Source of the DNA: Hallerella porci | GTDB lineage: Bacteria > Fibrobacterota > Fibrobacteria > Fibrobacterales > Fibrobacteraceae | Direction of reading: 5' to 3' | Assembly: GCF_003148885.1 (NCBI RefSeq) | Contig: NZ_QGHD01000010.1 | Coordinates: forward strand, 5,219 to 69,218 | DNA: 64,000 nt | Part shown: in pieces, positions 1 to 64,000 of the stretch | Position numbering within the stretch: the first letter of the stretch is position 1 | Layout: every line of letters begins with the position of its first letter | The notes under the pieces: model-generated | Databases searched by the model: none | What the model was told of the DNA's origin: nothing | Seen by the model: the letters and a program-made list of their open reading frames with translations, nothing else | Translations under genes and position numbers: made by a program

Positions 1-12
1 AAGGACAACCAG

Positions 13-93
13 TAATGCGCAAGGCGAATCCAGCAAAAATACGCTTGCGTATTTTTATTGGTGAGCCGCAGCCATAGACGCCAAAGGCGTCAA
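13..93 (+). repeat. Palindromic insert, element E6 (left copy)
   Basis: An 81-bp insert sits between codons for GKDNQ and KHIPVM of thrS, length divisible by three, and begins with TAA. It has left flank AAGGCGAATCCAGC, a perfect palindrome at 35-56 (arm AAAAATACGC, centre CTTG), right flank ATTGGTGAGCCGCAG, and a second hairpin at 77-91 (GACGCC, loop AAA, GGCGTC). The same insert at the same site occurs at 7010-7090. Confidence 0.75.
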
Positions 94-166
94 AAGCACA
101 TTCCGGTGATGCTGCACCGCGCCGCCGTGGGTTCCATCGAACGCTTCCTCTGTATTTTGATTGAAG

Positions 167-231
167 ACAGATGACAAGTCGAGTGTCGCGGTCAAACTTG
201 TTTGACCATGACCGAGCGCAGAGAGTTTCTG
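167..231 (+). repeat. Palindromic element E1
   Basis: Flank CGAGTGTCGC at 180-189, perfect 18-bp palindrome at 190-207 (arm GGTCAAAC, centre CTTG), then ATGACCGAGCGCAG at 208-221 and tail GTTTCTGTAA. It begins the 235-bp interruption of the left thrS copy and abuts the carB scrap directly. Same architecture as E2-E6 with a different stem sequence. Confidence 0.75.
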
Positions 232-322
232 TAATCTTGTTCACCACTTCGCACTTCACGCCGGCCTTCTCGTAGAACTTGGCGGTGCCTTCGGTAACGT
301 AAATCTTGAAGCCGAGCTTCTG
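232..322 (-). pseudogene. carB: carB scrap (MGS-like domain of carbamoyl-phosphate synthase large subunit)
   Basis: Read on the minus strand, about 90 bp encode FQKLGFKIYVTEGTAKF and on to GVKCEVVNKI. This nearly matches the C-terminal domain of the resident carB at about 62990-63075 (KLGFKIYATEGTAKFYENAG). Codons are GC-richer than the resident gene, so it is not a simple copy of it. It lies between two palindromic elements inside thrS and is too short to function. This suggests that the elements were the joints of a rearrangement, or of a mis-assembly. Confidence 0.8.
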
Positions 323-333
323 GAAAACGCCGC

Positions 334-401
334 AAGCCGAATGTCGCGACAGGCCGCTTGCGGACTGGCATGACCGAGACGCATCATCTGGGGCGAAGCC
401 C
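334..401 (+). repeat. Palindromic element E2
   Basis: Flank CGAATGTCGC at 338-347, near-perfect palindrome at 350-367 (CAGGCCGC against GCGGACTG, one mismatch, centre CTTG), right flank ATGACCGAGACGCAT at 370-384, and a second hairpin at 391-401 (GGGC, loop GAA, GCCC). thrS coding sequence resumes at 402, so this element closes the interruption. Confidence 0.72.
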
Positions 402-752
402 AATTCATGGGCGATTTCCCGCTGTGGCTCGCTCCGGTTCAGGCCCGCGTGCTCCCGATTTCTGAAAAGTTCGTTGACTACGCTAAGAAGGTCGAGAAGG
501 AACTCGTGAACGCCGGCGTCCGCGTGGAAGTCGACGAATCCAACGAAAAGCTCGGCTACAAGATCCGCCAGTGCGAACTCCAGAAGGTGCCGTACAAGAT
601 TATTGTAGGCGAAAAGGAACAGGCTGAAGGCGTTATCGCAGTCAACAAGAGAAAGGAAGGCGATAAGGGTCAAATGACCGTCGCCCAGTTCTTGGAAATG
701 ACTGCTGACGACCGCAAGGTTGTTCGCTAATCGCCAAGCCCTTGTCATTGCG

Positions 753-780
753 AGGGGCGAGCAGCCCCGAAGCAATCTCT
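753..780 (+). repeat. TGTCATTGCGAGG-type intergenic repeat with hairpin
   Basis: TGTCATTGCGAGG, then the hairpin GGGGC-GAGCA-GCCCC at 764-778, then GAAGCAATCTC. This resembles the widespread 'CATTGCGAG...GAAGCAATC' intergenic repeat class known from several bacterial phyla. A diverged inverted relative is at 4037-4070. Confidence 0.5.
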
Positions 781-790
781 GAAAATTTCA

Positions 791-820
791 AACATCCGTC
801 TTATTAGGCGGATGTTTTTT
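791..820 (+). terminator. Rho-independent terminator after left thrS copy
   Basis: ACATCCG and CGGATGT form a stem around a TCTTATTAGG loop, followed by TTTTT. It lies 60 bp after the thrS stop codon. Confidence 0.7.
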
Positions 821-833
821 AAAGGGGAAAGCG

Positions 834-903
834 TGGGACTATAGTCCCAACTGCTCGGCTCGATCATGCCAGCCCGCTAGCGGTCTGTCGCGATGCTCGC
901 CTT
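834..903 (-). repeat. Palindromic element E3 (inverted)
   Basis: On the minus strand: AAGGCGAGCATCGC, near-palindrome at 870-887 (arms CAGACCGC and GCGGGCTG, centre CTAG), then ATGATCGAGCCGAGCAG and a second palindromic hairpin at 834-849 (TGGGACT...AGTCCCA). It is a family member in the opposite orientation to E1, E2 and E4-E6, and is the only one with CTAG at the centre. Confidence 0.68.
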
Positions 904-985
904 ATGCAGTTGTCCCCTGATTCGCACTTCGTTGCTCTCCACCCTTTCTAGCGGATGTACAGTCGCCGCACCCGCAAAGCCATGC
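904..985. other. Non-coding filler between elements E3 and E4
   Basis: The 730-1129 gap is filled by the TGTCATTGCGAGG repeat, a terminator, E3, this unassigned stretch, E4 and a second terminator. I see no credible gene here. Confidence 0.5.
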
Positions 986-1048
986 AAGGCGAGTGCCGCA
1001 GCCATGCTTGCATGGCTATGGCCGAGCCGCAGGGGTTTCTGTAACGCC
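986..1048 (+). repeat. Palindromic element E4
   Basis: AAGGCGAGTGCCGC at 986-999, perfect 18-bp palindrome at 1000-1017 (arm AGCCATGC, centre CTTG), ATGGCCGAGCCGCAG at 1018-1032, and tail GTTTCTGTAACGCC. This is the intergenic member closest to the shared flank pattern, and its tail matches E1. Confidence 0.75.
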
Positions 1049-1076
1049 CGGGCTTACCCCGCCCTCCCGCCCAAAA

Positions 1077-1116
1077 CAGAAGGCCATTGCTTTATCAGCA
1101 ATGGCCTTCTGAAAAA
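1077..1116 (-). terminator. Terminator downstream of the GNAT/70-aa operon
   Basis: A 15-bp stem (CAGAAGGCCATTGC with GCAATGGCCTTCTG, loop TTTATCA), with a T-run in the minus-strand direction. It ends transcription of the two genes at 1129-1867. Confidence 0.75.
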
Positions 1117-1128
1117 TATGTCCAACGT

Positions 1129-1341
1129 TTAAATTTCGAACAGTTTCATTTCCTGCTCTGTGAGCGGACGTCCCAAACTGTTTGAATAGGCAATTGCTTC
1201 ATGCAAACGGAAATGTCGTTCTGTCGGAGATGGTTCAGTCAAACGACCGTCAGAAAAGTCTTCTCCGAAGCGGTCGAAATTTTCTCGCAGCGTATTACTC
1301 TTGCGTGAAGCAACGACGGGTTCGAGTTCTGCTACAATCAT
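1129..1341 (-). CDS. Small 70-aa protein coupled to GNAT gene (possible antitoxin partner)
   Basis: Unrecognised 70-residue, charged, soluble protein (MIVAELEPVVASRKS...). It begins one base after the stop of the GNAT gene, in the arrangement GAGGAGGCATAATATG. The ribosome-binding site therefore sits inside the last codons of the GNAT gene and translation must be coupled. No signal peptide or membrane segment is seen. The compact two-gene unit with its own promoter and terminator resembles GNAT toxin-antitoxin modules, although in the best-known ones the antitoxin comes first. That function is inference only. Confidence 0.7.
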   Translation of the reverse strand: MIVAELEPVVASRKSNTLRENFDRFGEDFSDGRLTEPSPTERHFRLHEAIAYSNSLGRPLTEQEMKLFEI

Positions 1342-1342
1342 A

Positions 1343-1867
1343 TTATGCCTCCTCGGGAAAATAGGTTTGAATTAGTTTCAATGCTCCATAACTGTCTATG
1401 TACATTTTTTGAGAATCGATGTTTCGCGCACCTAAAGTTTCACGATAATGTTCTACAAGATTCGTTTTTGCGGTAAATTGGATATAGCCCTCATTGCCGA
1501 CATCCCAGCTTAACTTGCAAGCTATTGCAAAGAGATGAGCTCCTACGCCCTTGTATTTTCCTAAATGCCCGATATTCTCCGGAGCAGCTTCTACAATATC
1601 TACATGTGTATAAAATTGATCGCGGATATGCTTCAGTGCTATCATACCTTGCACTTGAGTGTCATCCTTCAACAACAACTCATAAACCTCATAATCGTGC
1701 TGATGTGGTATGCTCCAATCGAATTTCCACCCCTTTCGTTGTAGTGCTACGGCGTCTTTCTTTGAAATAGTTTTTAACACTAGCCGAAACTCGGTGTCGA
1801 GTTGCTCTCCAGTTTCTCGACACACTAGGCAGTTCGTAAGGGAATCTATTTGGATGTCAATTTCCAT
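1343..1867 (-). CDS. GNAT-family N-acetyltransferase
   Basis: 174 residues. The central part (about 70-150) reads as a GNAT fold: a beta-strand block QVQGMIALKH, the acetyl-CoA pyrophosphate loop around GKYKGVGAHLF (about 103-113), and a later TAKTNLVEHYRETLGA segment typical of the family's last helices. The first 40 residues include a C-x2-C pair (TNCLVC). It is first in a two-gene operon with the 70-aa gene. A promoter sits just upstream. The substrate is unknown. Members of this family in such small operons are often toxins that acetylate aminoacyl-tRNA, but ordinary acetyltransferase activity is equally possible. Confidence 0.8.
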   Translation of the reverse strand: MEIDIQIDSLTNCLVCRETGEQLDTEFRLVLKTISKKDAVALQRKGWKFDWSIPHQHDYEVYELLLKDDTQVQGMIALKHIRDQFYTHVDIVEAAPENIGHLGKYKGVGAHLFAIACKLSWDVGNEGYIQFTAKTNLVEHYRETLGARNIDSQKMYIDSYGALKLIQTYFPEEA

Positions 1868-1893
1868 TGGGTCGTGTTATCCTTATCAGTGTA

Positions 1894-1922
1894 AATATAC
1901 CTTTTTCGCACCTCAAAGGCAA
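1894..1922 (-). promoter_or_regulatory. Sigma70-like promoter for GNAT operon
   Basis: On the minus strand TTGCCT (1922-1917), a 17-bp spacer, then TATATT (1899-1894), 27 bases before the GNAT start codon. The spacing is ideal; the -35 box deviates at two positions. Confidence 0.5.
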
Positions 1923-1994
1923 GTTTTAGGGCGGTTCATTCCAAGTTGGAATAGCCCGTTTGCTTTACAAAATGGCACAAATTCGCCATTTTCT

Positions 1995-2240
1995 TCACAA
2001 AAGCGCTCTCTTTTGTTTGTTAAAGTTCAATACACTTATTTCTAGGAAACCAAAAATCATGTCCACCCCTGGGGTAATGCCTTGATAACTATAGCGGCCA
2101 TTTCCTGGAGACCAGCCATTACGCGATTGACATTTAAAGTTATATGCATTCGCCAAAGATGAACAAAGGCAAATAATTAGTAAAGCCAATACTATTTTAG
2201 GTAAATAAAATTTTGCATGAATTTTCCATCTTACTGACAA
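1995..2240 (-). CDS. Small secreted protein, TTG start
   Basis: 81 residues when started at the TTG at 2240, which overlaps the last codons of the upstream gene. There is no in-frame ATG early enough to keep the hydrophobic segment. Residues about 12-32 (LPKIVLALLIICLCSSLANA) form a clear signal peptide ending in A-N-A, leaving about 50 mature residues with one Cys. It is the last gene of a four-gene operon of secreted proteins. No family is recognised. The short C-terminus might be truncated. Confidence 0.5.
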   Translation of the reverse strand: MSVRWKIHAKFYLPKIVLALLIICLCSSLANAYNFKCQSRNGWSPGNGRYSYQGITPGVDMIFGFLEISVLNFNKQKRALL

Positions 2241-2935
2241 TCGTCCGGTCCGTTGGCAAAGTCCAATGCTCTTTTCCCGTTTTTACTCATACAGAAACCG
2301 AGATTGACACCTCCAATATATTTGATAGAACCGTTTTGTCTGTAAATCTTGAAGGGAGTTTCTCCGTTGTTTCCTATGGAAGCTAATACGCCAATTTTCA
2401 TCATAGCGTCTTTTCTAGAACCGAAAATTCTAATTGCGTCAGCCGTGAAATTCAGAAAATCAACTTTATCAAGGGGTTTTTGTAATTTTGTTTCTGCGAA
2501 CAGCACCTTTGCTAGCTCGCTTTCTTGATATTCGCATTCCGAATAGAAAATTCCGAAAGTCCCATAATACGAAAAATCCATATAGCCGTTATCTTCATCC
2601 CCCCAACGAGTTTCCTTTGTTCGGAATACTTGATGCTTACAACAATATTGGTCTAAAGCATAAGTTGCATAATGAATCCCGTTTTTGGAAAATTCTTTGG
2701 CATCCTTATTTTCTGATATTCTGAATTTTTCAAAGCAAGTAGTTCCTTCTTCGGGCTTTTCTTCGCCATTGTCATATTCAGGCCAGTTTTTGCTTACAAA
2801 AACGAATTCGTCCCCAAAAGAAAAACAACGGGTGTTGTAGATTTGATACTCTTCGGTGTTATCACAAATGGGATTGTCTGCAAATGCAACACTGACTATC
2901 ACGCACAAAAAAAGATAGACGAAATTTTGATGCAT
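2231..2935 (-). CDS. Secreted Cys-rich protein of unknown function
   Basis: 234 residues from the ATG at 2935, whose TGATG overlaps the stop of the gene before it and has AAAGGA upstream. MHQNFVYLFLCVIVSVAFA is a signal peptide. The mature part has about nine cysteines including a CC pair (YCCKHQ), compatible with disulfides in the periplasm or outside. The region NGKRALDFANGPDDCQ closes the protein. No known domain is recognised. Operon neighbours are all exported, and one has a Fib_succ_major domain. Confidence 0.7.
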   Translation of the reverse strand: MHQNFVYLFLCVIVSVAFADNPICDNTEEYQIYNTRCFSFGDEFVFVSKNWPEYDNGEEKPEEGTTCFEKFRISENKDAKEFSKNGIHYATYALDQYCCKHQVFRTKETRWGDEDNGYMDFSYYGTFGIFYSECEYQESELAKVLFAETKLQKPLDKVDFLNFTADAIRIFGSRKDAMMKIGVLASIGNNGETPFKIYRQNGSIKYIGGVNLGFCMSKNGKRALDFANGPDDCQ

Positions 2936-3519
2936 CAGTAGTCCTTTATACAACGAACAGATACGCCTTGATATTCCTCAACAGTGTTATCTCGAACAAC
3001 GTTCGTATATTGTCCTGGAAAATAATACCCCACATTACTAGAGGATGTTCTAAAAATTGCCCATTGGCCTTTATAACTAAACTCCCATCTATCCCTGCCA
3101 TCTTGATACATAATACCATCGTAACGATTGTAAGAACCTGCTAATAAAATATTAAACTTGTAACGATCATCTCCCGCATAATATTTTGAACGTAATACAT
3201 AGCCCGCAGTTTGTAGTCCGCCAACATAAGCAAATAGAGTTTCCCATTCTGATTCAGATGGAAGATGCCATCCAGATGGGCAGGCGTCCATTGCCGTGTA
3301 GTATGTGTAAAGCCGTCCATATTTTTTACAATTTCGATATTCGTTGTCGTAGCACCAGCTCCCATATCCGTTATCAACCGCATAATTCAGATTCTGCGCC
3401 ATCCATACTTGGTTGCCAATTTTTACGGTCTTATAAATTTGACCATCTCTTTTATCCTTAAATGAACCTGCTGTAGATAAAACCGCAAAGCAAAGTATCA
3501 GTATCCCTATTTTCATCAT
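2935..3519 (-). CDS. Fib_succ_major (TIGR02145-type) secreted protein
   Basis: 194 residues starting at MMKIGIL (3519), with AGGGAAGA upstream; a 29-residue longer reading overlaps the previous gene and lacks a signal peptide. A signal peptide covers about 1-18. The domain shows the family landmarks: DGQIYKTVKIGNQVWMAQNL (25-44), paired cysteines, CPSGWHLPS (80-88), EWETL, and a closing VRCIKDY. This domain is massively amplified in Fibrobacter and some Bacteroidota. Its role is unclear; a surface or extracellular C-type-lectin-like fold is suspected. It is the main taxonomic marker of this region. Confidence 0.85.
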   Translation of the reverse strand: MMKIGILILCFAVLSTAGSFKDKRDGQIYKTVKIGNQVWMAQNLNYAVDNGYGSWCYDNEYRNCKKYGRLYTYYTAMDACPSGWHLPSESEWETLFAYVGGLQTAGYVLRSKYYAGDDRYKFNILLAGSYNRYDGIMYQDGRDRWEFSYKGQWAIFRTSSSNVGYYFPGQYTNVVRDNTVEEYQGVSVRCIKDY

Positions 3520-3532
3520 AAAAATATCTTCC

Positions 3533-3970
3533 CTATTTACGATTTTTCTTTCTAGCAGACGAATTAAGGAAATCACGCAAGTAATTTCCAAACTCGGTAT
3601 ATTCAACTTGGTCGCAATATCCGGTGCTTGTAGTAGTCTTACAACTTACAACATTTCCACCATTATATACAATTTGTCCGTAATAACGAAATTCACCCAA
3701 AGCGTAATAGAATTTTGTCATCATAACATAGCCGTCAATTTCAACAATCAAATTGCCTTCTTGTCCAAATTGTCGCTCGTAATAACGAGCATAATTATCA
3801 TTACCATTGTAAAAGTAAACATCTTGTTGAACATTTTTCAAAGTTTCACAAGATATCTTTTTGACGCGAGTACCTGAATCATAGCTTGTTCTGCGCGTTT
3901 GGAAATAGCACTGTTCAGCCAATGCCGAAGAATACAAAGCAAGAAGCATTGCTACAATAACTTTTTTCAT
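3533..3970 (-). CDS. Small secreted protein, first gene of operon
   Basis: 145 residues with signal peptide MKKVIVAMLLALYSSALA. The mature protein is rich in Tyr and Asn and has four cysteines (SCETL, SCKT, YCDQ and one near the N-terminus), ending in a basic tail ARKKNRK. It starts a same-strand operon (3970 to 1995) of four exported proteins separated by 13 bases or overlapping. No known family is recognised. Its leader holds hairpins at 3984-3996 and 4001-4015. Confidence 0.7.
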   Translation of the reverse strand: MKKVIVAMLLALYSSALAEQCYFQTRRTSYDSGTRVKKISCETLKNVQQDVYFYNGNDNYARYYERQFGQEGNLIVEIDGYVMMTKFYYALGEFRYYGQIVYNGGNVVSCKTTTSTGYCDQVEYTEFGNYLRDFLNSSARKKNRK

Positions 3971-4611
3971 ACATCATCCCTTTCCGCCGAAGGCGGCTTA
4001 CGAGAAGAACTCTCGTTCGGTAGCCTGCAACTATAGGTCGCTTCGTCACTTGCGTTTCTCACAATGACATTGCAACTTATTCGCACAATTTTTTGGAAAC
4101 AAAAAAGGTGCGAAGTCGCAGGCTTACGTATTGAAGGCTCTGGTAACCCGTTAGCGATAAGCAACAGACGACCCGCACCACATGGGTGCGAGTAACGCCT
4201 TGCTCCTTGCTAACTTCAAGTTTACCAGACTTTTCAATACAGGAACAAGATTCTACTCTAAAATCATTATGTCTCCATAAATATAGCATCGTCTGCTCTA
4301 CTTATTCAAAAACAAAAATGAATTTAGGCCGTCTGTCGCCAATTTTGGTCGCTTGCTAGGCGACTTCTATGTATTAGTAGGCTTTTACCCCATCGAAAAG
4401 CCGCATTTCCCGAGTAAAATTTCTTTTACTGCTCAAACAAGCATCTAGACTTGACTTCTGAGCTAAAATATTCTATACTCCCCATAGCGGTTGCACCAAC
4501 ATGGCATAGCAATGCAAACAAGCCGAGCATGAGTCTCAACAATTATGCAATCAATTAGCCGCAGAAGAAGGTGTAATCGAATTCCCCAAAACATTTTTCA
4601 AGGAGACTCCT
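3971..4611. other. Gene-free stretch with hairpins and repeat relics
   Basis: 641 bp without a credible gene. It holds a CCGCC-GAA-GGCGG hairpin (3984-3996), CGAGA-AGAAC-TCTCG (4001-4015), an inverted CATTGTGAG-type repeat (4037-4070), and a CGCACC-ACAT-GGTGCG hairpin (4174-4190) followed by AGTAACGCC, a tail shared with E4 and with 6566-6590. The frame of the next gene is open upstream back to a TAG at 4507, so a truncated larger ancestor is possible. Confidence 0.5.
4037..4070 (-). repeat. Inverted relative of the TGTCATTGCGAGG repeat
   Basis: On the minus strand: TGTCATTGTGAGAAACGCA, then AGTGACGAAGCGAC. It matches the ends of the repeat at 753-780 with a different middle. Confidence 0.4.
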
Positions 4612-5259
4612 ATGCCTCAATATAATCATCTAAGAGAAATCTATCCTTTGGATTTTACTTTCTCCACAAACCAGGAAATACCCATTGACGGAGATACCTT
4701 TTTCAACCTATCAGAAGAAGAAAAGAAGAATATCGCACGCCTAATAGACCGGCAAAACAAGTTGTTTGATGAAAATGCTTTAACAAATTCGCCTTTACCC
4801 ATTCCATTTAAAAAGCGGAACCCCTTTCTAAAATTTGATTCGCCAGACAAGGCTGCGCTAAATTGGGTATATCTTTTCAATGACGAGTCAAAAAGACGAA
4901 ACCGCGAAGCAGCAACATTTATATTTGAAGACAAAAATGGAGAATATTACGCACAAAACTCCCCGGCATGGTTTGATTTAGACAGTTTCGACATTCCCAC
5001 ATTAAACAGAATTGCGGAAAGAGAAAGGAACTTTGACAAAGTTGTCGGCGTTGCACACACTCATGGCGCATACGACCCGAATTACGACAGCGAGAACTTT
5101 TCAAACGAATTTGATTTTGAAACCGGGATACCTTACGGAGACATTCCTTTTGCAAACGAATACAACATTCCCTTATATCTAGGAACCCCGAACGATACAT
5201 TTCGTGTTTTCGTTCCAGGAGAAGGGGAAGACAAACTTTATATGGGAGACTTGAAATGA
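4612..5259 (+). CDS. DUF4329-like protein with HxHG motif (toxin-domain relative)
   Basis: 215 residues; AAGGAG six bases before the ATG supports the start. No signal peptide. Residues about 78-200 resemble DUF4329, a domain often found at the C-terminus of Rhs-type polymorphic toxins: DKAALNWVYLFNDES, a central AAT/IFEDKNGEYY strand pair, VVGVAHTHGAYD (145-156), then FSNEFD (163-168) and YLGTPNDTFRVFVPG. The H-x-H-G followed by S...D is reminiscent of JAB/MPN metalloproteases, though the spacing differs by one. It overlaps the following lipoprotein gene by four bases (ATGA), as effector-immunity pairs often do. Role inferred, not shown. Confidence 0.6.
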   Translation: MPQYNHLREIYPLDFTFSTNQEIPIDGDTFFNLSEEEKKNIARLIDRQNKLFDENALTNSPLPIPFKKRNPFLKFDSPDKAALNWVYLFNDESKRRNREAATFIFEDKNGEYYAQNSPAWFDLDSFDIPTLNRIAERERNFDKVVGVAHTHGAYDPNYDSENFSNEFDFETGIPYGDIPFANEYNIPLYLGTPNDTFRVFVPGEGEDKLYMGDLK

Positions 5260-5792
5260 AAGCAAACAACATTTTATCCCTTTTAGTTTCTTTCGCTCTT
5301 TTTTCAGTTTACGGTTGCAACGAGAGCGAGACTAGCAAGCCACCGACCACAAAGGTTTCTGTTGTAGAAGCGGAAAAGACGATATCCTTCGCACCAAAAA
5401 ATGATTTTTTGAGCGTGGTGGATTCTTCTGCAGAAATCTTCATGGATGCAAATCCCAAAAGAAACCATCCTGAAGGAAACAGGATTATTCTTAATAACGA
5501 ACAGAAAACAGAGTTATCTAAGCAATTGGCAAATCTTAAAAAAACAGAAAAAAAGATATCATCCGAGACTCCCGTGGCAGGTCTACCTATAGATTTCTTT
5601 ATATGTGCAATCCATTTTAGCAACAAGAACGGCACTATAACCACATTAAATTATTATTCACCAGGACGGATAGAGTCTCCTGACGGAGCCATCTGGCAAT
5701 CCTCAATTCCACAGGATTTTGATAATTTTATAAAATCACTGAAATTTCGCTTTCCAATGTTAGGCCCAAACAAATATGCGGGAGATCCGTGA
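5256..5792 (+). CDS. Lipoprotein coupled to DUF4329-like gene
   Basis: 178 residues. Signal sequence MKANNILSLLVSFALFSVYGC places the lipidated Cys at 21, so it is anchored in an envelope membrane. The mature part carries a KKTEKK basic stretch and a C-terminal region TLNYYSPGRIESP...KSLKFRFPM. No known domain is recognised. The start codon overlaps the stop of the upstream gene (ATGA), implying coupled translation. If the neighbour is an effector, this could be its immunity protein; other readings are open. Confidence 0.65.
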   Translation: MKANNILSLLVSFALFSVYGCNESETSKPPTTKVSVVEAEKTISFAPKNDFLSVVDSSAEIFMDANPKRNHPEGNRIILNNEQKTELSKQLANLKKTEKKISSETPVAGLPIDFFICAIHFSNKNGTITTLNYYSPGRIESPDGAIWQSSIPQDFDNFIKSLKFRFPMLGPNKYAGDP

Positions 5793-5843
5793 TAAAAGCC
5801 TATGACTTGCCTTTTAGACCTGAAAAAAGTCTATATTTAGGGT

Positions 5844-5999
5844 ATGGCATTAGCAATTCGTCCATTACCTGTCTTGGAAAACGTAGCAGCTGACCGCTTC
5901 GTTAAAAAAGCGAACCGGACGCTGAAAGCGAACAGAAAACTTGACCTGTCCAAAAAGGCCAAGGCGACCCTCTCTATTCTCAAAACAGCGAAGATTTAG
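5844..5999 (+). CDS. 51-aa basic protein, probable antitoxin partner of broken GNAT
   Basis: A short ORF of 51 residues reads MALAIRPLPVLENVAADRF, continues VKKANRTLKANRKLDLSKK, and ends with a basic helix-like tail. It ends five bases before the GNAT remnant. A small basic protein immediately upstream of a GNAT gene matches the usual antitoxin-first order of toxin-antitoxin modules. Sequence family not certain. If real, the toxin has decayed while the antitoxin remains intact, a common end state for such modules. Confidence 0.5.
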   Translation: MALAIRPLPVLENVAADRFVKKANRTLKANRKLDLSKKAKATLSILKTAKI

Positions 6000-6003
6000 C
6001 CAA

Positions 6004-6370
6004 ATGAATTATCTTTCGACCAACTGCAGGTTGATAAAGGCTAATTCACAACTATCCTTCGGTGCTAATCGGTCGCCTTGCTGTAAGCAAGGATTTTCAA
6101 GGACATGGTATCGGTTCAGAAATCTTAGACTTTCTAAAGATTTGGTTTTCAGACTCTCACAATAAAACTGGTTGCAGGTTTCTTGCTGTTGATGCCTACA
6201 ACGCCCAATCTGTCTTAAAATTCTATGGGAATAATGAGTTTTCGTTCATTTTCAAATCCGAAAACGAAGAGCGAGCTAGTTTACAGTTGCACGAGAGCGA
6301 ACCTTTACGCACTCGCATGATGTGTTGCGATTTGTTCCATTACGCAGAAGCCCTTAGAAATAACAAGTAG
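6004..6370 (+). pseudogene. Frameshifted GNAT acetyltransferase
   Basis: The C-terminal two thirds is an intact GNAT core: LIGRLAVSKDFQGHGIGSEI (acetyl-CoA loop QGHGIG), FLAVDAYNAQSVLKFYGN, ending AEALRNNK at 6370. The N-terminal part is broken. The ATG at 6004 opens MNYLSTNC, while the likely original residues FDQLQVDKG lie in the next frame and end in TAA, so at least two frame changes or small deletions occurred between about 6015 and 6065. Homologous in type to, but not a copy of, the GNAT at 1343-1867. Confidence 0.75.
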
Positions 6371-6604
6371 AACTTCTTTTATGCGAATTTGAGCGGGCGT
6401 ATGCTCGCTCATTTGCGTTAGGGATTCCCCAAAGGGGATAAGAACACTAAGGGAGTTAACTCCCAAGTGTTTCTATAAGTGCCCCCTTGGGACGGCGCTG
6501 TGGCGCCGTTTTAGGAGGCAGGTGTCGAGCGAAGCGAAGACAACCGCCCCTAAAATATAGCCCGACCGCACAGAATGTGCGGGAACGCCCATAAGACCAA
6601 CATA
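6371..6604. repeat. Cluster of five hairpins before the right thrS copy
   Basis: No gene. Five inverted repeats follow one another: 6391-6410 (GAGCGGGC/GCTCGCTC, one mismatch), 6426-6438 (TCCCC-AAA-GGGGA), 6443-6471 (AACACT flanking GGGAGTTAACTCCC), 6492-6509 (ACGGCGC-TGTG-GCGCCGT) and 6566-6582 (CCGCACA-GAA-TGTGCGG, then GAACGCCC). The tail GTTTCTATAAGTGCC at 6468-6483 resembles the GTTTCTGTAACGCC tail of E4. Confidence 0.55.
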
Positions 6605-6815
6605 CGAAGTGGCCGACTTCTGCGCCCTCGTGAAGGAAATCTACCACGACTTCGGTTTCGACGATATCGTCGTGAAGTTCTCCACCCGCCCCGAAAAGCG
6701 CGTGGGTTCCAACGAAATCTGGGACAAGGCTGAAGCCGCCATCGCCGAAGCTACGAAGCTCGCCGGCCTCGACTATATTTTGAACCCGGGTGAAGGAGCC
6801 TTCTACGGCCCGAAA

Positions 6816-6893
6816 AGTGTGCAAAACGAGTGTCGCAGAAAAATGCTTGCATTTTTCTATGACCGAGTGCAGCCACGGACGCCATCGGCGTCA
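6816..6893 (+). repeat. Palindromic element E5 inside thrS
   Basis: Flank AAAACGAGTGTCGC, perfect 22-bp palindrome at 6837-6858 (arm AGAAAAATGC, centre CTTG), ATGACCGAGTGCAG, then a second hairpin at 6878-6892 (GACGCC, loop ATC, GGCGTC). It interrupts thrS between codons for YGPK and LEFTLK. Exact ends are uncertain by a few bases. Confidence 0.75.
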
Positions 6894-7009
6894 ACCTCGA
6901 ATTCACGCTCAAGGATAGCCTCGGTCGTGACTGGCAGTGCGGTACGATCCAGGTGGACTTCAACTTGCCGCAGCGCCTCGGCGCCGAATATGTCGGTAAG
7001 GACAACCAG

Positions 7010-7090
7010 TAATGCGCAAGGCGAATCCAGCAAAAATACGCTTGCGTATTTTTATTGGTGAGCCGCAGCCATAGACGCCAAAGGCGTCAA
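7010..7090 (+). repeat. Palindromic insert, element E6 (right copy)
   Basis: Identical to 13-93 and at the same position of thrS: palindrome 7032-7053, second hairpin 7074-7088. The surrounding sequence from 6998 stays identical to 1-110 and then diverges gradually, so the insertion predates the duplication of the thrS segment. Confidence 0.78.
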
Positions 7091-7530
7091 AAGCACATTC
7101 CGGTGATGTTGCACCGTGCCGCCGTGGGTTCCATCGAACGCTTCCTCGGCATTCTCATTGAAGAATTCATGGGCGATTTCCCGCTGTGGATCGCTCCGGT
7201 GCAGGCCCGCGTGCTCCCGATTTCCGAGAAGTTTGTCGATTATGCGAATAAGGTAAAAGACGAACTCGTCGCTGCTGGCGTCCGCACAGAAATCGATGAA
7301 TCGAACGAAAAACTCGGTTACAAGATTCGTCAATGCGAACTGCAGAAAGTGCCGTATCTTTTGATCGTTGGCGAAAAAGAAGTGACAGATAATGTCATCT
7401 CTGTTCGCAAACGCAAAGATGGCGACAAGGGTTCGATGAGCGTGCAAGCTTTCATCGACATGACCGCAGACGATCGCAAAGTTGTCCGGTAAAATTTTCT
7501 GCAGATTTTTTGTCTGCGAAAAATGAAATG

Positions 7531-7560
7531 GAGCACCGCGCAAGCGGTGCTCTTTTCGTT
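7531..7560 (+). terminator. Terminator after right thrS copy
   Basis: GAGCACCGC and GCGGTGCTC form a perfect 9-bp stem with loop GCAA, followed by TTTTCGTTTT. Confidence 0.8.
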
Positions 7561-7600
7561 TTAAAAATCAAAAAGAAAAATGAAAAACTAAATTTATCCT

Positions 7601-8791
7601 ATGAATTTTTTGTTCAATTTAGTCGCAGTGCAGCCGATTCACAGCGCAAAATTTCACGGTGGCGGTTCGTATGGCGAAGTGCTTTTCCGCGCAATCGTCA
7701 AGAATTTATTTGAAACGGAACAGCCAAAAAATGTGCGGCTATTTTGTGCTTATGATGCGAAAAAATTTTTGCATCCAGAAATTGCCGAATTGTGCAAACG
7801 CTTTGCAATTCCTCTTTGCGATGTGAACGAAAAATCGCCGCAGATGGTTATCGACGAAAACGCAATCGATACATTTTACACGCCGCTTTATTCCCTCGAA
7901 AAAAAGTGGGATGTGCAAGTAAAAAATTTCAAATTCACGTGGCACGGCGTGCGGGCTCTTGAAATCGCTTACAGTCCGCTCGGCATTTCTTTCGCCAAAT
8001 CTTTTTCCCAAAAAATGGAAGCGCTTGTGCGCTATCGCGAAATTTGGAAATCACAATTTTACAAACCGAAATATAATGCTTTAGCCGATCGCATCGCTCG
8101 CGGAAATGTGCAAACGATAACGGTCAGCGAACACAGTCGCGCTTCTATTCGCGCCTTTTTTCCGCAGTTAATGCAAACGGAAATTCCTGTTTTTTATAGC
8201 CCGATGGACGAAGTCTCGCCAAGCGGAAAATTGCCCGCAGGAATTCTTCCGAAAAAATATTTCTTGCTCACGAGTGGCGCGCGCTGGGAAAAAAATAATC
8301 TGCGAGCTGTGCGCGCATTCGACGATCTCATCGAATCGCTTTCGCTTCAAAATTTTGAATACAAAGTCATCGTCACCGGCGTCACGCAAGAAAAAGTTTA
8401 TCGCAGCCATTTACGGCATCCCGAAAATTTTGTTTTCCTCGGTTATGTTGAAACCGAAGAACTTGAAATGTTGCACGAAAATGCCTACGCATTTATTTTC
8501 CCGAGTTTAAACGAAGGCTTTGGTTATCCGCCGGTGCAATCGATGCGTTACGGCGTTCCTGTTGCCGCGAGCGGCACGACTTCGATTCCCGAAGTTTGCG
8601 GCGACGCTGCAATTTACTTTGATCCGTATTCCGAAAGTGAAATTAAAAATCGCTTTGTGCAATTACTCGATCCTAAGATTTATCACGATTATGCAGAACG
8701 CGCCAAAAGGCGTTACGCGCAAATTCGAGAACGTCAAAATGCCGATTTAGAAAAAGCGGTAAAATGGTGCTTAACGGAAAATGAAAAATGA
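7601..8791 (+). CDS. GT4-type glycosyltransferase
   Basis: 396 residues. A retaining glycosyltransferase of the GT-B fold, probably moving a nucleotide-sugar residue onto an envelope glycan. The N-terminus has the Gly-rich acceptor-side loop HGGGSYGEVLF (19-29). The C-terminal Rossmann domain starts near YFLLTSGARWEKNN and has the family signature FPSLNEGFGYPPVQSM with the phosphate-binding Glu at about 305, followed by VPVAASGTTSIPEVCGDAA. No signal peptide, hence cytosolic. It overlaps the next gene by four bases (ATGA), so it acts with an LtaS-like enzyme, likely in surface glycan or polyol-phosphate decoration. Substrate unknown. Confidence 0.85.
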   Translation: MNFLFNLVAVQPIHSAKFHGGGSYGEVLFRAIVKNLFETEQPKNVRLFCAYDAKKFLHPEIAELCKRFAIPLCDVNEKSPQMVIDENAIDTFYTPLYSLEKKWDVQVKNFKFTWHGVRALEIAYSPLGISFAKSFSQKMEALVRYREIWKSQFYKPKYNALADRIARGNVQTITVSEHSRASIRAFFPQLMQTEIPVFYSPMDEVSPSGKLPAGILPKKYFLLTSGARWEKNNLRAVRAFDDLIESLSLQNFEYKVIVTGVTQEKVYRSHLRHPENFVFLGYVETEELEMLHENAYAFIFPSLNEGFGYPPVQSMRYGVPVAASGTTSIPEVCGDAAIYFDPYSESEIKNRFVQLLDPKIYHDYAERAKRRYAQIRERQNADLEKAVKWCLTENEK

Positions 8792-10749
8792 TGCGATTCA
8801 TTAAAAATCCATTTATCTTGATTACGCTTTTTGCATTCCTTTTGCAGACTGCGCTTTTTATTTTCTTTTACGCATTGCCCGATCCGCTCGGACTTTCGAT
8901 GCCCGAAATGTTTTCGGGAAAAATGCTTTGGCAATTCTCAATGACTTATGGCGCCATTTTGGTTTTGTCTTCGTTATTTGCATTTGCCAAAGCGCCGCGG
9001 GCTCTTTCGATTTTTTACGTCTTTTACTTTTTCTTCGCCATCGTCGATTACGAAGTTTTTCGTTTCACGCATCAACGGCTTTCGTATTCGTATCTGCGCA
9101 CCTATTTTCATTTTTCAAATATTTCGGATTCGACGACGACATCGACTCTCGGCGGGGAATTGGGAACGTATTTGTATTTGGCGGCGCTATTCTTAACGAT
9201 TGCAGCGGCGATTGCTTTTTGCGTTTTCTTTACCTGGCGAAATCGAAAATTAAAGCGCGCTGGAAAATCGACGAAGCTCGTCTTCAGCAAAAAAATTCCG
9301 GTGACGATGTGTGTCTCGGGACTTGTCCTTTCGGTAATTCCGCTGATTCTTTTTTTAGCGGGAACGCGCGGTGAAAAAATAATTCCGATAATCAATTTTC
9401 CGGTGGACATGCGTTTTACTTTGGGAAAGCACACGATTACGGCTCCGATTTTGCACATTGCCGCCGAAGAAACTTTTGAATTTGTCCGCGATAATTACAA
9501 AGTCACCAACGAACTTGTTAGCGATTTAGATGCATTCCTCCCGAAAGATTTTTCCGCCAATCGAGAAAACGTTGAATATCCTGGTTACCGCAAAGAATTG
9601 ACAGCGCCTTTCAAAGCGACGCATCCGTATAATATCGTTTTTATTTTTGGCGAATCATTTAAAGGGCGAATCTTTAATCAAATGCTCGAAGGCGATACCG
9701 CATTAGCGCCGAATATTTGGAAACTTGCCCGTGGCGATTATTTTAAAAATGGCGGCGGAACTCTTTGGTTCAAAAATGCATTCAGCGGAAGTTATCCGAC
9801 TGTGCGTGGCACGATGGCGACGTATCTCGGTTTTCCGTCGCATCCGAATCGCGATTTGCCGAGCTTTTATGCGTCCAATCATTTCAAAGGATTTCCCGAA
9901 TATCTCGTCGATTATAAACGTTTTTATGTGACGATTTCCAATCCGATTTTTGATCACACGTTGCCGTTTGTCGAAAAATTTTACGACGATTGGAAAGCTC
10001 TTGAAGATCCTGAAATCCCTGGAACGATGGATAGCCTCGGCGCAGACAATGCCATTCAAACATTGGAAAAATTGCCCGCCGATAAAAATTGGCTTCTTTT
10101 ATTTAATACGATTGCAACGCACATTCCGTTCCGCAATTATCCAGAATCGTGGGCCGCAAAACCCGATGACGATGCGATGTTCCGTTATCGCAGCGCGCTT
10201 CGTTATACCGACGCCCAACTCGGCAGATTTTTCTCGGCACTTGCCGAACGCGAAGATTTCGAAAAGACGGTAATTATTTTGCTCGGCGATCACGATACGC
10301 CGGTAGATTCGGTGGATTATCATGTTCCGCAGCCGCTCGGTGTTGCTGCTGCGCGGATTTTTATCGGCATCTTTTCACCCGATTCGTCTCTCTTAAACGG
10401 TCTTCAAGTCCGCGAAGATGTCGCTTCGCAGTTGGATATTGCACCGACGATTTTGGATTTGGCACAAGTCCGTGCGCCGAGTCATTTCTGGGGCTACGAT
10501 TTACTTTCCGAAATGCGTCCCGCCGAACAGCCTTCGTTATTCTACACGCAAAACGCTTACTATTTAGGCTTCCGCGATTCCGTTCTCGTCGGCGGCTTGG
10601 ATAATGAAGATGTTTACGTCGGAAAGCACGAAGAATTTGTGCGCACAGAAGATTCTACCGCCAAGGCTTGGCAGAAACACGCCATCGGTGCAAGCAAAGT
10701 CCTGCGCTCTCTTTTGCGCAATGATAAAATGCAATATTTGCCTCATTAA
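8788..10749 (+). CDS. LtaS-like membrane sulfatase-fold transferase
   Basis: 653 residues. About five N-terminal membrane segments (near 10-32, 48-68, 72-92, 125-150, 172-195) are followed by a periplasmic alkaline-phosphatase/sulfatase-fold domain from about 280. FIFGESFKGRI holds the first metal-binding Glu, AFSGSYPTVRGTMATYLGFP holds the likely Thr nucleophile, and LLGDHDTPVD is the Asp-His metal pair. Family members (LtaS, OpgB, EptA types) transfer phosphoglycerol or phosphoethanolamine onto envelope glycans or lipids. Coupled by overlap to the GT4 gene upstream. The exact donor and acceptor cannot be told. Confidence 0.8.
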   Translation: MMRFIKNPFILITLFAFLLQTALFIFFYALPDPLGLSMPEMFSGKMLWQFSMTYGAILVLSSLFAFAKAPRALSIFYVFYFFFAIVDYEVFRFTHQRLSYSYLRTYFHFSNISDSTTTSTLGGELGTYLYLAALFLTIAAAIAFCVFFTWRNRKLKRAGKSTKLVFSKKIPVTMCVSGLVLSVIPLILFLAGTRGEKIIPIINFPVDMRFTLGKHTITAPILHIAAEETFEFVRDNYKVTNELVSDLDAFLPKDFSANRENVEYPGYRKELTAPFKATHPYNIVFIFGESFKGRIFNQMLEGDTALAPNIWKLARGDYFKNGGGTLWFKNAFSGSYPTVRGTMATYLGFPSHPNRDLPSFYASNHFKGFPEYLVDYKRFYVTISNPIFDHTLPFVEKFYDDWKALEDPEIPGTMDSLGADNAIQTLEKLPADKNWLLLFNTIATHIPFRNYPESWAAKPDDDAMFRYRSALRYTDAQLGRFFSALAEREDFEKTVIILLGDHDTPVDSVDYHVPQPLGVAAARIFIGIFSPDSSLLNGLQVREDVASQLDIAPTILDLAQVRAPSHFWGYDLLSEMRPAEQPSLFYTQNAYYLGFRDSVLVGGLDNEDVYVGKHEEFVRTEDSTAKAWQKHAIGASKVLRSLLRNDKMQYLPH

Positions 10750-10954
10750 CAGTTGGAAAGTTAGTGCTTGCTGGGCTCAAAACCAAAGCGAATGTTTGAA
10801 CAGTTAATTTTTGTGTAAAATTGTTCCAACTGCGAATAAGTTTTCCCTTGTAAGTAGAAAATAGTTTCTATATATTAGAAAGAGAATTTCAAAGGCTTGC
10901 CTTTGGGATGAAATTTTTCTAACGCTTGCCGCTTGGCTGTAGATAGGAGAGTTT
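10750..10954. other. Intergenic region with small CTTG palindrome
   Basis: 205 bp without a gene. The palindrome AAAGGC-TT-GCCTTT lies at about 10890-10903 and is followed within 20 bases by TTTTTCTAACGC, loosely like the GTTTCTGTAACGC tail of E4. The E-family flanks are absent. It may be a decayed relative or chance. Confidence 0.3.
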
Positions 10955-11593
10955 ATGCGGAAAAAGTTGGGCTTTACACTCATTGAAATGATGGTCGTGA
11001 TTATGATTATCGGCCTTCTTGCTGCGGTTGGTGTTCCGGCGATTGCCAATGCGGTAGAACGCACCCGTCGCGGTGTGGACTATTATAATGCAAAATTGGT
11101 GATGAACACTTTGGAACGCGCCTTGGATACCGGTGAACTTTATTTGGAAGATGATAATCAAGAAAAAGGCATTTGGGTTTTGATGTGCCGCGACCAAAAA
11201 ACTTGCACCAAGAATTATGGCAGCGGAAATTTGAAAGGGGTTTATTTCTGCGGAGCTGAAAAAAATGTAGTCATCGGCAATACGACGACGGGCGCATCGG
11301 GCTGGAATGCAGGTCGTGACTGGAATAAATTTAATACGAACGTGGAAAAACTCATTTCGGGAAATGGCGTGAATTTGGCATCTCTCAAAGTGACTTCGCA
11401 TCCTGATAAGTCCTCAAAAAATCGCGCAGAATGGACAGGTTGGGATTGGATTGCGGTTCAAGTTTCCCGCGAAAAAGATGGAACGATGCGTTCTCAAATG
11501 TGGAGCGGATTTTCCGAAGATGATATCGGAAATACGCGCAGCAGAACGAAAGACCGCGGCAATACTTATATCGAAAAATATTATTGGAAATAA
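10955..11593 (+). CDS. Type IV prepilin / pseudopilin-like protein
   Basis: 212 residues. The N-terminus MRKKLGFTLIEMMVVIMIIGLLAAVGVPAIAN is a classic class III signal: prepilin peptidase cuts after Gly6, Phe7 becomes residue 1, and Glu11 is the conserved +5 Glu. The hydrophobic helix is followed by a globular domain with a Cys pair (MCRDQKTC, then YFCGAE). It could be a pilus subunit or a type II secretion pseudopilin. No other pilus genes are adjacent, so assembly genes must lie elsewhere. Stand-alone prepilin genes like this are common in Fibrobacter. Confidence 0.85.
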   Translation: MRKKLGFTLIEMMVVIMIIGLLAAVGVPAIANAVERTRRGVDYYNAKLVMNTLERALDTGELYLEDDNQEKGIWVLMCRDQKTCTKNYGSGNLKGVYFCGAEKNVVIGNTTTGASGWNAGRDWNKFNTNVEKLISGNGVNLASLKVTSHPDKSSKNRAEWTGWDWIAVQVSREKDGTMRSQMWSGFSEDDIGNTRSRTKDRGNTYIEKYYWK

Positions 11594-11616
11594 GGATTTT
11601 AATTCATCGTTTCTGT

Positions 11617-12525
11617 ATGATTCAAAAACTTCGTGAAGCGTTAAACGCAGTTATTTTAGGAAAAGCAGAATCGATAGATTTGCTATTGGCCGCCCTTTTT
11701 GCGGGCGGTCATGTTCTTATTGAAGATGCACCGGGAACAGGGAAAACGACTCTTGCCAAAGCGTTAGCAAAAGTCATCGGCGCAGATTTTTCTCGCATTC
11801 AATTTACTCCGGATTTGCTTCCGGCCGATGTGACAGGCGGTGCCATTTTTCGCCCTTCGACTGGGGAATTTGAACTGCGCAAAGGTCCTGTCTTTACGGA
11901 GATTTTACTCGCTGACGAAATCAACCGTGCATCACCGAGGACGCAGAGCGCACTTCTCGAAGCGATGGAAGAATTTCAAGTTTCCATCGAAGGAAAAACT
12001 TTAAAACTTCCCGCATTGTTTATGGTTCTTGCAACGGAAAATCCGATTGAATTTCATGGCGTATTTCCGCTGCCCGAAGCGCAGATGGACCGCTTTTTAG
12101 TGCGGCTTTCTCTCGGGTATCCGACTGCCGAAACGGAACTCGGCATTTTGCGTTCGCACCGCACTGAAACGCCGATTGAAAAATTGCAACCGGAGACAAC
12201 TCCCGCAGAAATTTTGCGCATTCGCGAACAAGTCAAGCAAATTTTTGTCGAAGAATCTTTGGAAAATTACATTGTTACTTTGGTGCAGAAAACGCGGAGC
12301 CACGCAGAAATTCGTTTGCCGGCAAGTCCGCGGGCTGGGCTTTCTCTTTTGCGGATGGCGCAAGCTCTCGCTTGGATGGACTCGCGGAATTTTGTCAAAC
12401 CCGACGATATTTTGCGGGCGTATTTCCCTGTAATGGCACACCGCATTTTTGCAAAAGATGCCGACGAAGGCGCCGTGCAAAAAATTTTAGACGAAATTAA
12501 AAATCAAGTGCGCATTCCCGCTTAA
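11617..12525 (+). CDS. MoxR-family AAA+ ATPase
   Basis: 302 residues from the ATG at 11617; a TTG 33 bases earlier would overlap the pilin gene. Walker A DAPGTGKTTLAKAL (about 37-50), Walker B LLADEINR, sensor region ATENPIEFHGVFPLPEAQMDRF. MoxR ATPases act as chaperones that mature or regulate protein complexes, often with a DUF58 protein, as here. It heads a MoxR-DUF58-transglutaminase operon, a conserved arrangement of unknown precise target. Confidence 0.92.
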   Translation: MIQKLREALNAVILGKAESIDLLLAALFAGGHVLIEDAPGTGKTTLAKALAKVIGADFSRIQFTPDLLPADVTGGAIFRPSTGEFELRKGPVFTEILLADEINRASPRTQSALLEAMEEFQVSIEGKTLKLPALFMVLATENPIEFHGVFPLPEAQMDRFLVRLSLGYPTAETELGILRSHRTETPIEKLQPETTPAEILRIREQVKQIFVEESLENYIVTLVQKTRSHAEIRLPASPRAGLSLLRMAQALAWMDSRNFVKPDDILRAYFPVMAHRIFAKDADEGAVQKILDEIKNQVRIPA

Positions 12526-12540
12526 ATTTTTGGCGGATCG

Positions 12541-13731
12541 ATGAAACGATTGCTAAAAACTCTTCGATTTTTGAAAAAAGAATATCCGAAAATGTCCCGC
12601 AAAACGGGAGTTTTAATGTATTTCTTTTTCTTTTGGGATGAACGTTTGACGGCGCTCGGACACACTCTTTCGGTGTTTCTTTTCTTTTCGCTTTTTATGA
12701 TTTGGGCGCCGGGTGCGATGGCGGTAAAAGCGTTTTTATTTTTCTGCGATGCGCTTTTAATGACTTCAATTTTTCTTTTGTGGCCGACGAAAAAATTGCA
12801 AATCAAAAATGTCCGCATGGAAAATGCTATCGAAGGAAATGCGGCAAAAATCTCTGCAATCGTCGAAGGCGAAAAATTTTTTCGGGCGGTGCGATTGGGC
12901 TCTTATCGAATGCATCCGGCATTAAAATTTTTACCCGCTGAAAATTTTCGTCCGCTTCCCGCTTTTGTTTCCGAAGAATTTTTTGCAAAAGTGCAGACGA
13001 GTCGGCGCGGCGTTTTTGAATTGCCGCATATCGCAGTCGCCATTCCCGATGCATTGGGCGTCGCCACGATTTTAAAAGTCTTTCCCGAAAAAAAAGAATT
13101 GGTCGTTTATCCGCAAAAAATTTCGGTGAACTCGTTGAATTTTTTGAGCTTAGGAATTAGCGGGCGCGCATTTGCGCCGTATTTGCGTCCGGAATTTCAA
13201 CGTGGACAAGATTTCGTAGGCGTCCGCGAATATTGTGAAGGCGATTCTCTCCGCGATTTACATCACAAAGCTTTTGCGCGTTACGGAAAACCGTTTACAA
13301 AAGAATTTGCCTTTGAACGCGGCCGCGGAATCGTTCTGCTTTTGGATATTGCATGTGAAAAATTAGCGGATAAAGCGCGTGTCGAAAATGCGGTGCGTTT
13401 ATGCGCAGGCGTTGTCGAATGGCTTGCGTCGCGTTCTCTTCTCGGCAGATTTTTCATCGGGAATCGAGAAATTACGCAGACAAAAAATTCGCCGTTGGAA
13501 TCGGTGATGGACGCGCTTGCGCGCGCTCCGTATCCAGAACTAGGCAAAGAATTTCCGAAGCCAGAACGCTGGGCGCCTGCGGCGCGCCCGATGGCACCCG
13601 TGCTTTCTATTTCGGTGTTGCCGTTAACGTCGGATTTGATTACGAAGCAAATTATTGTCGCCGAAGAAAATGCAGAATCCGATTCCGTTTTGCAAATTGC
13701 AATTTCTTCTGCGCAAGGAGTTTCGTTATGA
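12541..13731 (+). CDS. DUF58 domain protein
   Basis: 396 residues. Two N-terminal membrane helices (about 35-75), then a beta-rich region and the DUF58 block FQRGQDFVGVREYCEGDSLR (about 219-238), with HHKAFARYGKPFTKEF and a von Willebrand A-like strand GIVLLLDIA after it. DUF58 proteins are usual partners of MoxR ATPases. The last codons overlap the next start (TTATGA). Confidence 0.88.
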   Translation: MKRLLKTLRFLKKEYPKMSRKTGVLMYFFFFWDERLTALGHTLSVFLFFSLFMIWAPGAMAVKAFLFFCDALLMTSIFLLWPTKKLQIKNVRMENAIEGNAAKISAIVEGEKFFRAVRLGSYRMHPALKFLPAENFRPLPAFVSEEFFAKVQTSRRGVFELPHIAVAIPDALGVATILKVFPEKKELVVYPQKISVNSLNFLSLGISGRAFAPYLRPEFQRGQDFVGVREYCEGDSLRDLHHKAFARYGKPFTKEFAFERGRGIVLLLDIACEKLADKARVENAVRLCAGVVEWLASRSLLGRFFIGNREITQTKNSPLESVMDALARAPYPELGKEFPKPERWAPAARPMAPVLSISVLPLTSDLITKQIIVAEENAESDSVLQIAISSAQGVSL

Positions 13732-15593
13732 AACTTCTTTGGGAAATGCTTTTTCTCTTCAGCGTAATTTTAACGCTTTCCATTTCTTCGGAAATTTACG
13801 GGCTCGGAATTCCTGCGATTTGCTTTTTGATTTTTGCATTTCAAAAACGGCGACTCGGAAAAATTTTTGCTTACCGAAAAAGCGTTGCTTATTTAGCGAT
13901 TGTGCCGTTTGCGTTTTGGTGGTTTTTATCGCCGTCGCAGAATGGCGTTTTTTCGCAGTGGCTTTTGATTATTCCTTCTTGGTATTTTTTATTTCTCGCT
14001 TTGTGGCAATGGAAAAGTGTTGGACGCGGCGGTTATTCGGTTTTTGTTTATTGGAATGCGTTATTCGTTTTATTGCTTTCGCTTCGCGAATGGAATGCGG
14101 TAACTCTTGGCTTTCTCGCTCTAGCATTTTTATTTCTTCTTTTTGCAACTGCGCCCGCATTAAAACGCCCAAAAAATTGGCTGCAACTTTTGCTTTCCAT
14201 TTTACTCGCTGGATTTTTTGTTTCGTCATTTCAAAGGCTTTATGAATGGCGACAGAAACGTTATATGTCGGGTGCGTGGGAAGAAAATTATCGCGAAGAA
14301 CGCTCGATGATGGGATTTTCCAATGTGGCAGCGCTCGGTTCTTTTGAACGCAATTTTTCGTCAAAACGAAATGCGCAAATTGTGCTTCGCCTTTTTACCG
14401 ATCGGGCGCCGACTTATTTGCGGGCAGTTGCTTACGGCGATTATTCTGCGGGCATTTGGAATTTGCCGAAAAGTGAAACGTGGCTTTTCCCAGAACGTTA
14501 CATCGGCGATTATGCGGTTTTTGGTTCGGCGGATTCGGCGAAGGCGACTTGGGTGCAATCTGCGTTAAGCACATTTGATTTTGCGTTTGCGCCGCCGGGC
14601 GCTGCGGTGGCTTTGAAAGAAGCGGATTCGGTCAAACGCATTGCGGGCAATTCATTTTATCTTTCCGAAGAAAATAAAAGCGATTGGTATTATGTCGAAT
14701 CGAATTTTTTGGATACCGCAGAAACAGAAAAATTTTTGAATACGCCACATCGATTGGATTCTTTGTTAAATGAAATTTGCGCAGCGATGCATCTTGATTC
14801 TTCGGATCAAGCGAAAATGGCGACGCAAAAAATTCGGCAATATTTTCTTGAAAATTTTTCGTATTCGTTGCAAATGCCGCGGCGAAAATCGGGCGAAGAA
14901 CCGCTGATTTTATTTTGGAAAAATCGCAAAGGATTTTGTGAATACTACGCAACTCTTTCGACTTTACTTTTGCGCAAATTGAAAATTCCCGCGCGTTATG
15001 TTGTAGGATTTGCAAATCCAGAAGTCGCTGAAAGCGGCGGCTATTTTGTTTTCCGAAGAAATCGTTCGCACGCTTGGGTCGAAGTTTTTGACGGAGAATG
15101 GAAAATTTTTGATCCGACTCCGCCGATTCCTTTTGAATCGCATTCCGCAGGATTTTTTGAAAAGTGGAGCGAAAAATTCAAAGCAAAATGCGTTTACGGA
15201 ATGCATTTATTGCGCGACGGAAATTGGCGAAAATCTCTCGACTCTTGGAGTAATGCGGTGGAAGCGCTACTCAAAAGCACTTGGTTTTATTCGGGAATTT
15301 TCGTTTTTGCGTTAATGATTACTTTGTATGTAGTCGTAAAACGCCATCTTCGTCAAAAGCAGAAAAAATCGCAGAATTTAAAAATCCAAGAATTGCAAAA
15401 ATTGCTGCGGAAAACCGAAAAAGTTTTGGCGCATTTTGGGTTCGTCCGTGCGCCCGCTGAAACGGTTTCGCAATTTATTTTGCGATTAGAAAAAGCGAAA
15501 ACGCAGAGAATTCTTTCGCCAAAGAAAATGGCGCACTTAGAAAGTGCGCTCCAGAATTTACAGAAATATGAAAACGAAAGATGGTGCAGATAA
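13728..15593 (+). CDS. TgpA-like membrane transglutaminase-fold protein
   Basis: 621 residues from the ATG at 13728, with AAGGAG 8 bases upstream; the frame is open further upstream but only in the shadow of DUF58. About six N-terminal membrane helices (1-200), a periplasmic transglutaminase-like domain with GFCEYYATLSTLLLRKLKIP (Cys about 404), RSHAWVEVFDGEW (His about 449) and FDPTPP (Asp about 463), then a further helix near 515-540 and a cytosolic tail. The Cys-His-Asp triad is complete. Family members include TgpA of Pseudomonas; the substrate is unknown. Confidence 0.88.
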   Translation: MKLLWEMLFLFSVILTLSISSEIYGLGIPAICFLIFAFQKRRLGKIFAYRKSVAYLAIVPFAFWWFLSPSQNGVFSQWLLIIPSWYFLFLALWQWKSVGRGGYSVFVYWNALFVLLLSLREWNAVTLGFLALAFLFLLFATAPALKRPKNWLQLLLSILLAGFFVSSFQRLYEWRQKRYMSGAWEENYREERSMMGFSNVAALGSFERNFSSKRNAQIVLRLFTDRAPTYLRAVAYGDYSAGIWNLPKSETWLFPERYIGDYAVFGSADSAKATWVQSALSTFDFAFAPPGAAVALKEADSVKRIAGNSFYLSEENKSDWYYVESNFLDTAETEKFLNTPHRLDSLLNEICAAMHLDSSDQAKMATQKIRQYFLENFSYSLQMPRRKSGEEPLILFWKNRKGFCEYYATLSTLLLRKLKIPARYVVGFANPEVAESGGYFVFRRNRSHAWVEVFDGEWKIFDPTPPIPFESHSAGFFEKWSEKFKAKCVYGMHLLRDGNWRKSLDSWSNAVEALLKSTWFYSGIFVFALMITLYVVVKRHLRQKQKKSQNLKIQELQKLLRKTEKVLAHFGFVRAPAETVSQFILRLEKAKTQRILSPKKMAHLESALQNLQKYENERWCR

Positions 15594-15603
15594 ATTCTGC
15601 ACC
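15583..15603. terminator. Hairpin between convergent genes
   Basis: GGTGCAGA, loop TAAAT, TCTGCACC, spanning the stop codon of the transglutaminase gene just before the convergent FKBP gene ends. There is no strong T-run on either strand, so terminator function is tentative. Confidence 0.4.
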
Positions 15604-15609
15604 GCTAAA

Positions 15610-16773
15610 TTATTCTTCGTAACCTAAGTATTCGACGACAAAGATAAGGGTTGCGTTGCCTGGAATCGGGCCGCCGCCGCGGACGCCGTAACCGAGAGTC
15701 GGCGGAATCACGAGAACGCGCTTTTCGCCCGGAAGCATGCCTTCGACGCCTAAATCCCAACCGCGAATCACGCTGCCTTTGCCGAGTGGGAAATTGAAAA
15801 TTTGCCCGCGTTCGCGCGAACTGTCAAATTTTTTCCCATCCGAAAGGAAGCCTGTATAATGCACGCGTACATTTTCGCCGGCTTTTGCAGGCTCGCCTTC
15901 GCCTTCGCGGACGATTGCGTATTTTAATCCTTCTGGGCCATCTTGCAAAGTGAGCTTCGAAACATCGGGGAAGAAATCCATCGTTTCGGCTAAAGTTTCG
16001 TCGGTTTCGACATTCAACATTTCGACGCGGAAAATCAAAGTCGAATTGGGCGGAATGGCGCTGTAAGATTTTGCACCGTAACCCATCGATGGGCTGATTT
16101 TAAGCCAACGAATGGTGCCCGGAGTTGCGCCGTCCAGTCCGATTTCCCAACCGTTGATGAGGCGTCCGCCGCCGAGGACAGTGGCGAGAGGTTTTCCGTA
16201 ATCTTTGGAGCTTGAAAATTTACGCCCCGAAGCAATCCAACCGGTGTAATGCGTTTGAATGCGAGTGCCTTGTGCCGCGGGAGTTCCCGAGCCTTCTTTT
16301 TCATCCCAAAATTGGACGCCGTTTTCCAAAGTTTTCCATTTGGCTTTTTTGCTGTCCGAAAAATTATCCGGTTTTAACGGAGGATCTGCAGAAACGAGCT
16401 CCACTTCGAAGTAAAGGTCGGAACGAGCGGGAATCGGACCGATTTCGCGGTCGCCATAAGCGAGTTGGTAGGGAATTGAAAGCTTGCGAATTTCTCCGAC
16501 TTTCATGCCCATGAGTCCGCGTTCCCAACCGGGAATCACTTGTCCTGCGCCGAGAGAAAATTCCAAAGGTTCGCCGCGGTCGTAAGAATTATCGAACATC
16601 GTCATCGCCGAATCGGCTAAATAACTTTTATAATGGACGCGGATAAGTTGCCCGTTCTGAATCGGTTCGCCTTCGCCTTCTTTGACGGTGACCGCTTCGT
16701 AGGGAATCGCCCACAAACAAGCGGGTAAAAGAAGAAAAGCGCCGAAGAGACTGAAAAATCTGTTTTTATGCAT
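15610..16773 (-). CDS. Triple-domain FKBP-type peptidyl-prolyl isomerase, secreted
   Basis: 387 residues. Signal peptide MHKNRFFSLFGAFLLLPACLWA, then three consecutive FKBP domains (about 28-128, 150-250, 285-385), each with the marker series VHYKSYL/THYTGWI/VHYTGFL, F-D/S-S, GWERGLMGM/GWEIGLDGA/GWDLGVEGM, P..LAYG/GYG and a closing LIF-VE strand. FKBPs speed proline cis-trans folding. The export signal places this one in the periplasm or at the surface. Three tandem domains are unusual; whether all are active is unknown. Monocistronic. Confidence 0.92.
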   Translation of the reverse strand: MHKNRFFSLFGAFLLLPACLWAIPYEAVTVKEGEGEPIQNGQLIRVHYKSYLADSAMTMFDNSYDRGEPLEFSLGAGQVIPGWERGLMGMKVGEIRKLSIPYQLAYGDREIGPIPARSDLYFEVELVSADPPLKPDNFSDSKKAKWKTLENGVQFWDEKEGSGTPAAQGTRIQTHYTGWIASGRKFSSSKDYGKPLATVLGGGRLINGWEIGLDGATPGTIRWLKISPSMGYGAKSYSAIPPNSTLIFRVEMLNVETDETLAETMDFFPDVSKLTLQDGPEGLKYAIVREGEGEPAKAGENVRVHYTGFLSDGKKFDSSRERGQIFNFPLGKGSVIRGWDLGVEGMLPGEKRVLVIPPTLGYGVRGGGPIPGNATLIFVVEYLGYEE

Positions 16774-16836
16774 GATATCACCTGCGCAGCAAATTAGAAA
16801 ATACTAGTTTTTTTGGACACAAGCAGGTTGAATAAC

Positions 16837-17409
16837 ATGGATTTGACAATCATTTTCATTCTGATAGCCATTATGCTGCTCTCGCTGGTGCTTGCCGGTT
16901 TGGGGGCTTACGTGGTCATTCACAATTCGGATGAAAAGGAAAAAGAAGCAAGGGCTCCGGTCATCGACGTTTCGGGGCAATATGCGGTTGTCGTTCGCCC
17001 TGCCCGCGAATCCATCGAAAAGGTAAAACCTTCTCTCGAAGAATTGGCGCGTTGGCTTTCTACTACGGGTTCTAGTCCGGAAGAGCAAGCGCACTTAATC
17101 GAAGCGTGGCAAAAAAGTATTGATGATGTGGTAAAGGTCGTCGATGAAGGTGACCGAAATGGGACGGTGACCTATCGGATTGTAATTGGTCCGAAAAGTC
17201 GTCCGTTTTGTAATTTCTTAAGCGACGATAATTATGTGACCCGAGAACAGATTCGAAATCATGCGGAAATTCTTCCGCCGTATGTCTTGGGCTGCGATTG
17301 TCGTTTAGTACCAAAGCTTCCTTGGGAAAATCCGGGCAAAGCGGGCTGGAAAGCTCTTGTTCCGGAAAATGGAGCTTATAGCGTTCCCGACTGGAGACAC
17401 ATTGCGTAG
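16837..17409 (+). CDS. Membrane-anchored protein of unknown function
   Basis: 190 residues from the ATG at 16837. One N-terminal membrane helix (about 2-27) is followed by a soluble domain of mostly alpha/beta character, with Cys at PFCNFL and a C-x-C pair (GCDC) near 165. No known family is recognised. It overlaps the following PorV-like gene by 8 bases, so the two are co-translated and may work together at the envelope. Confidence 0.65.
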   Translation: MDLTIIFILIAIMLLSLVLAGLGAYVVIHNSDEKEKEARAPVIDVSGQYAVVVRPARESIEKVKPSLEELARWLSTTGSSPEEQAHLIEAWQKSIDDVVKVVDEGDRNGTVTYRIVIGPKSRPFCNFLSDDNYVTREQIRNHAEILPPYVLGCDCRLVPKLPWENPGKAGWKALVPENGAYSVPDWRHIA

Positions 17410-19588
17410 AATTTTTCGACTTTCTTTTCTTTTAGCAGCGTTCTGCTCGGCGGCTGCGTTTGCGGCAAACTCGGCGATTATCACTTTGGAAATGCCGGTG
17501 GGCACGCGTCAGCTCGGTATGGGCGAAACAGGCGTTGCGATTGCGGATGACGCTTCGGCGCTCTATTACAACCCAGCAGGATTGGCTTTTGGACCTCTTG
17601 CCAATGAATGGGAAGTTTCTCTTCCGCAAAAGTCCGAAAATGCGCCCGCATTTACAAAACTCGCAGCCAAAAATCGTTCTGGATTCTTTGAAAAGAGCGA
17701 AATTTGGGCGGGAACCAATAGCGGCATTCAACATTACGACGGTGAACATTGGTCCGATTATCATGTGGTGACTTTGGAAGGGCAAGAAAAAATCCGCGAT
17801 GTCGTCCGCGTTTTTGCAGGAACCGAATCGGGCTTGGATGAATATACTCGCCGCGTGAAAAAATTTAACGATGTTCAAAATGATGTGGATGAATCCTATG
17901 TGCGCGATGTGAAAATTCCGTGGAATTTGGTCGTGGGCGATACGGTCACCGCACTTCTCTACGATGTTCGCACCGAAAAATTGTGGGTCGGTACACCGAA
18001 GGGACTTTTCCGATTCGATGGAAAAACGTGGAAAAATTACGAAAGTGAACTCGGCACGCCTCGGGTGACGGCGCTCGCGAGTCAAGGCGCAACTCTTTGG
18101 ATTGGTACGGATAACGGCCTTTTCTCTTACCGCAATGGTGAGGTAGAACAAAAAGGAAAAGTGCTTCCGAGTCAAAAAATTAACGCTGTCGCTTGGTCCG
18201 AATTTAAGGGCGAACTTTATGTCGCAGCCGATGGTGCGGGCATTGCGCGTTTAATTCCGAAGAAAGGTTCTTCGACAAAAGACCGTTGGAGTCTTTTCAA
18301 CGAAGAAGATGGCTTGATGGATTTGCATGCGACGGCTCTTATCGTTGATTCTTCGGGTCATGTTTGGTCAGCGCATAACGGAGGGCTTTCGCATTTTAAT
18401 TTGCGCAAATGGGAACAAGTAAAATTCGAAAGCAATGTGGTGCACGATTTAGCGGTTTCGAAAGACGGCGCCATTTGGATTGCAACCGATAAAGGTGTCT
18501 GGCGCCATTTGCCGGATTATGCGACTTCGTCGGGGCGCAAAGCAGAACTCGAACGCAAACCGGAAGAACGCGGCAATTTACAATCGGACGATGAATGGGA
18601 ACATTTCCATTCGGGCAATGGACTTTCTTCGAATCGCGTCTGGGCGGTGCTTCCGCAGGCGAATGACGTTTGGTTTAGCACGAGTGCGGGAATTGAACGT
18701 TACAAAGACGCCGATTTCCAACTCACATTCTTCTACGAAAAACTGCTTCCCGTTTTAAATATTCCCGATTTGTATCACTTGTTTGCAGGCCTTACGATTC
18801 CGCTTGCCGAATGGGGAACTCTCGGCGTTTCTGTAAACTTTGTTTCGTTCGGAGAAACCGTCGTATCAACGGATGACGAAAGTTCAACGAATTCGAATAG
18901 TTCCGAAGTTGTAGCGGCGATTAGCTACGGTACAAAACTCACGCAGAGAACTTCCATTGGTTTGACCGTTAAATTCTTCTATTCCGATTTGAGTTCGGGC
19001 GCTTCTACTGGTGGCGAAGATGCGACGACTTTCAGCTATGCGTTTGATGTGGGTCTTTTAAAACGCGACTTCTTGATTAAAGATTTGAGCGCAGCATTAG
19101 TGCTTGCAAATATCGGTCCGAGCGTTTATTATACCGATAAATCGGATCAAGACCCGATTCCTTTGACATGGCGCCTCGGCCTTTCTTACGAAATTTTGAA
19201 CACTCTCGATCATCGTTTATTGATTGCGGGCGATTACAATCGTACGGTGGTTTATGACGATGACAAAGGCGATCCGGAACCGTTCTACACAGCGATGTGG
19301 AAAAGTTTAATTCATCCAGAACTCGGCGGAAGTGGCGCAGAAAAATTCAAAAATTCTCTTCTCCAAGGCATTTTCAATGTCGGCGCAGAATACACTTACG
19401 CAAATACCGTCGCTGTTCGTATCGGTTATCTTTACGATAAAACCGGAAAACGCAACGAAGTCGATTTGGGCTTGGGCGTGATGCTTTCGGATGTGTTGGA
19501 ATTTGACATTGCGACGATTAAAGATGTCGGCGATAACGACGGCGTTCGCGATGGGCAAATGCGCTTCGGAATGATTTTCAAATTCTAA
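17402..19588 (+). CDS. PorV-like outer-membrane protein with inserted beta-propeller
   Basis: About 728 residues from a TTG at 17402 with GGAG six bases upstream; the only earlier starts lack a signal peptide. Signal peptide ends AAAFA. The mature start PVGTRQLGMGETGVAIADDASALYYNPAGLAF is typical of the PorV/PorQ (UPF0164) outer-membrane family. From about 90 to 420 the barrel is interrupted by Reg_prop-type propeller blades: GTNSGIQHYDGEHW, LWVGTPKGLFRFDGKTW, LWIGTDNGLFSYRNG, VWSAHNGGLSHFNL, IWIATDKGVWRHL, VWFSTSAGIERYKD. Barrel strands follow to a C-terminal Phe (MIFKF). PorV shuttles cargo in type IX secretion. Confidence 0.75.
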   Translation: MRRIFRLSFLLAAFCSAAAFAANSAIITLEMPVGTRQLGMGETGVAIADDASALYYNPAGLAFGPLANEWEVSLPQKSENAPAFTKLAAKNRSGFFEKSEIWAGTNSGIQHYDGEHWSDYHVVTLEGQEKIRDVVRVFAGTESGLDEYTRRVKKFNDVQNDVDESYVRDVKIPWNLVVGDTVTALLYDVRTEKLWVGTPKGLFRFDGKTWKNYESELGTPRVTALASQGATLWIGTDNGLFSYRNGEVEQKGKVLPSQKINAVAWSEFKGELYVAADGAGIARLIPKKGSSTKDRWSLFNEEDGLMDLHATALIVDSSGHVWSAHNGGLSHFNLRKWEQVKFESNVVHDLAVSKDGAIWIATDKGVWRHLPDYATSSGRKAELERKPEERGNLQSDDEWEHFHSGNGLSSNRVWAVLPQANDVWFSTSAGIERYKDADFQLTFFYEKLLPVLNIPDLYHLFAGLTIPLAEWGTLGVSVNFVSFGETVVSTDDESSTNSNSSEVVAAISYGTKLTQRTSIGLTVKFFYSDLSSGASTGGEDATTFSYAFDVGLLKRDFLIKDLSAALVLANIGPSVYYTDKSDQDPIPLTWRLGLSYEILNTLDHRLLIAGDYNRTVVYDDDKGDPEPFYTAMWKSLIHPELGGSGAEKFKNSLLQGIFNVGAEYTYANTVAVRIGYLYDKTGKRNEVDLGLGVMLSDVLEFDIATIKDVGDNDGVRDGQMRFGMIFKF

Positions 19589-20238
19589 TGAATCCGGTTG
19601 ATTATCAACGCAAATTAGACGGAATTCTCCGCGATTTAGAAAAAAGGGGCGAAGTGCCTTCGCTCCTTTTGCATTGTTGCTGTGCGCCTTGCTCCACTTA
19701 TGTGTTGGAATATTTGTCCAATTATTTTCGCATCACGACGTTTTATTATAATCCGAATATTTTCCCCGAAGAAGAATACCAGCATCGCGTCGCCGAATTA
19801 AAGCGATTTTCTGCGGAATTTCCGACGAAGTATCCGGTGCAATTTCTCGAAGGCAATTATGAGCCCGCAAAATATTATGCAGCGGTAAAAGGGTTAGAGC
19901 ACGATCCCGAAGGCGGTGCGCGCTGCTTAAAATGTTTCGAATTGCGTTTGGGGGAATCCGCAAAAGTGGCGAAGGAACTTGGGATGGATTACTTTACCAC
20001 GACGCTTACGATTAGCCCGATGAAAGATGCTGCGGTATTAAATGAAATCGGGGAAAAAATGGCGGAAAAATTTGGCGTAAGACATTTGCCGTCAAATTTT
20101 AAAAAGCGCAATGGTTTTTTGCGCTCTACGGAAATCTGTAAAATTTATGGACTTTACCGCCAAGATTTCTGCGGCTGCGTTTATTCCAAAATGGAAAGAG
20201 AACGTGCGCAGAAAGCGGCGGAAACTCAGAACGTTTAA
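19588..20238 (+). CDS. queH: Epoxyqueuosine reductase QueH
   Basis: 216 residues. QueH reduces epoxyqueuosine to queuosine in tRNA wobble positions and is the unrelated alternative to QueG. Diagnostic Cys cluster LLHCCCAPCSTYVLEYL (about 28-44), then YYNPNIFPEEEY, ARCLKCFELRLGESA, and a late FCGCVYS, all together binding an iron-sulfur cluster and a nearby metal. The start ATG shares a base with the upstream stop (TAATG). It converges with dapF, sharing four terminal bases. Confidence 0.92.
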   Translation: MNPVDYQRKLDGILRDLEKRGEVPSLLLHCCCAPCSTYVLEYLSNYFRITTFYYNPNIFPEEEYQHRVAELKRFSAEFPTKYPVQFLEGNYEPAKYYAAVKGLEHDPEGGARCLKCFELRLGESAKVAKELGMDYFTTTLTISPMKDAAVLNEIGEKMAEKFGVRHLPSNFKKRNGFLRSTEICKIYGLYRQDFCGCVYSKMERERAQKAAETQNV

Positions 20239-21056
20239 ATTTCAATCGTTCCTTCGAAAACAAATTCAGCGGGGCCAGTCATCATCACATGCGAATTGTC
20301 TTTGCGCCATTCGATGTGTAACGTGCCACCGAGTAAATCCAAATCGATTTCGCGGTCTGTTTTTTCGTTCAGAACGCAAGCGACAAGACTTGCGCAAGAA
20401 CCGGTTCCGCAAGCGAGAGTTTCGCCGGTGCCGCGTTCCCAAACGCGCATCTTCGCATGATTTTTGCTCAGCACTTCCACAAATTCAATGTTGGCTTTGC
20501 GCGGGAAAATTTTATCGATTTCGTAATCGGGACCTTTTGTGTGCACAGGTGCCGTTTGAACGCTATCGACGAAGGTAACTGCGTGCGGATTTCCCATCGA
20601 AACGCAAGTAAAATCGCGCCCGTCAATTTGAATTTTATTGCTCGCGGCAGCTACGGGAATTTCTGCGGGAGTTAAAATCGGATCGCCCATATCAACGGTT
20701 GCCGATTTGAAATTTTCGCCATCGCGATGAATTACAATGTGCTTAATGCCTGCGCCCGTTTCCAAATCAAATTCGTCTTTGGATTTGTTGAAGAAGCGTT
20801 CCCAAGCAAAGCGGGCGACGCAGCGGCTTGCGTTGCCGCACATTTCGGATTCGCTGCCATCGGGATTGAACATGCGCATCCGCACATCGGCAATGTCCGA
20901 TTTACAAATGAGAACTAAACCGTCCGAGCCAACGCCGAAATGACGGTCGGAAATTTTGCGGGAAACAGAAGCGGGATCGGCGACGATATTTTGCCGATTG
21001 TCCACGTAGATGTAATCGTTTCCTGCGCCTTGCATTTTTGTAAAAGAAAGTTTCAT
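20235..21056 (-). CDS. dapF: Diaminopimelate epimerase
   Basis: 273 residues from MKLSFTKMQGAGNDY (21056); the longer frame starts inside mnmA. DapF converts LL- to meso-diaminopimelate for lysine and peptidoglycan. The two catalytic cysteines sit in MCGNASRCV and ACGTGSCASLV, with substrate loop FNPDGSESEMCGN. One base separates it from the mnmA stop, so the two are co-transcribed. Confidence 0.96.
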   Translation of the reverse strand: MKLSFTKMQGAGNDYIYVDNRQNIVADPASVSRKISDRHFGVGSDGLVLICKSDIADVRMRMFNPDGSESEMCGNASRCVARFAWERFFNKSKDEFDLETGAGIKHIVIHRDGENFKSATVDMGDPILTPAEIPVAAASNKIQIDGRDFTCVSMGNPHAVTFVDSVQTAPVHTKGPDYEIDKIFPRKANIEFVEVLSKNHAKMRVWERGTGETLACGTGSCASLVACVLNEKTDREIDLDLLGGTLHIEWRKDNSHVMMTGPAEFVFEGTIEI

Positions 21057-21057
21057 T

Positions 21058-22125
21058 TTAAATTCCTTCGTCGATGATCGCGGATGCGAGAACAGCATCG
21101 TCTTTGTATAAGGCGACGATTTGCCCAGGCGTTACTGACATTTGCGGCTCATCAAAAGTGACATACAAATTATCGTCTTCGATTTTAAAAGTCGCGGGCG
21201 CTAAATTTTTCCCGTGGCGAATTTTTGCGAGCGCACGACCTTCGTTTTCATTTTCACCTAAAAGCAAACGGTTGACATCGTGCGCTTTTAATGCTTTTGA
21301 AAAAAGTTCGTCTTTTGTGCCGAGCACCACTTGATTTTTGTGTGCGTCAATTTTGACGACGAATAAAGGTTCTTTTAATCCTCCGATTCCAAGACCTTTG
21401 CGCTGCCCGATGGTGTAATAAATAATGCCGTTATGATGCCCGAGAACTTTTCCATTTGTATCGACAATGTCACCGGGTTGAATGTCGCCTTTGTCAAATA
21501 AAACGGAGTAATCTTCGCATTCGATAAAATCTTGGCTTTCGGGCTTTGTCGCTAAATCGTTAAAGCCCACTTCGGACGCTAAAGCTTTGACTTCTTTTTT
21601 GGTGAGATTTCCGAGCGGAAACATCACACGAGAAAGTTGCTCGGGTTTAAGGCGCGATAAAAAGTATGTTTGATCTTTTGTATTATCGAGCGCTTTTTCT
21701 AATCGTTTTCCGTTTTCCGAAACGCGGGCGTAATGCCCTGTTGCAAACATATCAAAGTCTAAAAGTTTGTGTGCGCAATCGATTAAAAATCCGAATTTCA
21801 TTTTCTGATTGCATTTGACGCAAGGATTTGGCGTGCGTCCCGCTTTGTATTCGGAACGAAAATAATCGAGCACATTTTTCTTGTATTGTTCGGCCAAAGG
21901 AATCACTTCATAATCAATTCCTAAACGCTTTGCAATTTCTGCAGTTTCTTTGAGTTCGCGCGCTTCGCCCGGCCCAAAGCATCCGCTTTGCCCGTGGTCT
22001 TTGATGGGAATAGTTCCGTCCCAAAGTGACATGGTAACGCCCACGACTTCGTGGCCTTGCTTTTTTAAAAGGTAAGCGGTCATTGTCGAATCGACACCGC
22101 CCGAAAGTCCAACAGCAATTTTCAT
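21058..22125 (-). CDS. mnmA: tRNA-uridine 2-sulfurtransferase (MnmA-like)
   Basis: 355 residues from MKIAVGLSGGVDST (22125). It adds sulfur to U34 of tRNA-Lys, -Glu and -Gln. PP-loop GLSGGVDST, first catalytic Cys in TPNPCVKCNQKMKFG, ATGHYAR, DQTYFLSRL, then TIGQRKGLGIGG. Two features differ from the common MnmA: an N-terminal GCFGPGEARELKETAEIA segment, and the second active-site region PESQDFIECEDY, where the Cys is shifted by two positions relative to the usual SxDICFI pattern. It reads as a divergent MnmA subgroup. Confidence 0.88.
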   Translation of the reverse strand: MKIAVGLSGGVDSTMTAYLLKKQGHEVVGVTMSLWDGTIPIKDHGQSGCFGPGEARELKETAEIAKRLGIDYEVIPLAEQYKKNVLDYFRSEYKAGRTPNPCVKCNQKMKFGFLIDCAHKLLDFDMFATGHYARVSENGKRLEKALDNTKDQTYFLSRLKPEQLSRVMFPLGNLTKKEVKALASEVGFNDLATKPESQDFIECEDYSVLFDKGDIQPGDIVDTNGKVLGHHNGIIYYTIGQRKGLGIGGLKEPLFVVKIDAHKNQVVLGTKDELFSKALKAHDVNRLLLGENENEGRALAKIRHGKNLAPATFKIEDDNLYVTFDEPQMSVTPGQIVALYKDDAVLASAIIDEGI

Positions 22126-22214
22126 AGTGGAAAATATAGAAAAGCAACACTTTAATTTCACTTCGAATTCTTCATTTTGAATTCCGAATTTTATAAAGTT
22201 TCTACTTTTATTTT

Positions 22215-22478
22215 ATGGATATTTCAAATTGGCGAACTCGGATTGATGAACTCGAAAATATGATTATCGAGCTTTTGAATAAGCGCGCCGCTTATGCGGT
22301 GGAAATCGGAAAAATTAAAAAGCAAGAAGGGCTTCCGGTTTTTGATGCTTCGCGGGAACAAGAAATTTTGAATCGCGTCGCCGAAAAAACGCGGGCGCAA
22401 AATGGTCCGCTTTCTCCGGAATCGATGCAACGAATTTTCCAAACGATTATGACAGAAACTCGTCAGGTGGAAAAATAA
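22215..22478 (+). CDS. AroQ-type chorismate mutase
   Basis: 87 residues, the length of a free-standing AroQ domain. It converts chorismate to prephenate. Catalytic pattern RTRIDELENMIIELLNKR, then KIKKQEGLPVFDASREQEIL, with the expected Arg, Arg, Lys, Asp and Arg-Glu positions. It is immediately followed by tyrA with no gap, giving a chorismate-to-tyrosine unit. Confidence 0.93.
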   Translation: MDISNWRTRIDELENMIIELLNKRAAYAVEIGKIKKQEGLPVFDASREQEILNRVAEKTRAQNGPLSPESMQRIFQTIMTETRQVEK

Positions 22479-23585
22479 ATGTTTTCATTTCATCGCATTA
22501 CATTTGTGGGATTTGGACTTTTAGCAAGTTCGCTAGCTGCGGCTTTAAAGCAAGCAAAATCCGATGTTATTATTCGAGCGGTGAGTTCGCCGAAGACTCT
22601 TCTTCGGGCGAAAGAAATGCAAATCGCCGACGAAACTTTTGGCTACGATGAAGTGGAAAAATGGGTCGAAGGCTCGGATTTGATTTTGCTTTGTACGCCG
22701 ATTTCGGTCATCCTTTCGACTCTTGAAAAACTTTCGCAGTGCACGCCGACACATCCGATTCTCGTCTCGGATATCGGGAGCACGAAAGCGGAAATTTGCA
22801 AAGCGGGAGCGAAGCTTCAAAAGCCATTTCGATTTGTGGGCAGTCACCCGATGGCGGGCTCCGAAAAGCATTCTCTAGAATTTAACGATCCGTCGATTTT
22901 TGAAAACGCATATTGGTTTGTGTGTCCGCCCGCGGGCATGAAAAAATCCGAGTATGCAGCGCTTTCGGAAATTATCGAATTTGTCGGGGCAACGCAAATC
23001 GTCTTCCCGCCAGAACATCACGATCAGACGGTGGCTTGGGTAAGTCACATGCCGCAGATGGCGAGTACGAGTTTAGCGGCGAATATTCCGCATCGACTTC
23101 TCGATCAAGGTTATCAGCATTTTGCCGGTCGCGCTTTCCGCGATATGACGCGCATTGCGGCTTCAAGTTGGGCAATGTGGAAAGATATTGCGGACACAAA
23201 TCGCGCAGAAATTTTGCGGGCAATGGATGAATATATCGCAGGCTTAAAAGCGACTCGCGATGCGATTGAAAAAATTCCGCATGACGAAGAATTACATCAA
23301 ATTTTCCTCGCGGGAAATGATGGCCGCGCATCTCTTTTTGCTCCGGGAAAAAATGCGAGCAATAGCTTTTTCCAGTTGACGGTGCAGCTTAAAGATGAAC
23401 CGGGAACGATTCTTGCGATTTTAAAACCTCTCGCGGCAGCGAAATTAAATATCCGCGATATTGAACTGATGAAAGTGCGCGAAAATATTGCGGGCACTCT
23501 TCTCTTGGCTTTTAAAACTGAAGAACAAGCGCATCAAGCGCGCGACATTTTGCGTGCAGAAAATTTTGAGGTCATGGAACGCTGA
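22479..23585 (+). CDS. tyrA: Prephenate dehydrogenase with C-terminal ACT domain
   Basis: 368 residues. The NAD(P)-binding loop FVGFGLLASSLAAAL (9-23), LCTPISVI, DIGSTKAEI, SHPMAGSEKHS and WVSHMPQM are family landmarks; an ACT domain (about 300-368, TVQLKDEPGTILAILKPLA) likely gives tyrosine feedback. It starts right after the chorismate mutase stop and overlaps the next ATG (TGATGG). Confidence 0.94.
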   Translation: MFSFHRITFVGFGLLASSLAAALKQAKSDVIIRAVSSPKTLLRAKEMQIADETFGYDEVEKWVEGSDLILLCTPISVILSTLEKLSQCTPTHPILVSDIGSTKAEICKAGAKLQKPFRFVGSHPMAGSEKHSLEFNDPSIFENAYWFVCPPAGMKKSEYAALSEIIEFVGATQIVFPPEHHDQTVAWVSHMPQMASTSLAANIPHRLLDQGYQHFAGRAFRDMTRIAASSWAMWKDIADTNRAEILRAMDEYIAGLKATRDAIEKIPHDEELHQIFLAGNDGRASLFAPGKNASNSFFQLTVQLKDEPGTILAILKPLAAAKLNIRDIELMKVRENIAGTLLLAFKTEEQAHQARDILRAENFEVMER

Positions 23586-24916
23586 TGGATTTTGTTGTTA
23601 ATCCCGATCGTGAACTTTCGGAATGCGTCCTCGTGATGGGACTTCTCGTCAACGGGCGCACGACTCTCGACGATTTTATTTTTACAGAACGCAGCCGCTC
23701 TTTTGCAGAAATCTTAAAAGAATTCGGCTTAACGTGGGAAGAAAAAGGCGCAAGCACTTTATTAAATGGAATTGGATTTTCGTATAAAATTCCGACTCTT
23801 TTAAAAATTCCTGACAGCGAAAATGCGATGGCGCTTTTACTTTCCCTCGCTTCCAAAGACGATGAAACTCTTTTCACAGCGACGGGAAACGCAGAAGTTT
23901 TAGAAAAGGCAAAGCATTTTTTGTCGCAGATTTTTGGCGCGGTTATCGAAAGCGAAAATGAAACGGAAGCGGGAAAAACTTTCACATTTCATTTTGCCAA
24001 AGTGTTACCGATTCTCAAAGAAACGCGCGAAGGTTATTTGCCGTATTTGGCGAAGAATGCGGTATTGTTAAACGCACTTGTCTGCGGAAAAAATTTGGAA
24101 TGCGAAGAACGCAGCCCAGTCCGCTCGGGCTTTGTCGATATGCTTTCGTATTTCGGCGTGAACATTCAAGTGCAAACTTCGGGCATGCAAGAAATGAGCG
24201 AACTCGAACGGCGTTTAGCAAAAGCCCGCGGCATTAAAACCGAACGTCGTACGAAGACGATTATTCAAGAAACAAAAATTCTCACAAGTCGCGATTATTT
24301 TGTTCCAGGCGATCCGACGGAAGCGTGTGCGCTTGTCACCCTTTCCATTCTTTCTCCGGTTTTTAAAGGGAAAAAAATCGTCGTCAAAAATGTGCTGATT
24401 TCAACAGATCGAGCAGGAGCATTTTCGGCGTTAAAACGCATGGGCGCAAAAATCGATTTCGGTTCTCGGCACGAACGTTACGGCGGCGCTTATGCCGATG
24501 TCATTTCGGTTTACGACAAACGACTTTCGGCGCGTCGATTGGCCGAAGATATTCTTTGCACTTGCATCGAAGAATATCCGTTCATCGCTCTCGCAGCGAG
24601 CACAGCCGACGGCGAAAGCATTCTCCGCATTCCCGATAGCCTCGCCAAAGAATTGCGTCCGCGCTGTGAAATTCTCGCGCAAAATTTAAAGCAAACGGGA
24701 GCATCGATTGGCGTTTATGAAGAAGGCTTAGTTGTCCGCGGCAGAGAAGAACTCGACGCAGGAAATTTCGACGCCGAAAATGATGCGGTATTCGGTCTAA
24801 TGTTTCATGTCGTAAAACTTTTTTCGCAAGGTGAAACGACGATTGAAAACGAAGGTCAAATCGATTTGATTTTTCCTGGAATCATTGACAAATTAACTGA
24901 GATGGCAAAGTCATGA
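23585..24916 (+). CDS. Divergent EPSP-synthase-like protein
   Basis: 443 residues with the EPSP-synthase (AroA) double-barrel pattern: N-terminal NPDRELSECVLVMGLLVNGRTTL, GDPTEACALVTLSIL (compare the usual PGDISSAAF), IEEYPFIALAAS (usual IDEFPVLAVAA) and LAKELRPRCEILAQNLKQTGA (usual KESDR block). Many catalytic and substrate residues appear lost: the Lys-Ser pair near the start, the NAGT motif, the SSQ motif, the catalytic Asp (Glu here) and the KESDR Lys. Its place after tyrA and before nadK fits shikimate metabolism. Either an extreme AroA or a repurposed paralog. Confidence 0.7.
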   Translation: MDFVVNPDRELSECVLVMGLLVNGRTTLDDFIFTERSRSFAEILKEFGLTWEEKGASTLLNGIGFSYKIPTLLKIPDSENAMALLLSLASKDDETLFTATGNAEVLEKAKHFLSQIFGAVIESENETEAGKTFTFHFAKVLPILKETREGYLPYLAKNAVLLNALVCGKNLECEERSPVRSGFVDMLSYFGVNIQVQTSGMQEMSELERRLAKARGIKTERRTKTIIQETKILTSRDYFVPGDPTEACALVTLSILSPVFKGKKIVVKNVLISTDRAGAFSALKRMGAKIDFGSRHERYGGAYADVISVYDKRLSARRLAEDILCTCIEEYPFIALAASTADGESILRIPDSLAKELRPRCEILAQNLKQTGASIGVYEEGLVVRGREELDAGNFDAENDAVFGLMFHVVKLFSQGETTIENEGQIDLIFPGIIDKLTEMAKS

Positions 24917-25794
24917 AATTTTCAAAAATCGGCATTGTGGGATTCAAAGGAAAAAGTCCGGAACTGATTAAAGCGTTGGAATTTATTTCGGAATTTGCCG
25001 CGAAGCATTTGGACATTTCTTTTTATGCGGTGGATTCGCTCAAAGAAATTCTTCCGCGAAAAATTAAAACCGCTTCGGAGCGGATGCTTCGCAAATGTGA
25101 TTTGCTTATCGCAATCGGTGGCGACGGCACATTTTTAAGTTCTGCGAGAATTGCCCTCGGCGTTCATATTCCCATTTTAGGAGTGAATGCGGGACGCGTT
25201 GGATTTTTAACCGAAACGCCGGTAGAAAGTTTGCCCGATGTTTTGAATGCGCTTTTAGTCGGCGATTTTAGCACGCGCAATCGCATTATGATCGATGCGA
25301 AAATTTATCATGGGAAAAAAATAATCGCTTCGGAAACCGTTTTGAACGAAGTGCATGTTCGCGCGCACGCGCCCGAACGCATGGTGAATATCAATGTCGA
25401 ATATAAAAATCGTCCGTTAACCGAATATTGGGCGGATTCGCTTTTGATTTCGACGCCGACGGGGAGCACCGCTTATAATTTGGCAGCGGGCGGTCCGATT
25501 ATTTATCCGTCGACGGATGCGTTTGTGTTAACGCCGGTGGCGCCGAGCAGTCTTTCGGTGCGCCCGTTAATTATTTCAACCGATGCGACTTGCCGCGTTT
25601 CGTCTGTTGTGAATGCGCCGCTGGATTTAGTTTTTGATGGACGCATTACGCGGGTCATGGACGCGGGCGATTCCGTGGTTTTAACGAAGAGTAAAGATGT
25701 GACGACATTTATTCGCATGAAAAATACGGGATTCGTCAATGCGCTCCACGGAAAATTAGGATGGACTGGGAAACCGAAGCTCGCGCAAAAGTGA
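24913..25794 (+). CDS. nadK: NAD kinase
   Basis: 293 residues. It phosphorylates NAD to NADP. GGDGTFLSSAR (69-79), NAGRVGFLTE, LNEVHVRAHAP and STPTGSTAYNLAAGGPI are the hallmark motifs. ATGA overlap with the EPSP-synthase-like gene. A terminator follows seven bases after the stop, closing the operon. Confidence 0.96.
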   Translation: MKFSKIGIVGFKGKSPELIKALEFISEFAAKHLDISFYAVDSLKEILPRKIKTASERMLRKCDLLIAIGGDGTFLSSARIALGVHIPILGVNAGRVGFLTETPVESLPDVLNALLVGDFSTRNRIMIDAKIYHGKKIIASETVLNEVHVRAHAPERMVNINVEYKNRPLTEYWADSLLISTPTGSTAYNLAAGGPIIYPSTDAFVLTPVAPSSLSVRPLIISTDATCRVSSVVNAPLDLVFDGRITRVMDAGDSVVLTKSKDVTTFIRMKNTGFVNALHGKLGWTGKPKLAQK

Positions 25795-25800
25795 ATTGAA

Positions 25801-25830
25801 AAAAGCATCGCAATCGCGATGCTTTTCCAT
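25801..25830 (+). terminator. Terminator after nadK
   Basis: AAGCATCGC and GCGATGCTT with loop AATC, then TTTCCATTTTT. Confidence 0.75.
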
Positions 25831-25956
25831 TTTTAACCGTGATAAATTTCACAATGAGAACGGAGTGGGAACAGAAAGAACCAGATGTAAACGCTATTTT
25901 ACAGACTTTTTTTTCGGAAGAGATAAATTATATCCGTCTTCTCTTTGTGAGGTGTT

Positions 25957-28560
25957 ATGAAACACTCTTTTCTTTTTGGATTAACTTTTGCCGCTGCCGT
26001 GGCTTCGAGCTTTGCGGCGAATCGCATTGGCCCCGTTAGCCAATACGGTCAATTACAAGCAGGCAAAAATTCTGCGGGTAAAGGTCAAATTTACGGCTCT
26101 TGCCCGAGCTATTCGACATCGGGTAGCGAAGTCCAAGTGCAAGGCATGAGCTTGTTTTGGGCAATTGCAAGTGATGTGGGCGCTCCTTACTGGACATCGG
26201 ATATTGTAGATGGCCTTGTTCAAAAGCAAAATATTCAAATTATTCGTGCGCCGATGGGCGTTGACGAAGATTGGGGCGCAGGCAACTATTTTACAAATAC
26301 GGGCTACTATCAAGGTTTGATGGATGCCGTCGTGCAAGCGGCAATCGATAACGATATTTATGTGATTATCGATTACCATTCTCATAAAGCTCACGAAAGT
26401 GAGCAGAATGCCATAACTTTCTTTAGCACGATGGCGCAAAAATGGGGCAAATACGATAACGTCATCTTTGAAATTTACAACGAACCGAAGGAAACTTCTT
26501 GGAACGATATTAAAACTTACGCCGACAAAGTGATTCCCGAAATTCGCAAATATTCAGATAACTTAATTGTCGTCGGAAACCGCAGCTGGGACCAATACCC
26601 CAACGAAGCGTTGAATAATCCGATTAACGATAAAAACGTCGCTTATACATTCCATTTCTACGCAGGAACAGGTTCTAGTCAACACGAAATTAGCCGCGAA
26701 GGCAGAAATGCGGAGCAAGCGATGAACGGCGGCCTTTCGGTCTTTGTCACCGAATGGGGAAACTCAGCACCAGACGGCGCTGGAAGTGTTGTTGATTCGA
26801 GAAGCGCCGCTTGGCTAGATTGGATGAATCAGCATAAACTTTCGGGTGCAAACTGGGCTGTTTCGAATAAGAGCGAAACGGCATCGTATTTTGACGGTTC
26901 TGAGTGGAATTATTCCACGAGCGGAAATTGGACGAATACCAATATCTTTAGCAAACTCCCGAAATCTTACACCAAATGCAGCGGCACTGCGGTTAGTTCG
27001 AGTTCTGTTGCCACTTCGAGCAGTTCTTCGATGCCCGCAGGTTATACCGATTACATCGATGACTTTGAAGACGGCGATTCGCTTGCCTTTACCGGTGGCA
27101 TTTGGTACGCTTATACCGATGATGGTGACGACGGTTTATCGACCCTTTCGAACCCGACAACGGTGGATAAAAACGGTGAAAAAGGCTACAAAGTCGTATT
27201 TGCTGCCGATAACGGCACGAAGAATATGGCTGGCATCAAAGGCGTAAAGCTTTCTCAAGGTGGTAACACTTACGAACCGTATGTTGCGTTAGGCGTTAAA
27301 TTGAATGCTGACGAATCTGCATACGATCTTTCGAAATGCTCAACGATTAGCTATAAATATAAAGGCGCAGCGCATAACTTTAAAGCCGAAGACATGGCTG
27401 TTGGTGATTATGCTTATCACACCACATCCAAGGCAAATGCCAATAGTTGGACAACTGTCAATATTTCATGGAATCAACTGCTGCAACCGACTTGGGGCGA
27501 AGAAGTCACCCTTTCGAAATCTCGTATCAACAAATTCACTTGGGAAATCAAGGGTGACTTGAAAGGAACGCAGCCGACTTATAACTACTTGTATATCGAC
27601 GATGTGCGTTGCAACGGCATTGCAATTAAACCGGTTTCTTCGAGCTCTTCGGCAAAGTCGAGCTCCAGCGTCGCAAAGTCTTCCAGCTCTTCCGTTAAGT
27701 CGAGCTCTAGCGTCGCAAAGTCTTCCAGCTCTTCCGTTAAGTCGAGCTCTAGCGTCGCAAAGTCTTCCAGCTCTTCTGTTAAGTCGAGCTCTAGCGTATC
27801 AAAGACTTCCAGCTCTTCTGTTAAGTCGAGCTCTAGCGTATCAAAGTCTTCCAGCTCTTCTGTCAAGTCGAGCTCTAGCGTCGCGAAGTCATCGAGTTCT
27901 TCCGTCAAGTCGAGCAGCTCGGTGAAATCTTCTTCAAGCGTTTCGACTTCCTATAAGGTAACCGCAGGCAGTTTGAATCAAACAGTTCAAAAGGGAAAAT
28001 CCATTGAAACGGTTGTGATTGAAAATGTCACCTCGTTCAACCGCGAGTCTTGGAATTTGTCTTCGAACGGAACTTTTGATGTTCAACAGTCTGGTAACAA
28101 AGTGACGATTTCGGGTAAAGTCGAAACTTGGGCGCAGGCGACAGAAATTACCGAAAACTTCACGATTAACGGTGAAAAGGTCGCGCTCAATATCAAAGTC
28201 TTGAACTTTACTGAAGAATCGAGCAGCTCAGCAATTTCAAGTTCTAGCGAAACATCTTCGAGTAGTTCTGAAATTTCAAGTTCCAGCGAATCTGAAATTT
28301 CGAGCAGTTCGGAAGATTCCGAAGCGATTGCTTCGACAGGAACTGCACAGAAACTTTCTGTGGCTGTTGTCGGACGTTCTTTGGAAATCGCAAGCGCTTC
28401 GCCGGTGAATGTCACGGTCTTTGATATGCAAGGTCGTTTGATGAAGCAACTTCGCCAAGTGAATGGCGCAATTTCTCTCCAATCGCTTCAAACAGGCTCT
28501 TACATTATCCGCGTTCAATCGGCATCCGCCAACTGGACAAAGCGCATCGCACTCCGCTAA
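25957..28560 (+). CDS. Secreted GH5 endoglucanase with CBM11-like domain, Ser-rich linkers and C-terminal sorting-type domain
   Basis: 867 residues. Signal peptide MKHSFLFGLTFAAAVASSFA. The catalytic GH5 domain (about 25-325) has RAPMGVDEDW, VIIDYHSH, the acid/base Glu in IYNEPKE and the nucleophile Glu in VTEWGNSAP; it cuts beta-1,4-glucan. Next come a short Ser linker, a CBM11-like module (YIDDFEDGDSLAFTGG..., about 362-545), a long linker of 14-residue repeats of V-A-K-S5-V-K-S4 type, a small beta domain (about 665-755), another Ser linker and a terminal domain with VTVFDMQGRLMKQL ending KRIALR, like type IX sorting domains. Confidence 0.88.
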   Translation: MKHSFLFGLTFAAAVASSFAANRIGPVSQYGQLQAGKNSAGKGQIYGSCPSYSTSGSEVQVQGMSLFWAIASDVGAPYWTSDIVDGLVQKQNIQIIRAPMGVDEDWGAGNYFTNTGYYQGLMDAVVQAAIDNDIYVIIDYHSHKAHESEQNAITFFSTMAQKWGKYDNVIFEIYNEPKETSWNDIKTYADKVIPEIRKYSDNLIVVGNRSWDQYPNEALNNPINDKNVAYTFHFYAGTGSSQHEISREGRNAEQAMNGGLSVFVTEWGNSAPDGAGSVVDSRSAAWLDWMNQHKLSGANWAVSNKSETASYFDGSEWNYSTSGNWTNTNIFSKLPKSYTKCSGTAVSSSSVATSSSSSMPAGYTDYIDDFEDGDSLAFTGGIWYAYTDDGDDGLSTLSNPTTVDKNGEKGYKVVFAADNGTKNMAGIKGVKLSQGGNTYEPYVALGVKLNADESAYDLSKCSTISYKYKGAAHNFKAEDMAVGDYAYHTTSKANANSWTTVNISWNQLLQPTWGEEVTLSKSRINKFTWEIKGDLKGTQPTYNYLYIDDVRCNGIAIKPVSSSSSAKSSSSVAKSSSSSVKSSSSVAKSSSSSVKSSSSVAKSSSSSVKSSSSVSKTSSSSVKSSSSVSKSSSSSVKSSSSVAKSSSSSVKSSSSVKSSSSVSTSYKVTAGSLNQTVQKGKSIETVVIENVTSFNRESWNLSSNGTFDVQQSGNKVTISGKVETWAQATEITENFTINGEKVALNIKVLNFTEESSSSAISSSSETSSSSSEISSSSESEISSSSEDSEAIASTGTAQKLSVAVVGRSLEIASASPVNVTVFDMQGRLMKQLRQVNGAISLQSLQTGSYIIRVQSASANWTKRIALR
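27628..27915 (+). repeat. 42-bp coding tandem repeat (linker of GH5)
   Basis: GTCGC/GTATC landmarks at 27670, 27712, 27754, 27796, 27838 and 27880 are exactly 42 bp apart, encoding a 14-residue Ser/Lys/Val unit. Confidence 0.85.
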
Positions 28561-28580
28561 ATTTACCCAACAAAGAGAGA

Positions 28581-28612
28581 AAGGGCTCCCGCTTCGGCGG
28601 GGGCTTTTTTTA
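28581..28612 (+). terminator. Terminator after GH5 gene
   Basis: GCTCCCGC and GCGGGGGC with loop TTCG and a run of seven T. Confidence 0.85.
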
Positions 28613-28621
28613 ATGAGGAAT

Positions 28622-28712
28622 GAGCGCGCGGGTTTTGAGAACTTAGAGCTTAGAACTTTGATCTTAGAAACTCTAATCTCTAAACTCTAAGTTCTAAGAT
28701 CTCATTCAGACC
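28622..28712. repeat. Low-complexity CTTAGA/TCTAAG stretch
   Basis: About 70 bp are built from repeats of GAACTTAGA, GATCTTAGA and their complements (TCTAAGTTC, TCTAAGATC), making an imperfect inverted repeat. It directly precedes the 42-bp array. No gene. Confidence 0.5.
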
Positions 28713-29597
28713 TGCAAGAAGGCATTTTACTCGCCAAATGGGGCCATTCACTTTTGCAAGATGCCATTTTACCCGCCAAATGTGTCCATACACTTTTGCA
28801 AGGTGGCATTTTCCCCACCAAATGCGTCCATTCACTTTTGCAAGGTGCCGTTTTACCCACCAAATGGGTCATTGCACTTTTGCGAGATGCCATTTTACCC
28901 ACCAAATGTGTCCATTCACTTTTGCAAGATGCCATTTTTCCCACCAAATGTATCCTTGCACTTCTGCAAGAAGCCATTTTCCCCGCCAAATGGGTCATTG
29001 CACTTTTGCAAGGTGGCATTTTCCCCACCAAATGGGTCATTGCACTTTTGCAAGGTGGCATTTTCCCCGCCAAATGGGTCATTGCACTTTTGCAAGGTGG
29101 CATTTTCCCCGCCAAATGGGTCATTGCACTTTTGCAAGGTGGCATTTTACCCACCAAATGTGTCATTGCACTTTTACAAGGTGCCATTTTATCCGCCAAA
29201 TGGGTCCATTCACTTTTGAAAGGTGGCATTTTCCCCGCCAAATGTGTCATTGCACTTTTGCAAGATGGCATTTTCCCCGCCAAATGGGTCCATTCACTTC
29301 TGCAAGGTGGCATTTTCCCCACCAAATGCGTCCATTCACTTTTGCAAGGTGGCATTTTACTCACCAAATGTGTCCTTGCACTTTTGAATGGTGCAGTTTT
29401 GCCCGCCAAATGTGTCCTTGCACTTTTGCAAGATGCCATTTTCCCCACCAAATGTATCCTTGCACTTCTGCAAGGTGGCATTATCCCCGCCAAATGTGTC
29501 ATTGCACTTTTGCAAGATGCCATTTTCCCCACCAAATGTGTCATTGCACTTTTGCAAGGTGGCGTTTTACCCGCCAAATGGGTCCATGCAATTCTGC
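28713..29597. repeat. 42-bp tandem array, 21 copies, no indels
   Basis: The word CAAATG recurs every 42 bp from 28735 to 29575, 21 times, with no net length change. Each unit has a form of GGTGGCATTTTCCCCGCC, then CAAATG, then TTGCA-CTTT-TGCAA, a small hairpin perfect in many copies. Point changes are scattered, and variable columns fall in all three codon positions. Because 42 is divisible by 3, long frames are open on both strands (for example 28702-29637 minus and 28738-29619 plus), but none has a start with signals or a domain. I treat it as non-coding. It sits between convergent gene ends. Confidence 0.9.
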
Positions 29598-29643
29598 GGT
29601 TAAATTCCCTGACCCCTGACCACTGATCACTGCCCACTAACCA

Positions 29644-31203
29644 CTAACTCCTCATTCCTAATTTTAGCAGTTTTTCTTCTTGTTCAAAAATGGGCGGGCG
29701 ATTTTTGGCGGCGAGGTCGTTGCGGCGGCCGTAAATGTAATCCGTCATTTCAGCGAGAGTGTAGAGACGGTTAAAGTAAGCGATATTGGGGCCGGGGCAA
29801 ATGGCGACGGGGGCGGTGGATTTTTCTAAACCGAGAGCGATGAGCGCAGAATTGCCGAGTTCGTGGCAAATGCAACTTTTTTCGTAAACGCGGGCGATTT
29901 GCTGCTTTTTTTCTTCTTCGGACAAATCCGATTTCAAAATCGCAGCCACTTTCTGCTTTTGATATTCGCGGCTTGCAGTGCAAATGACGCGGTCTGTAAA
30001 TTCCGTATTATTTTGCAGAAATCCTTTGACGCAAATGGAGCCCGGATGACCTTCGCAAATTCTTTGCTTGCGGGCACATTCCGCGCTACTTGTCCGCAGA
30101 TTGCTAAACGGAACGCCGAGCGGAGACGCATGACTAATCCAAAAATCTTCTTCGGTCGCCGCCGCTAATTTTTTCCGCGTTTCGTCATCGACGAGAGTCG
30201 CTTCGGGGACGAGCAAAAAAGGCGTTCCCCAACCGCAGCGATTCATCCCAAAATCGCGCATCAGCATTTCGGATTCTGCGTAATTTCCAACGCCGCCTTG
30301 GACGCTGAATTGCGGCGTAAACGGAATTAAACGATTAACGTCCAATCCATTTGCCGCATAATATTTTTGCACGGCTCCTAAAAATTGCGAACCCAAACTT
30401 TCTTTCTTTTGTTTAATTTCACCGAGAATTTTCGGGAGAGTTTCGCCCGGCGAAGGGAAAAGATGCCCGCCGCAGTTCATTCCAGATTCGACGCGGAATT
30501 CGCTCACTTCTAAACCTTTCCGCGCGAGAAATTTTCCTTGAATCATCGCTGAACGAAAATCGGAAATTTTCAAAACAATTTTTTTGTCAAATCCGCCGTT
30601 TTGATTGCGGTAAAAACACGGATATTTTTCCATTTCCGAAAAAAGCGACTGATTGATTCCCGCGCTGAGAACGAGATGTGTATTGCCGCACAGTGTGGAT
30701 TCTGCGTAACCGCGAAGCGCTTCTTTGGCGTCGTCAAATCCGGGGCGGTCGAGCTTCACCATAATATTTACGTCGATTGAACCGACGCACATCGCTGCGG
30801 TTAAATTTTTTTCTTCGGCGGAGCGTTCCAAACCCGCGGGCATTTTTTGCCAAGCCAAATAACGAATCCGCAGCGGATCATCCGTCGGAAGCATTTGAAA
30901 ATAACGGTCTTTTTCGGAATTTCCATTCAAATTTTCGGCTTGAATGCGGGCAAAATTTTGCTGAACCAAAATATTTATCAAATTCAGATAACGGCGGATG
31001 CGTTCTGCGCGGGCGTGTTCTGTTTTCGGTAAAACTTTTTCGTAGGGAAGGGAAAATTTTTGGGCGTAAAAAATTCCCATTTGCTCGATGAGCTTATCAT
31101 CGACTAAAGAAATAACGGAATCGATTCCAAAATGCGCAATGCGTAACGGCGAATCATTGGTAAAACCGGTTCCCATGACAGGAACATAAAAACGATGAGC
31201 CAT
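29644..31203 (-). CDS. Conserved-type hypothetical protein, Cys-rich, possible TIM-barrel enzyme
   Basis: 519 residues, cytosolic. N-terminus MAHRFYVPVMGTGFTNDSPL, followed by HFGIDSVISLVDDKLIEQM. The middle has VLKISDFRSAMIQGKFLARK and ESGMNCGGHLFPSPGETLP, and later SVQGGVGNYAESEMLM and GWGTPFLLVPEATLVD, a pattern of strands and Gly-rich loops like an FMN-type TIM barrel. The C-terminal part is Cys-rich (AECARKQRICEGHPGSICVK, SCICHELGNSA, ICPGPNIAYFN). I recall similar uncharacterised proteins in Bacteroidota, without known function. Possible oxidoreductase with a metal or Fe-S site; not certain. Single gene, convergent with the 42-bp array. Confidence 0.65.
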   Translation of the reverse strand: MAHRFYVPVMGTGFTNDSPLRIAHFGIDSVISLVDDKLIEQMGIFYAQKFSLPYEKVLPKTEHARAERIRRYLNLINILVQQNFARIQAENLNGNSEKDRYFQMLPTDDPLRIRYLAWQKMPAGLERSAEEKNLTAAMCVGSIDVNIMVKLDRPGFDDAKEALRGYAESTLCGNTHLVLSAGINQSLFSEMEKYPCFYRNQNGGFDKKIVLKISDFRSAMIQGKFLARKGLEVSEFRVESGMNCGGHLFPSPGETLPKILGEIKQKKESLGSQFLGAVQKYYAANGLDVNRLIPFTPQFSVQGGVGNYAESEMLMRDFGMNRCGWGTPFLLVPEATLVDDETRKKLAAATEEDFWISHASPLGVPFSNLRTSSAECARKQRICEGHPGSICVKGFLQNNTEFTDRVICTASREYQKQKVAAILKSDLSEEEKKQQIARVYEKSCICHELGNSALIALGLEKSTAPVAICPGPNIAYFNRLYTLAEMTDYIYGRRNDLAAKNRPPIFEQEEKLLKLGMRS

Positions 31204-31347
31204 GGGTAAAAACTATAAAATTCGCATTCAAAAAGACAATGAAAAAGCCTTCCGTTGTAAATCTTTACAATGAAAAAAAGGAAACATTTCGGCGTTTACG
31301 CAGAGGAAAAATTAACTTGGGAAAAAATTGACTCAAAAGGAGACTTT

Positions 31348-32871
31348 ATGCAGAATCCGTTTTGGAAAATGGCAAAGCTGAGCGCTGTCGCCGCACTGGG
31401 AATGTTCACGGCGAACGCATTTGCCGTGGATGCTTGCAAAGACGATATGGGACATGTAGGGAGCGGTCACGTGGTAAGCGGGAATCGAACGGGTTCTATT
31501 TCGGGAACGCAGTGGGGTTATGAACAATGGTCCGCGGGCGGTTCGAATTCGATGACCTATTATGATAATGGCACATTCAAAGCGGAATGGACGAATAACG
31601 ACGACTATTTAGCGCGCGTCGGCTTCCGCTACGGCGATAACGGTCCCGGAGTCGATCACACGACAAAGCATTACACTGTCGATTATAAATACACCAAAAC
31701 GGGAAAAGCTTCTTACGGTTACATCGGCGTTTACGGCTGGACGGTCAATCCGCAAGTCGAATATTATATCGTCGACGACTGGTATAGTCAACCGAATGAA
31801 AATTATGTCGGCAAAAAATTCGGTGAAATTACAGTCGATGGCGCAACTTATACGGTGCACGCCTTCTTGCGCCAGCAAGAAGCTTCGAAAACGGGAACTT
31901 CTACATTCTTGCAAATTTTTAGCATTCGCAAAACGCCGCGTCAATGCGGACATATCGATATTTCGGCGCATTTCAAAAAGTGGGATGAACTTTTCACGGG
32001 TCAAACCGCAGAATTGAAAGGTTCAAAAGGCGGCGGATCGACGACGTTAAAATTCGGTAAAGTGACGGAAGTCATGCTCATGAACGAAGCGGGCGGAAAC
32101 GCTACGGGAACTGTCGATTATACCTATTTTGCGATGAGCGATAACGGCGAATCTTCAGAAGTAACGCCTGTAGAACCGGTCAAAGAAATTGAACGTCGCC
32201 CATTCCAAGGGGTAAAAGCAAAAATTCCGGGAGTCATCGAAGCGGAAAATTTTGATGAAGGCAATAACGAAGTTTCGTATTACGATGACAGTGAAACGGT
32301 TGAAGAAGGCGCAAATACCGAATACCGCGGCGAAAATTACTTCGTCGATATCGTGGGAACGGGCGACGGTTACGCGGTCGGTTATACGACTGCGGGCGAA
32401 TGGTTAGAATATACCGTCGATATTGCGGCTGCAGGCGAATATACTGCAGAAGCATTACTCGTGAACGGTGCGACGGATGGAAGCATTTCCATTTCGGTTG
32501 ATGGCGAAAAAGCGGGCGAAATTGCGTTTACCAAATCCGCAGATGAAAAATGGGAAACATACGCTCCGGCATCGGGCAAAGTAAAATTGCCGGCGGGCGA
32601 GCACATTATCCGCGTTACATTCGAAGATGGTTATTCGAATTTGGATAAAATCACCTTTAAGGCATTGGACGATACGGGAATTCATTCTTCTTTGCGGCTT
32701 CAAACGGCTGCGGGCACTTATCAAGTTTTCGATATGCAAGGTCGCATTCTCGGAAGCATTCAAGTTTCTGCGGGCTCTTCGCTCAGCGATGCGCTGCGCG
32801 CCCGTTTCCAAAACGCAGGCGCGTTTTTGGTGAAACGCGGAAATCAAGTGAAGATGATTCGCAATGAGTAA
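31348..32871 (+). CDS. Secreted GH11 xylanase with CBM6 module
   Basis: 507 residues from MQNPFWKMAK (31348), with AAGGAG upstream; an earlier in-frame start gives no signal peptide at the front. Signal peptide ends NAFA. The GH11 jelly-roll (about 30-275) has YGYIGVYGWTVNPQVEYYIVDDW, where the Glu is the expected nucleophile, and a later TEVMLMNEAGGNATG region with the acid/base side. A CBM6-type module follows (IPGVIEAENFDEG ... LDKITFKAL, about 315-450). The C-terminal part TYQVFDMQGRILGSIQ shares VFDMQGR with the GH5 cellulase, suggesting the same export or anchoring route. Confidence 0.88.
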   Translation: MQNPFWKMAKLSAVAALGMFTANAFAVDACKDDMGHVGSGHVVSGNRTGSISGTQWGYEQWSAGGSNSMTYYDNGTFKAEWTNNDDYLARVGFRYGDNGPGVDHTTKHYTVDYKYTKTGKASYGYIGVYGWTVNPQVEYYIVDDWYSQPNENYVGKKFGEITVDGATYTVHAFLRQQEASKTGTSTFLQIFSIRKTPRQCGHIDISAHFKKWDELFTGQTAELKGSKGGGSTTLKFGKVTEVMLMNEAGGNATGTVDYTYFAMSDNGESSEVTPVEPVKEIERRPFQGVKAKIPGVIEAENFDEGNNEVSYYDDSETVEEGANTEYRGENYFVDIVGTGDGYAVGYTTAGEWLEYTVDIAAAGEYTAEALLVNGATDGSISISVDGEKAGEIAFTKSADEKWETYAPASGKVKLPAGEHIIRVTFEDGYSNLDKITFKALDDTGIHSSLRLQTAAGTYQVFDMQGRILGSIQVSAGSSLSDALRARFQNAGAFLVKRGNQVKMIRNE

Positions 32872-32921
32872 AATTTTTACTCGCGAAAATTAAATTCAGA
32901 ATTTCCGAAGAAAGTTAATGC

Positions 32922-32953
32922 GAATGGCGCGCCGCAGGCGCGCCATTCATTTT
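32922..32953 (+). terminator. Terminator after xylanase gene
   Basis: Perfect 12-bp stem GAATGGCGCGCC with GGCGCGCCATTC, loop GCA, followed by ATTTTACC. Confidence 0.75.
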
Positions 32954-32994
32954 ACCTTCCTAAAATTTCCCATTTTCCATTCTCAATTCAAATA

Positions 32995-33022
32995 AAAAAG
33001 CACCGCTTTCGCGGTGCTTTTT
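32995..33022 (-). terminator. Terminator after glgC
   Basis: AGCACCGC and GCGGTGCT with a 4-base loop; on the minus strand it is followed by TTTTTTATTTG, 15 bases after the glgC stop. Confidence 0.8.
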
Positions 33023-33036
33023 CTGTAAAGCTTTCG

Positions 33037-34284
33037 TTATGCTTTAATAATCGTGTCTTTTGCCAAGACGACGATTCCCGAAGGCGTAACGTGGAACATT
33101 TTGCTATCGCGTTCCAAATCGTAGCCGATTTCAAAGCCGGCAGGAATGTGCAAGCCTTTTTCGATAATAGCACGGCGCACTTTTGCGCCCGGGCCAATCG
33201 TCACATCGGGGAAGAGAATGGATTCTTCGACGAGAGCATCTTTTTGAATGGACACCGCTGGCGAAAGCACGCTTTTGATGACGCGACCGCCACCAATCAC
33301 GCAGCCCGCCGAAACGACGGAGTCAATCGCTGCGCCCGGGTGATCGGAATCGCCCGCACTGAAGAATCGAGCAGGGGGCTGATTCCAGTTGTAAGTGCGG
33401 ATGGGCCAGTAATTGTTATACAAATCGAACGGCGGATTTTCGGAGCAAATGTCTAAGTTTGCGTCAAAGAATGCGTCGAGAGTTCCCACATCGCGCCAGT
33501 AACCTTTTGTTTCGGCACGTTCGCCGCGGACGATATTCGTGTTGAAATCGTAAACGTAAACAGGATAATTCGGATACAGCGCCGGGATAATGTCTTTGCC
33601 AAAGTCGGTTGCGCCTTCGCTAGAATGCTTCAACAATTCGCGGACAAGGAATTTGCTCGTGAAAATGTAATTTCCCATACTCGCTAAGCACCAGCCTGGA
33701 CGTCCGGGCATTTGCTTTGGCTGTTTCGGCTTTTCTTCAAAGCCTATCATGCGATTGTCTTGGTCCACTTCGATAATGCCGAATTCGTGCGCTTCTTCGA
33801 CGGGGACGGGAATCGCAGCGATGGTGAGAAGAGCTGCCCGCGAAAGATGGAAATCAATCATCTGATTAACGTCCATCTTGTAAATATGATCGCCGCCGAA
33901 AATGGCAACGATATCGGGACGTTCATCTGTAATCAAATTGATGTTTTGGAAAATGGCATCGGCGGTGCCTTTATACCAATCGCCACCTGTCCGCATCTGC
34001 GCCGGAACGAGGTCCACATATTGGTCTAAGCTTGCGTTCAAATTCCACGCTGCCGAAATATGTTTATTTAACGAATCGCTTTTGAATTGCGTCAAGACTT
34101 TGATTTTGAAAATTCCCGAATTGATGAAATTGTTCAAAACAAAATCGATAATACGATAAGTTCCGCCAAAGTGAACAGCGGGCTTGGCGCGGTCGCGAGT
34201 TAATGGCTGCAAACGGCTGCCTTGGCCGCCTGCCATGATCATGCAGAGAAAATTCTTGTTGTGTTCCCGATAGGACCAATTCAT
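33037..34284 (-). CDS. glgC: Glucose-1-phosphate adenylyltransferase
   Basis: 415 residues. It makes ADP-glucose for glycogen, a storage polymer prominent in Fibrobacter. GGQGSRLQPLTRDRAKPAVHFGG (about 18-40) is the nucleotidyl and regulatory loop; GTADAIFQN, FGGDHIYKMD and GFEEKPKQP are substrate sites; a left-handed beta-helix tail (SAGCVIGGGRVIKSVLSP) follows. Monocistronic with its own terminator, divergent from pckA. Confidence 0.96.
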   Translation of the reverse strand: MNWSYREHNKNFLCMIMAGGQGSRLQPLTRDRAKPAVHFGGTYRIIDFVLNNFINSGIFKIKVLTQFKSDSLNKHISAAWNLNASLDQYVDLVPAQMRTGGDWYKGTADAIFQNINLITDERPDIVAIFGGDHIYKMDVNQMIDFHLSRAALLTIAAIPVPVEEAHEFGIIEVDQDNRMIGFEEKPKQPKQMPGRPGWCLASMGNYIFTSKFLVRELLKHSSEGATDFGKDIIPALYPNYPVYVYDFNTNIVRGERAETKGYWRDVGTLDAFFDANLDICSENPPFDLYNNYWPIRTYNWNQPPARFFSAGDSDHPGAAIDSVVSAGCVIGGGRVIKSVLSPAVSIQKDALVEESILFPDVTIGPGAKVRRAIIEKGLHIPAGFEIGYDLERDSKMFHVTPSGIVVLAKDTIIKA

Positions 34285-34568
34285 AAAAAATCCTTTCCAA
34301 AGTTTACACTTTTAATTTATGTAATTTTTGAAAAAATAGGCGAAATTTAGCAAAAAAAGGGAGAAGAAAAGAGAAAAACGCAGAATCGTCGCCTTTTTTA
34401 TGGGAATGTAACTTTTCCTATCAATTTACAAAATTCTACTTTTTTGTGCAGTATCGTATTTTTGCAAAATTTTCTAAAAACTTTTACAATTTGACTCCGA
34501 TTATTTGCTATTTTCTAATCGTTCGAATCAATCGAAACCTAACGTAAAACATAATAGGAGTTACCTAT
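34285..34568. other. Divergent promoter region of glgC and pckA
   Basis: 284 bp, AT-rich, without a gene. It holds the pckA promoter. No clear operator was seen. Confidence 0.6.
34491..34519 (+). promoter_or_regulatory. Sigma70-like promoter of pckA
   Basis: TTGACT (34491-34496), 17-bp spacer, TCTAAT (34514-34519), about 50 bases before the pckA start codon. The -35 box has five of six consensus bases. Confidence 0.6.
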
Positions 34569-36431
34569 ATGAGTCTTACTTTGAACGACATCAAGCACCC
34601 GAAAATTTCTACTTGGGTGAATGAAATGATCGCTATGTGCGAACCGGACAACGTGGTTGTTGTTGACGGTTCTCGCGAAGAATATGATGCTCTCATGCAG
34701 AAGTGCGTGAAGGCAGGTCTTGCAACACCGCTCAAGAAGAAGGAAAATTGCTACCTGTTCCGTTCTCTCCCGTCTGACGTGGCTCGTGTGGAATCCCGCA
34801 CATTCATCTCTTCTGTGAAGGAAGAAGATGCAGGTCCGACCAACCACTGGATCGACCCGGCTCAGTTGAAGCAGACGATGCGCGAACTCTACAAGGGTTG
34901 TATGCACGGCCGTACCATGTATGTGATTCCGTTCTGCATGGGCCCGCTCGGTTCTGCTATTTCTAAGAACGGCATTGAAATTACCGACTCTGAATATGTT
35001 GTTCTCAACATGGACATCATGACTCGCGCTGGTAAGAAAGTTCTCGACATATTCAACGCAGACATCAATGCAGACTTCGTTCCGTGCCTCCACTCTGTGG
35101 GTAAGCCGCTCCGCAAGTGCGAAAGCGACAATGGCATTTGGCCATGCGCTGACGTGGAATACAAGTACATCACTCAATTCCCGGAAGAACACCTTGTTTG
35201 GTCCTACGGTTCGGGCTACGGTGGAAACGCTCTTCTCGGTAAGAAGTGCTTCGCTCTCCGTATCGCAACCGTTCTCGCTCGCGACGAAGGCTGGCTCGCT
35301 GAACACATGCTCATCCTCAAGCTCACCAACCCGAAGGGCGAAGTCAAGTATGTGACTGGCGCATTCCCGTCTGCTTGCGGTAAGACAAACCTCGCGATGC
35401 TCATCCCGACAATTCCGGGCTGGAAGGTCGAAACCATCGGTGACGATATCGCATGGATGAAGTTTGGTAAGGACGGTCGTCTTTATGCAATCAACCCGGA
35501 AGCTGGCTTCTTTGGCGTTGCTCCGGGAACTTCTGCAGAATCCAATAAGAACGCTCTTATCTCTGCAGAAAAGAACACCATTTACACGAACTGCGCTCTC
35601 ACTGAAGACGGTGACGTTTGGTGGGAAGGCATCGGCTACCCGGCTAAGGGCAAGCTCGTTGACTGGAAGGGCAAGACTCGTGACGCTCTCCCGAAGGACA
35701 AGGCTCCGAAGGGCGAAGAAATGGCTCACCCGAATGCTCGTTTCACCGCTCCGGCAAAACAGTGCCCGTGCATTGCGAAGGAATGGGAAGATCCGGCTGG
35801 CGTTCCTATCAGCGCTATCCTCTTCGGTGGTCGTCGTCCGTCTACAATTCCTCTGGTTCATCAGTCTCTCAGCTGGAACCACGGTGTGTTCCTTGGCTCG
35901 ATCGTGGGTTCGGAAATCACCGCTGCTTCTACCATTGATGCATCTCAGGTCGGTAAGATCCGTCGTGACCCGTTCGCGATTCTCCCGTTCTGCGGCTACA
36001 ACATGGGCGACTACTTCAAACACTGGATTGAAATCGGTAAGAAGACTTCTGAAGACAAGCTCCCGAAGATCTTCTACGTGAACTGGTTCCGCAAGGATCC
36101 GAACAACGCTAAGCTTCCTGGTGGCTTTATGTGGCCGGGTTACGGCGACAACTCTCGCGTTCTCGCTTGGATTTTCGACCGTTGCGATGGTGTTGATAAC
36201 GCTAAGGAAACTCCGATCGGTTACATGCCGAAGGATGGAGCCATCAATACTGAAGGCCTCGCTGATTACTACAAGGAAACCTTGCCGGAAATCACGAAGG
36301 TTGATGTAGAAGGCTGGAAGAAGGAACTTGCTGACGTGAAGGAAAATCACTATCCGAAGTTCGGTAAGCACCTCCCGAAGGAACTTTCTGAAATCATCGA
36401 TATGATTCAGGATCGTTTGAACAAGGCTTAA
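34569..36431 (+). CDS. pckA: Phosphoenolpyruvate carboxykinase (GTP type)
   Basis: 620 residues, the usual length for GTP-dependent PEPCK. It interconverts oxaloacetate and PEP; in succinate-forming fermenters it fixes CO2 on the way to fumarate. FPSACGKTNLAML (P-loop with the reactive Cys, about 267-279), DDIAWMKFGKDGRLYAINPE and the region SWNHGVFLGSIVGSE followed by DPFAILPFCGYNMGDYF are diagnostic. Codon usage is strongly biased (AAG, CTC, GGT), a sign of high expression. GGAG lies before the ATG. A long antisense frame here is only a shadow. Confidence 0.97.
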   Translation: MSLTLNDIKHPKISTWVNEMIAMCEPDNVVVVDGSREEYDALMQKCVKAGLATPLKKKENCYLFRSLPSDVARVESRTFISSVKEEDAGPTNHWIDPAQLKQTMRELYKGCMHGRTMYVIPFCMGPLGSAISKNGIEITDSEYVVLNMDIMTRAGKKVLDIFNADINADFVPCLHSVGKPLRKCESDNGIWPCADVEYKYITQFPEEHLVWSYGSGYGGNALLGKKCFALRIATVLARDEGWLAEHMLILKLTNPKGEVKYVTGAFPSACGKTNLAMLIPTIPGWKVETIGDDIAWMKFGKDGRLYAINPEAGFFGVAPGTSAESNKNALISAEKNTIYTNCALTEDGDVWWEGIGYPAKGKLVDWKGKTRDALPKDKAPKGEEMAHPNARFTAPAKQCPCIAKEWEDPAGVPISAILFGGRRPSTIPLVHQSLSWNHGVFLGSIVGSEITAASTIDASQVGKIRRDPFAILPFCGYNMGDYFKHWIEIGKKTSEDKLPKIFYVNWFRKDPNNAKLPGGFMWPGYGDNSRVLAWIFDRCDGVDNAKETPIGYMPKDGAINTEGLADYYKETLPEITKVDVEGWKKELADVKENHYPKFGKHLPKELSEIIDMIQDRLNKA

Positions 36432-36456
36432 TCGCCAACCGTTCGACTTTCGAATG

Positions 36457-36493
36457 AAAACTCCTTGCTGCGTAAGCAGCGAGGAGTTTTTTT
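36457..36493 (+). terminator. Terminator after pckA
   Basis: AACTCCT-GCTGC stem against GCAGC-AGGAGTT, loop GTAA, then TTTTTTT. Confidence 0.85.
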
Positions 36494-36563
36494 GATGGGA
36501 AAATTATTCTGCGGGGAAAATAAATTGGCAAATTTTTAAATTAGGCAAAAAAAGGAATTTTTT

Positions 36564-36902
36564 ATGGCTCAATTTTGCAGATTTTGTAGCGCAGCAATGG
36601 AAGATGGCAGCTCTTTTTGTCGGAAATGCGGAAAGAAAGTCGATTTTGCAAGTGCGAATACAACGCAGCAAACTTCGGAACCATTTGCAGAACCGCCGAT
36701 GATTGGAGAAAAGGATAATTTGATTACCCTTTTACTCGCCATTTTCTTGGGAACTTTGGGAGTGCACCGCTTCTACGAAGGAAAAATTGTGACCGGAATT
36801 CTTTGGCTGTTGACTGGCGGATTGCTTAGCGTTGGTTGGATTATCGATATTATTCTCATCGCAGTCCGTTTCGGTTCGCGCGGACGCTACTACCGCGTGT
36901 AA
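36564..36902 (+). CDS. Zinc-ribbon plus TM2-domain membrane protein
   Basis: 112 residues. N-terminal zinc ribbon with two C-x2-C knuckles (CRFC, CRKC; 5-23), a flexible spacer, then a TM2 domain (about 53-108): LGTLGVHRFYEGKIVTGILW, with a second helix ending DIILIAVRF. TM2 proteins are small two-helix membrane proteins of unknown role. It converges with trmB, overlapping by 13 bases at the 3' ends. Confidence 0.88.
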   Translation: MAQFCRFCSAAMEDGSSFCRKCGKKVDFASANTTQQTSEPFAEPPMIGEKDNLITLLLAIFLGTLGVHRFYEGKIVTGILWLLTGGLLSVGWIIDIILIAVRFGSRGRYYRV

Positions 36903-37597
36903 ATCGGAAACGATAAATTTTCAAAGCGAACTTTCCACAAAGTGTGATGACTTTCGTGGAATTTTTTTTCGAATGCGGTGATGGGATTTTCGGGAGTGAA
37001 AATTTCTTCGGAAATGTTTGTGCGGAGTGAAAAATGCTTTGCCGCCAAATTTAATGCAAACGCAAATTCATCGGCGTAAATTTTCCAGTTTGTGCGCAAT
37101 TCTAACTGCGGCGAAAGTTTGACGAGAGTGGGAAAAATCGGGTGCCCGTGAAAACGATAGCGGACTTCGGATTTTTTTGGCCACGGATTCGGATAAAAGA
37201 GAGCGTGAAATTGGATATTCCAATCAGCGGATTTGGCGAGGCGCCAAAAGTCGATGAGTTCGGCGCGGACATAAAAAACATTTTCCGGAATTTGAATTTC
37301 TTCGCCGCGGGCAGTTGCTTTGCTCAAACGAATTTCGGATTTGTCTATGCCGAGAATCGGATTCTCTGGAAATTTTTTGGCAAGCGCTAATGTCGAAAGT
37401 CCAGTGCCACAACCCGAATCGAGAATAATTGGTGTTTGAAAGTGCGAAACAAAATTGGCGGCAGCGTCAAAAGCTTCGCGGGTATGGTCGGCGATTGGAC
37501 GGCGAAATTCGCTATCGAGATAACGCGAAACGAGCTCTTCTAAATCGGGATGAATGCCGTCTTGATTGCTTTCAACTTCTTTGGAATTTCCGATCAT
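36890..37597 (-). CDS. trmB: tRNA (guanine-N7)-methyltransferase
   Basis: 235 residues. It methylates G46 of tRNA. SAM site ILDSGCGTGLSTLALAKKF, then LGIDKSEIRLSKA and the family motif FYPNPWPKKSEVRYRFHGHP (usual PDPWPK). The stop is TAA within the overlap with the TM2 gene. Its start overlaps the upstream radical SAM gene by four bases. Confidence 0.9.
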   Translation of the reverse strand: MIGNSKEVESNQDGIHPDLEELVSRYLDSEFRRPIADHTREAFDAAANFVSHFQTPIILDSGCGTGLSTLALAKKFPENPILGIDKSEIRLSKATARGEEIQIPENVFYVRAELIDFWRLAKSADWNIQFHALFYPNPWPKKSEVRYRFHGHPIFPTLVKLSPQLELRTNWKIYADEFAFALNLAAKHFSLRTNISEEIFTPENPITAFEKKFHESHHTLWKVRFENLSFPIYTR

Positions 37598-38472
37598 TTG
37601 ACGTTCCTCGTGTTAGCGAAACGCTTGGCGAATGCGCAGCGTCTGCAAAAAGTTTCGGTTAATTTATGCTGCAAAAATCCGTTGCGCATTTGAGTCGCGC
37701 GAATTCCTTCAAAAATTTCGGCAAAAGAATTTTCGGGAAATTTTCCGAGGACGATTTGTCCGCGATAATCTAAGCAGCAAGGGACGACGCGTCCGTCGAA
37801 TAAAATGGCGCATTGATCTTTGACGCCGTGGCAAGTTCCGTTTTCATTTTCTTCGGCTTTGCCATTGGGCCATTCAAATCGCGAATCGCGGTGAATGTAA
37901 ATTCTTCCACAAATCGGCGTGCTTTTTCTCCGAACAGAAAATTCAGAATCGCAAAGAGGAACGTGAAAATATTCGGTGAGCTTTTGCAAAACAATTGAAT
38001 TCCAATCGCGCGAAATGGCATCGGAATGATCGTTCCACAGGCGAAAATTCACATAAACTTCGGGATGTGTATTGGACAATGCATCGGTAAAATCGAGAGT
38101 TTGCTGTAAAATTTCTAACGCTTTTTCTCGGGGCAAGTAAGCGTAAGCGTGAGTCGAAAAATTGATTTGCCGAATTATTTTGCTGCGTAAAATCAGCGGG
38201 GAATTTTTGGCGATGAGAGATCCGTTCGTCGTTAAATTGACGGGGATTTGAAAACTTTCTGCGATTTGCAAAATGCGTGGAAATTCCGAATGCAAAAGCG
38301 GTTCGCCCAAAACATGCAAAAAAATTTCTTCGACATTTCCCGATAATTTTTGCAGCACATTTTGAAAAAGTTCTGCGGACATTTCGCCGCGAGAATTTTG
38401 AAGAGTTGCGCTCGGACAAAATGGGCAGCAGAAATTGCAACGTTCGGTGATTTCGATGTAGGCGTATTTCAT
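37594..38472 (-). CDS. Radical SAM protein with SPASM-like Cys tail
   Basis: 292 residues. The Fe-S loop ITERCNFCCPFCPS (9-22) fits C-x3-C-x2-C. HVLGEPLLHSEFP (about 54-66) is the usual Gly-rich SAM contact. The C-terminal half holds further cysteines (GTCHGVKDQCAILFDGRVVPCC, then FCRRCAFAKRF) typical of a SPASM or twitch auxiliary cluster. Members mature peptides or modify nucleosides. No small peptide gene is seen nearby, and the neighbours (trmB, MATE) give no clear substrate. Confidence 0.85.
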   Translation of the reverse strand: MKYAYIEITERCNFCCPFCPSATLQNSRGEMSAELFQNVLQKLSGNVEEIFLHVLGEPLLHSEFPRILQIAESFQIPVNLTTNGSLIAKNSPLILRSKIIRQINFSTHAYAYLPREKALEILQQTLDFTDALSNTHPEVYVNFRLWNDHSDAISRDWNSIVLQKLTEYFHVPLCDSEFSVRRKSTPICGRIYIHRDSRFEWPNGKAEENENGTCHGVKDQCAILFDGRVVPCCLDYRGQIVLGKFPENSFAEIFEGIRATQMRNGFLQHKLTETFCRRCAFAKRFANTRNVK

Positions 38473-38475
38473 CGG

Positions 38476-39834
38476 TTAACGCAATTTCTTTAAATCGAGT
38501 TTTAAAAGAACCGCAGCGAGAATTGCCGAAACCGTATCTGAAACGGGAGCCGCTACAAAAACGCCGCGCAATCCGAAGAACAAAGGTATGATCAAGAGAA
38601 ACGGAATGAGGACAATCAGTTGTCGACTTAAATTCAAAAACATCGCACGGCCAGGTTTTCCCGTGCCTTGAAAATAATTGCCGCAGACCATGCCGCAGGC
38701 GATCGTCGGCAGCGCAAAAAGGAAGGTGCGCATCGCAGAACTAGCAAGAGTTAAAAGTTGCTCATTTCCCGCGCTGAAAAATCCGACGAGCCATTCCGCT
38801 TTCATTTGAACCAAAAGCCAGCAAAGACACATCCAAAGAATGCTAATCGTGAGCATGACTTTTAAAGTTTGCTTCACGCGCCCGAATAATTTTGCACCGT
38901 AATTGTATCCGATAATCGGTTGTCCGCCTTGCACAAATCCGATGACGGGTAAAATCAAAAGCATCGCGATGCTGTTGGCAATGCCGAAGGCAGAAACTGC
39001 TAAATCGCCGCCATACGGAGAATTGGAACCGTAATGCACCAAACTTTTATTCAAGACGACATTCATAAGGCTGTTGCAAATTTGCATTAAACTCGGCGGA
39101 AGTCCCATGATGTAAATGCGCCGCAGATAAGGAAACTTGAGCTTCATTAAATGCAGAGAAATTTTGATGGGAGTCGATTTTTTGAAGAAGAATTGCATAA
39201 CAAAAATCGTCGTAATCGCTTGTGCGAGAATCGTCGCCCACGCAGCGCCTTCGATTCCCCAATGAAATTTTATGATGAAAAGCCAATCGAAAAATGTGTT
39301 CAATCCGGCACCGAGAAGATTTCGAAACATCGCTGTTTTCGGATGCCCGAGAGAACGAATAAAATGATTCATTCCCGGCGTTACCGTTTGAAAAACCGCT
39401 CCGATTAAAATGATTCGCATGTAATTCGTTGCATAGGGAAGAGTTTCTTCGCTCGCACCAAAAATTTTGAGCAAAGGCTCCATAAAAATTTCGCCGAGCA
39501 CAAACGAAATCAAAGCCATCACGATGAGAAGGGTAAACGAATTGTTTAAAATGAGAGCAGCTTGGCCGTATTTTTTTTGCCCAAGACGAATCGCAAAAAG
39601 AGTGTTTCCGCCGACGCCGACGATCATCGAAAGCGCCATGATGAAAAGCATAATCGGGAAGCAAAGCGTAATGCCTGCGATGCCTAAGTAGCCGACTCCC
39701 GCAGCGACAAAGTAGCGGTCGATGACATTGTACAACGATTCAACGGCCATGCTGACAATCGCTGGAACGGAGAAGGCGAGAATCAAACGGGGAATGCTTT
39801 GCGTTCCGATGCTATTTAATTTATTGTTCGTCAT
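38476..39834 (-). CDS. MATE-family efflux transporter
   Basis: 452 residues with about twelve membrane helices in two six-helix halves. LILAFSVPAIVSMAVESLYNVIDRYFVAAGVG at the start is the MATE hallmark, and the second half begins near LRRIYIMGLPPSLMQ. These proteins export drugs or metabolites against Na+ or H+. It shares its last base with the start region of the neighbouring lipoprotein gene, so it is in the same transcription unit as the genes at 39834-41619. Confidence 0.92.
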   Translation of the reverse strand: MTNNKLNSIGTQSIPRLILAFSVPAIVSMAVESLYNVIDRYFVAAGVGYLGIAGITLCFPIMLFIMALSMIVGVGGNTLFAIRLGQKKYGQAALILNNSFTLLIVMALISFVLGEIFMEPLLKIFGASEETLPYATNYMRIILIGAVFQTVTPGMNHFIRSLGHPKTAMFRNLLGAGLNTFFDWLFIIKFHWGIEGAAWATILAQAITTIFVMQFFFKKSTPIKISLHLMKLKFPYLRRIYIMGLPPSLMQICNSLMNVVLNKSLVHYGSNSPYGGDLAVSAFGIANSIAMLLILPVIGFVQGGQPIIGYNYGAKLFGRVKQTLKVMLTISILWMCLCWLLVQMKAEWLVGFFSAGNEQLLTLASSAMRTFLFALPTIACGMVCGNYFQGTGKPGRAMFLNLSRQLIVLIPFLLIIPLFFGLRGVFVAAPVSDTVSAILAAVLLKLDLKKLR

Positions 39835-40718
39835 TACTTTTGAATGCAGCGAATGCTTGCGCCAAATTCGGAATTGAATTTTTCAAAATGAATGTCCGAA
39901 GAATTCTTTTTGAAAACGGCGACCGAGCCTTCTTCTGTCCAGAAGAAGGCTTTTTCGCCCGCGTCTTTGAATTTTTTATTGGCAGAACCGACGCGGGCGA
40001 AATTCGCGCCGCCTGCGCGAACGGCAAAGCTAAATTCGTCGGCGCCGTCGCCGTTATCGTTCCAGCCAAAAGTCGCCTTCAATTTTTTCGCCGGTTCCTT
40101 GCCAACTGCAGAAGCGAGATTTTTCCAATCCGAAATTTTCGGCAAACGAAATCCGGTTGGGCACGCAATTTTTGCGCTTTCTAAATTGTAAAGTCTTCCC
40201 CAAACGTTGCATTGCACGCAGAGCGAACCGTTAACGGGCGCGTATTTTCCGTTTTCGGCTAACCAAACCGCATCGCCAATGCGCACCCATTCGTAGCGTT
40301 GACCGTCGCGCGGATCGTTGTAAACGCCTTGAATTTCGGGGTCGCCGCTCGGATCAAATGTCTGCGGAAAATCGGCGATGGTTCCTCTTTCGTAAACGGC
40401 AATCGATTTGATTTTTCCGCTTTCGTAAAACTGCGTCATCTTTCCTTGAATGGCGCCGTGCTCGTACGAAATTTCAGCTTTGACCGAACCGGATTCGTAA
40501 AACTCTTTCGCTTCGCCTTCTTCTTTTCCGTTCACAAAATTCTTCTCGGATTTTTTTGCGCCCGATTCGTAGAATTCAATTTGCGGACCATTTTTTTGAT
40601 CGTTTACATATTGCGCTTGCAAACGAATTTTTCCGCTGGGATAATTTTCTTTGCGAATGTCATCGCAGCCGAAAAAGCAAAAACAAAAAATGAAAACGAG
40701 AAAAAATTTTTTAGGCAT
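39834..40718 (-). CDS. Lipoprotein with MORN-type repeats and Fib_succ_major domain
   Basis: 294 residues from the ATG at 40718, where GGAG is seven bases upstream; it starts inside the end of the CDF gene. Lipobox FCFCFFGC. Residues about 20-125 are YwqK/MORN-like repeats (YPSGKIRLQAQYVNDQKNG, FYESGAKKSEKNFVNGKEEG, FYESGSVKAEI, FYESGKIKSIAVYERG). The second half is a Fib_succ_major domain (GQRYEWVRIGDAVWLAENGK, CPTGFRLPKISDW, closing SIRCIQK). Both modules occur separately elsewhere; the combination on a lipid anchor suggests an envelope surface protein. Confidence 0.82.
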   Translation of the reverse strand: MPKKFFLVFIFCFCFFGCDDIRKENYPSGKIRLQAQYVNDQKNGPQIEFYESGAKKSEKNFVNGKEEGEAKEFYESGSVKAEISYEHGAIQGKMTQFYESGKIKSIAVYERGTIADFPQTFDPSGDPEIQGVYNDPRDGQRYEWVRIGDAVWLAENGKYAPVNGSLCVQCNVWGRLYNLESAKIACPTGFRLPKISDWKNLASAVGKEPAKKLKATFGWNDNGDGADEFSFAVRAGGANFARVGSANKKFKDAGEKAFFWTEEGSVAVFKKNSSDIHFEKFNSEFGASIRCIQK

Positions 40719-41619
40719 TTTCATTCTCCGAAAGCGGTTCCATGTGAATGTTAATTTGTGTCTGCTTGCCATATTTTTGGCGCAGTTTTTCTTCGATTTC
40801 GGTCGCGACATCGTGCGCATCGACGAGAGAAATATCGTGGTCTAATTTTATGTGCACATCAATCGCATAAATGCTTCCGATTTTTCGCGTTTGCAAATGA
40901 TGTAAAAAGCGGACTTTGTCGGTGTTGCGGATAATGCGAATAATTTCTTCTTCGACATCGGGCGGAAGCGATGCTTCTAACAATTCTTGAATATTGGGAA
41001 AGCCGATTTCAAAGGCGACTTTTGCGATAAAGAAACTGACGATTACCGCAGCAATCGGATCAAGAATGGCGAATTTTCCGCCGAGGAAAAATGCGCCGCC
41101 GATTCCGGCGAGAGTGCCGATACTCGAAAGCGCATCGGAGCGGTGATGCCACGCATTTGCAATGACTGCGGGACTATCGATGCGTTTTCCGACAAAGGCT
41201 GTGTAACGGTAAAGAATTTCTTTGACCGCAATGCAAACCGCAGCAGCGATGAGCGCAATCGCTTCGGGAACTTCGGGAGTTTCTCCTTGCAGTGTCGCAT
41301 AAATTTTTTGCACGCTGTTGGTGAAAATTCCGATGGCGACTGCGAGCAAGGCAACGCTAATCAAAACCGAGGCGAGAGTTTCAAATTTTCCGTGGCCGTA
41401 AGGATGTCCTTTATCGCGTTCCTGTCCCGAAATGCGGATGAAAAGGATGACAATGAAATCGGTGACAAAATCGGAAAGAGAATGAATTCCGTCGGCAATC
41501 ATCGCAGCAGAATTGCCAAAAATTCCCGCAATCAATTTTCCTGCGGTTAAAATCAGATTCACAAAGAATCCAATCCAAGTTACTTTTTGAGCTTCACGAG
41601 TACGATCGAGCATGCGCAT
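40711..41619 (-). CDS. Cation diffusion facilitator (zinc/iron efflux)
   Basis: 302 residues. Six membrane helices (about 12-205) with metal sites MIADGIHSLSDFVTDF (helix 2) and AWHHRSDALSSIG (helix 5), then a cytosolic domain (about 210-300) with VDAHDVATEIEEKL. FieF/ZitB family, exporting divalent metals by proton exchange. First gene of a minus-strand unit continuing to the lipoprotein and MATE genes. Confidence 0.92.
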   Translation of the reverse strand: MRMLDRTREAQKVTWIGFFVNLILTAGKLIAGIFGNSAAMIADGIHSLSDFVTDFIVILFIRISGQERDKGHPYGHGKFETLASVLISVALLAVAIGIFTNSVQKIYATLQGETPEVPEAIALIAAAVCIAVKEILYRYTAFVGKRIDSPAVIANAWHHRSDALSSIGTLAGIGGAFFLGGKFAILDPIAAVIVSFFIAKVAFEIGFPNIQELLEASLPPDVEEEIIRIIRNTDKVRFLHHLQTRKIGSIYAIDVHIKLDHDISLVDAHDVATEIEEKLRQKYGKQTQINIHMEPLSENENA

Positions 41620-41664
41620 AAGTTAGAAACTTCAATGCCTCACGAAAAGAGTCATTTAAACCGA

Positions 41665-41694
41665 GAAACCCCCGCACTTGCGTGCGAGGGTTTT
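41665..41694 (-). terminator. Terminator after tRNA-His
   Basis: CCC-CGCAC and GTGCG-GGG arms around TTGC, with GGTTTC/T-runs on the minus strand, directly after the tRNA. Confidence 0.65.
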
Positions 41695-41698
41695 CAAG

Positions 41699-41774
41699 GG
41701 TGGGTAATCGGACTCGAACCGACGACAACCAGAATCACAATCTGGGACTCTAACCAATCTGAGCTACACCCACC
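41699..41774 (-). tRNA. tRNA-His (GTG)
   Basis: On the minus strand the cloverleaf is complete. Acceptor GTGGGTG pairs with TACCCAC, with an extra G before it facing C73, the tRNA-His identity pair. The anticodon stem CCAGA/TCTGG encloses TTGTGAT, giving anticodon GTG. The T loop is TTCGAGT. Confidence 0.96.
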
Positions 41775-41838
41775 ATAAAATGGTGCGAACCAAATATAAC
41801 AAAGGTTCGAAAATTTTTAAAGGGGTTTTGCGAAAAAA

Positions 41839-42210
41839 TTATTCTTCGCTTTGTTCCTTATGGCGTCTTAAACGGATGAAATTCGCCCGTTTATAGTCGT
41901 TTCGATGTTCGTTGCAGAACCGCGGATAGATAAATTGCTTCGGAAATACTTTAATTTCGAATAAATTATCGCAACCGTCCAGACAGCAGCGGAACTTGAG
42001 ATCCATCACATCGGTGTAGTTGTGGCGGAAGACAATATTTTTCGCATCAATGTTTTCGATGTCTTTCTTTTGCTTTTGGCGATTTTTAATATCGCGGTGA
42101 AGCGGGCAGTATTTGGCAATCGGGTGACCCCAAAATTCGCGACCGCAGCCCGGTTCTTGGCAAATCTTGAGTTTGATACGTTTTTTCTTTTTGTATTTAG
42201 GTAACTGCAT
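41839..42210 (-). CDS. Double zinc-finger-like small protein
   Basis: 123 residues from MQLPKYKKKKR (42210). A basic N-terminus is followed by two putative metal-binding units: CQEPGCGREFWGHPIAKYCPLH (about 22-43) and CCLDGCDNLFEIKVFPKQ, ending RFCNEHR (about 80-108), each of C-x4-C...C-x2-H form. The frame stays open upstream to 42423 through the 42-bp repeat array and would add about 70 residues of a 14-residue repeat; neither start has a clear ribosome-binding site. Likely nucleic-acid binding; unrecognised family. Confidence 0.6.
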   Translation of the reverse strand: MQLPKYKKKKRIKLKICQEPGCGREFWGHPIAKYCPLHRDIKNRQKQKKDIENIDAKNIVFRHNYTDVMDLKFRCCLDGCDNLFEIKVFPKQFIYPRFCNEHRNDYKRANFIRLRRHKEQSEE

Positions 42211-42266
42211 AGCGATAGTAAATTTACTAAAAAATGAGAAAAATGGGAATGGAGTTAATGAGGAGT

Positions 42267-42421
42267 TCTCCGGAGTCCCGATGGAATAATTTTTCATGTA
42301 AAATGTTATCTCCGGACTTCCGATGAACAAATTTTGCGTGTAAAATGTTATCTCCGGAGTCCCGACGGACAAATTTTGCGTGCAAAATGTTATCTCCGGA
42401 CTTCCGATGAATAAATTTTGC
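42267..42421. repeat. 42-bp tandem repeat, 3.7 copies, alternating A-B-A-B
   Basis: TCTCCGGA occurs at 42267, 42309, 42351 and 42393, spacing exactly 42. Units 1 and 3 share GGAGTCCCGA; units 2 and 4 share GGACTTCCGATGA, so the higher-order period is 84. Unit 3 has a perfect ATTTTGC-GT-GCAAAAT palindrome. It lies between the zinc-finger gene and the secreted MBL-fold gene. Confidence 0.85.
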
Positions 42422-42483
42422 AAAAATTAGGCGCTTCGCACGAGTACATTAAAAATTTTCCGATCCAAAACTTCGCGTTTCCC

Positions 42484-42503
42484 CCGCGCGGCTACGCCGC
42501 GCC
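42484..42503. repeat. GC-rich hairpin in an AT-rich gap
   Basis: GCGCGGC-TAC-GCCGCGC. No T-run follows, so it is unlikely to be a terminator for a mapped gene. Purpose unknown. Confidence 0.4.
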
Positions 42504-42593
42504 ATTATTTGGTAAATGTTTTTTTACACAAATTTTGGTCTCTTTTTTTCGGTTTCAAGCGTCTATATACATTAGACTCTTTTTGGAGGAATT

Positions 42594-43457
42594 ATGCTTA
42601 AAATCTTTTGGTGTTTGGTTTTTGCGCTCTTGTTTTGGGGCGTTGGCTGTGAAAATGCAGAAGTTTCGCTAGAAATGGCGGATGAAAATGTCGCCCAAGT
42701 GGAATTTTTGGATGTGGGGCAGGGGCTTTCGGTGCTTTTTTCGGTGAATGGGCGGAAAAATGCGGCGGTTTTTGATGTGGGGAATGATTCAACGGGATTT
42801 TGGGATTCGTTAAAGGTGCGAGGAATTCGCCATTTGGATTGGATTTTGGTGAGTCATTGGCACCGGGATCATGCGGGAAGCCTTTTGGAATGGGACGGAA
42901 CGGTCCAAGTGGATACTCTTTTTTATGGCGGCGATACGAGCGGCGTTTGGCTGCGCGACAGCGTTTTCTCGCTGGCGAAGAAGTGGAAAACGCCGACAGT
43001 TTCTGCGATTCGCGGGAAAATTCTCCCGTGCGATTTGTGGAAATGCAAAGTTTTATGGACGCCGGAATTTTCGTCGTGGGAAGGCAATAGCGCAAGTGCT
43101 GTGCTGCAAATTGCGGATGGAAAATCGCGGGCACTTTTCGTCGGCGATTTGGAACGCGATGCCGAAGAAGAATTGATGGAAATGTCTGCGGATTTGCGGG
43201 CAGAGCTTTTGCAAGTGGGACATCACGGTTCGAAGACGAGTTCGTCGCTCCCTTTCTTAGCGCAGGTTTCGCCGGCGGTTGCGGTGATTTCGGTGGGGAA
43301 GGGAAATGGCTACGGGCATCCGGCAAAGGAAACCATGCAGAAACTTTTCCGCGTCGTAGGCGATAGCAGCTGCATTTTGAGGACGGATTTAAGCGGCACG
43401 ATTGCGTTTGATTGGAAATGGGGAAAGGGAATTATGCGGAGAAATCAAGATGAATAA
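42594..43457 (+). CDS. Secreted ComEC-type metallo-beta-lactamase-fold lipoprotein
   Basis: 287 residues; GGAGGA precedes the ATG. N-terminus MLKIFWCLVFALLFWGVGCE is a lipoprotein signal (Cys 19). The rest matches the MBL domain at the end of ComEC: VEFLDVGQGLSVLFSVNG, FDVGN, VSHWHRDHAGSLL (metal site), LFVGDLERDAEEEL, GHHGSKTSSSLPFL, SVGKGNGYGHP. ComEC MBL domains degrade DNA strands; here it stands alone, without the membrane channel, anchored in the envelope. Nuclease activity is an inference. It overlaps the next gene. Confidence 0.82.
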   Translation: MLKIFWCLVFALLFWGVGCENAEVSLEMADENVAQVEFLDVGQGLSVLFSVNGRKNAAVFDVGNDSTGFWDSLKVRGIRHLDWILVSHWHRDHAGSLLEWDGTVQVDTLFYGGDTSGVWLRDSVFSLAKKWKTPTVSAIRGKILPCDLWKCKVLWTPEFSSWEGNSASAVLQIADGKSRALFVGDLERDAEEELMEMSADLRAELLQVGHHGSKTSSSLPFLAQVSPAVAVISVGKGNGYGHPAKETMQKLFRVVGDSSCILRTDLSGTIAFDWKWGKGIMRRNQDE

Positions 43458-43869
43458 TCGGAGTCAAATTTTCTACATTTTTCGCATGAAAAAATTTTCG
43501 CTTACGATTTTATTTTTGGCGGCCGCTTTGTTTGCAGAACCCGCAGAAACGATAGAAAGCGTGAATGCGGATTCTTCGGAAAAAGTCAATTCTCTTTCGG
43601 ACTCGGCGCAGACATTTTCTGCGGGCTTAGCCGCATCGGAAAAAGATTCTTCGGCTGTGGTTTCGCTCGCTCCGGCAGAAACTTGCCCGTCGGATTCCAT
43701 TCTTTCGGCGAATTATGCGAATTGTCAGCAAGCATTAAAAATTGTCGTGAATGCGCAAATGGATGCGAATAACGGCGGCCGCGATCGTTCGATGGAAATG
43801 GCTCGGACAGCGGGATCATTCCTCGGCGGCGCTTTAATCGGATTCCTCATCGGTTGGCTGTTGCTTTAA
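43450..43869 (+). CDS. Small exported protein with glycine-zipper-like C-terminal helix
   Basis: 139 residues from the ATG at 43450, which has GGAG eight bases upstream and overlaps the previous stop; a shorter start at 43486 (MKKFSLTILFLAAALFA) gives a textbook signal peptide but no ribosome-binding site. Ser/Ala-rich mature region, two Cys, and a C-terminal membrane helix with Gly spacing (SFLGGALIGFLIGWLLL). No family recognised. Confidence 0.65.
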   Translation: MNNRSQIFYIFRMKKFSLTILFLAAALFAEPAETIESVNADSSEKVNSLSDSAQTFSAGLAASEKDSSAVVSLAPAETCPSDSILSANYANCQQALKIVVNAQMDANNGGRDRSMEMARTAGSFLGGALIGFLIGWLLL

Positions 43870-43900
43870 TTCCGCATTTTTTATTAAATTATTCCTCACT

Positions 43901-44818
43901 ATGAATTTTTACAAACTTTCCGTTCACGTTGAAGGTTCGTCGAAGACACACTTTGTGCGTCTCCCCGAATTTTTCGGGCGTGTTCTTCGGGTGGGAAAGG
44001 TTGTGGTCGTGTTGGGAATTGCGCTGCTCGTTTTGCAGGTCGGCGTTTTATCGTCTTATGATTTTTTGAAAAATCGGACAATCGGCAGCCGAACATCGCT
44101 CATTAAAAAATTGAACAAGGAACAAGCGCGTCTAGATTCGCTGAATCTTCAAATGGAATCGCGCTTTGCAAATGAAGATTTGCTGCATTATAAATTTGGA
44201 CTGAATCCGACGGATCGTTCTGCGCGGGAAATGGCAATCGGCGGACCAGAAAGTCCCGATGTCCGCTTAAAGCGTTCTGCAAATCCGATTTTAGATTATT
44301 CGATGCTCCTCAAAGAAAAGACGGAACAGTTCCGCGCCAAAGCATTTGAAAATGAACGCAGTTTCTCGGAAGTGGCGGGATTCGTCGGGCAGCAATACGC
44401 CCATTGGAAACACGTGCCGTCGATTTCTCCGACAACAGGACGTTACGCTTCGGCATTTGGCAGCCGCATTCACCCGATTACAGGCGTCGGCAGAATGCAT
44501 AATGGCATCGATATTTCGAATAGCAAATGGACGCCGATTTATGCGACCGCAGACGGTGTCGTCACCATTTCGCGTTTCAGTGAATCGTTTGGCAATTACG
44601 TCGCCATCGATCACGGCAACGGATTTGTCACCAAATACGCTCACATGCAATCGTCCTCGGTCAAGCAAGGACAATTTGTGAAGCGTTATCAATTAGTTGG
44701 GTATATGGGAAACACAGGCCTTTCGGCCGGACCGCATTTGCATTATGAGGTCTGGTTCAATGCGAAGGCAGAAAACCCGCTTCGTTATATTCTCCCTGGA
44801 GAATACGCGGTTCAGTAA
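43901..44818 (+). CDS. M23-family (LytM-type) peptidoglycan peptidase
   Basis: 305 residues. One membrane helix (about 28-50), a coiled-coil-like segment (about 60-90), a linker, and an M23 domain (about 180-295): GRMHNGIDISNSKWTPIYATADG with His and Asp zinc ligands, GNYVAIDHGNGFVTKYAHM, and GPHLHYEVWFN with the HxH ligand. The complete zinc site suggests active cleavage of peptide cross-links during growth or division. Likely cell-envelope remodelling. Confidence 0.93.
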   Translation: MNFYKLSVHVEGSSKTHFVRLPEFFGRVLRVGKVVVVLGIALLVLQVGVLSSYDFLKNRTIGSRTSLIKKLNKEQARLDSLNLQMESRFANEDLLHYKFGLNPTDRSAREMAIGGPESPDVRLKRSANPILDYSMLLKEKTEQFRAKAFENERSFSEVAGFVGQQYAHWKHVPSISPTTGRYASAFGSRIHPITGVGRMHNGIDISNSKWTPIYATADGVVTISRFSESFGNYVAIDHGNGFVTKYAHMQSSSVKQGQFVKRYQLVGYMGNTGLSAGPHLHYEVWFNAKAENPLRYILPGEYAVQ

Positions 44819-44835
44819 ACCCGTAAAATTCATTC

Positions 44836-46275
44836 ATGAAGTTGCTTCTTTTGGCGGCGCTTGCCGCTTGGGAAGCGTGTCCTTATTTTTCTGAAATTCT
44901 TCCCGATCCGCAGGAAGTGGAAGATGCGCGTGGGGAATTTGCAGAAATTCGTTTGCCCGAAAAATTTCGGCGGGGCACGCTTTCGGTGGTTAATGAACAA
45001 AAAAAAGTTTGGAGCGGAATTGTATCCGATACGGTAAAGCGAATTTTGCTGATTCGCGATACGAGTCTGTGTCCGCTGCTAAAAGGTTTGCTCTGTCGCC
45101 CTTTGACGGGAACGGCTCTTCCCAATTCTCGTGAAGCGATGTGGACTTTATCGTCGCCATCGTGTGCGGATACTGCCAAACTTCCGATTCCCAAAGCGGG
45201 GGAATCCTTTGTGCGAAGCGGCGAAGCTTTTGATGCATGGGAATGGGAAAAGCCTTCGCCCGGAATTCCGAATGGAATTTTTGAAAAAGGCATCGTCGAT
45301 TGTCATTTAAATATCGACACGTTGATTTATGCAGAAAATGGTTGGCGCGGCGAGTGGACTCTTTCCGGTTGCGATTCCGCAGAAATTGATGCCAAGTTTT
45401 CGGGAATTACAGCATTTGCCGAAAAGGAATGGCGCGGGACGCTTTTCCGCGGAGTGCGTTCGCCGTTTTTTACTTATCTCACGGCGGATGCGTTTCATTT
45501 GACGGTGAAACTTCCCGAAGATGATGTGCCCGGGAATGATTTTGTGGATTCGCTTTTTGCAAAACCGGGCGCTTTTCCGGTGCGCTTTACCGAAGTGCAT
45601 CCTTGTCCCGAAGAAGGCATGCCCGAATGGATTGAAATTTACAATCCCGCATTACGAGAAGTTTCGCTTGCGCAGATGAGTTTGTGCAAAGACAAAACGC
45701 AATTTCCTAGCGCCGTTTCCATCCAAAAACACGAAAGCATTGTCCTCGCCAAAGATACCGCAGCGATGCGTCTTTATGTCGGAAATTCCGAAGTTAAAAT
45801 TTTGCCGGTGAATTTTGGCTACTTGAAAAATGCAGCGGATAGTCTTTACCTTTGCTACGGAAAGGAAAAAGTCGATTCGGTTTTCTGGGGAAAGCTCACG
45901 CAAATTCAACCGAAATGCCCCGCGGGATTTGCGGTAGCCTCAGGACGAAGCGAAGACAGTCCGGGATTTCAAACGCCGGGAAGCCTTGCCCGCGATACCG
46001 CGTTACCGTTTCAAGTCGAATGGAATGCCCGCGTTTTTTCGCGGAAAAAGTCTGCGAATCCGTTGATGGTGCGCATCCGTTCGGAATTATCGGTGACCGT
46101 GGAATTGATTTCGGGAAAGGGAGATTTGCTTTGGAAAAAGGAATTACCCGCCGAAGCGAGCGGAAATGCGTGGACCGAAATTCCGCTTTTGCAAAAAGGA
46201 TTTCCGGGCGCTAATTTTTTACGATTTTCCGCGGGCTCGCATGAAAAGCGCGTCGGCGTTGTGCTGAGGCCGTAA
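44836..46275 (+). CDS. Secreted protein with lamin-tail-like domains
   Basis: 479 residues with a short N-terminal signal (KLLLLAALAAWEA). Two segments look like lamin-tail domains: YFSEILPDPQEVEDARGEFAEIRL near the N-terminus, and VRFTEVHPCPEEGMPEWIEIYNPALREVSLAQMSLCKD with SIVLAKDTAAM around 250-320. These domains in bacteria sit on surface or secreted proteins. The C-terminal 90 residues are beta-rich. It forms a run with the preceding M23 gene (17-base gap) and the following barrel-like gene (overlapping TAATG). Confidence 0.7.
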   Translation: MKLLLLAALAAWEACPYFSEILPDPQEVEDARGEFAEIRLPEKFRRGTLSVVNEQKKVWSGIVSDTVKRILLIRDTSLCPLLKGLLCRPLTGTALPNSREAMWTLSSPSCADTAKLPIPKAGESFVRSGEAFDAWEWEKPSPGIPNGIFEKGIVDCHLNIDTLIYAENGWRGEWTLSGCDSAEIDAKFSGITAFAEKEWRGTLFRGVRSPFFTYLTADAFHLTVKLPEDDVPGNDFVDSLFAKPGAFPVRFTEVHPCPEEGMPEWIEIYNPALREVSLAQMSLCKDKTQFPSAVSIQKHESIVLAKDTAAMRLYVGNSEVKILPVNFGYLKNAADSLYLCYGKEKVDSVFWGKLTQIQPKCPAGFAVASGRSEDSPGFQTPGSLARDTALPFQVEWNARVFSRKKSANPLMVRIRSELSVTVELISGKGDLLWKKELPAEASGNAWTEIPLLQKGFPGANFLRFSAGSHEKRVGVVLRP

Positions 46276-47009
46276 TGCGTCGCTGGATTTGGATTGGACT
46301 GTTTGCGATTTGTGCCTTCGCCGATGTGCGTGTGCCGTTACCTTGGTCAGCGGGCATTTGGGAAACGGACGCAAATCCCGCTAAAAAATGGGAAGGCTTT
46401 CGCTTGGGACTTCTGTGGACGGAACCGATGGAAGATGTTGATTACGAAGTCGTCGGCTTTGCTGCAGAATGGGGCGGAAAACGCTACCGCTTACAAACGG
46501 TTTTTGTGAGCGCTTTTTTGGATTCCATTTACCGCAGCGAAAATTTCGAACTTTCGGGCGCATTGCATTGGAATCGATTTTCCATCGGCGCGGGCGGAAC
46601 TGCGGAAATTCAAATCGTTCCCGGCGAAGCTTCGTGGGCGCGTTTCGTCGGGCGCACCGGAATTTCTGCGGAATTGATTTCGCACATTTCGGTGGGAGCG
46701 TGGGGAATTTTTCCGAGCGATTTCGAAGAGAATTCTTACGGCGGTGAAATTTTTTGGGAACCGAGCTCAAATTTTCGCAGCGGAATTGCTTCGCTTTATC
46801 GAAAGCCAAAAGGCTGGATGTTTGGATTCATGCAAAAAATGCGTTTAGGCGTGCTCGAATTTCAAGGCGAAGTCGTCTTTCCGGGACCGAAAATCGGCGT
46901 TGGCATAGCGTTCAACTGGGAAGGAATCGGCGCAAGCTTCGGCGTTCACCGCGATGCGGATTATATGAATTCAAAAATGGCGGGACTTTTTTGGAATCGT
47001 GAAAAGTAA
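46275..47009 (+). CDS. Exported protein, beta-rich, probable outer-membrane protein
   Basis: 244 residues with signal peptide MRRWIWIGLFAICAFA. The mature part shows alternating hydrophobic/aromatic strands (FRLGLLWTEP, YEVVGFAAEWGG, FELSGALHWNRFSIGAGG, GASFGVHRDADYM), as in outer-membrane barrels, although the final residue is Lys rather than Phe. No family recognised. The start overlaps the previous stop. Confidence 0.6.
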   Translation: MRRWIWIGLFAICAFADVRVPLPWSAGIWETDANPAKKWEGFRLGLLWTEPMEDVDYEVVGFAAEWGGKRYRLQTVFVSAFLDSIYRSENFELSGALHWNRFSIGAGGTAEIQIVPGEASWARFVGRTGISAELISHISVGAWGIFPSDFEENSYGGEIFWEPSSNFRSGIASLYRKPKGWMFGFMQKMRLGVLEFQGEVVFPGPKIGVGIAFNWEGIGASFGVHRDADYMNSKMAGLFWNREK

Positions 47010-47061
47010 AATTAAATTATCCTAACAACAAAAATTCGTAAGTTTTGGTAAATTTTGAGGC

Positions 47062-47928
47062 ATGATGGATTTGGCTTTTTTAGCTTTTGCGATATTCTTC
47101 TTTTTTACGACGATTATTTTGCTCGTTCAAATTCTTCCGTTAAAACGGAAAGTGGATTTGATCGATTTAATCGACAAAAAAACGAAGAGTTTACTCGCTA
47201 TTATCGACGCGGATTCTTTTCATGTGCTTTCGGCATCGGCTGCACTGCGGCAAGTGCTTGGTTTCTCGTCCGAAGAATTGAAACAGCACAGTATGCGGGA
47301 ATTTATTTTTCCTGACGATGAAAAATTGTTGAATACCGCTCTCGAATCTTCGCTGAATAAAGATAAAACCGGTTATGCGGGCGAAACGACAATCGAACAT
47401 CTGCGGCTTCGTTTAAAAGACGTGCGTTATGGTTGGCAGTGGTATGAACTGTTTGGATTTTTCACGACGTATAATTCCAAGCGGATTTTGTGCTGCACTT
47501 ATATGCCGTTAAACGAACAGATTTTGACGAAAGCCGATTTGATTGAAAAAGAAAATTTGCTAAAAGTTTTGATGAATAATTCTTTTGGGATTATTTGGAC
47601 GATGGATTGTTTGTCGCGGCAGTTGATGCTTTTAACGCCGATTTCGCGGGAACGTTTTGGCATCGACGATCATCCGATTGGAGCGATTACATCGAACGAA
47701 GAAGTTTTTACCGCCGACACCTTGCAGAGATTTCGGGCGATGATAAATCAGCGCATTGAACTTTTGGCGAGCAACGGCGAAGAACGCGATTTGCCACAAG
47801 ATTTAGAAATTACCGTGCAAAATCGAGACGGCTCTACGGTGAATATGATTACGCGCAGCACTCTCGAAAAAAATGATTTGGGCAAATATATTTTATACGG
47901 CATTAGCCTAGTGGTTCCGAAAAAATGA
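47062..47928 (+). CDS. Membrane-anchored double-PAS protein without output domain
   Basis: 288 residues. One N-terminal helix (MMDLAFLAFAIFFFFTTIILL). A first PAS domain (about 45-160: LLAIIDADSFHVLSASAALRQ, LGFSSEELKQHSMREFIFPDD) is followed by a short linker and a second, weaker PAS-like domain (about 170-285: NNSFGIIWTMDCLSRQLMLLT). No kinase, GGDEF or methyl-accepting domain is present, so any signal must pass to a partner protein. Overlaps ribD by four bases. Confidence 0.75.
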   Translation: MMDLAFLAFAIFFFFTTIILLVQILPLKRKVDLIDLIDKKTKSLLAIIDADSFHVLSASAALRQVLGFSSEELKQHSMREFIFPDDEKLLNTALESSLNKDKTGYAGETTIEHLRLRLKDVRYGWQWYELFGFFTTYNSKRILCCTYMPLNEQILTKADLIEKENLLKVLMNNSFGIIWTMDCLSRQLMLLTPISRERFGIDDHPIGAITSNEEVFTADTLQRFRAMINQRIELLASNGEERDLPQDLEITVQNRDGSTVNMITRSTLEKNDLGKYILYGISLVVPKK

Positions 47929-48956
47929 TTTTTTTGCAAGAAGCTTTTGAAGAAGCTTTAAAGGCGGTGGGAGTTTCGTTTCCGAATCCCGCTGTCGGTG
48001 CCGTCGTTGTAAAAGAGGGAAAAATTGTCGGGCGCGGGCATACGCAAGTGGTGCATGGGCCGCACGCCGAAGTGATGGCGTTGCGCGATGCGGGCGAACT
48101 CGCGAATGGGGCGACTTTATTTGTGACTCTAGAACCGTGCTGTCATTACGGGCGAACTCCGCCGTGCACGAATGCGATTATCCAAGCGAAAATTCAGCGG
48201 GTCTTTTTTGCGCATCGCGATCCGAATCCGCTTGTTTTAGGGAAAAGCGAACGCATTTTAGCGGACGCCGGAATCGTTTCGGAATATGTTGAACCGCCGC
48301 AAGAATTTTTGCGCTACTACGAAGCTTACGATTACTTTGTGAAGTATCAGCGTCCGTTTATCGAATTGAAAATTGCAGAATCCGCAGACGGTTTCATCGC
48401 AAACGCAGACCGTGCGCCGGTACAAATTTCGGGCAACGAGGCTTCGATTTGGACCGCGAAATGGCGGCGCACTGCGGAATGTATTTTAATCGGCGGAGGA
48501 ACTGCACTCGCGGATAATCCGCGTTTAACTGTCCGCGGTGTTTGCGGCAATTCTCCGCAGCGAATCGTTTTAGCGGGCGCACGCCTTCTTCCGCGGACTC
48601 TTCATCTTTTTGAAATGACTTCACCGAAGACAATTGTTTATAGCCGCATTCCGCAGCCCGATTTAAAAGAAATCGCCGAACTGAAAATTTTACCGAGCAA
48701 TGATTTTACCGAAAATTGGAAATGCATTCTCCGCGATTTGCAAGAAAAAGGCATTCACCGTTTAGCGGTAGAAACGGGCGCAACGTTAATGCAAAAGATT
48801 TTAAAAAGCGGTTTGTGGAATCGAATATACGTCATTCGTTCGCAAAAGAAATTGGGAAATGGACTCGCGTGGCGCTCAGGAAATGAGCCCGCGATGCAGT
48901 GCATTGAAAAATTTCAAGACGACGAAATTTTTTCAGCGATTCAAGAATTGCATTAA
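47925..48956 (+). CDS. ribD: Bifunctional riboflavin biosynthesis deaminase/reductase
   Basis: 343 residues. The N-terminal deaminase domain carries NPAVGAVVVKEGKIVGRGHT and GPHAEVMAL with zinc ligands in LEPCCHYGRTPPCTNAII. The C-terminal reductase domain (about 145-343) follows from RPFIELKIAESADGFIA. It catalyses the second and third steps from GTP to riboflavin. Other rib genes are not in the window. Confidence 0.94.
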   Translation: MIFLQEAFEEALKAVGVSFPNPAVGAVVVKEGKIVGRGHTQVVHGPHAEVMALRDAGELANGATLFVTLEPCCHYGRTPPCTNAIIQAKIQRVFFAHRDPNPLVLGKSERILADAGIVSEYVEPPQEFLRYYEAYDYFVKYQRPFIELKIAESADGFIANADRAPVQISGNEASIWTAKWRRTAECILIGGGTALADNPRLTVRGVCGNSPQRIVLAGARLLPRTLHLFEMTSPKTIVYSRIPQPDLKEIAELKILPSNDFTENWKCILRDLQEKGIHRLAVETGATLMQKILKSGLWNRIYVIRSQKKLGNGLAWRSGNEPAMQCIEKFQDDEIFSAIQELH

Positions 48957-50563
48957 AAATTGAAAATCATCGGCTTCAATTTGCCGTGATTACCCGCGCG
49001 GAAATAATAAAGTCCGGGCGCAAAATGGCGCAGTTCTTCGGCTTCGATGCAGAAATGCGTGCCGGTGTATTCTTGCTTTTTCGCAAGCTTTCCTGTGCGT
49101 GTGCGGATTTCGATGAAATGTTTATTCTCGGGAAGTTTCGCAAAACAAAGCGGTGTATCGCCGCGCCACGGGCTTGGATAACTGCGCATCGGCAGAGAAT
49201 CGTGGACGATTGGCGTTTGCGATTCTTCGTGAAGACGCGAGAGAATTAAAACTGCATTTTCGGAGTTGTCAATTTTCGTCGCAAGTTGAATAGCGGTAAT
49301 TGTATCGAGAGAATAAAATTGAACGGGCTTCGATTCGCCGTAAAGGGCGACGCTTGCGCGACCGCGGAAATTTTCTAAATCCGGAAAAGAATCCGAAGTG
49401 ATGCGATAATAAGCGATTGCGGGCGGAGTTAATGAAACTGTGTCAATTTTTGTCGGAAGAATTTTCGGTGTCGATTTCCAGCGAGGCGCATCTTCGGTAA
49501 AACGCAAACTCGAATCGTAAACAGCGCGCGAGCCCGAGAAGAAAAGGCGTTTCGCAAAATCATCAAAGGCAGAGTCGGGGTCAATTTTTTTTGATTGCAA
49601 TTCGGCAGCAAAAATATCTTCGAATAATGCGGTTTGATTTTTAGAATAGCGTTCCCAAAAATTTTTCCCGATTCGATTCCCGTAAAAATTTTCGTTGTAA
49701 AGTTCCCAAACGGCGATGCCGTAAGGAAATTGATTTTGATTAAAACTTTTCTGCATCGAAGAAAAGAAGGAAGGCAAATAAGCCCAATAATCATTGACAT
49801 CGGGCGCGCCGATTTCTTCTTGCGCAGTCGCGGACGCTTCAATCCAATAAGAAGTTTGATATTCTTCGGCAATATATGCGGTTTGAATCGCATGATAAAA
49901 TTCGTGAAATGCAGTTGCGCGTAATATCGGACCGAATTCTTCGGCGTAATTTTTTTGTGTTACCGAATTGATCATCGGTTGATTCGCCAAATAAAATGTG
50001 CAATGCGAATCGGTATCCATTAAATGCGGACTTTGTGCGGATGCAAAAATAAAATCGTTTTCAAAGACGATTTCTGTTTCATCGAGATTTTCTTCAAAAG
50101 AATAAGTCAGCGCATAACATTCGATAAATCCGCCGAAGAGAAATTGATTGCTGCGCATCGAAGTAATATCGACGACTTCAACAGGATATAAAAGAGAGTT
50201 ATTTTCTTTTTGAAAGTGATAAGTTTTCTTTTTTCCTTGGGGCGCTCGATAGCCGATTTTTTGGATGTAATAAGTCCACGCTTTTTCGAGGGAATTTGCG
50301 AGAGAATCGACGAAAATTTCGGTAGTCGCGTGAATGCCTTCGAGAACATAGAAAATGCGAAAATGTTCGGTGTCGCGAGTTTTTACAGCCGACGAATCGT
50401 AATAAAATTCAGCGTCGCAACTTGTCGTCGATTGATAAGCGACGCGGGCAGAGGCTGCATTTTTCACATAACGATTTTCTAAAATTTGCGCTCTTCCGCA
50501 GATCGGATCGGCAAAAATTGCCCCGACGAAAATTCCGAGGAGAAGGCAAATGAAGGCTTTCAT
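48953..50563 (-). CDS. Secreted zinc-metalloprotease-like protein
   Basis: 536 residues with signal peptide MKAFICLLLGIFVGAIFA. A gluzincin-type HExxH appears as TAFHEFYHAIQTAYIAEEY (about 230-248), with downstream WIEASATAQEEIGA supplying the third ligand Glu. The early block DTEHFRIFYVLEGIHATTEIFVDSLANSLEKAW is the usual N-terminal feature of MXAN_6640-like putative metalloproteases. The C-terminus is beta-rich and might be a sorting region. ATGA overlap with the UbiD gene upstream. Confidence 0.75.
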   Translation of the reverse strand: MKAFICLLLGIFVGAIFADPICGRAQILENRYVKNAASARVAYQSTTSCDAEFYYDSSAVKTRDTEHFRIFYVLEGIHATTEIFVDSLANSLEKAWTYYIQKIGYRAPQGKKKTYHFQKENNSLLYPVEVVDITSMRSNQFLFGGFIECYALTYSFEENLDETEIVFENDFIFASAQSPHLMDTDSHCTFYLANQPMINSVTQKNYAEEFGPILRATAFHEFYHAIQTAYIAEEYQTSYWIEASATAQEEIGAPDVNDYWAYLPSFFSSMQKSFNQNQFPYGIAVWELYNENFYGNRIGKNFWERYSKNQTALFEDIFAAELQSKKIDPDSAFDDFAKRLFFSGSRAVYDSSLRFTEDAPRWKSTPKILPTKIDTVSLTPPAIAYYRITSDSFPDLENFRGRASVALYGESKPVQFYSLDTITAIQLATKIDNSENAVLILSRLHEESQTPIVHDSLPMRSYPSPWRGDTPLCFAKLPENKHFIEIRTRTGKLAKKQEYTGTHFCIEAEELRHFAPGLYYFRAGNHGKLKPMIFNF

Positions 50564-52374
50564 CGCGAAGCCTTTTTTTGTGCGCGGAAAAGAATATCGC
50601 GGGCGAGACTCTCAATTTTTGCATCTTCTTCGACGGGCTTTTGCATTTGCGATTTCATGCGAGCATCGATGAGAAGCGGCGCGTCGCATTGCCAATGTTT
50701 TTGCTGAATATTTTCGTTAGCGCCGTAAATGTCTGCGGCGGGATCGCTGCGGGTAAATGTTACCCAAAGCCAGTTGTCGATATTTTTTGCAGCAAAGTGA
50801 GAATCGTCGGCGATGGTAATCAGCGGAAATTTTTCGCGACATGAAAAAGAAGAAATGGCGCGGGTCAGAGCGTGCATGTCTGCAGACGGTTTCGCTTGAA
50901 TCACGAGTGCACCGGGAAACGCCATTTTCGGATTGGAAAATCCTTCGGGCAAATGCAGCGAAGAAAATTCTTCTTCTGAATTTCCGAGAGTGCGAATTTT
51001 TTCACCGGCGGCAGCGAAGATAACTTTGGAACCGTGATTTAATGAACGCCCCGAATAATCGAGAGTGTCAATGGTTGTTTCGGTTTGAAAATGAACATCG
51101 CGATGAAATTGAATGCGTTCTAGAATGTGTATAAAGTAACTAACGACTTCTTTTGTGTGTAAATTTGGCGCATCTTCGCGGGCAGCGATGAACAGATATT
51201 TTGAAAGAGAAACTTGATTAAATCCGAGAAGCGCATTGGCTTCTTTTAAAAGTTCCATCGGCTCGCGATTTTGGATGTATGGCTGATAACGTTCACGTCC
51301 GATGGCGAGCAAAAGTGGATGCACGCCCGCAGCATCGACGGCGTTCATTTCTTCGATGCCGGGAACGGATGCGGGAACCATCGGCTTCACGAGTTCTGCG
51401 ATAAATTCTCCGAAAACAGAATCTTCTTGCGGCGGCCTGCCGACAGTTGTAAACGGATAAATCGCATTTTTTTTGCAGAAAACTTTTTTCACTTTTAAAT
51501 AAGGAAAATCGTGTTTCGCAGAATAATATCCGATGTGATCGCCGAAAGGTCCTTCGGGTTTTAACGTTTTCGCGATTTCACCTAAAATGCAAAAGTCCGC
51601 ATCGGCAGAAATGCGGTAGCCGTTCCATGTTGTGTAACGGAATCCGCGTCCGCCGAGAAGACCGGCAAAGATGAGCTCCGAAAGATTTGCAGGCATCGGC
51701 ATAATCGCTGCAAGAGTGTGCGCCGGAGGTCCGCCGAGCCAAATGCTAACGGAAAGCGGTTTCCCTTGAGCGATGGCCGCTTCGTGATGACGCGCGATGT
51801 CGCGTTCAATTTGATAATGCAAACCGCATTCGGCATTTTGCACGTAATCGTTTCCGGAAGTTTGAATGCGATACATGCCGAGATTGGATTTGAGCATGTT
51901 GCGTTCGCCGGGCATTTGCGAAAAGACTTGTGGCAAGGTGAGAAATGTGCCGCCGTCATCTTGGTGCAAACGGATTTGCGGAAGTTCGCTGAGTTGCGTT
52001 TCTTGTTCGAGAACGGGCGCTTTGAAAGTTTTTTTCGGAAGCGCAGAAATTCCTGCTTGCGGTAAAGAAAATAAATTTCGCGGACGGCGGAAAATTTCTG
52101 CGGGATTTGCGTGAAAGTCAATTGCAGCTTTGGCTGCGCACAATGTTTTTCGAAACAGAAAATGGGTGCGCTCTAAAGTGCCAAAAATATTTGCGGCTGC
52201 GCGAAATGGGGAATTTTGAACGTGCTCAAAAAGCAATGCAGGAAGTGCTTCGCGGGTAGCGATTTCTGCAATTTTGGGCATAAGCAAATCGGGCGAAACT
52301 TCTTCGGAAATGCGCAAAAGCATCCCGTGCTTTTCTAAATCCAAAAGCGCACTTTCTAACGATTTGTAAGGCAT
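50560..52374 (-). CDS. UbiD-family prenylated-FMN decarboxylase
   Basis: 604 residues, typical of UbiD. LPALLFEHVQNSPFRAAANIFG at the start, the prFMN and metal region (SNLGMYRIQ, SVSIWLGGPPAHTLA) and KPEGPFGDHIGYYSAKHDFP, then PFTTVGRPPQEDS. UbiD enzymes decarboxylate aromatic acids. With mqnC a few genes away this is most simply a menaquinone-pathway decarboxylase, but other substrates cannot be excluded. Confidence 0.88.
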   Translation of the reverse strand: MPYKSLESALLDLEKHGMLLRISEEVSPDLLMPKIAEIATREALPALLFEHVQNSPFRAAANIFGTLERTHFLFRKTLCAAKAAIDFHANPAEIFRRPRNLFSLPQAGISALPKKTFKAPVLEQETQLSELPQIRLHQDDGGTFLTLPQVFSQMPGERNMLKSNLGMYRIQTSGNDYVQNAECGLHYQIERDIARHHEAAIAQGKPLSVSIWLGGPPAHTLAAIMPMPANLSELIFAGLLGGRGFRYTTWNGYRISADADFCILGEIAKTLKPEGPFGDHIGYYSAKHDFPYLKVKKVFCKKNAIYPFTTVGRPPQEDSVFGEFIAELVKPMVPASVPGIEEMNAVDAAGVHPLLLAIGRERYQPYIQNREPMELLKEANALLGFNQVSLSKYLFIAAREDAPNLHTKEVVSYFIHILERIQFHRDVHFQTETTIDTLDYSGRSLNHGSKVIFAAAGEKIRTLGNSEEEFSSLHLPEGFSNPKMAFPGALVIQAKPSADMHALTRAISSFSCREKFPLITIADDSHFAAKNIDNWLWVTFTRSDPAADIYGANENIQQKHWQCDAPLLIDARMKSQMQKPVEEDAKIESLARDILFRAQKKASR

Positions 52375-52382
52375 GGGGGCTC

Positions 52383-52862
52383 CTAGCCCGCAGAAAATCC
52401 CGATTGGAATGCGCGGAAACTTTCTGTCGCATGGCGCGATTCATAAGAATCTTTTGCACGAAGAAGTGCAGCGCGTTCTTGGAAAGCGTAAATAATGCGG
52501 GCTTTTTCGAGAGCTGCGACAAGTTCCGCTTCGCCGCTAAAAGACAATTCGTCAGAAGCTTCCCAAAGCGAATTTTCATTTTGCTCGGAATGTTCTACGC
52601 GGAATTGTAAAAAAGGTCCTTGCTTTTGTTCTGCGGTCCACGAATTTCCTTGAACCGAAGTCACGTAACCTTTCCAGTTGAGAATGCGGAAACCTGCGAC
52701 AAGGCGGAATGAAACGAGCGCGCCGACTTTTAAATCTTCGTCTAAGCGGAATAAGAGCGCAGGCTTTTCGCCCACGTAAAGAATCAGCGGAAAGACGTGG
52801 AGAAGTTTCGAAGCTTCGCTTGCGTCAATTTGAAAACCGGATGTCTGAAAGATGTTTCCCAT
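52383..52862 (-). CDS. Unknown cytosolic protein
   Basis: 159 residues from MGNIFQTSGFQID (52862); the longer reading overlaps rhomboid. No signal peptide or membrane segment. Residues about 20-115 are beta-rich, and the last 45 form a helix rich in Ala/Arg (LVAALEKARIIYAFQERAAL). Unrecognised. It starts five bases after the rhomboid stop, hence likely the same operon. Confidence 0.65.
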   Translation of the reverse strand: MGNIFQTSGFQIDASEASKLLHVFPLILYVGEKPALLFRLDEDLKVGALVSFRLVAGFRILNWKGYVTSVQGNSWTAEQKQGPFLQFRVEHSEQNENSLWEASDELSFSGEAELVAALEKARIIYAFQERAALLRAKDSYESRHATESFRAFQSGFSAG

Positions 52863-52867
52863 CGTAC

Positions 52868-53794
52868 TTATAAAGATAATAAAATTGCGCGGAACCAAGC
52901 GATGAGGAAAATTGCAAAGTAAAGAATCCAGAGGAAAAAATCAGCGGGCGTAGGCTTTCGTCCCCATAACAGAAATTTTTTTCGCGGTAAAAAGCCGACG
53001 AAAATGCCGAGAGCGAAACCGTAAAAATGGCCGAGAATATCGGACTTTTCTCCGATGCCCAAAAAGACGGCGAGAAGCAGAGTCGAAAATAGAGGCGCGA
53101 AGCGTCGCAGAAGACCGTGGAATGTCCGTGGCATTAAGCGAAATTCAATTGCACCGAGAGCGCCGAGTGCGCAAAAAACAAAAGTGGAAAATCCGAGAGC
53201 ACGGAAATTTTGTTGCAGAGAAAGTGCAACGAAAAAATTGGCAATGGCCGATGCGACGACGAGCGGAAACGCGATGCGGGAAAGCGGCAATCGAAAAGCG
53301 AGTAAATTGAGAACGACATAGCCCGAAATTAAATTGGAAACTAAATGATGCGCATCGCCGTGGAGAGTGAGCGCTGTAATCGGACGCCACCAATCGCCCG
53401 CGAGAATTTTTTCGGCATCGGAAATTCCCGTATGATAAAATCGGCTGCCTCGCGACGAAAATTGGAACAGCGTAAAAATAATGGGAACGATTAAAACGAT
53501 TAAGGGCGAAAGCGAAAGGCGAAAGGCAAGCGGCGGATTTTCTTTGGACGGTGGATTTTCTTGATCGTAAAGAACGATTTGCGCTAAGGCATTTTGCAAA
53601 TTTTTCTGTTGCACCGAAAGCGTAAAGGGTCCGCGCTTATCGCGCTGAATTTTGTGCGGAATATTTTGGCTTGCGAGAACAAGACTGTAGAGATGAATTT
53701 GTGCGTAATCGCCGATCGCTGCAAAACGTTCCGCGGTTTCGGGGTGAAGAATTTCCGAAAGGCGAATACGTTTAAAGCTAGAATGCGTGCGCAT
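52868..53794 (-). CDS. Rhomboid-family intramembrane serine protease
   Basis: 308 residues. A soluble N-terminal domain (about 1-95) is followed by about seven helices. DWWRPITALTLHGDAHHLVSN carries the conserved H-x2-HL before helix 2, GFSTFVFCALGALGAI holds the catalytic Ser (G-x-S), and DILGHFYGFALGIFVG has the catalytic His. Rhomboids cut membrane-anchored substrates. One base separates it from mqnC upstream. Confidence 0.92.
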   Translation of the reverse strand: MRTHSSFKRIRLSEILHPETAERFAAIGDYAQIHLYSLVLASQNIPHKIQRDKRGPFTLSVQQKNLQNALAQIVLYDQENPPSKENPPLAFRLSLSPLIVLIVPIIFTLFQFSSRGSRFYHTGISDAEKILAGDWWRPITALTLHGDAHHLVSNLISGYVVLNLLAFRLPLSRIAFPLVVASAIANFFVALSLQQNFRALGFSTFVFCALGALGAIEFRLMPRTFHGLLRRFAPLFSTLLLAVFLGIGEKSDILGHFYGFALGIFVGFLPRKKFLLWGRKPTPADFFLWILYFAIFLIAWFRAILLSL

Positions 53795-54856
53795 TTAATT
53801 ATCGCAAGTGAAATTCAAATCGCGGCGGTAAGGCGTAAAGCCCGCTTCGCGAATGAATTTTTCGGCTTCGGGAATAGAAGTGAGCCCGTGCGAAGTGAGC
53901 ACATTTTCTTCGAGGACGATGCTGTTGATGTCATCGGCGCCCGAATGCAATCCGAGTTCGCCGACCGCTTTTCCCATGCCTAAGACAGAAACTTCGAGAT
54001 GACGAATATTGTCTAAGTATAAGCGACAAAGTCCGAGAACTTTTAAATATTCCATCGGCGTTACGTGGCGAATCGGGAAGAGATCTGTCTGCGGTTGAAA
54101 TGTCCAAGTGACAAAACTTTTGAGCCCGCCGGTTTCGTCTTGGAGTCCGCGGACTAAATCCAAATGCGCAATGATATCTTCGGGCAATTCACAACTGCCG
54201 ATGACAATGTTTGCGCTGCCGGGAAGACCGTTCTTTTGACAGACGGCGAGGGCATCGCGCCATTCTTTTGCCGAAAGTTTTTTCGGGCTTAATTTTTTTC
54301 GAATTGGGTCCGAGAGAATTTCGGCGCCGGCGCCAGGAACCGATGAAAGTCCAGCTTCGCGGAAAATTTTCAGCAATTCTTCTAAAGTTAATTTGTGCGC
54401 GTTTGCAATGTGAACGAGTTCAACGGGCGAAAATCCGCGGACGCTCATTCCCAAATTTTGAGAAAGCATCGTGAGAATTTCCGTATAATATTCAATCGGT
54501 AAATCTTCGTTGACGCCGCCTTGCAAAAAAATTTGATCGGCTCCGAGACGTTTTGCTTCCAACGCTTTTTCGCGAATTTTTTCTAAGGAAAGAGTGTAAG
54601 CACCTGCGGCGTCGGCTTTGCGCGAGAACGAACAAAAGTCACAAAGAATGGAACAGATATTGGTGTAATTGATAATGCGGTAAACGGTATAACCGACGCG
54701 ATTCCCGGGAAGTTTTGCGTGGCGCACCTGATCGGCGATGCGGACAATATCTGTCCAGTCAGCTTCTTTCAAAAGGAAAAGCGCTTCCTCGGACGAAATG
54801 CGTTTCAAGGATTGCGCTTTATTTAAAATTGTTTGAATCTGTTCCGAAAAATTCAT
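53795..54856 (-). CDS. mqnC: Cyclic dehypoxanthinyl futalosine synthase
   Basis: 353 residues from MNFSEQIQTILNK (54856); the upstream open frame has no support. Radical SAM loop YTNICSILCDFCSFSRK (C-x3-C-x2-C), GADQIFLQGGVNEDLPIEYY, SVRGFSPVELVHIA, and C-terminal EVSVLGMGKAVGELGLHSGADD typical of the MqnC/CofH group. It implies menaquinone synthesis by the futalosine route. Distinguishing MqnC from MqnE or CofH relies on the overall pattern; MqnC fits best. Confidence 0.88.
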   Translation of the reverse strand: MNFSEQIQTILNKAQSLKRISSEEALFLLKEADWTDIVRIADQVRHAKLPGNRVGYTVYRIINYTNICSILCDFCSFSRKADAAGAYTLSLEKIREKALEAKRLGADQIFLQGGVNEDLPIEYYTEILTMLSQNLGMSVRGFSPVELVHIANAHKLTLEELLKIFREAGLSSVPGAGAEILSDPIRKKLSPKKLSAKEWRDALAVCQKNGLPGSANIVIGSCELPEDIIAHLDLVRGLQDETGGLKSFVTWTFQPQTDLFPIRHVTPMEYLKVLGLCRLYLDNIRHLEVSVLGMGKAVGELGLHSGADDINSIVLEENVLTSHGLTSIPEAEKFIREAGFTPYRRDLNFTCDN

Positions 54857-54882
54857 GATTATCCAAAAAGAAAAATTGAAAA

Positions 54883-54902
54883 AGGAGGCTTGCGCCTCCT
54901 CA
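54883..54902 (-). terminator. Terminator after argS
   Basis: AGGAGGC-TTGC-GCCTCCT stem-loop, followed on the minus strand by TTTTTCAATTTTTC, five bases past the argS stop. Confidence 0.85.
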
Positions 54903-54906
54903 AAAA

Positions 54907-56619
54907 TTACATATTGCGAACGGGGAAAAGTCCGAGCAAATTCAACACATCTTCGAGAACGATTTGCGTGCATTTGACGAGGAAAAGGCGAGACTTTTCT
55001 TCGGCGCTGCCGAGAACGCGATCTTCGTGGATGAATTTGTGCGCAGCTCCTGCGATGTCGAGCGCATATTGCGCAAGTTCGCAAGGTTCATCGGTTTCGC
55101 AAGCTTTGCGAATGCGATCCGATTTTTGCGCTAGGAATTTGATTAGCTCGTAAGCGTGATCGTCGGTCAACTGTTCAAATTGAACATCTTGCAAGGCGAC
55201 GTCGTAGCCCGCTTTGCGCATAATGCTGCAAAGACGAACGTGAGCGTTTTGCACATACGGACCAGTTGCGCCTTCAAAACTCAACGCAGAATCCCAGTCG
55301 AATTTTACATCCATTAAACGGTGATTCTTCAAATCGTTAAAGGTTAACGCACTGATGCCGATTTGACGCGCGATGAGTTCTTTATTTTCGAGCTCCGGAT
55401 TTTTCTGATCGATGAATTCCAAAATTTTCTTTTGAGCCGCTTCGATCACATCGCGGAGAAGGCTTGCTGTTCCGGTGCGGGTTTTTCCTTTTTCCCATTT
55501 TCCGTCAATCAAATTTAAGATGACGCCGAACGGAATGTGCACAAGAGAATCGTACCAGTCAAAGCCCATCTTTTTGAGGACGAGTTTCACCTGTTTAAAG
55601 TGCAGCGCTTGTCCCAAATCGACGACATAAAGACATTTGTCGAAGTTGTATTCTTTTTTGCGGTAAATGGCTGCGGCCAAGTCACGCGTCGCATACAAAG
55701 TACTGCCATCGCTTTTGCGGATAAGGCAAGGATTCAATTTGTATTCATCGAGCTTTACCACATCGCGCTCTTCGCTGCGTTCGAGCAAATTCATTTGGCG
55801 GAGCTGATCGATGACTGCGGGCATTTTATCTTCGTAGAAAGATTCGCCGGTGTAATAATCAAAGTCCACGCCCATCATTTTGTAAATGCGCATGAGTTCT
55901 TTGAGAGTTGCCGCACGGAATGCGAGCCACAATTTGTGATAGAATGCATCGCCTTTTTCAAGTTTCGAAAATGCGCTGCGGGCTTCGTCTTCGAGAGAGG
56001 GTTCTTCTTTTGCGGCTTTCGAAAAACTCGCATAGAGAACGTTTAATTCTTTGACGGTGAGAGCGTCTAAAGTTTCTTGATCCGTCGGGAGATTTTCGCG
56101 CAAATACATGACGATGAGTTTCCCGAAAGCGGTTCCCCAGTCGCCCAAGTGATTGATACGTTCCACCTTATAACCGCTCGCTTTATAAATGCGGGCAAGG
56201 CTGTTTCCAATCATCGTGGAACGCAGATGATGGAAGGCGAGTTCCTTTCCGATATTGGGAGAACTGTAATCGATGCAGATGACTTTTCCGTTCGATGCAG
56301 CATGTCCGTAATTCAAACCATCCGCAGAAATTTTTTCGAGAATGGATGAAGCAAGAAATTTACGGTCAATGAAAAAATTCAAATAACCGGCAACGGCTTC
56401 GACTTTTGAAATGCCTGCGGGCAGTTCAATTTTGGGCGCCAATTCTTCGGCGATTTGCTTTGGCGCTTTGTGCAAAGTTCGCGCGAGAACAAAACAGGGC
56501 AATGTAAAATTACCGTGTTCCGTATCGGGCGGAACCGTGATGAGTTTTTGCGCTTGTTCTTTTTCGAAGGCGCCGGTTTCGGCTACCGCTTTTGCGATTT
56601 CTTCGTTAAATGAGTTCAT
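54907..56619 (-). CDS. argS: Arginyl-tRNA synthetase
   Basis: 570 residues. N-terminal additional domain, then YSSPNIGKELAFHHLRSTMIGNSLARIYKA (HIGH-type motif as FHHLRS), DLGQALHFKQVKLVLKKMGF, and a C-terminal DALR anticodon domain (GATGPYVQNAHVRLCSIMRKA onwards). Charges tRNA-Arg. The start codon lies inside the 3' end of rsfS, so the two are coupled. Confidence 0.97.
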   Translation of the reverse strand: MNSFNEEIAKAVAETGAFEKEQAQKLITVPPDTEHGNFTLPCFVLARTLHKAPKQIAEELAPKIELPAGISKVEAVAGYLNFFIDRKFLASSILEKISADGLNYGHAASNGKVICIDYSSPNIGKELAFHHLRSTMIGNSLARIYKASGYKVERINHLGDWGTAFGKLIVMYLRENLPTDQETLDALTVKELNVLYASFSKAAKEEPSLEDEARSAFSKLEKGDAFYHKLWLAFRAATLKELMRIYKMMGVDFDYYTGESFYEDKMPAVIDQLRQMNLLERSEERDVVKLDEYKLNPCLIRKSDGSTLYATRDLAAAIYRKKEYNFDKCLYVVDLGQALHFKQVKLVLKKMGFDWYDSLVHIPFGVILNLIDGKWEKGKTRTGTASLLRDVIEAAQKKILEFIDQKNPELENKELIARQIGISALTFNDLKNHRLMDVKFDWDSALSFEGATGPYVQNAHVRLCSIMRKAGYDVALQDVQFEQLTDDHAYELIKFLAQKSDRIRKACETDEPCELAQYALDIAGAAHKFIHEDRVLGSAEEKSRLFLVKCTQIVLEDVLNLLGLFPVRNM

Positions 56620-57223
56620 CGTCTGCCTTTGCTTTCTTGGTCGCTTTCTTCACAAAATTCTTTTCGTCCAAGTCCGTGACTTTTGCGTCGCTGTAAAGTT
56701 TGTCGAAGGCGAGTTCTTTGCGTTTGCTTTCTTCGAAAAGTTGAACCATCAAATCAAAGCCCGCGTCAAAAACTGCCCAACGCATATTGATGCCCGGCTT
56801 GTATTCGGTGCGGTGTGGCAAACCTTGGTGCTTAAAGGTTTTGCTGAGTTCGGTGAGAATGGCTTGCATTTGCGCTTCGCTTTCGCAAGTTGCGATAATC
56901 ATAAAGTCAGCGGTTTCCGAAATTCCGCGGAGATCGATCAACTGCAATTTTTGAGCGCGCAATTCGAAAAGAATTTTCGCAGCATTGCTTACCGATTCGG
57001 TGTAAGCAACTTTTTTCACAGCAGCCTTTTTCACGGCGGGCTTTTTCTCGGTACTTTTTTTGTCCGCAGCTTTTTTTACGGCGACTTTTGCTGTCGTTTT
57101 GGGCGCTTTGACTGCTGCTTTTTTGGCGGCAGGTTTAGCGGCTTTTACCGTTTTTGCGGCAGCTTTGACCGCAGTCTTTTTGACGGTTTCTTTTTTGGCG
57201 GGAGTCTTTTTGGCTGTTGTCAT
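56606..57223 (-). CDS. rsfS: Ribosomal silencing factor RsfS with Lys/Ala-rich histone-like tail
   Basis: 205 residues. Residues about 78-178 form an RsfS domain (AAKILFELRAQKLQLIDLRG, DFMIIATCESEAQMQAIL, GLPHRTEYKPGINMRWAVFDAG), which binds L14 of the large subunit and blocks subunit joining in starvation. Residues 1-72 are a disordered repeat of A/K/P/V (TTAKKTPAKKETVKKTAVK and so on), like histone H1 tails, and the C-terminus is also Lys-rich. Typical RsfS is about 105-130 residues, so both tails are additions. No in-frame start fits better. Confidence 0.9.
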   Translation of the reverse strand: MTTAKKTPAKKETVKKTAVKAAAKTVKAAKPAAKKAAVKAPKTTAKVAVKKAADKKSTEKKPAVKKAAVKKVAYTESVSNAAKILFELRAQKLQLIDLRGISETADFMIIATCESEAQMQAILTELSKTFKHQGLPHRTEYKPGINMRWAVFDAGFDLMVQLFEESKRKELAFDKLYSDAKVTDLDEKNFVKKATKKAKADDELI

Positions 57224-57606
57224 GGTGTTCCTGTCTGTGTAATTTTTTCAAAATCTTTGCCGACGTAAACGGTGGCATCGACGAGTTTTTGTTTATTTTC
57301 CAAAGGGATTACGTTTGTTGTTTTAAGCGCTTGTGCGAGAGCTTCGGCGCCAGCCCAATGCGGATTGCGTAATGCAATAATGGTTTCTTCGTAATTCCAA
57401 AGGTTATCGTTGCTCATTTCTACGACGTCAAATCCCTGCGAACGCAGATAATCTCGCATTTTAGAAGCGGCTCCAGGAATTCCGCTCGAATTTAACACCT
57501 GAATATCCCCAGGAGTTTCGCGGATTTCGCGTTGCACAGAAACTTCTTCTTCGCAAGCGCAAAGAAAAAGAACTAATGCGAAAATGACGATTTTAAAAAC
57601 GGGCAC
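57220..57606 (-). CDS. Lipoprotein with LytR C-terminal-type domain
   Basis: 128 residues. Signal MPVFKIVIFALVLFLCACEEE with the lipobox Cys at 16 or 18. Residues about 35-120 resemble the LytR_C domain (VQVLNSSGIPGAASKMRDYLRSQGFDVVEMSN, ending ATVYVGKDFEKI), usually found on cell-wall polymer ligases. It overlaps rsfS by four bases. Confidence 0.78.
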   Translation of the reverse strand: MPVFKIVIFALVLFLCACEEEVSVQREIRETPGDIQVLNSSGIPGAASKMRDYLRSQGFDVVEMSNDNLWNYEETIIALRNPHWAGAEALAQALKTTNVIPLENKQKLVDATVYVGKDFEKITQTGTP

Positions 57607-57623
57607 GCTGTAAATATAGCGAT

Positions 57624-57971
57624 TTAGCGCGGTCTATTTTGAGAGTCCACTTTGACGACGACCGGTTTCCACGTCTTGGCTTCTTCTGGAGTCATGGAAA
57701 TATACGAAACGATGATGACGAGATCGCCTTTTTGCACCATCCGTGCTGCGGCTCCGTTCAAGCAAATCGTTCCCGAATTGCGTTCGCCTTCGATGACGTA
57801 AGTATCAAAGCGGGCACCGTTATTGATATCGAGAATGCCGACTTTTTCAAAGGGAAGAATGCCTGCAGCGTCCATCAATGCTTTGTCCAAAGTGATGGAA
57901 CCTTCGTAATTCAAATTCGCGTCTGTAACGGAGGCGCGATGAATTTTGCATTTAAGAAGTTCGATTTGCAT
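57624..57971 (-). CDS. panD: Aspartate 1-decarboxylase
   Basis: 115 residues, the normal size. It makes beta-alanine for coenzyme A. The self-cleavage site is YEGSITLD (Gly24-Ser25), giving a pyruvoyl group; [26 protein letters not shown] and [12 protein letters not shown] match the family. Confidence 0.96.
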
Positions 57972-57977
57972 TTTAGC

Positions 57978-58739
57978 TTAGAAGCGAACCTGCAGCATTC
58001 CAGCAACGCCGCGGTTTAAGCTCGGACCGATGCCCATACTGAAACGGTCTGCATCGGGGTTGTTTGCCCATTGCGTGTCAAAGAATGCATCGGCAAAGGA
58101 CCAAACATGAGCACCGAGAATAGGAATTAACCAATAAATCCAAGTGTTATCGTACTCGTCTTTGTTGAGAGCGAAATAAGTAAGACCGCCAACGCCGACA
58201 ACCCAAAGTGCGTCCATCCAAATTGCTTTGATGGTTTCTTCGTGCTTCCATTGATAAAGAGAAGGAATTAAAGCAGAAAGATAAGCGGTTCCTTGTTCGC
58301 CCGAATGATTGCGGTAAGTGCGATCGATATCGGAATCTTCTAATCCGCGAGCGCGGGACGCGAGCCAATCACTTTCCGAAACGCCGAGACGCTTCCACGG
58401 TTCTTGAGTATATTCCGAAGGACGTACACCGAGTTCCGTTAATTGCGTTAATTTATCGCGGCTGATGCCGTTTTCTTTAGCGTGCTGAAATTCCCATTGA
58501 GTTAATCCTGCGGCTTCATAATCAAAGCCAGCCCATTCATCGTTTGAAGAATTTGCAGAGCCTGCTTGATAATCATTATCAACAGTTTCTGCAGGAGCAT
58601 TGGGATCGTCTGCGCTATAATAAGCAGCGCCAGATTCGGAAGATTCGCCCTCGGAATTGTAGTTATCAAAATCGTCTTGTGCAAACGAGACAGATATTGC
58701 AAAAAGGCAGGCACAGAAAGTCTTGAATGCAGTTTTCAT
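57978..58739 (-). CDS. Exported membrane protein of unknown function
   Basis: 253 residues. Signal peptide MKTAFKTFCACLFAISVSFAQ, an acidic Ser/Asn-rich spacer, a helical segment with repeats around GISRDKLTQLTELGVRPSEY, then two or three membrane helices (LYQWKHEETIKAIWMDALWVVGVGGLTYFAL, TWIYWLIPILGAHVWSFADAFFD) and a C-terminal beta strand ending QVRF. No family recognised. It starts just upstream of panD. Confidence 0.65.
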   Translation of the reverse strand: MKTAFKTFCACLFAISVSFAQDDFDNYNSEGESSESGAAYYSADDPNAPAETVDNDYQAGSANSSNDEWAGFDYEAAGLTQWEFQHAKENGISRDKLTQLTELGVRPSEYTQEPWKRLGVSESDWLASRARGLEDSDIDRTYRNHSGEQGTAYLSALIPSLYQWKHEETIKAIWMDALWVVGVGGLTYFALNKDEYDNTWIYWLIPILGAHVWSFADAFFDTQWANNPDADRFSMGIGPSLNRGVAGMLQVRF

Positions 58740-58763
58740 TGAACCTCAACAGTTCTTTTATAG

Positions 58764-58847
58764 TGCCGGGGGAGGGAATCGAACCCTCACACTCTTGCGA
58801 GTACTGGATTTTGAGTCCAGCGCGTCTACCAATTTCACCACCCCGGC
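58764..58847 (-). tRNA. tRNA-Leu (CAA)
   Basis: Acceptor GCCGGGG pairs with the 3' CCCCGGC before A73. Anticodon stem CTGGA/TCCAG encloses CTCAAAA, giving anticodon CAA. The long variable arm (TACTCGCAAGAGTGT) is typical of a class II tRNA. T arm GAGGGTTCGATTCCCTC. Confidence 0.95.
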
Positions 58848-58905
58848 GAGGGGGCAACACAAATATAGAACAGTTTTTTGATTTTTGGGTCAAAAAAAGA
58901 AAAGA

Positions 58906-59841
58906 TTATTGTTTTTTTACCGGTTGAAATTCCAAATTATGGCTCGAAAGCGTTTTGGAGCCGTATTCGACGGCGGCATCGCGGCTTGGGAAGCGTCCGG
59001 TTTGCACTTGGAAGAGAGTTTTTTCGTCGGTTTGGAATTCGATAATTTGCGCATCGATTTTTTTCGCTTTAAGCGAGTTCACGAGCATTTCGGCGTTCGC
59101 GAGGATGCTAAATGCGCCGAGTTGAAGTGCCCAAACTTCGCCCGATGCAGTTGGCGCAGGAATTGCCGCGGGAGCTGAAACTGTAGTGGCGGTAGAATTT
59201 GCAGGTTTTACGGAATCCGCTGCCGAAGAAATGGCTACGGCAGAAATCGATGAAGAGGAAATCGTAACCGTTGAACTGCTCAGGGAATCGGAAGCGAGAA
59301 CAGTTGTTTCGGCGGACGAACTCGCAGTGCTAGTCGGCGCAGTTTCTCCGATGCCCGATTTTTTGCGTTCAATTTCGGCGCAAAGACTATGGACAGAATC
59401 TGTCGGATTTGCTTTGTATAAACTTTGGCAAACTTGATGGATGACGGCGAGTTGATTTGGCTTTGCTTTGTTGGCTGCGGTGCGAAGACTTTTTTGCGAA
59501 AGATCCGCGCGTTTTAAATAAAGCTCAAATTGAGCGCGAGTCATGTACAAGTCTGCGATGACGGGAAGACTATCGGGAGTTGCGATAATTAAACTGTCGA
59601 GGCGTTTCTTCGCAATGGAAAAATCTTTGGAATTTCCGATTTGCGAACGGGACAGTACTCCCCACAGCGCGCATTCGGAACGCTTGGAAATGTCTAATGT
59701 AGGGCAGACCGCTTCAAAGGATTCCGCAGCGGTTTTCCAATTGCCCGAGACATATGCCTTTTGCGCATCTTCAAGAGTTGCAGCAAAAGTTGCAGCAGAA
59801 AAAATCAAAAGAGAAGAAAGAATTTTGGAAAAATTTTTCAT
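58906..59841 (-). CDS. Exported SPOR-domain protein with TPR-like N-terminus
   Basis: 311 residues. Signal peptide MKNFSKILSSLLIFSAATFA; helical repeats (about 22-155) like TPR; a Ser/Thr/Ala-rich linker (about 155-225); and a SPOR domain (about 230-305) from EVWALQLGAFSILANAEMLVNSLKAKK to VQTGRFPSRDAAVEYGSKT. SPOR domains bind denuded glycan at the septum. Adjacent to miaB (12-base gap). Confidence 0.88.
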   Translation of the reverse strand: MKNFSKILSSLLIFSAATFAATLEDAQKAYVSGNWKTAAESFEAVCPTLDISKRSECALWGVLSRSQIGNSKDFSIAKKRLDSLIIATPDSLPVIADLYMTRAQFELYLKRADLSQKSLRTAANKAKPNQLAVIHQVCQSLYKANPTDSVHSLCAEIERKKSGIGETAPTSTASSSAETTVLASDSLSSSTVTISSSSISAVAISSAADSVKPANSTATTVSAPAAIPAPTASGEVWALQLGAFSILANAEMLVNSLKAKKIDAQIIEFQTDEKTLFQVQTGRFPSRDAAVEYGSKTLSSHNLEFQPVKKQ

Positions 59842-59853
59842 AAAAATTTCCTT

Positions 59854-61173
59854 TTACACAACGGTTCCGCGGAGAGTCCATCCGCGAATTTCATCAATGC
59901 GGCAGTTGACATAATCGCCGGGCTTTGCTGAGTCCGAAGAGAAGATGACTTTTTTGAAGCTGCCGGTTTTTCCGACCCATTCGTTTGCGTCGCGAGAAGA
60001 AGGGCCTTCGACTAAAATTTCTTCGGTGCGACCGATCATCAATTTATTGCGTTCGAGAGTAATCGCATTTTGGAGTTCGACTAATCGGGCGAGGCGTTCT
60101 TGCTTTTGCGATTCGCTGAGAGTTTCGATTTCTTTTGCGCTTTCGGTGCCTTCGCGCGGACTGTAAATAAACATAAAAGCTGCGTCAAATTGCGCTTCGC
60201 GGAAAGCGGACATCGTCATTTCAAAATCTTCATCGCTTTCGCCGACAAAGCCTGCGATGACATCGGTCGTGAGTCCGTAAAGCGGATTTTTTCCGCGGAG
60301 TTTTTCAAGAATACGCATAAATTCATCTACGGTATAACGGCGGAGCATTTTTTTGAGCATCGCATCGCTTCCGCTTTGAATTGGAATGTGGGCGTGCGGA
60401 CAAACTTCGGGCACATTTTGCAAAACGTCGATGAGTTTCTCGGTGTAAAAACGCGGATGCGGACTCATAAATCGGATGCGGTGAATGCCGTGAACGTCTG
60501 CGATTTTCACAAGTAAATCGGCGAAGTCCATTCCACTTTCGCGGTAAGCGTTTACCGTTTGACCGAGCAAGCAAATTTCGGAAACGCCGCGGTCGGCTGC
60601 TTCTTCGACTTCGCGGAGAACATCGGCAGAGGCGCGGTATTTTTCACGCCCACGGACGTAAGGCACAATGCAATAACTGCAGCGAAAATTGCAGCCGCGT
60701 TGAATTGTCACATAAGATGAAAAAGGATGCGAAAGCTTCGCATATTCGCCGAGATAATTTTCGGAATATTCAAATCCGGTGACGACGCGTTTTGGAAGAG
60801 TTCTTTTATTAACGGCGAGCGGATGCGGAAAAAGTAAATTCGGAATTTTGTTGTATTGATCGGGGCCAAAAACGTAATCGATACAATCGACTTGTTCGAT
60901 GAGACGCGTTCCCAAATGTTCTGCCATGCAACCGGTCACGATGAATTTAATCCACGGGCGATGCTTCTTGTAGAATTTCATTTTGGAAATTCTCGCCTTT
61001 GCACTTTCTTCGGCTTTCTCGCGGACCGAGCATGTATTGAAGAAGAAAAGGTCTGCGACTTCGGGGTCTTCGGTTGGAACGCAGCCGTTCTTCTCGAGCA
61101 TCGAAGCGATTAACGCCGAATCGTACTCGTTCATCTGACAGCCGTAAGTATCAATCAAGTAATGAGTGGGCAT
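59854..61173 (-). CDS. miaB: tRNA-2-methylthio-N6-dimethylallyladenosine synthase
   Basis: 439 residues. UPF0004 domain with YGCQMNEYDSALIAS, FNTCSVREKAEESA and VTGCMAEHLG giving the first 4Fe-4S cluster; radical SAM loop QRGCNFRCSYCIVPYVRGREKYR; C-terminal TRAM domain. It thiomethylates i6A37 of tRNAs. Its stop is one base from the neighbouring phosphatase gene. Confidence 0.97.
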   Translation of the reverse strand: MPTHYLIDTYGCQMNEYDSALIASMLEKNGCVPTEDPEVADLFFFNTCSVREKAEESAKARISKMKFYKKHRPWIKFIVTGCMAEHLGTRLIEQVDCIDYVFGPDQYNKIPNLLFPHPLAVNKRTLPKRVVTGFEYSENYLGEYAKLSHPFSSYVTIQRGCNFRCSYCIVPYVRGREKYRASADVLREVEEAADRGVSEICLLGQTVNAYRESGMDFADLLVKIADVHGIHRIRFMSPHPRFYTEKLIDVLQNVPEVCPHAHIPIQSGSDAMLKKMLRRYTVDEFMRILEKLRGKNPLYGLTTDVIAGFVGESDEDFEMTMSAFREAQFDAAFMFIYSPREGTESAKEIETLSESQKQERLARLVELQNAITLERNKLMIGRTEEILVEGPSSRDANEWVGKTGSFKKVIFSSDSAKPGDYVNCRIDEIRGWTLRGTVV

Positions 61174-61174
61174 A

Positions 61175-61810
61175 TTAGAACATTAAATTTTGAAGTTCAG
61201 CAAAACAAGGAATAGAATAATCCGGGCGGAATGGCGCAAAACTTTCGCGTCTTCCAAATCCGTTCTCGATGAAAACGCTATCGATTCCCGCATTTCTTGC
61301 GCCGAGAATATCGGGCGCATCATCGCCGACCATTACCGCATTTTCTTTCGCCGTTTTCGTGAGCCGTAAAATTTTTTCAAACGGTTCTGCCGACGGTTTG
61401 CGGGCGGTTTCTTCGTCGCCGAAGGCGAACGCTTCGAAACAAGAATCGACTCCGAAATGCTTTAACAATTTCAGTCCGGGCGTGTGCGGTTTATTGGTCA
61501 CAAGCGCTTTTTTTGCCGGGAAATTTTTGAGAAATTCCAAAACACCGGGATAAGGTTCTGTGCGATTTAAACAGTTCTCCGCATAAAATGTCGAATAGCA
61601 TTTGTGCACTTCGGCAAGGGGTGCGTTCGCCCCTTCGAGTGAACGTTCGATGAGTTTTAAAGAACCGTTTCCGATGTAGCTTCGAATTTTTTCGGTGGAA
61701 AGAGTTTTGAGTCCAAATTCTGCGAGCGCATGATTGACTGCAAAGCTCAAATCGCCGAGAGTATTGAAAAGCGTTCCGTCGAGATCAAAAATGTACAGCG
61801 ATTTTTTCAT
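61175..61810 (-). CDS. HAD-family phosphoglycolate-phosphatase-like hydrolase
   Basis: 211 residues from MKKSLYIFDLDGTL (61810). HAD motif I FDLDGTLFNT, motif II LVTNKP, motif III/IV around KPSAEPFEKILRL and VMVGDDAPDILGARNAG. Resembles Gph/PGP enzymes removing phosphate from 2-phosphoglycolate or similar small molecules. Co-transcribed with miaB. Confidence 0.88.
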   Translation of the reverse strand: MKKSLYIFDLDGTLFNTLGDLSFAVNHALAEFGLKTLSTEKIRSYIGNGSLKLIERSLEGANAPLAEVHKCYSTFYAENCLNRTEPYPGVLEFLKNFPAKKALVTNKPHTPGLKLLKHFGVDSCFEAFAFGDEETARKPSAEPFEKILRLTKTAKENAVMVGDDAPDILGARNAGIDSVFIENGFGRRESFAPFRPDYSIPCFAELQNLMF

Positions 61811-61865
61811 CGCAGAAAAATTTAGAAAATTAGAAAGCGAAGAAATCATTTCTACCTTTTACTTT

Positions 61866-62576
61866 ATGAATAAGCAAGCGATTCTTTGTTTTCACGATTT
61901 TTCGGTAGAAAATTTTCGTGTGGCGAAAGAGCAAATTTGTCGGATGATGGAAGCGGCGGGGGCGCCGATTTCGGTGGCGGTGATTCCTTCGATAGCAGGA
62001 GCTTCGGCAGCGGATGTGCAAGAATTTATTGCAGCATTGGATGCGTTAAAAAATGCGGGGCATGAACTGCTTTTGCACGGAATGTTTCATCGGGCAAGTC
62101 AAAATTTGCTGCGGAATTTTTTCGGGAAAGTGGCGTGTGCGCTGACGGGAAATGAAGCGGAATTTGCAGGATTATTAAAAGAAGATTCGCAGAAATTATT
62201 TTTGCAGGCGACGCAAACGTGGGAAAATTTAAAGCAATCTTCGCCGCAGGTTTTTGTTCCGCCGACATGGTACGGCAATGCGTTTTTAAAACAGCAAGTG
62301 CTTCAAACTTGTGCGGTTTACGATGGACGTTCCGCGATTTTTTGGAAAGACAAAAAAATTTTTTCGCCGGCGATAAGTTTTGCGGGACTTCCGAAATGGA
62401 GTATGAAATTTCTCTGCCTCTTTGCCAAAATTCTTTTTCAATTTTCTCCCGGAATTCCGCGTTTGGTTTTTCATCCGATTGATTTTCAAATTCTCGGTGA
62501 AGAAAAAATTGCCGGACTCATTCGGAAAATGGTTGCGATTCGTCAATTAAAACAATACGACAATTTGAGAAAATAA
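61866..62576 (+). CDS. DUF2334-type polysaccharide-deacetylase-fold protein
   Basis: 236 residues from MNKQAILCFHDFSVENF (61866). ILCFHD near the start carries the Asp-type metal residue of the fold, SVAVIPSIAG and GHELLLHGMFHR (the HG..H region) follow, and later PTWYGN and IPRLVFHPIDF close the site. Members remove acetyl groups from glycans or act as related hydrolases; the substrate is unknown. Divergent from the phosphatase gene. Confidence 0.75.
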   Translation: MNKQAILCFHDFSVENFRVAKEQICRMMEAAGAPISVAVIPSIAGASAADVQEFIAALDALKNAGHELLLHGMFHRASQNLLRNFFGKVACALTGNEAEFAGLLKEDSQKLFLQATQTWENLKQSSPQVFVPPTWYGNAFLKQQVLQTCAVYDGRSAIFWKDKKIFSPAISFAGLPKWSMKFLCLFAKILFQFSPGIPRLVFHPIDFQILGEEKIAGLIRKMVAIRQLKQYDNLRK

Positions 62577-62684
62577 CGGTTCGTGCGCGCTGGTCTGCCA
62601 CCCTGTCATCGGTTTTTAATATAAAAAATTATCGAGAAAAATTCAACGAAGGGAAAATGAAAATTTCATCCTTTTAATTAAAAA

Positions 62685-62705
62685 ACGCTCGGCAAAGCCG
62701 AGCGT
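62685..62705 (-). terminator. Terminator after carB
   Basis: ACGCTCGGC-AAA-GCCGAGCGT stem with TTTTTTAATT on the minus strand, 27 bases past the carB stop. Confidence 0.85.
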
Positions 62706-62731
62706 GGTTGCTTTCCAAGTTTCGCTTTGGA

Positions 62732-64000
62732 TTATTCAATCATCGCGTGATATTCTTGGAGCGATTTGACAGAGCCTTTACCCTTTCTTGCTTCGGCAAT
62801 TCCTTTTACAGTATTTAATGCCGCGGCAAGAGTTGTAATGTATGGCGTCTTGTATTTAATCGCCGCTTTACGAATCGCCGATTCGTCTTTAATTGCATCG
62901 CGTTTTGCCCATGGCGTATTGATAATTAAGTTCACCTGTTTGTTCAAGATAATATCTAAAACATTGGGGCGACCTTCGTTAATCTTATTCACCACTTCGC
63001 ATTTGACGCCTGCGTTTTCGTAGAATTTTGCAGTGCCTTCGGTAGCGTAAATTTTGAATCCGAGTTTTGCAAATTCTTTACCCACTTCAATTGCTTGGTC
63101 TGCTAAATTCGTCTTATCCGACAAACTGATTAACACAGCGCCTTCGGACGGAAGCACAGAACCGGCGGCTTCTTGGCTCTTGTAATAAGCTAATGCAAAG
63201 TTTTCACTCAAGCCTAAAACTTCACCGGTTGAACGCATTTCAGGACCTAAGACCGGATCGACTTTTGGGAATTTATCAAACGGGAACACCGCTTCCTTGG
63301 CACCGTGATGCTTGAATTTTTTGTCCTTCAAGTGTAACGATTCCAGTTTTTCGCCGAGCATTAAACGGGTCGCAAGGCGCGCCATTTGCGTGTTGCAAAC
63401 TTTAGAAACCAATGGCACTGTGCGCGATGCACGCGGATTGGCTTCGAGCACAAAGACTTTACCGTCTTCGATTGCGTATTGCATATTCATCAGTCCGCAA
63501 ACATGCAATGCTTCGGCAATTTTACGCGTGTAATCTTTAATCGTTTTCAAATTTTCTTCGGTGATGGTCACCGGCGGAATAATACATGCCGAGTCGCCCG
63601 AATGAACGCCCGCAAGTTCTACGTGTTCCATGACCGATGGAATATAAACGTGTTCGCCATCGGCTAAAGCATCCGCTTCGCATTCGAGAGCATTGTGGAG
63701 AAAACGGTCCACCAAAAGCGGGCGATCTGGAGTAACGCCGACGGCCTTTGCCACATATTCGCGGAGCATTGCTTCGTCGTAAATCACTTCCATGCCGCGG
63801 CCGCCCAAAACAAAACTCGGGCGAATCATAATCGGGTATCCGCCGATTTGCTTCACCACTTCTAAAGCTTCGTCAATGTTTGTCGCCATGCCGCTTTCTG
63901 GCATCGGAATATTTAACCGATCCATCATCTTGCGGAACAAATCGCGGTCTTCAGCAATGTCGATAGAATCGATGCTTGTGCCTAAAATTTTCACGCCTTC
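62732..64000 (-). CDS. carB: Carbamoyl-phosphate synthase large subunit, C-terminal half (partial)
   Basis: At least 422 residues; the frame continues past the right window edge (EGVKILGTSIDSID...). The second ATP-grasp domain (GGYPIMIRPSFVLGGRGMEV, PSVMEHVELAGVHSGDSACI, LEANPRASRTVPLVSK) is followed by the MGS-like allosteric domain (KLGFKIYATEGTAKF, VNKINEGRPNVLDII) ending at 62732. It makes carbamoyl phosphate for pyrimidines and arginine. A short GC-richer homologous scrap occurs at 232-322. Confidence 0.96.
   Translation of the reverse strand, partial: EGVKILGTSIDSIDIAEDRDLFRKMMDRLNIPMPESGMATNIDEALEVVKQIGGYPIMIRPSFVLGGRGMEVIYDEAMLREYVAKAVGVTPDRPLLVDRFLHNALECEADALADGEHVYIPSVMEHVELAGVHSGDSACIIPPVTITEENLKTIKDYTRKIAEALHVCGLMNMQYAIEDGKVFVLEANPRASRTVPLVSKVCNTQMARLATRLMLGEKLESLHLKDKKFKHHGAKEAVFPFDKFPKVDPVLGPEMRSTGEVLGLSENFALAYYKSQEAAGSVLPSEGAVLISLSDKTNLADQAIEVGKEFAKLGFKIYATEGTAKFYENAGVKCEVVNKINEGRPNVLDIILNKQVNLIINTPWAKRDAIKDESAIRKAAIKYKTPYITTLAAALNTVKGIAEARKGKGSVKSLQEYHAMIE

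Follow-up and report, generated by a model that had tools for sequence, protein, structure and literature searches.

A 42-bp minisatellite array of Hallerella porci is one of about 30 related intergenic arrays and is probably the variable core of a MITE/BOX-like composite repeat

The window array is a strictly spaced minisatellite that encodes no product

Why does a tandem repeat between two genes keep a step of exactly 42 bp while its units diverge, and what kind of element is it? The question is raised by an array in a stretch of 64,000 nucleotides from Hallerella porci (this whole stretch is referred to as the window). A reading made from the letters alone (the sequence-only reading) had described 21 copies of a 42-bp unit in strict phase without indels, the units differing by point changes while the step stayed constant. 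This description was confirmed in both parts. Tandem Repeats Finder (TRF) reported a period of 42 with 20.8 copies (score 1058) at 28713-29587, the 21 copies of the motif CAAATG, the first at 28735 and the last at 29575, follow one another in steps of exactly 42 bp, and in the unit listing each full unit shares 34-42 of its 42 positions with the commonest unit and has 0 indels. Units are joined head to tail without any spacer, and a CRISPR array was ruled out because unique spacers between repeats are absent. The array lies between convergent gene ends, as had been noted; this is true of the window locus but is not a rule, as related arrays sit in tandem, divergent and convergent gene gaps. 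The array and its neighbours are:

25957-28560, plus strand: GH5-like cellulase gene, named from its sequence, absent at this place in four sister species
28713-29597, plus strand: 42-bp minisatellite array of subfamily F1, the subject of this analysis (TRF, unit listing, models R1 and R2)
29644-31203, minus strand: gene for a 519-aa protein, its 3' end apparently replaced by the element described below (orthologues in five sister species are 43-60 residues longer)

Can the array encode a protein? Three long open frames span it, which would suit an unrecognised coding sequence of 14-residue repeats, but 42 is a multiple of 3, so that a stop-free unit stays open throughout, and the two strands have open frames simultaneously. 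Among the 87 changes in the window array, 9-29 were synonymous per frame against 12-24 expected, and for all F1 units 82-136 synonymous changes were observed per frame against 108-139 expected; no frame was consistently favoured or had a clear synonymous excess. The same test, applied in every frame, agrees with the earlier remark that the variable columns have no codon periodicity. Moreover, five of the six frames acquire stops through changes seen among F1 units, and in the remaining frame the consensus already contains one. A coding role, which has next to no probability, was rejected on the synonymous-change test and the simultaneous open frames: the array encodes no product. Our home-made gene caller wrongly labelled several F1 arrays as coding, and these labels were ignored. 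The GH5-like cellulase gene has a coding repeat of its own (27637-27915, 6.6 copies of 42 bp or 14 residues, in a serine-rich linker), with the same period as the F1 array and an unrelated sequence.

Related arrays are scattered between the genes of this genome

The window array is not a curiosity of a single locus; it is one of ~30 related 42-base tandem arrays scattered between genes. Its own unit, F1, forms nine arrays with ~100 units in all (4 to 21 per array): DNA similarity gave seven places besides the window, and a unit profile built from sequence added the ninth, on contig C7. With a superfamily profile of four homologous subfamilies (F1, F2, F3 and F7), at least 155 units were found at ~30 intergenic loci, 2-21 per array, and in the 25 arrays measured 175 of 177 spacings were exactly 42 bp. 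Nearly all copies stand in tandem arrays, and solo units are few. The window itself holds a second array:

42267-42421, minus strand: 42-bp array of subfamily F2 (GCAAAATTTGTCCGTCGGGACTCCGGAGATAACATTTTACAC), between divergent genes (TRF; model R2 matches on the minus strand)

The four subfamilies are homologous in phase, with 25 (F1-F2), 24 (F7-F2), 30 (F2-F3) and 22 (F1-F3) identities over 42 positions; for these pairs no alternative register or strand scores above 21. Their 42-bp period may simply be inherited. F7-type half-units stand at the edges of F1 arrays, a pattern that amplification of F1 within an older F7 array would produce. A tandem-repeat scan covered 854 kb of the genome and gave, outside long frames, 26 arrays (30-60 bp) that fell into several sequence families; the period was exactly 42 in 18 of them, a count from a non-random sample, because contig C1 (396 kb) was scanned whole and the other stretches were partly picked for their F1 arrays. 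Further arrays are F4 (43 bp, with a core in common with F7), F5 (42 bp), F6 (a loose 44 bp), F8 and F9 (41 bp) and F3b (41 bp). The 42-bp period is common but not universal among the arrays of this genome.

Some arrays have unusual surroundings or order. Two F3 arrays share one gap, ~220 bp apart, with CGTGTCATTCTGAG/GGATGACA palindromes between them (L065 17793-18650), and a palindrome repeat of this type flanks other F3 arrays too. A nine-copy array with 95% identity (L075 2807-3199) has the outer half of its unit inverted relative to F1 and adjoins an F1-like array of normal order.

The arrays are the proposed core of a composite element

We propose that the 42-bp array is the core of a composite made of a leader, (42 bp)n, a tail and inward-facing AWTKAGRAATGAG ends. 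At the window locus, its parts begin directly after a terminator-like site:

28583-28611, plus strand: Rho-independent-terminator-like hairpin and T-run of the GH5-like gene
28612-28624, plus strand: left end motif AATGAGGAATGAG of the proposed composite, a motif enriched in array flanks and mostly facing inward
28633-28707, no strand assigned: leader, a palindromic heptamer block TTTTGAGAACTTAGAGC...CTCTAAGTTCTAAGATCTCATTC common to many array flanks (flank-to-flank blastn)
29598-29649, plus strand: tail, GGTTAAATTCCC followed by CACTAAC/CACTGAC heptamers, on the same side and in the same orientation at most F1 and F2 arrays
29650-29665, minus strand: right end motif (AAAATTAGGAATGAGG on the minus strand), from motif density and counts of the pattern ATTAGRAATGAG

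By flank-to-flank blastn, 46 of the 62 array flanks share a module with the flank of another array. A palindromic TTAGAACTTAGAGC block often precedes the arrays, and the CACTAAC-heptamer tail follows F1 and F2 arrays with constant side and orientation. The end motif AWTKAGRAWTG occurs at 0.90/kb in array flanks, where it mostly faces inward, and at 0.053/kb in contig C1 (a 17-fold difference). Because this motif was picked after the loci had been inspected, the count in sister genomes is the fairer test: the sharper pattern ATTAGRAATGAG has 22 exact copies in this genome and 0 in five same-genus genomes, and a reversed control pattern also gave 0. Inward-facing AWTKAGRAATGAG ends are present at several loci including the window. 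As terminal inverted repeats these ends are imperfect: by simple shuffling, uncorrected for multiple testing, only seven loci had an inverted match between their flanks at p ≤ 0.01, the window locus stood at p = 0.06, and several of the inverted matches are heptamer or GC-rich modules, not the ends.

Like BOX-type elements, the composites vary in how many tandem inner units stand between their end modules, and like MITEs they exist in many dispersed, non-coding, mostly intergenic copies (~30 loci, no coding signal). As the terminal repeats are imperfect and a target duplication is unreadable, we call the composite MITE-like, membership in the class being not established. On balance, the probable explanation is a non-autonomous MITE/BOX-like composite intergenic repeat that has the array, a minisatellite changing by whole units, as its variable core. 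Such a composite would consist, in order, of an end motif, a heptamer leader, (42-bp unit)n, a heptamer tail and the inverted end motif. It would have spread to ~30 intergenic sites in the lineage of this species, sometimes directly after the terminator of a gene, presumably through an IS-type transposase acting on the ends. Growth of the unit from heptamers (42 = 6 x 7) was also considered and rejected, since autocorrelation at 7, 14 and 21 is weak, with p 0.02 for F1 and no significance for the remaining subfamilies.

REP/BIME elements with RAYT are likewise intergenic palindromes in many copies, and the present repeats are short, palindromic, intergenic and numerous, as if they belonged to that type and were spread by a RAYT (Y1) transposase. 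This is very improbable, however, as nearly all of the units here are in tandem arrays with few solos, and one Y1 transposase gene is present here against 5 in the sister species G002 and 9 in G005, both without the repeats. With no correlation between Y1 gene number and repeats, a RAYT link is not supported.

The proposed composite lies in a widened gene gap at one locus and truncates a gene at the window locus

In four sister species, NAD kinase is followed directly by the 519-aa gene in convergent orientation; at the window locus the GH5-like cellulase gene and the composite sit between them. The C-terminus of the 519-aa protein is KLGMRS, with the final codons and the stop of the gene supplied by the right end and tail of the element, and the orthologues run on for 43-60 residues in five sister species (~60 codons in the four with the NAD kinase neighbour). 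Judged from these sequences, the comparison shows that the right end of the element truncated the neighbouring gene. Two genes flank the C8 locus, one for a 769-aa protein and one rlmN-like. They are neighbours in every one of the five sister species and stand ~115 bp apart in four, compared to ~690 bp here (leader, array, tail). A short-gap sister site is thus present, but the sister sequences are too diverged for a target-site duplication to be read. In the fifth sister species, G005, ~1 kb of different repeats fills the gap, which suggests that this gap is a hot spot for intergenic repeats; the filler is made of heptamer repeats and palindromes (L220 2580-3609). Synteny gave no information at two further loci, C15b and the second one on C10, as the gene from the far side of the array was not found beside the query gene in sister species. 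Any effect of the composite on the host is most likely incidental, through insulation of neighbouring genes and copy-number variation.

The family is lineage-specific and resembles known composites in layout

The structure-aware model R2, which has at least 155 matches in this genome, found no match in 36 relatives, five of them of the same genus, and R2 superfamily units were absent from 1.11 Mb scanned in three of the relatives (0.24-0.44 Mb of each). Because R2 gave none, weak single-unit matches of model R1 in relatives (E 0.002-0.08) were taken as chance. Two exact patterns (F1; F2/F3) had 0 matches in 84,980 species genomes, a set that possibly lacks the window's own genome, and the F1 pattern had none in viral contigs. 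Sister species G005 carries intergenic 41-bp arrays that are unrelated in sequence, and 400 kb of G002 contained no intergenic arrays. None of the papers searched deals with such repeats in Fibrobacter. The best reading of this distribution is that the repeat family is lineage-specific.

The MIRU-VNTR loci of Mycobacterium tuberculosis are also dispersed intergenic tandem repeats of tens of bases, with units and flanks that differ from the present ones. In Porphyromonas gingivalis, BrickBuilt and 464/PgRS are MITE-like elements with 23- and 41-nt minisatellites; BrickBuilt has a leader and a tail, and the elements are intergenic, in ~10-20 copies, with no sequence relatives outside the species (PMC4596501). 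The likeness that we claim, a minisatellite inside a MITE-like intergenic element with leader and tail, is one of organisation, and the present unit differs in being 42 bp long with a dyad, several subfamilies and imperfect terminal inverted repeats. The BOX element of Streptococcus pneumoniae is a boxA-(boxB)n-boxC composite with a variable number of boxB units, for which transcription and effects on genes have been reported (PMC3049150). End modules, variable tandem inner units, dispersed intergenic copies of variable length and an inner unit that folds largely on its own are common to both, and here too we claim an analogy of layout. By this analogy, the family appears to work like BrickBuilt and BOX elements. 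This Fibrobacter-like genome would then carry a composite of the BOX/BrickBuilt type that spread recently, can truncate a gene and is so dense that the assembly breaks. The array loci are candidate strain-typing markers, and the arrays are a hazard for assembly and for gene calling, as long spurious open frames cover them.

A dyad appears to be kept between subfamilies but not within F1

Does the unit have a conserved structure? The sequence-only reading had pictured conserved TTGCA/TGCAA hairpins, which did not hold up: the hairpin depends on a G and a C in two columns that vary, a combination present in only 26 of 79 units. RNAalifold found no consensus structure for the F1 units, whose pairing was no better than that of shuffled ones (760 vs 761.7 +/- 4.4). 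A different structure was seen when the consensuses of 15 arrays were put in a common phase, where they fill 42 columns with no gaps and AAA and TTT blocks are invariant in all 15. With the stems 1-6/35-40, 9-12/31-34 and 15-18/23-26, read from the fold of one family, 79.5% of cells are paired compared to 31-47% when the structure is slid, nine of the 15 rows being F1 or F1c. Double changes are found in 23 cells, compared to 2-6 slid and 10.0 +/- 2.4 shuffled, and RNAalifold unaided picks six of the dyad pairs, with an energy near zero. Within F1, the variable dyad pairs show no covariation at all. The dyad thus looks like a property of the superfamily, apparently kept by compensatory changes between subfamilies and not within F1.

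These data also bear on a structured RNA or sRNA array, in which the repeats would act as a transcript, a folded RNA or an sRNA sponge. The plus strand folds better than shuffles (z -3.1), and the covariation between subfamilies and the pairs chosen by RNAalifold point in the same direction. Nevertheless, the minus strand reaches a z of only -1.5, covariation is absent within F1, and promoter-like sites near the array are not beyond chance. No Rfam family was matched, a single weak microRNA match on the flanking heptamer palindrome lying far below threshold. As palindromic DNA elements show the same covariation, we regard a role as RNA as quite improbable.

Copying of whole units can account for the 42-bp spacing

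What, then, holds the units at 42 bp? Helical phasing, with four turns per unit and all units on one face, had been put forward and is unproven, given the 43-bp F4, the 41-bp F8/F9 and F3b and the loose 44-bp F6. Other periods or frequent indels in homologous arrays had been named in advance as its refutation, and by this test the sibling periods count against strict phasing, as do one 41-bp unit (C8) and register-breaking inverted blocks (C7, C11), the only departures among F1 arrays. The broader claim that something holds the spacing stands in part: a length constraint is plausible because four subfamilies align gap-free over 42 columns though F1 and F3 share 22 of 42, but a coding role and the conserved TTGCA/TGCAA hairpin can no longer be invoked.

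Exact register is also given by whole-unit duplication without selection, and identical unit blocks recur. In the C15a array, units 3-5 are the same as units 7-9, the whole-block copying of a VNTR minisatellite. Units are 82% alike within arrays compared to 78% between arrays, and F3 arrays with equal-scoring units are cut by the ends of two contigs, C8 and C26 (L205 2261-2743; L206 1-95), which probably join inside one array. These observations fit whole-unit duplication by slippage or unequal recombination. In the composite repeat that we favour, the array would grow and shrink by replication slippage or unequal recombination between units, and since units are copied whole and in register in such events, the 42-bp spacing would be preserved. 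The dyad (outer stem, TGTC/GACA stem and inner hairpin) might promote slippage and in this way help the register.

Could a protein set the spacing instead? A dimeric or nucleoid protein on each 42-bp unit, with dyads ~21 bp apart and the spacing selected, would be in keeping with four helical turns per unit, with the lack of a net indel between subfamilies at 52-71% in-phase identity, with a dyad geometry kept by compensatory changes between subfamilies and with the AAA/TTT blocks invariant in 15 consensuses. We nevertheless consider such a phased array unlikely, as sibling arrays have units of 41, 43 and 44 bp, the register breaks in C7, C8 and C11, no single gene arrangement surrounds the arrays, and the dyad within F1 is conserved no better than chance. 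Moreover, the repeats are absent from all sister species and so are not essential. There is a small but real chance that selection acts on both the 42-bp length and the dyad in subfamilies that have diverged to ~50% identity, with a protein or a single-strand hairpin process reading shape and spacing and not sequence; if true, the selected length and dyad would make a shape-recognised bacterial satellite. Four diverged subfamilies with one period and one dyad offer a test of whether a minisatellite period is held by selection or by whole-unit copying. In contrast to the strict 42-bp arrays, the loose 44-bp array (L073 14405-14804) has T-runs of varying length and frequent indels.
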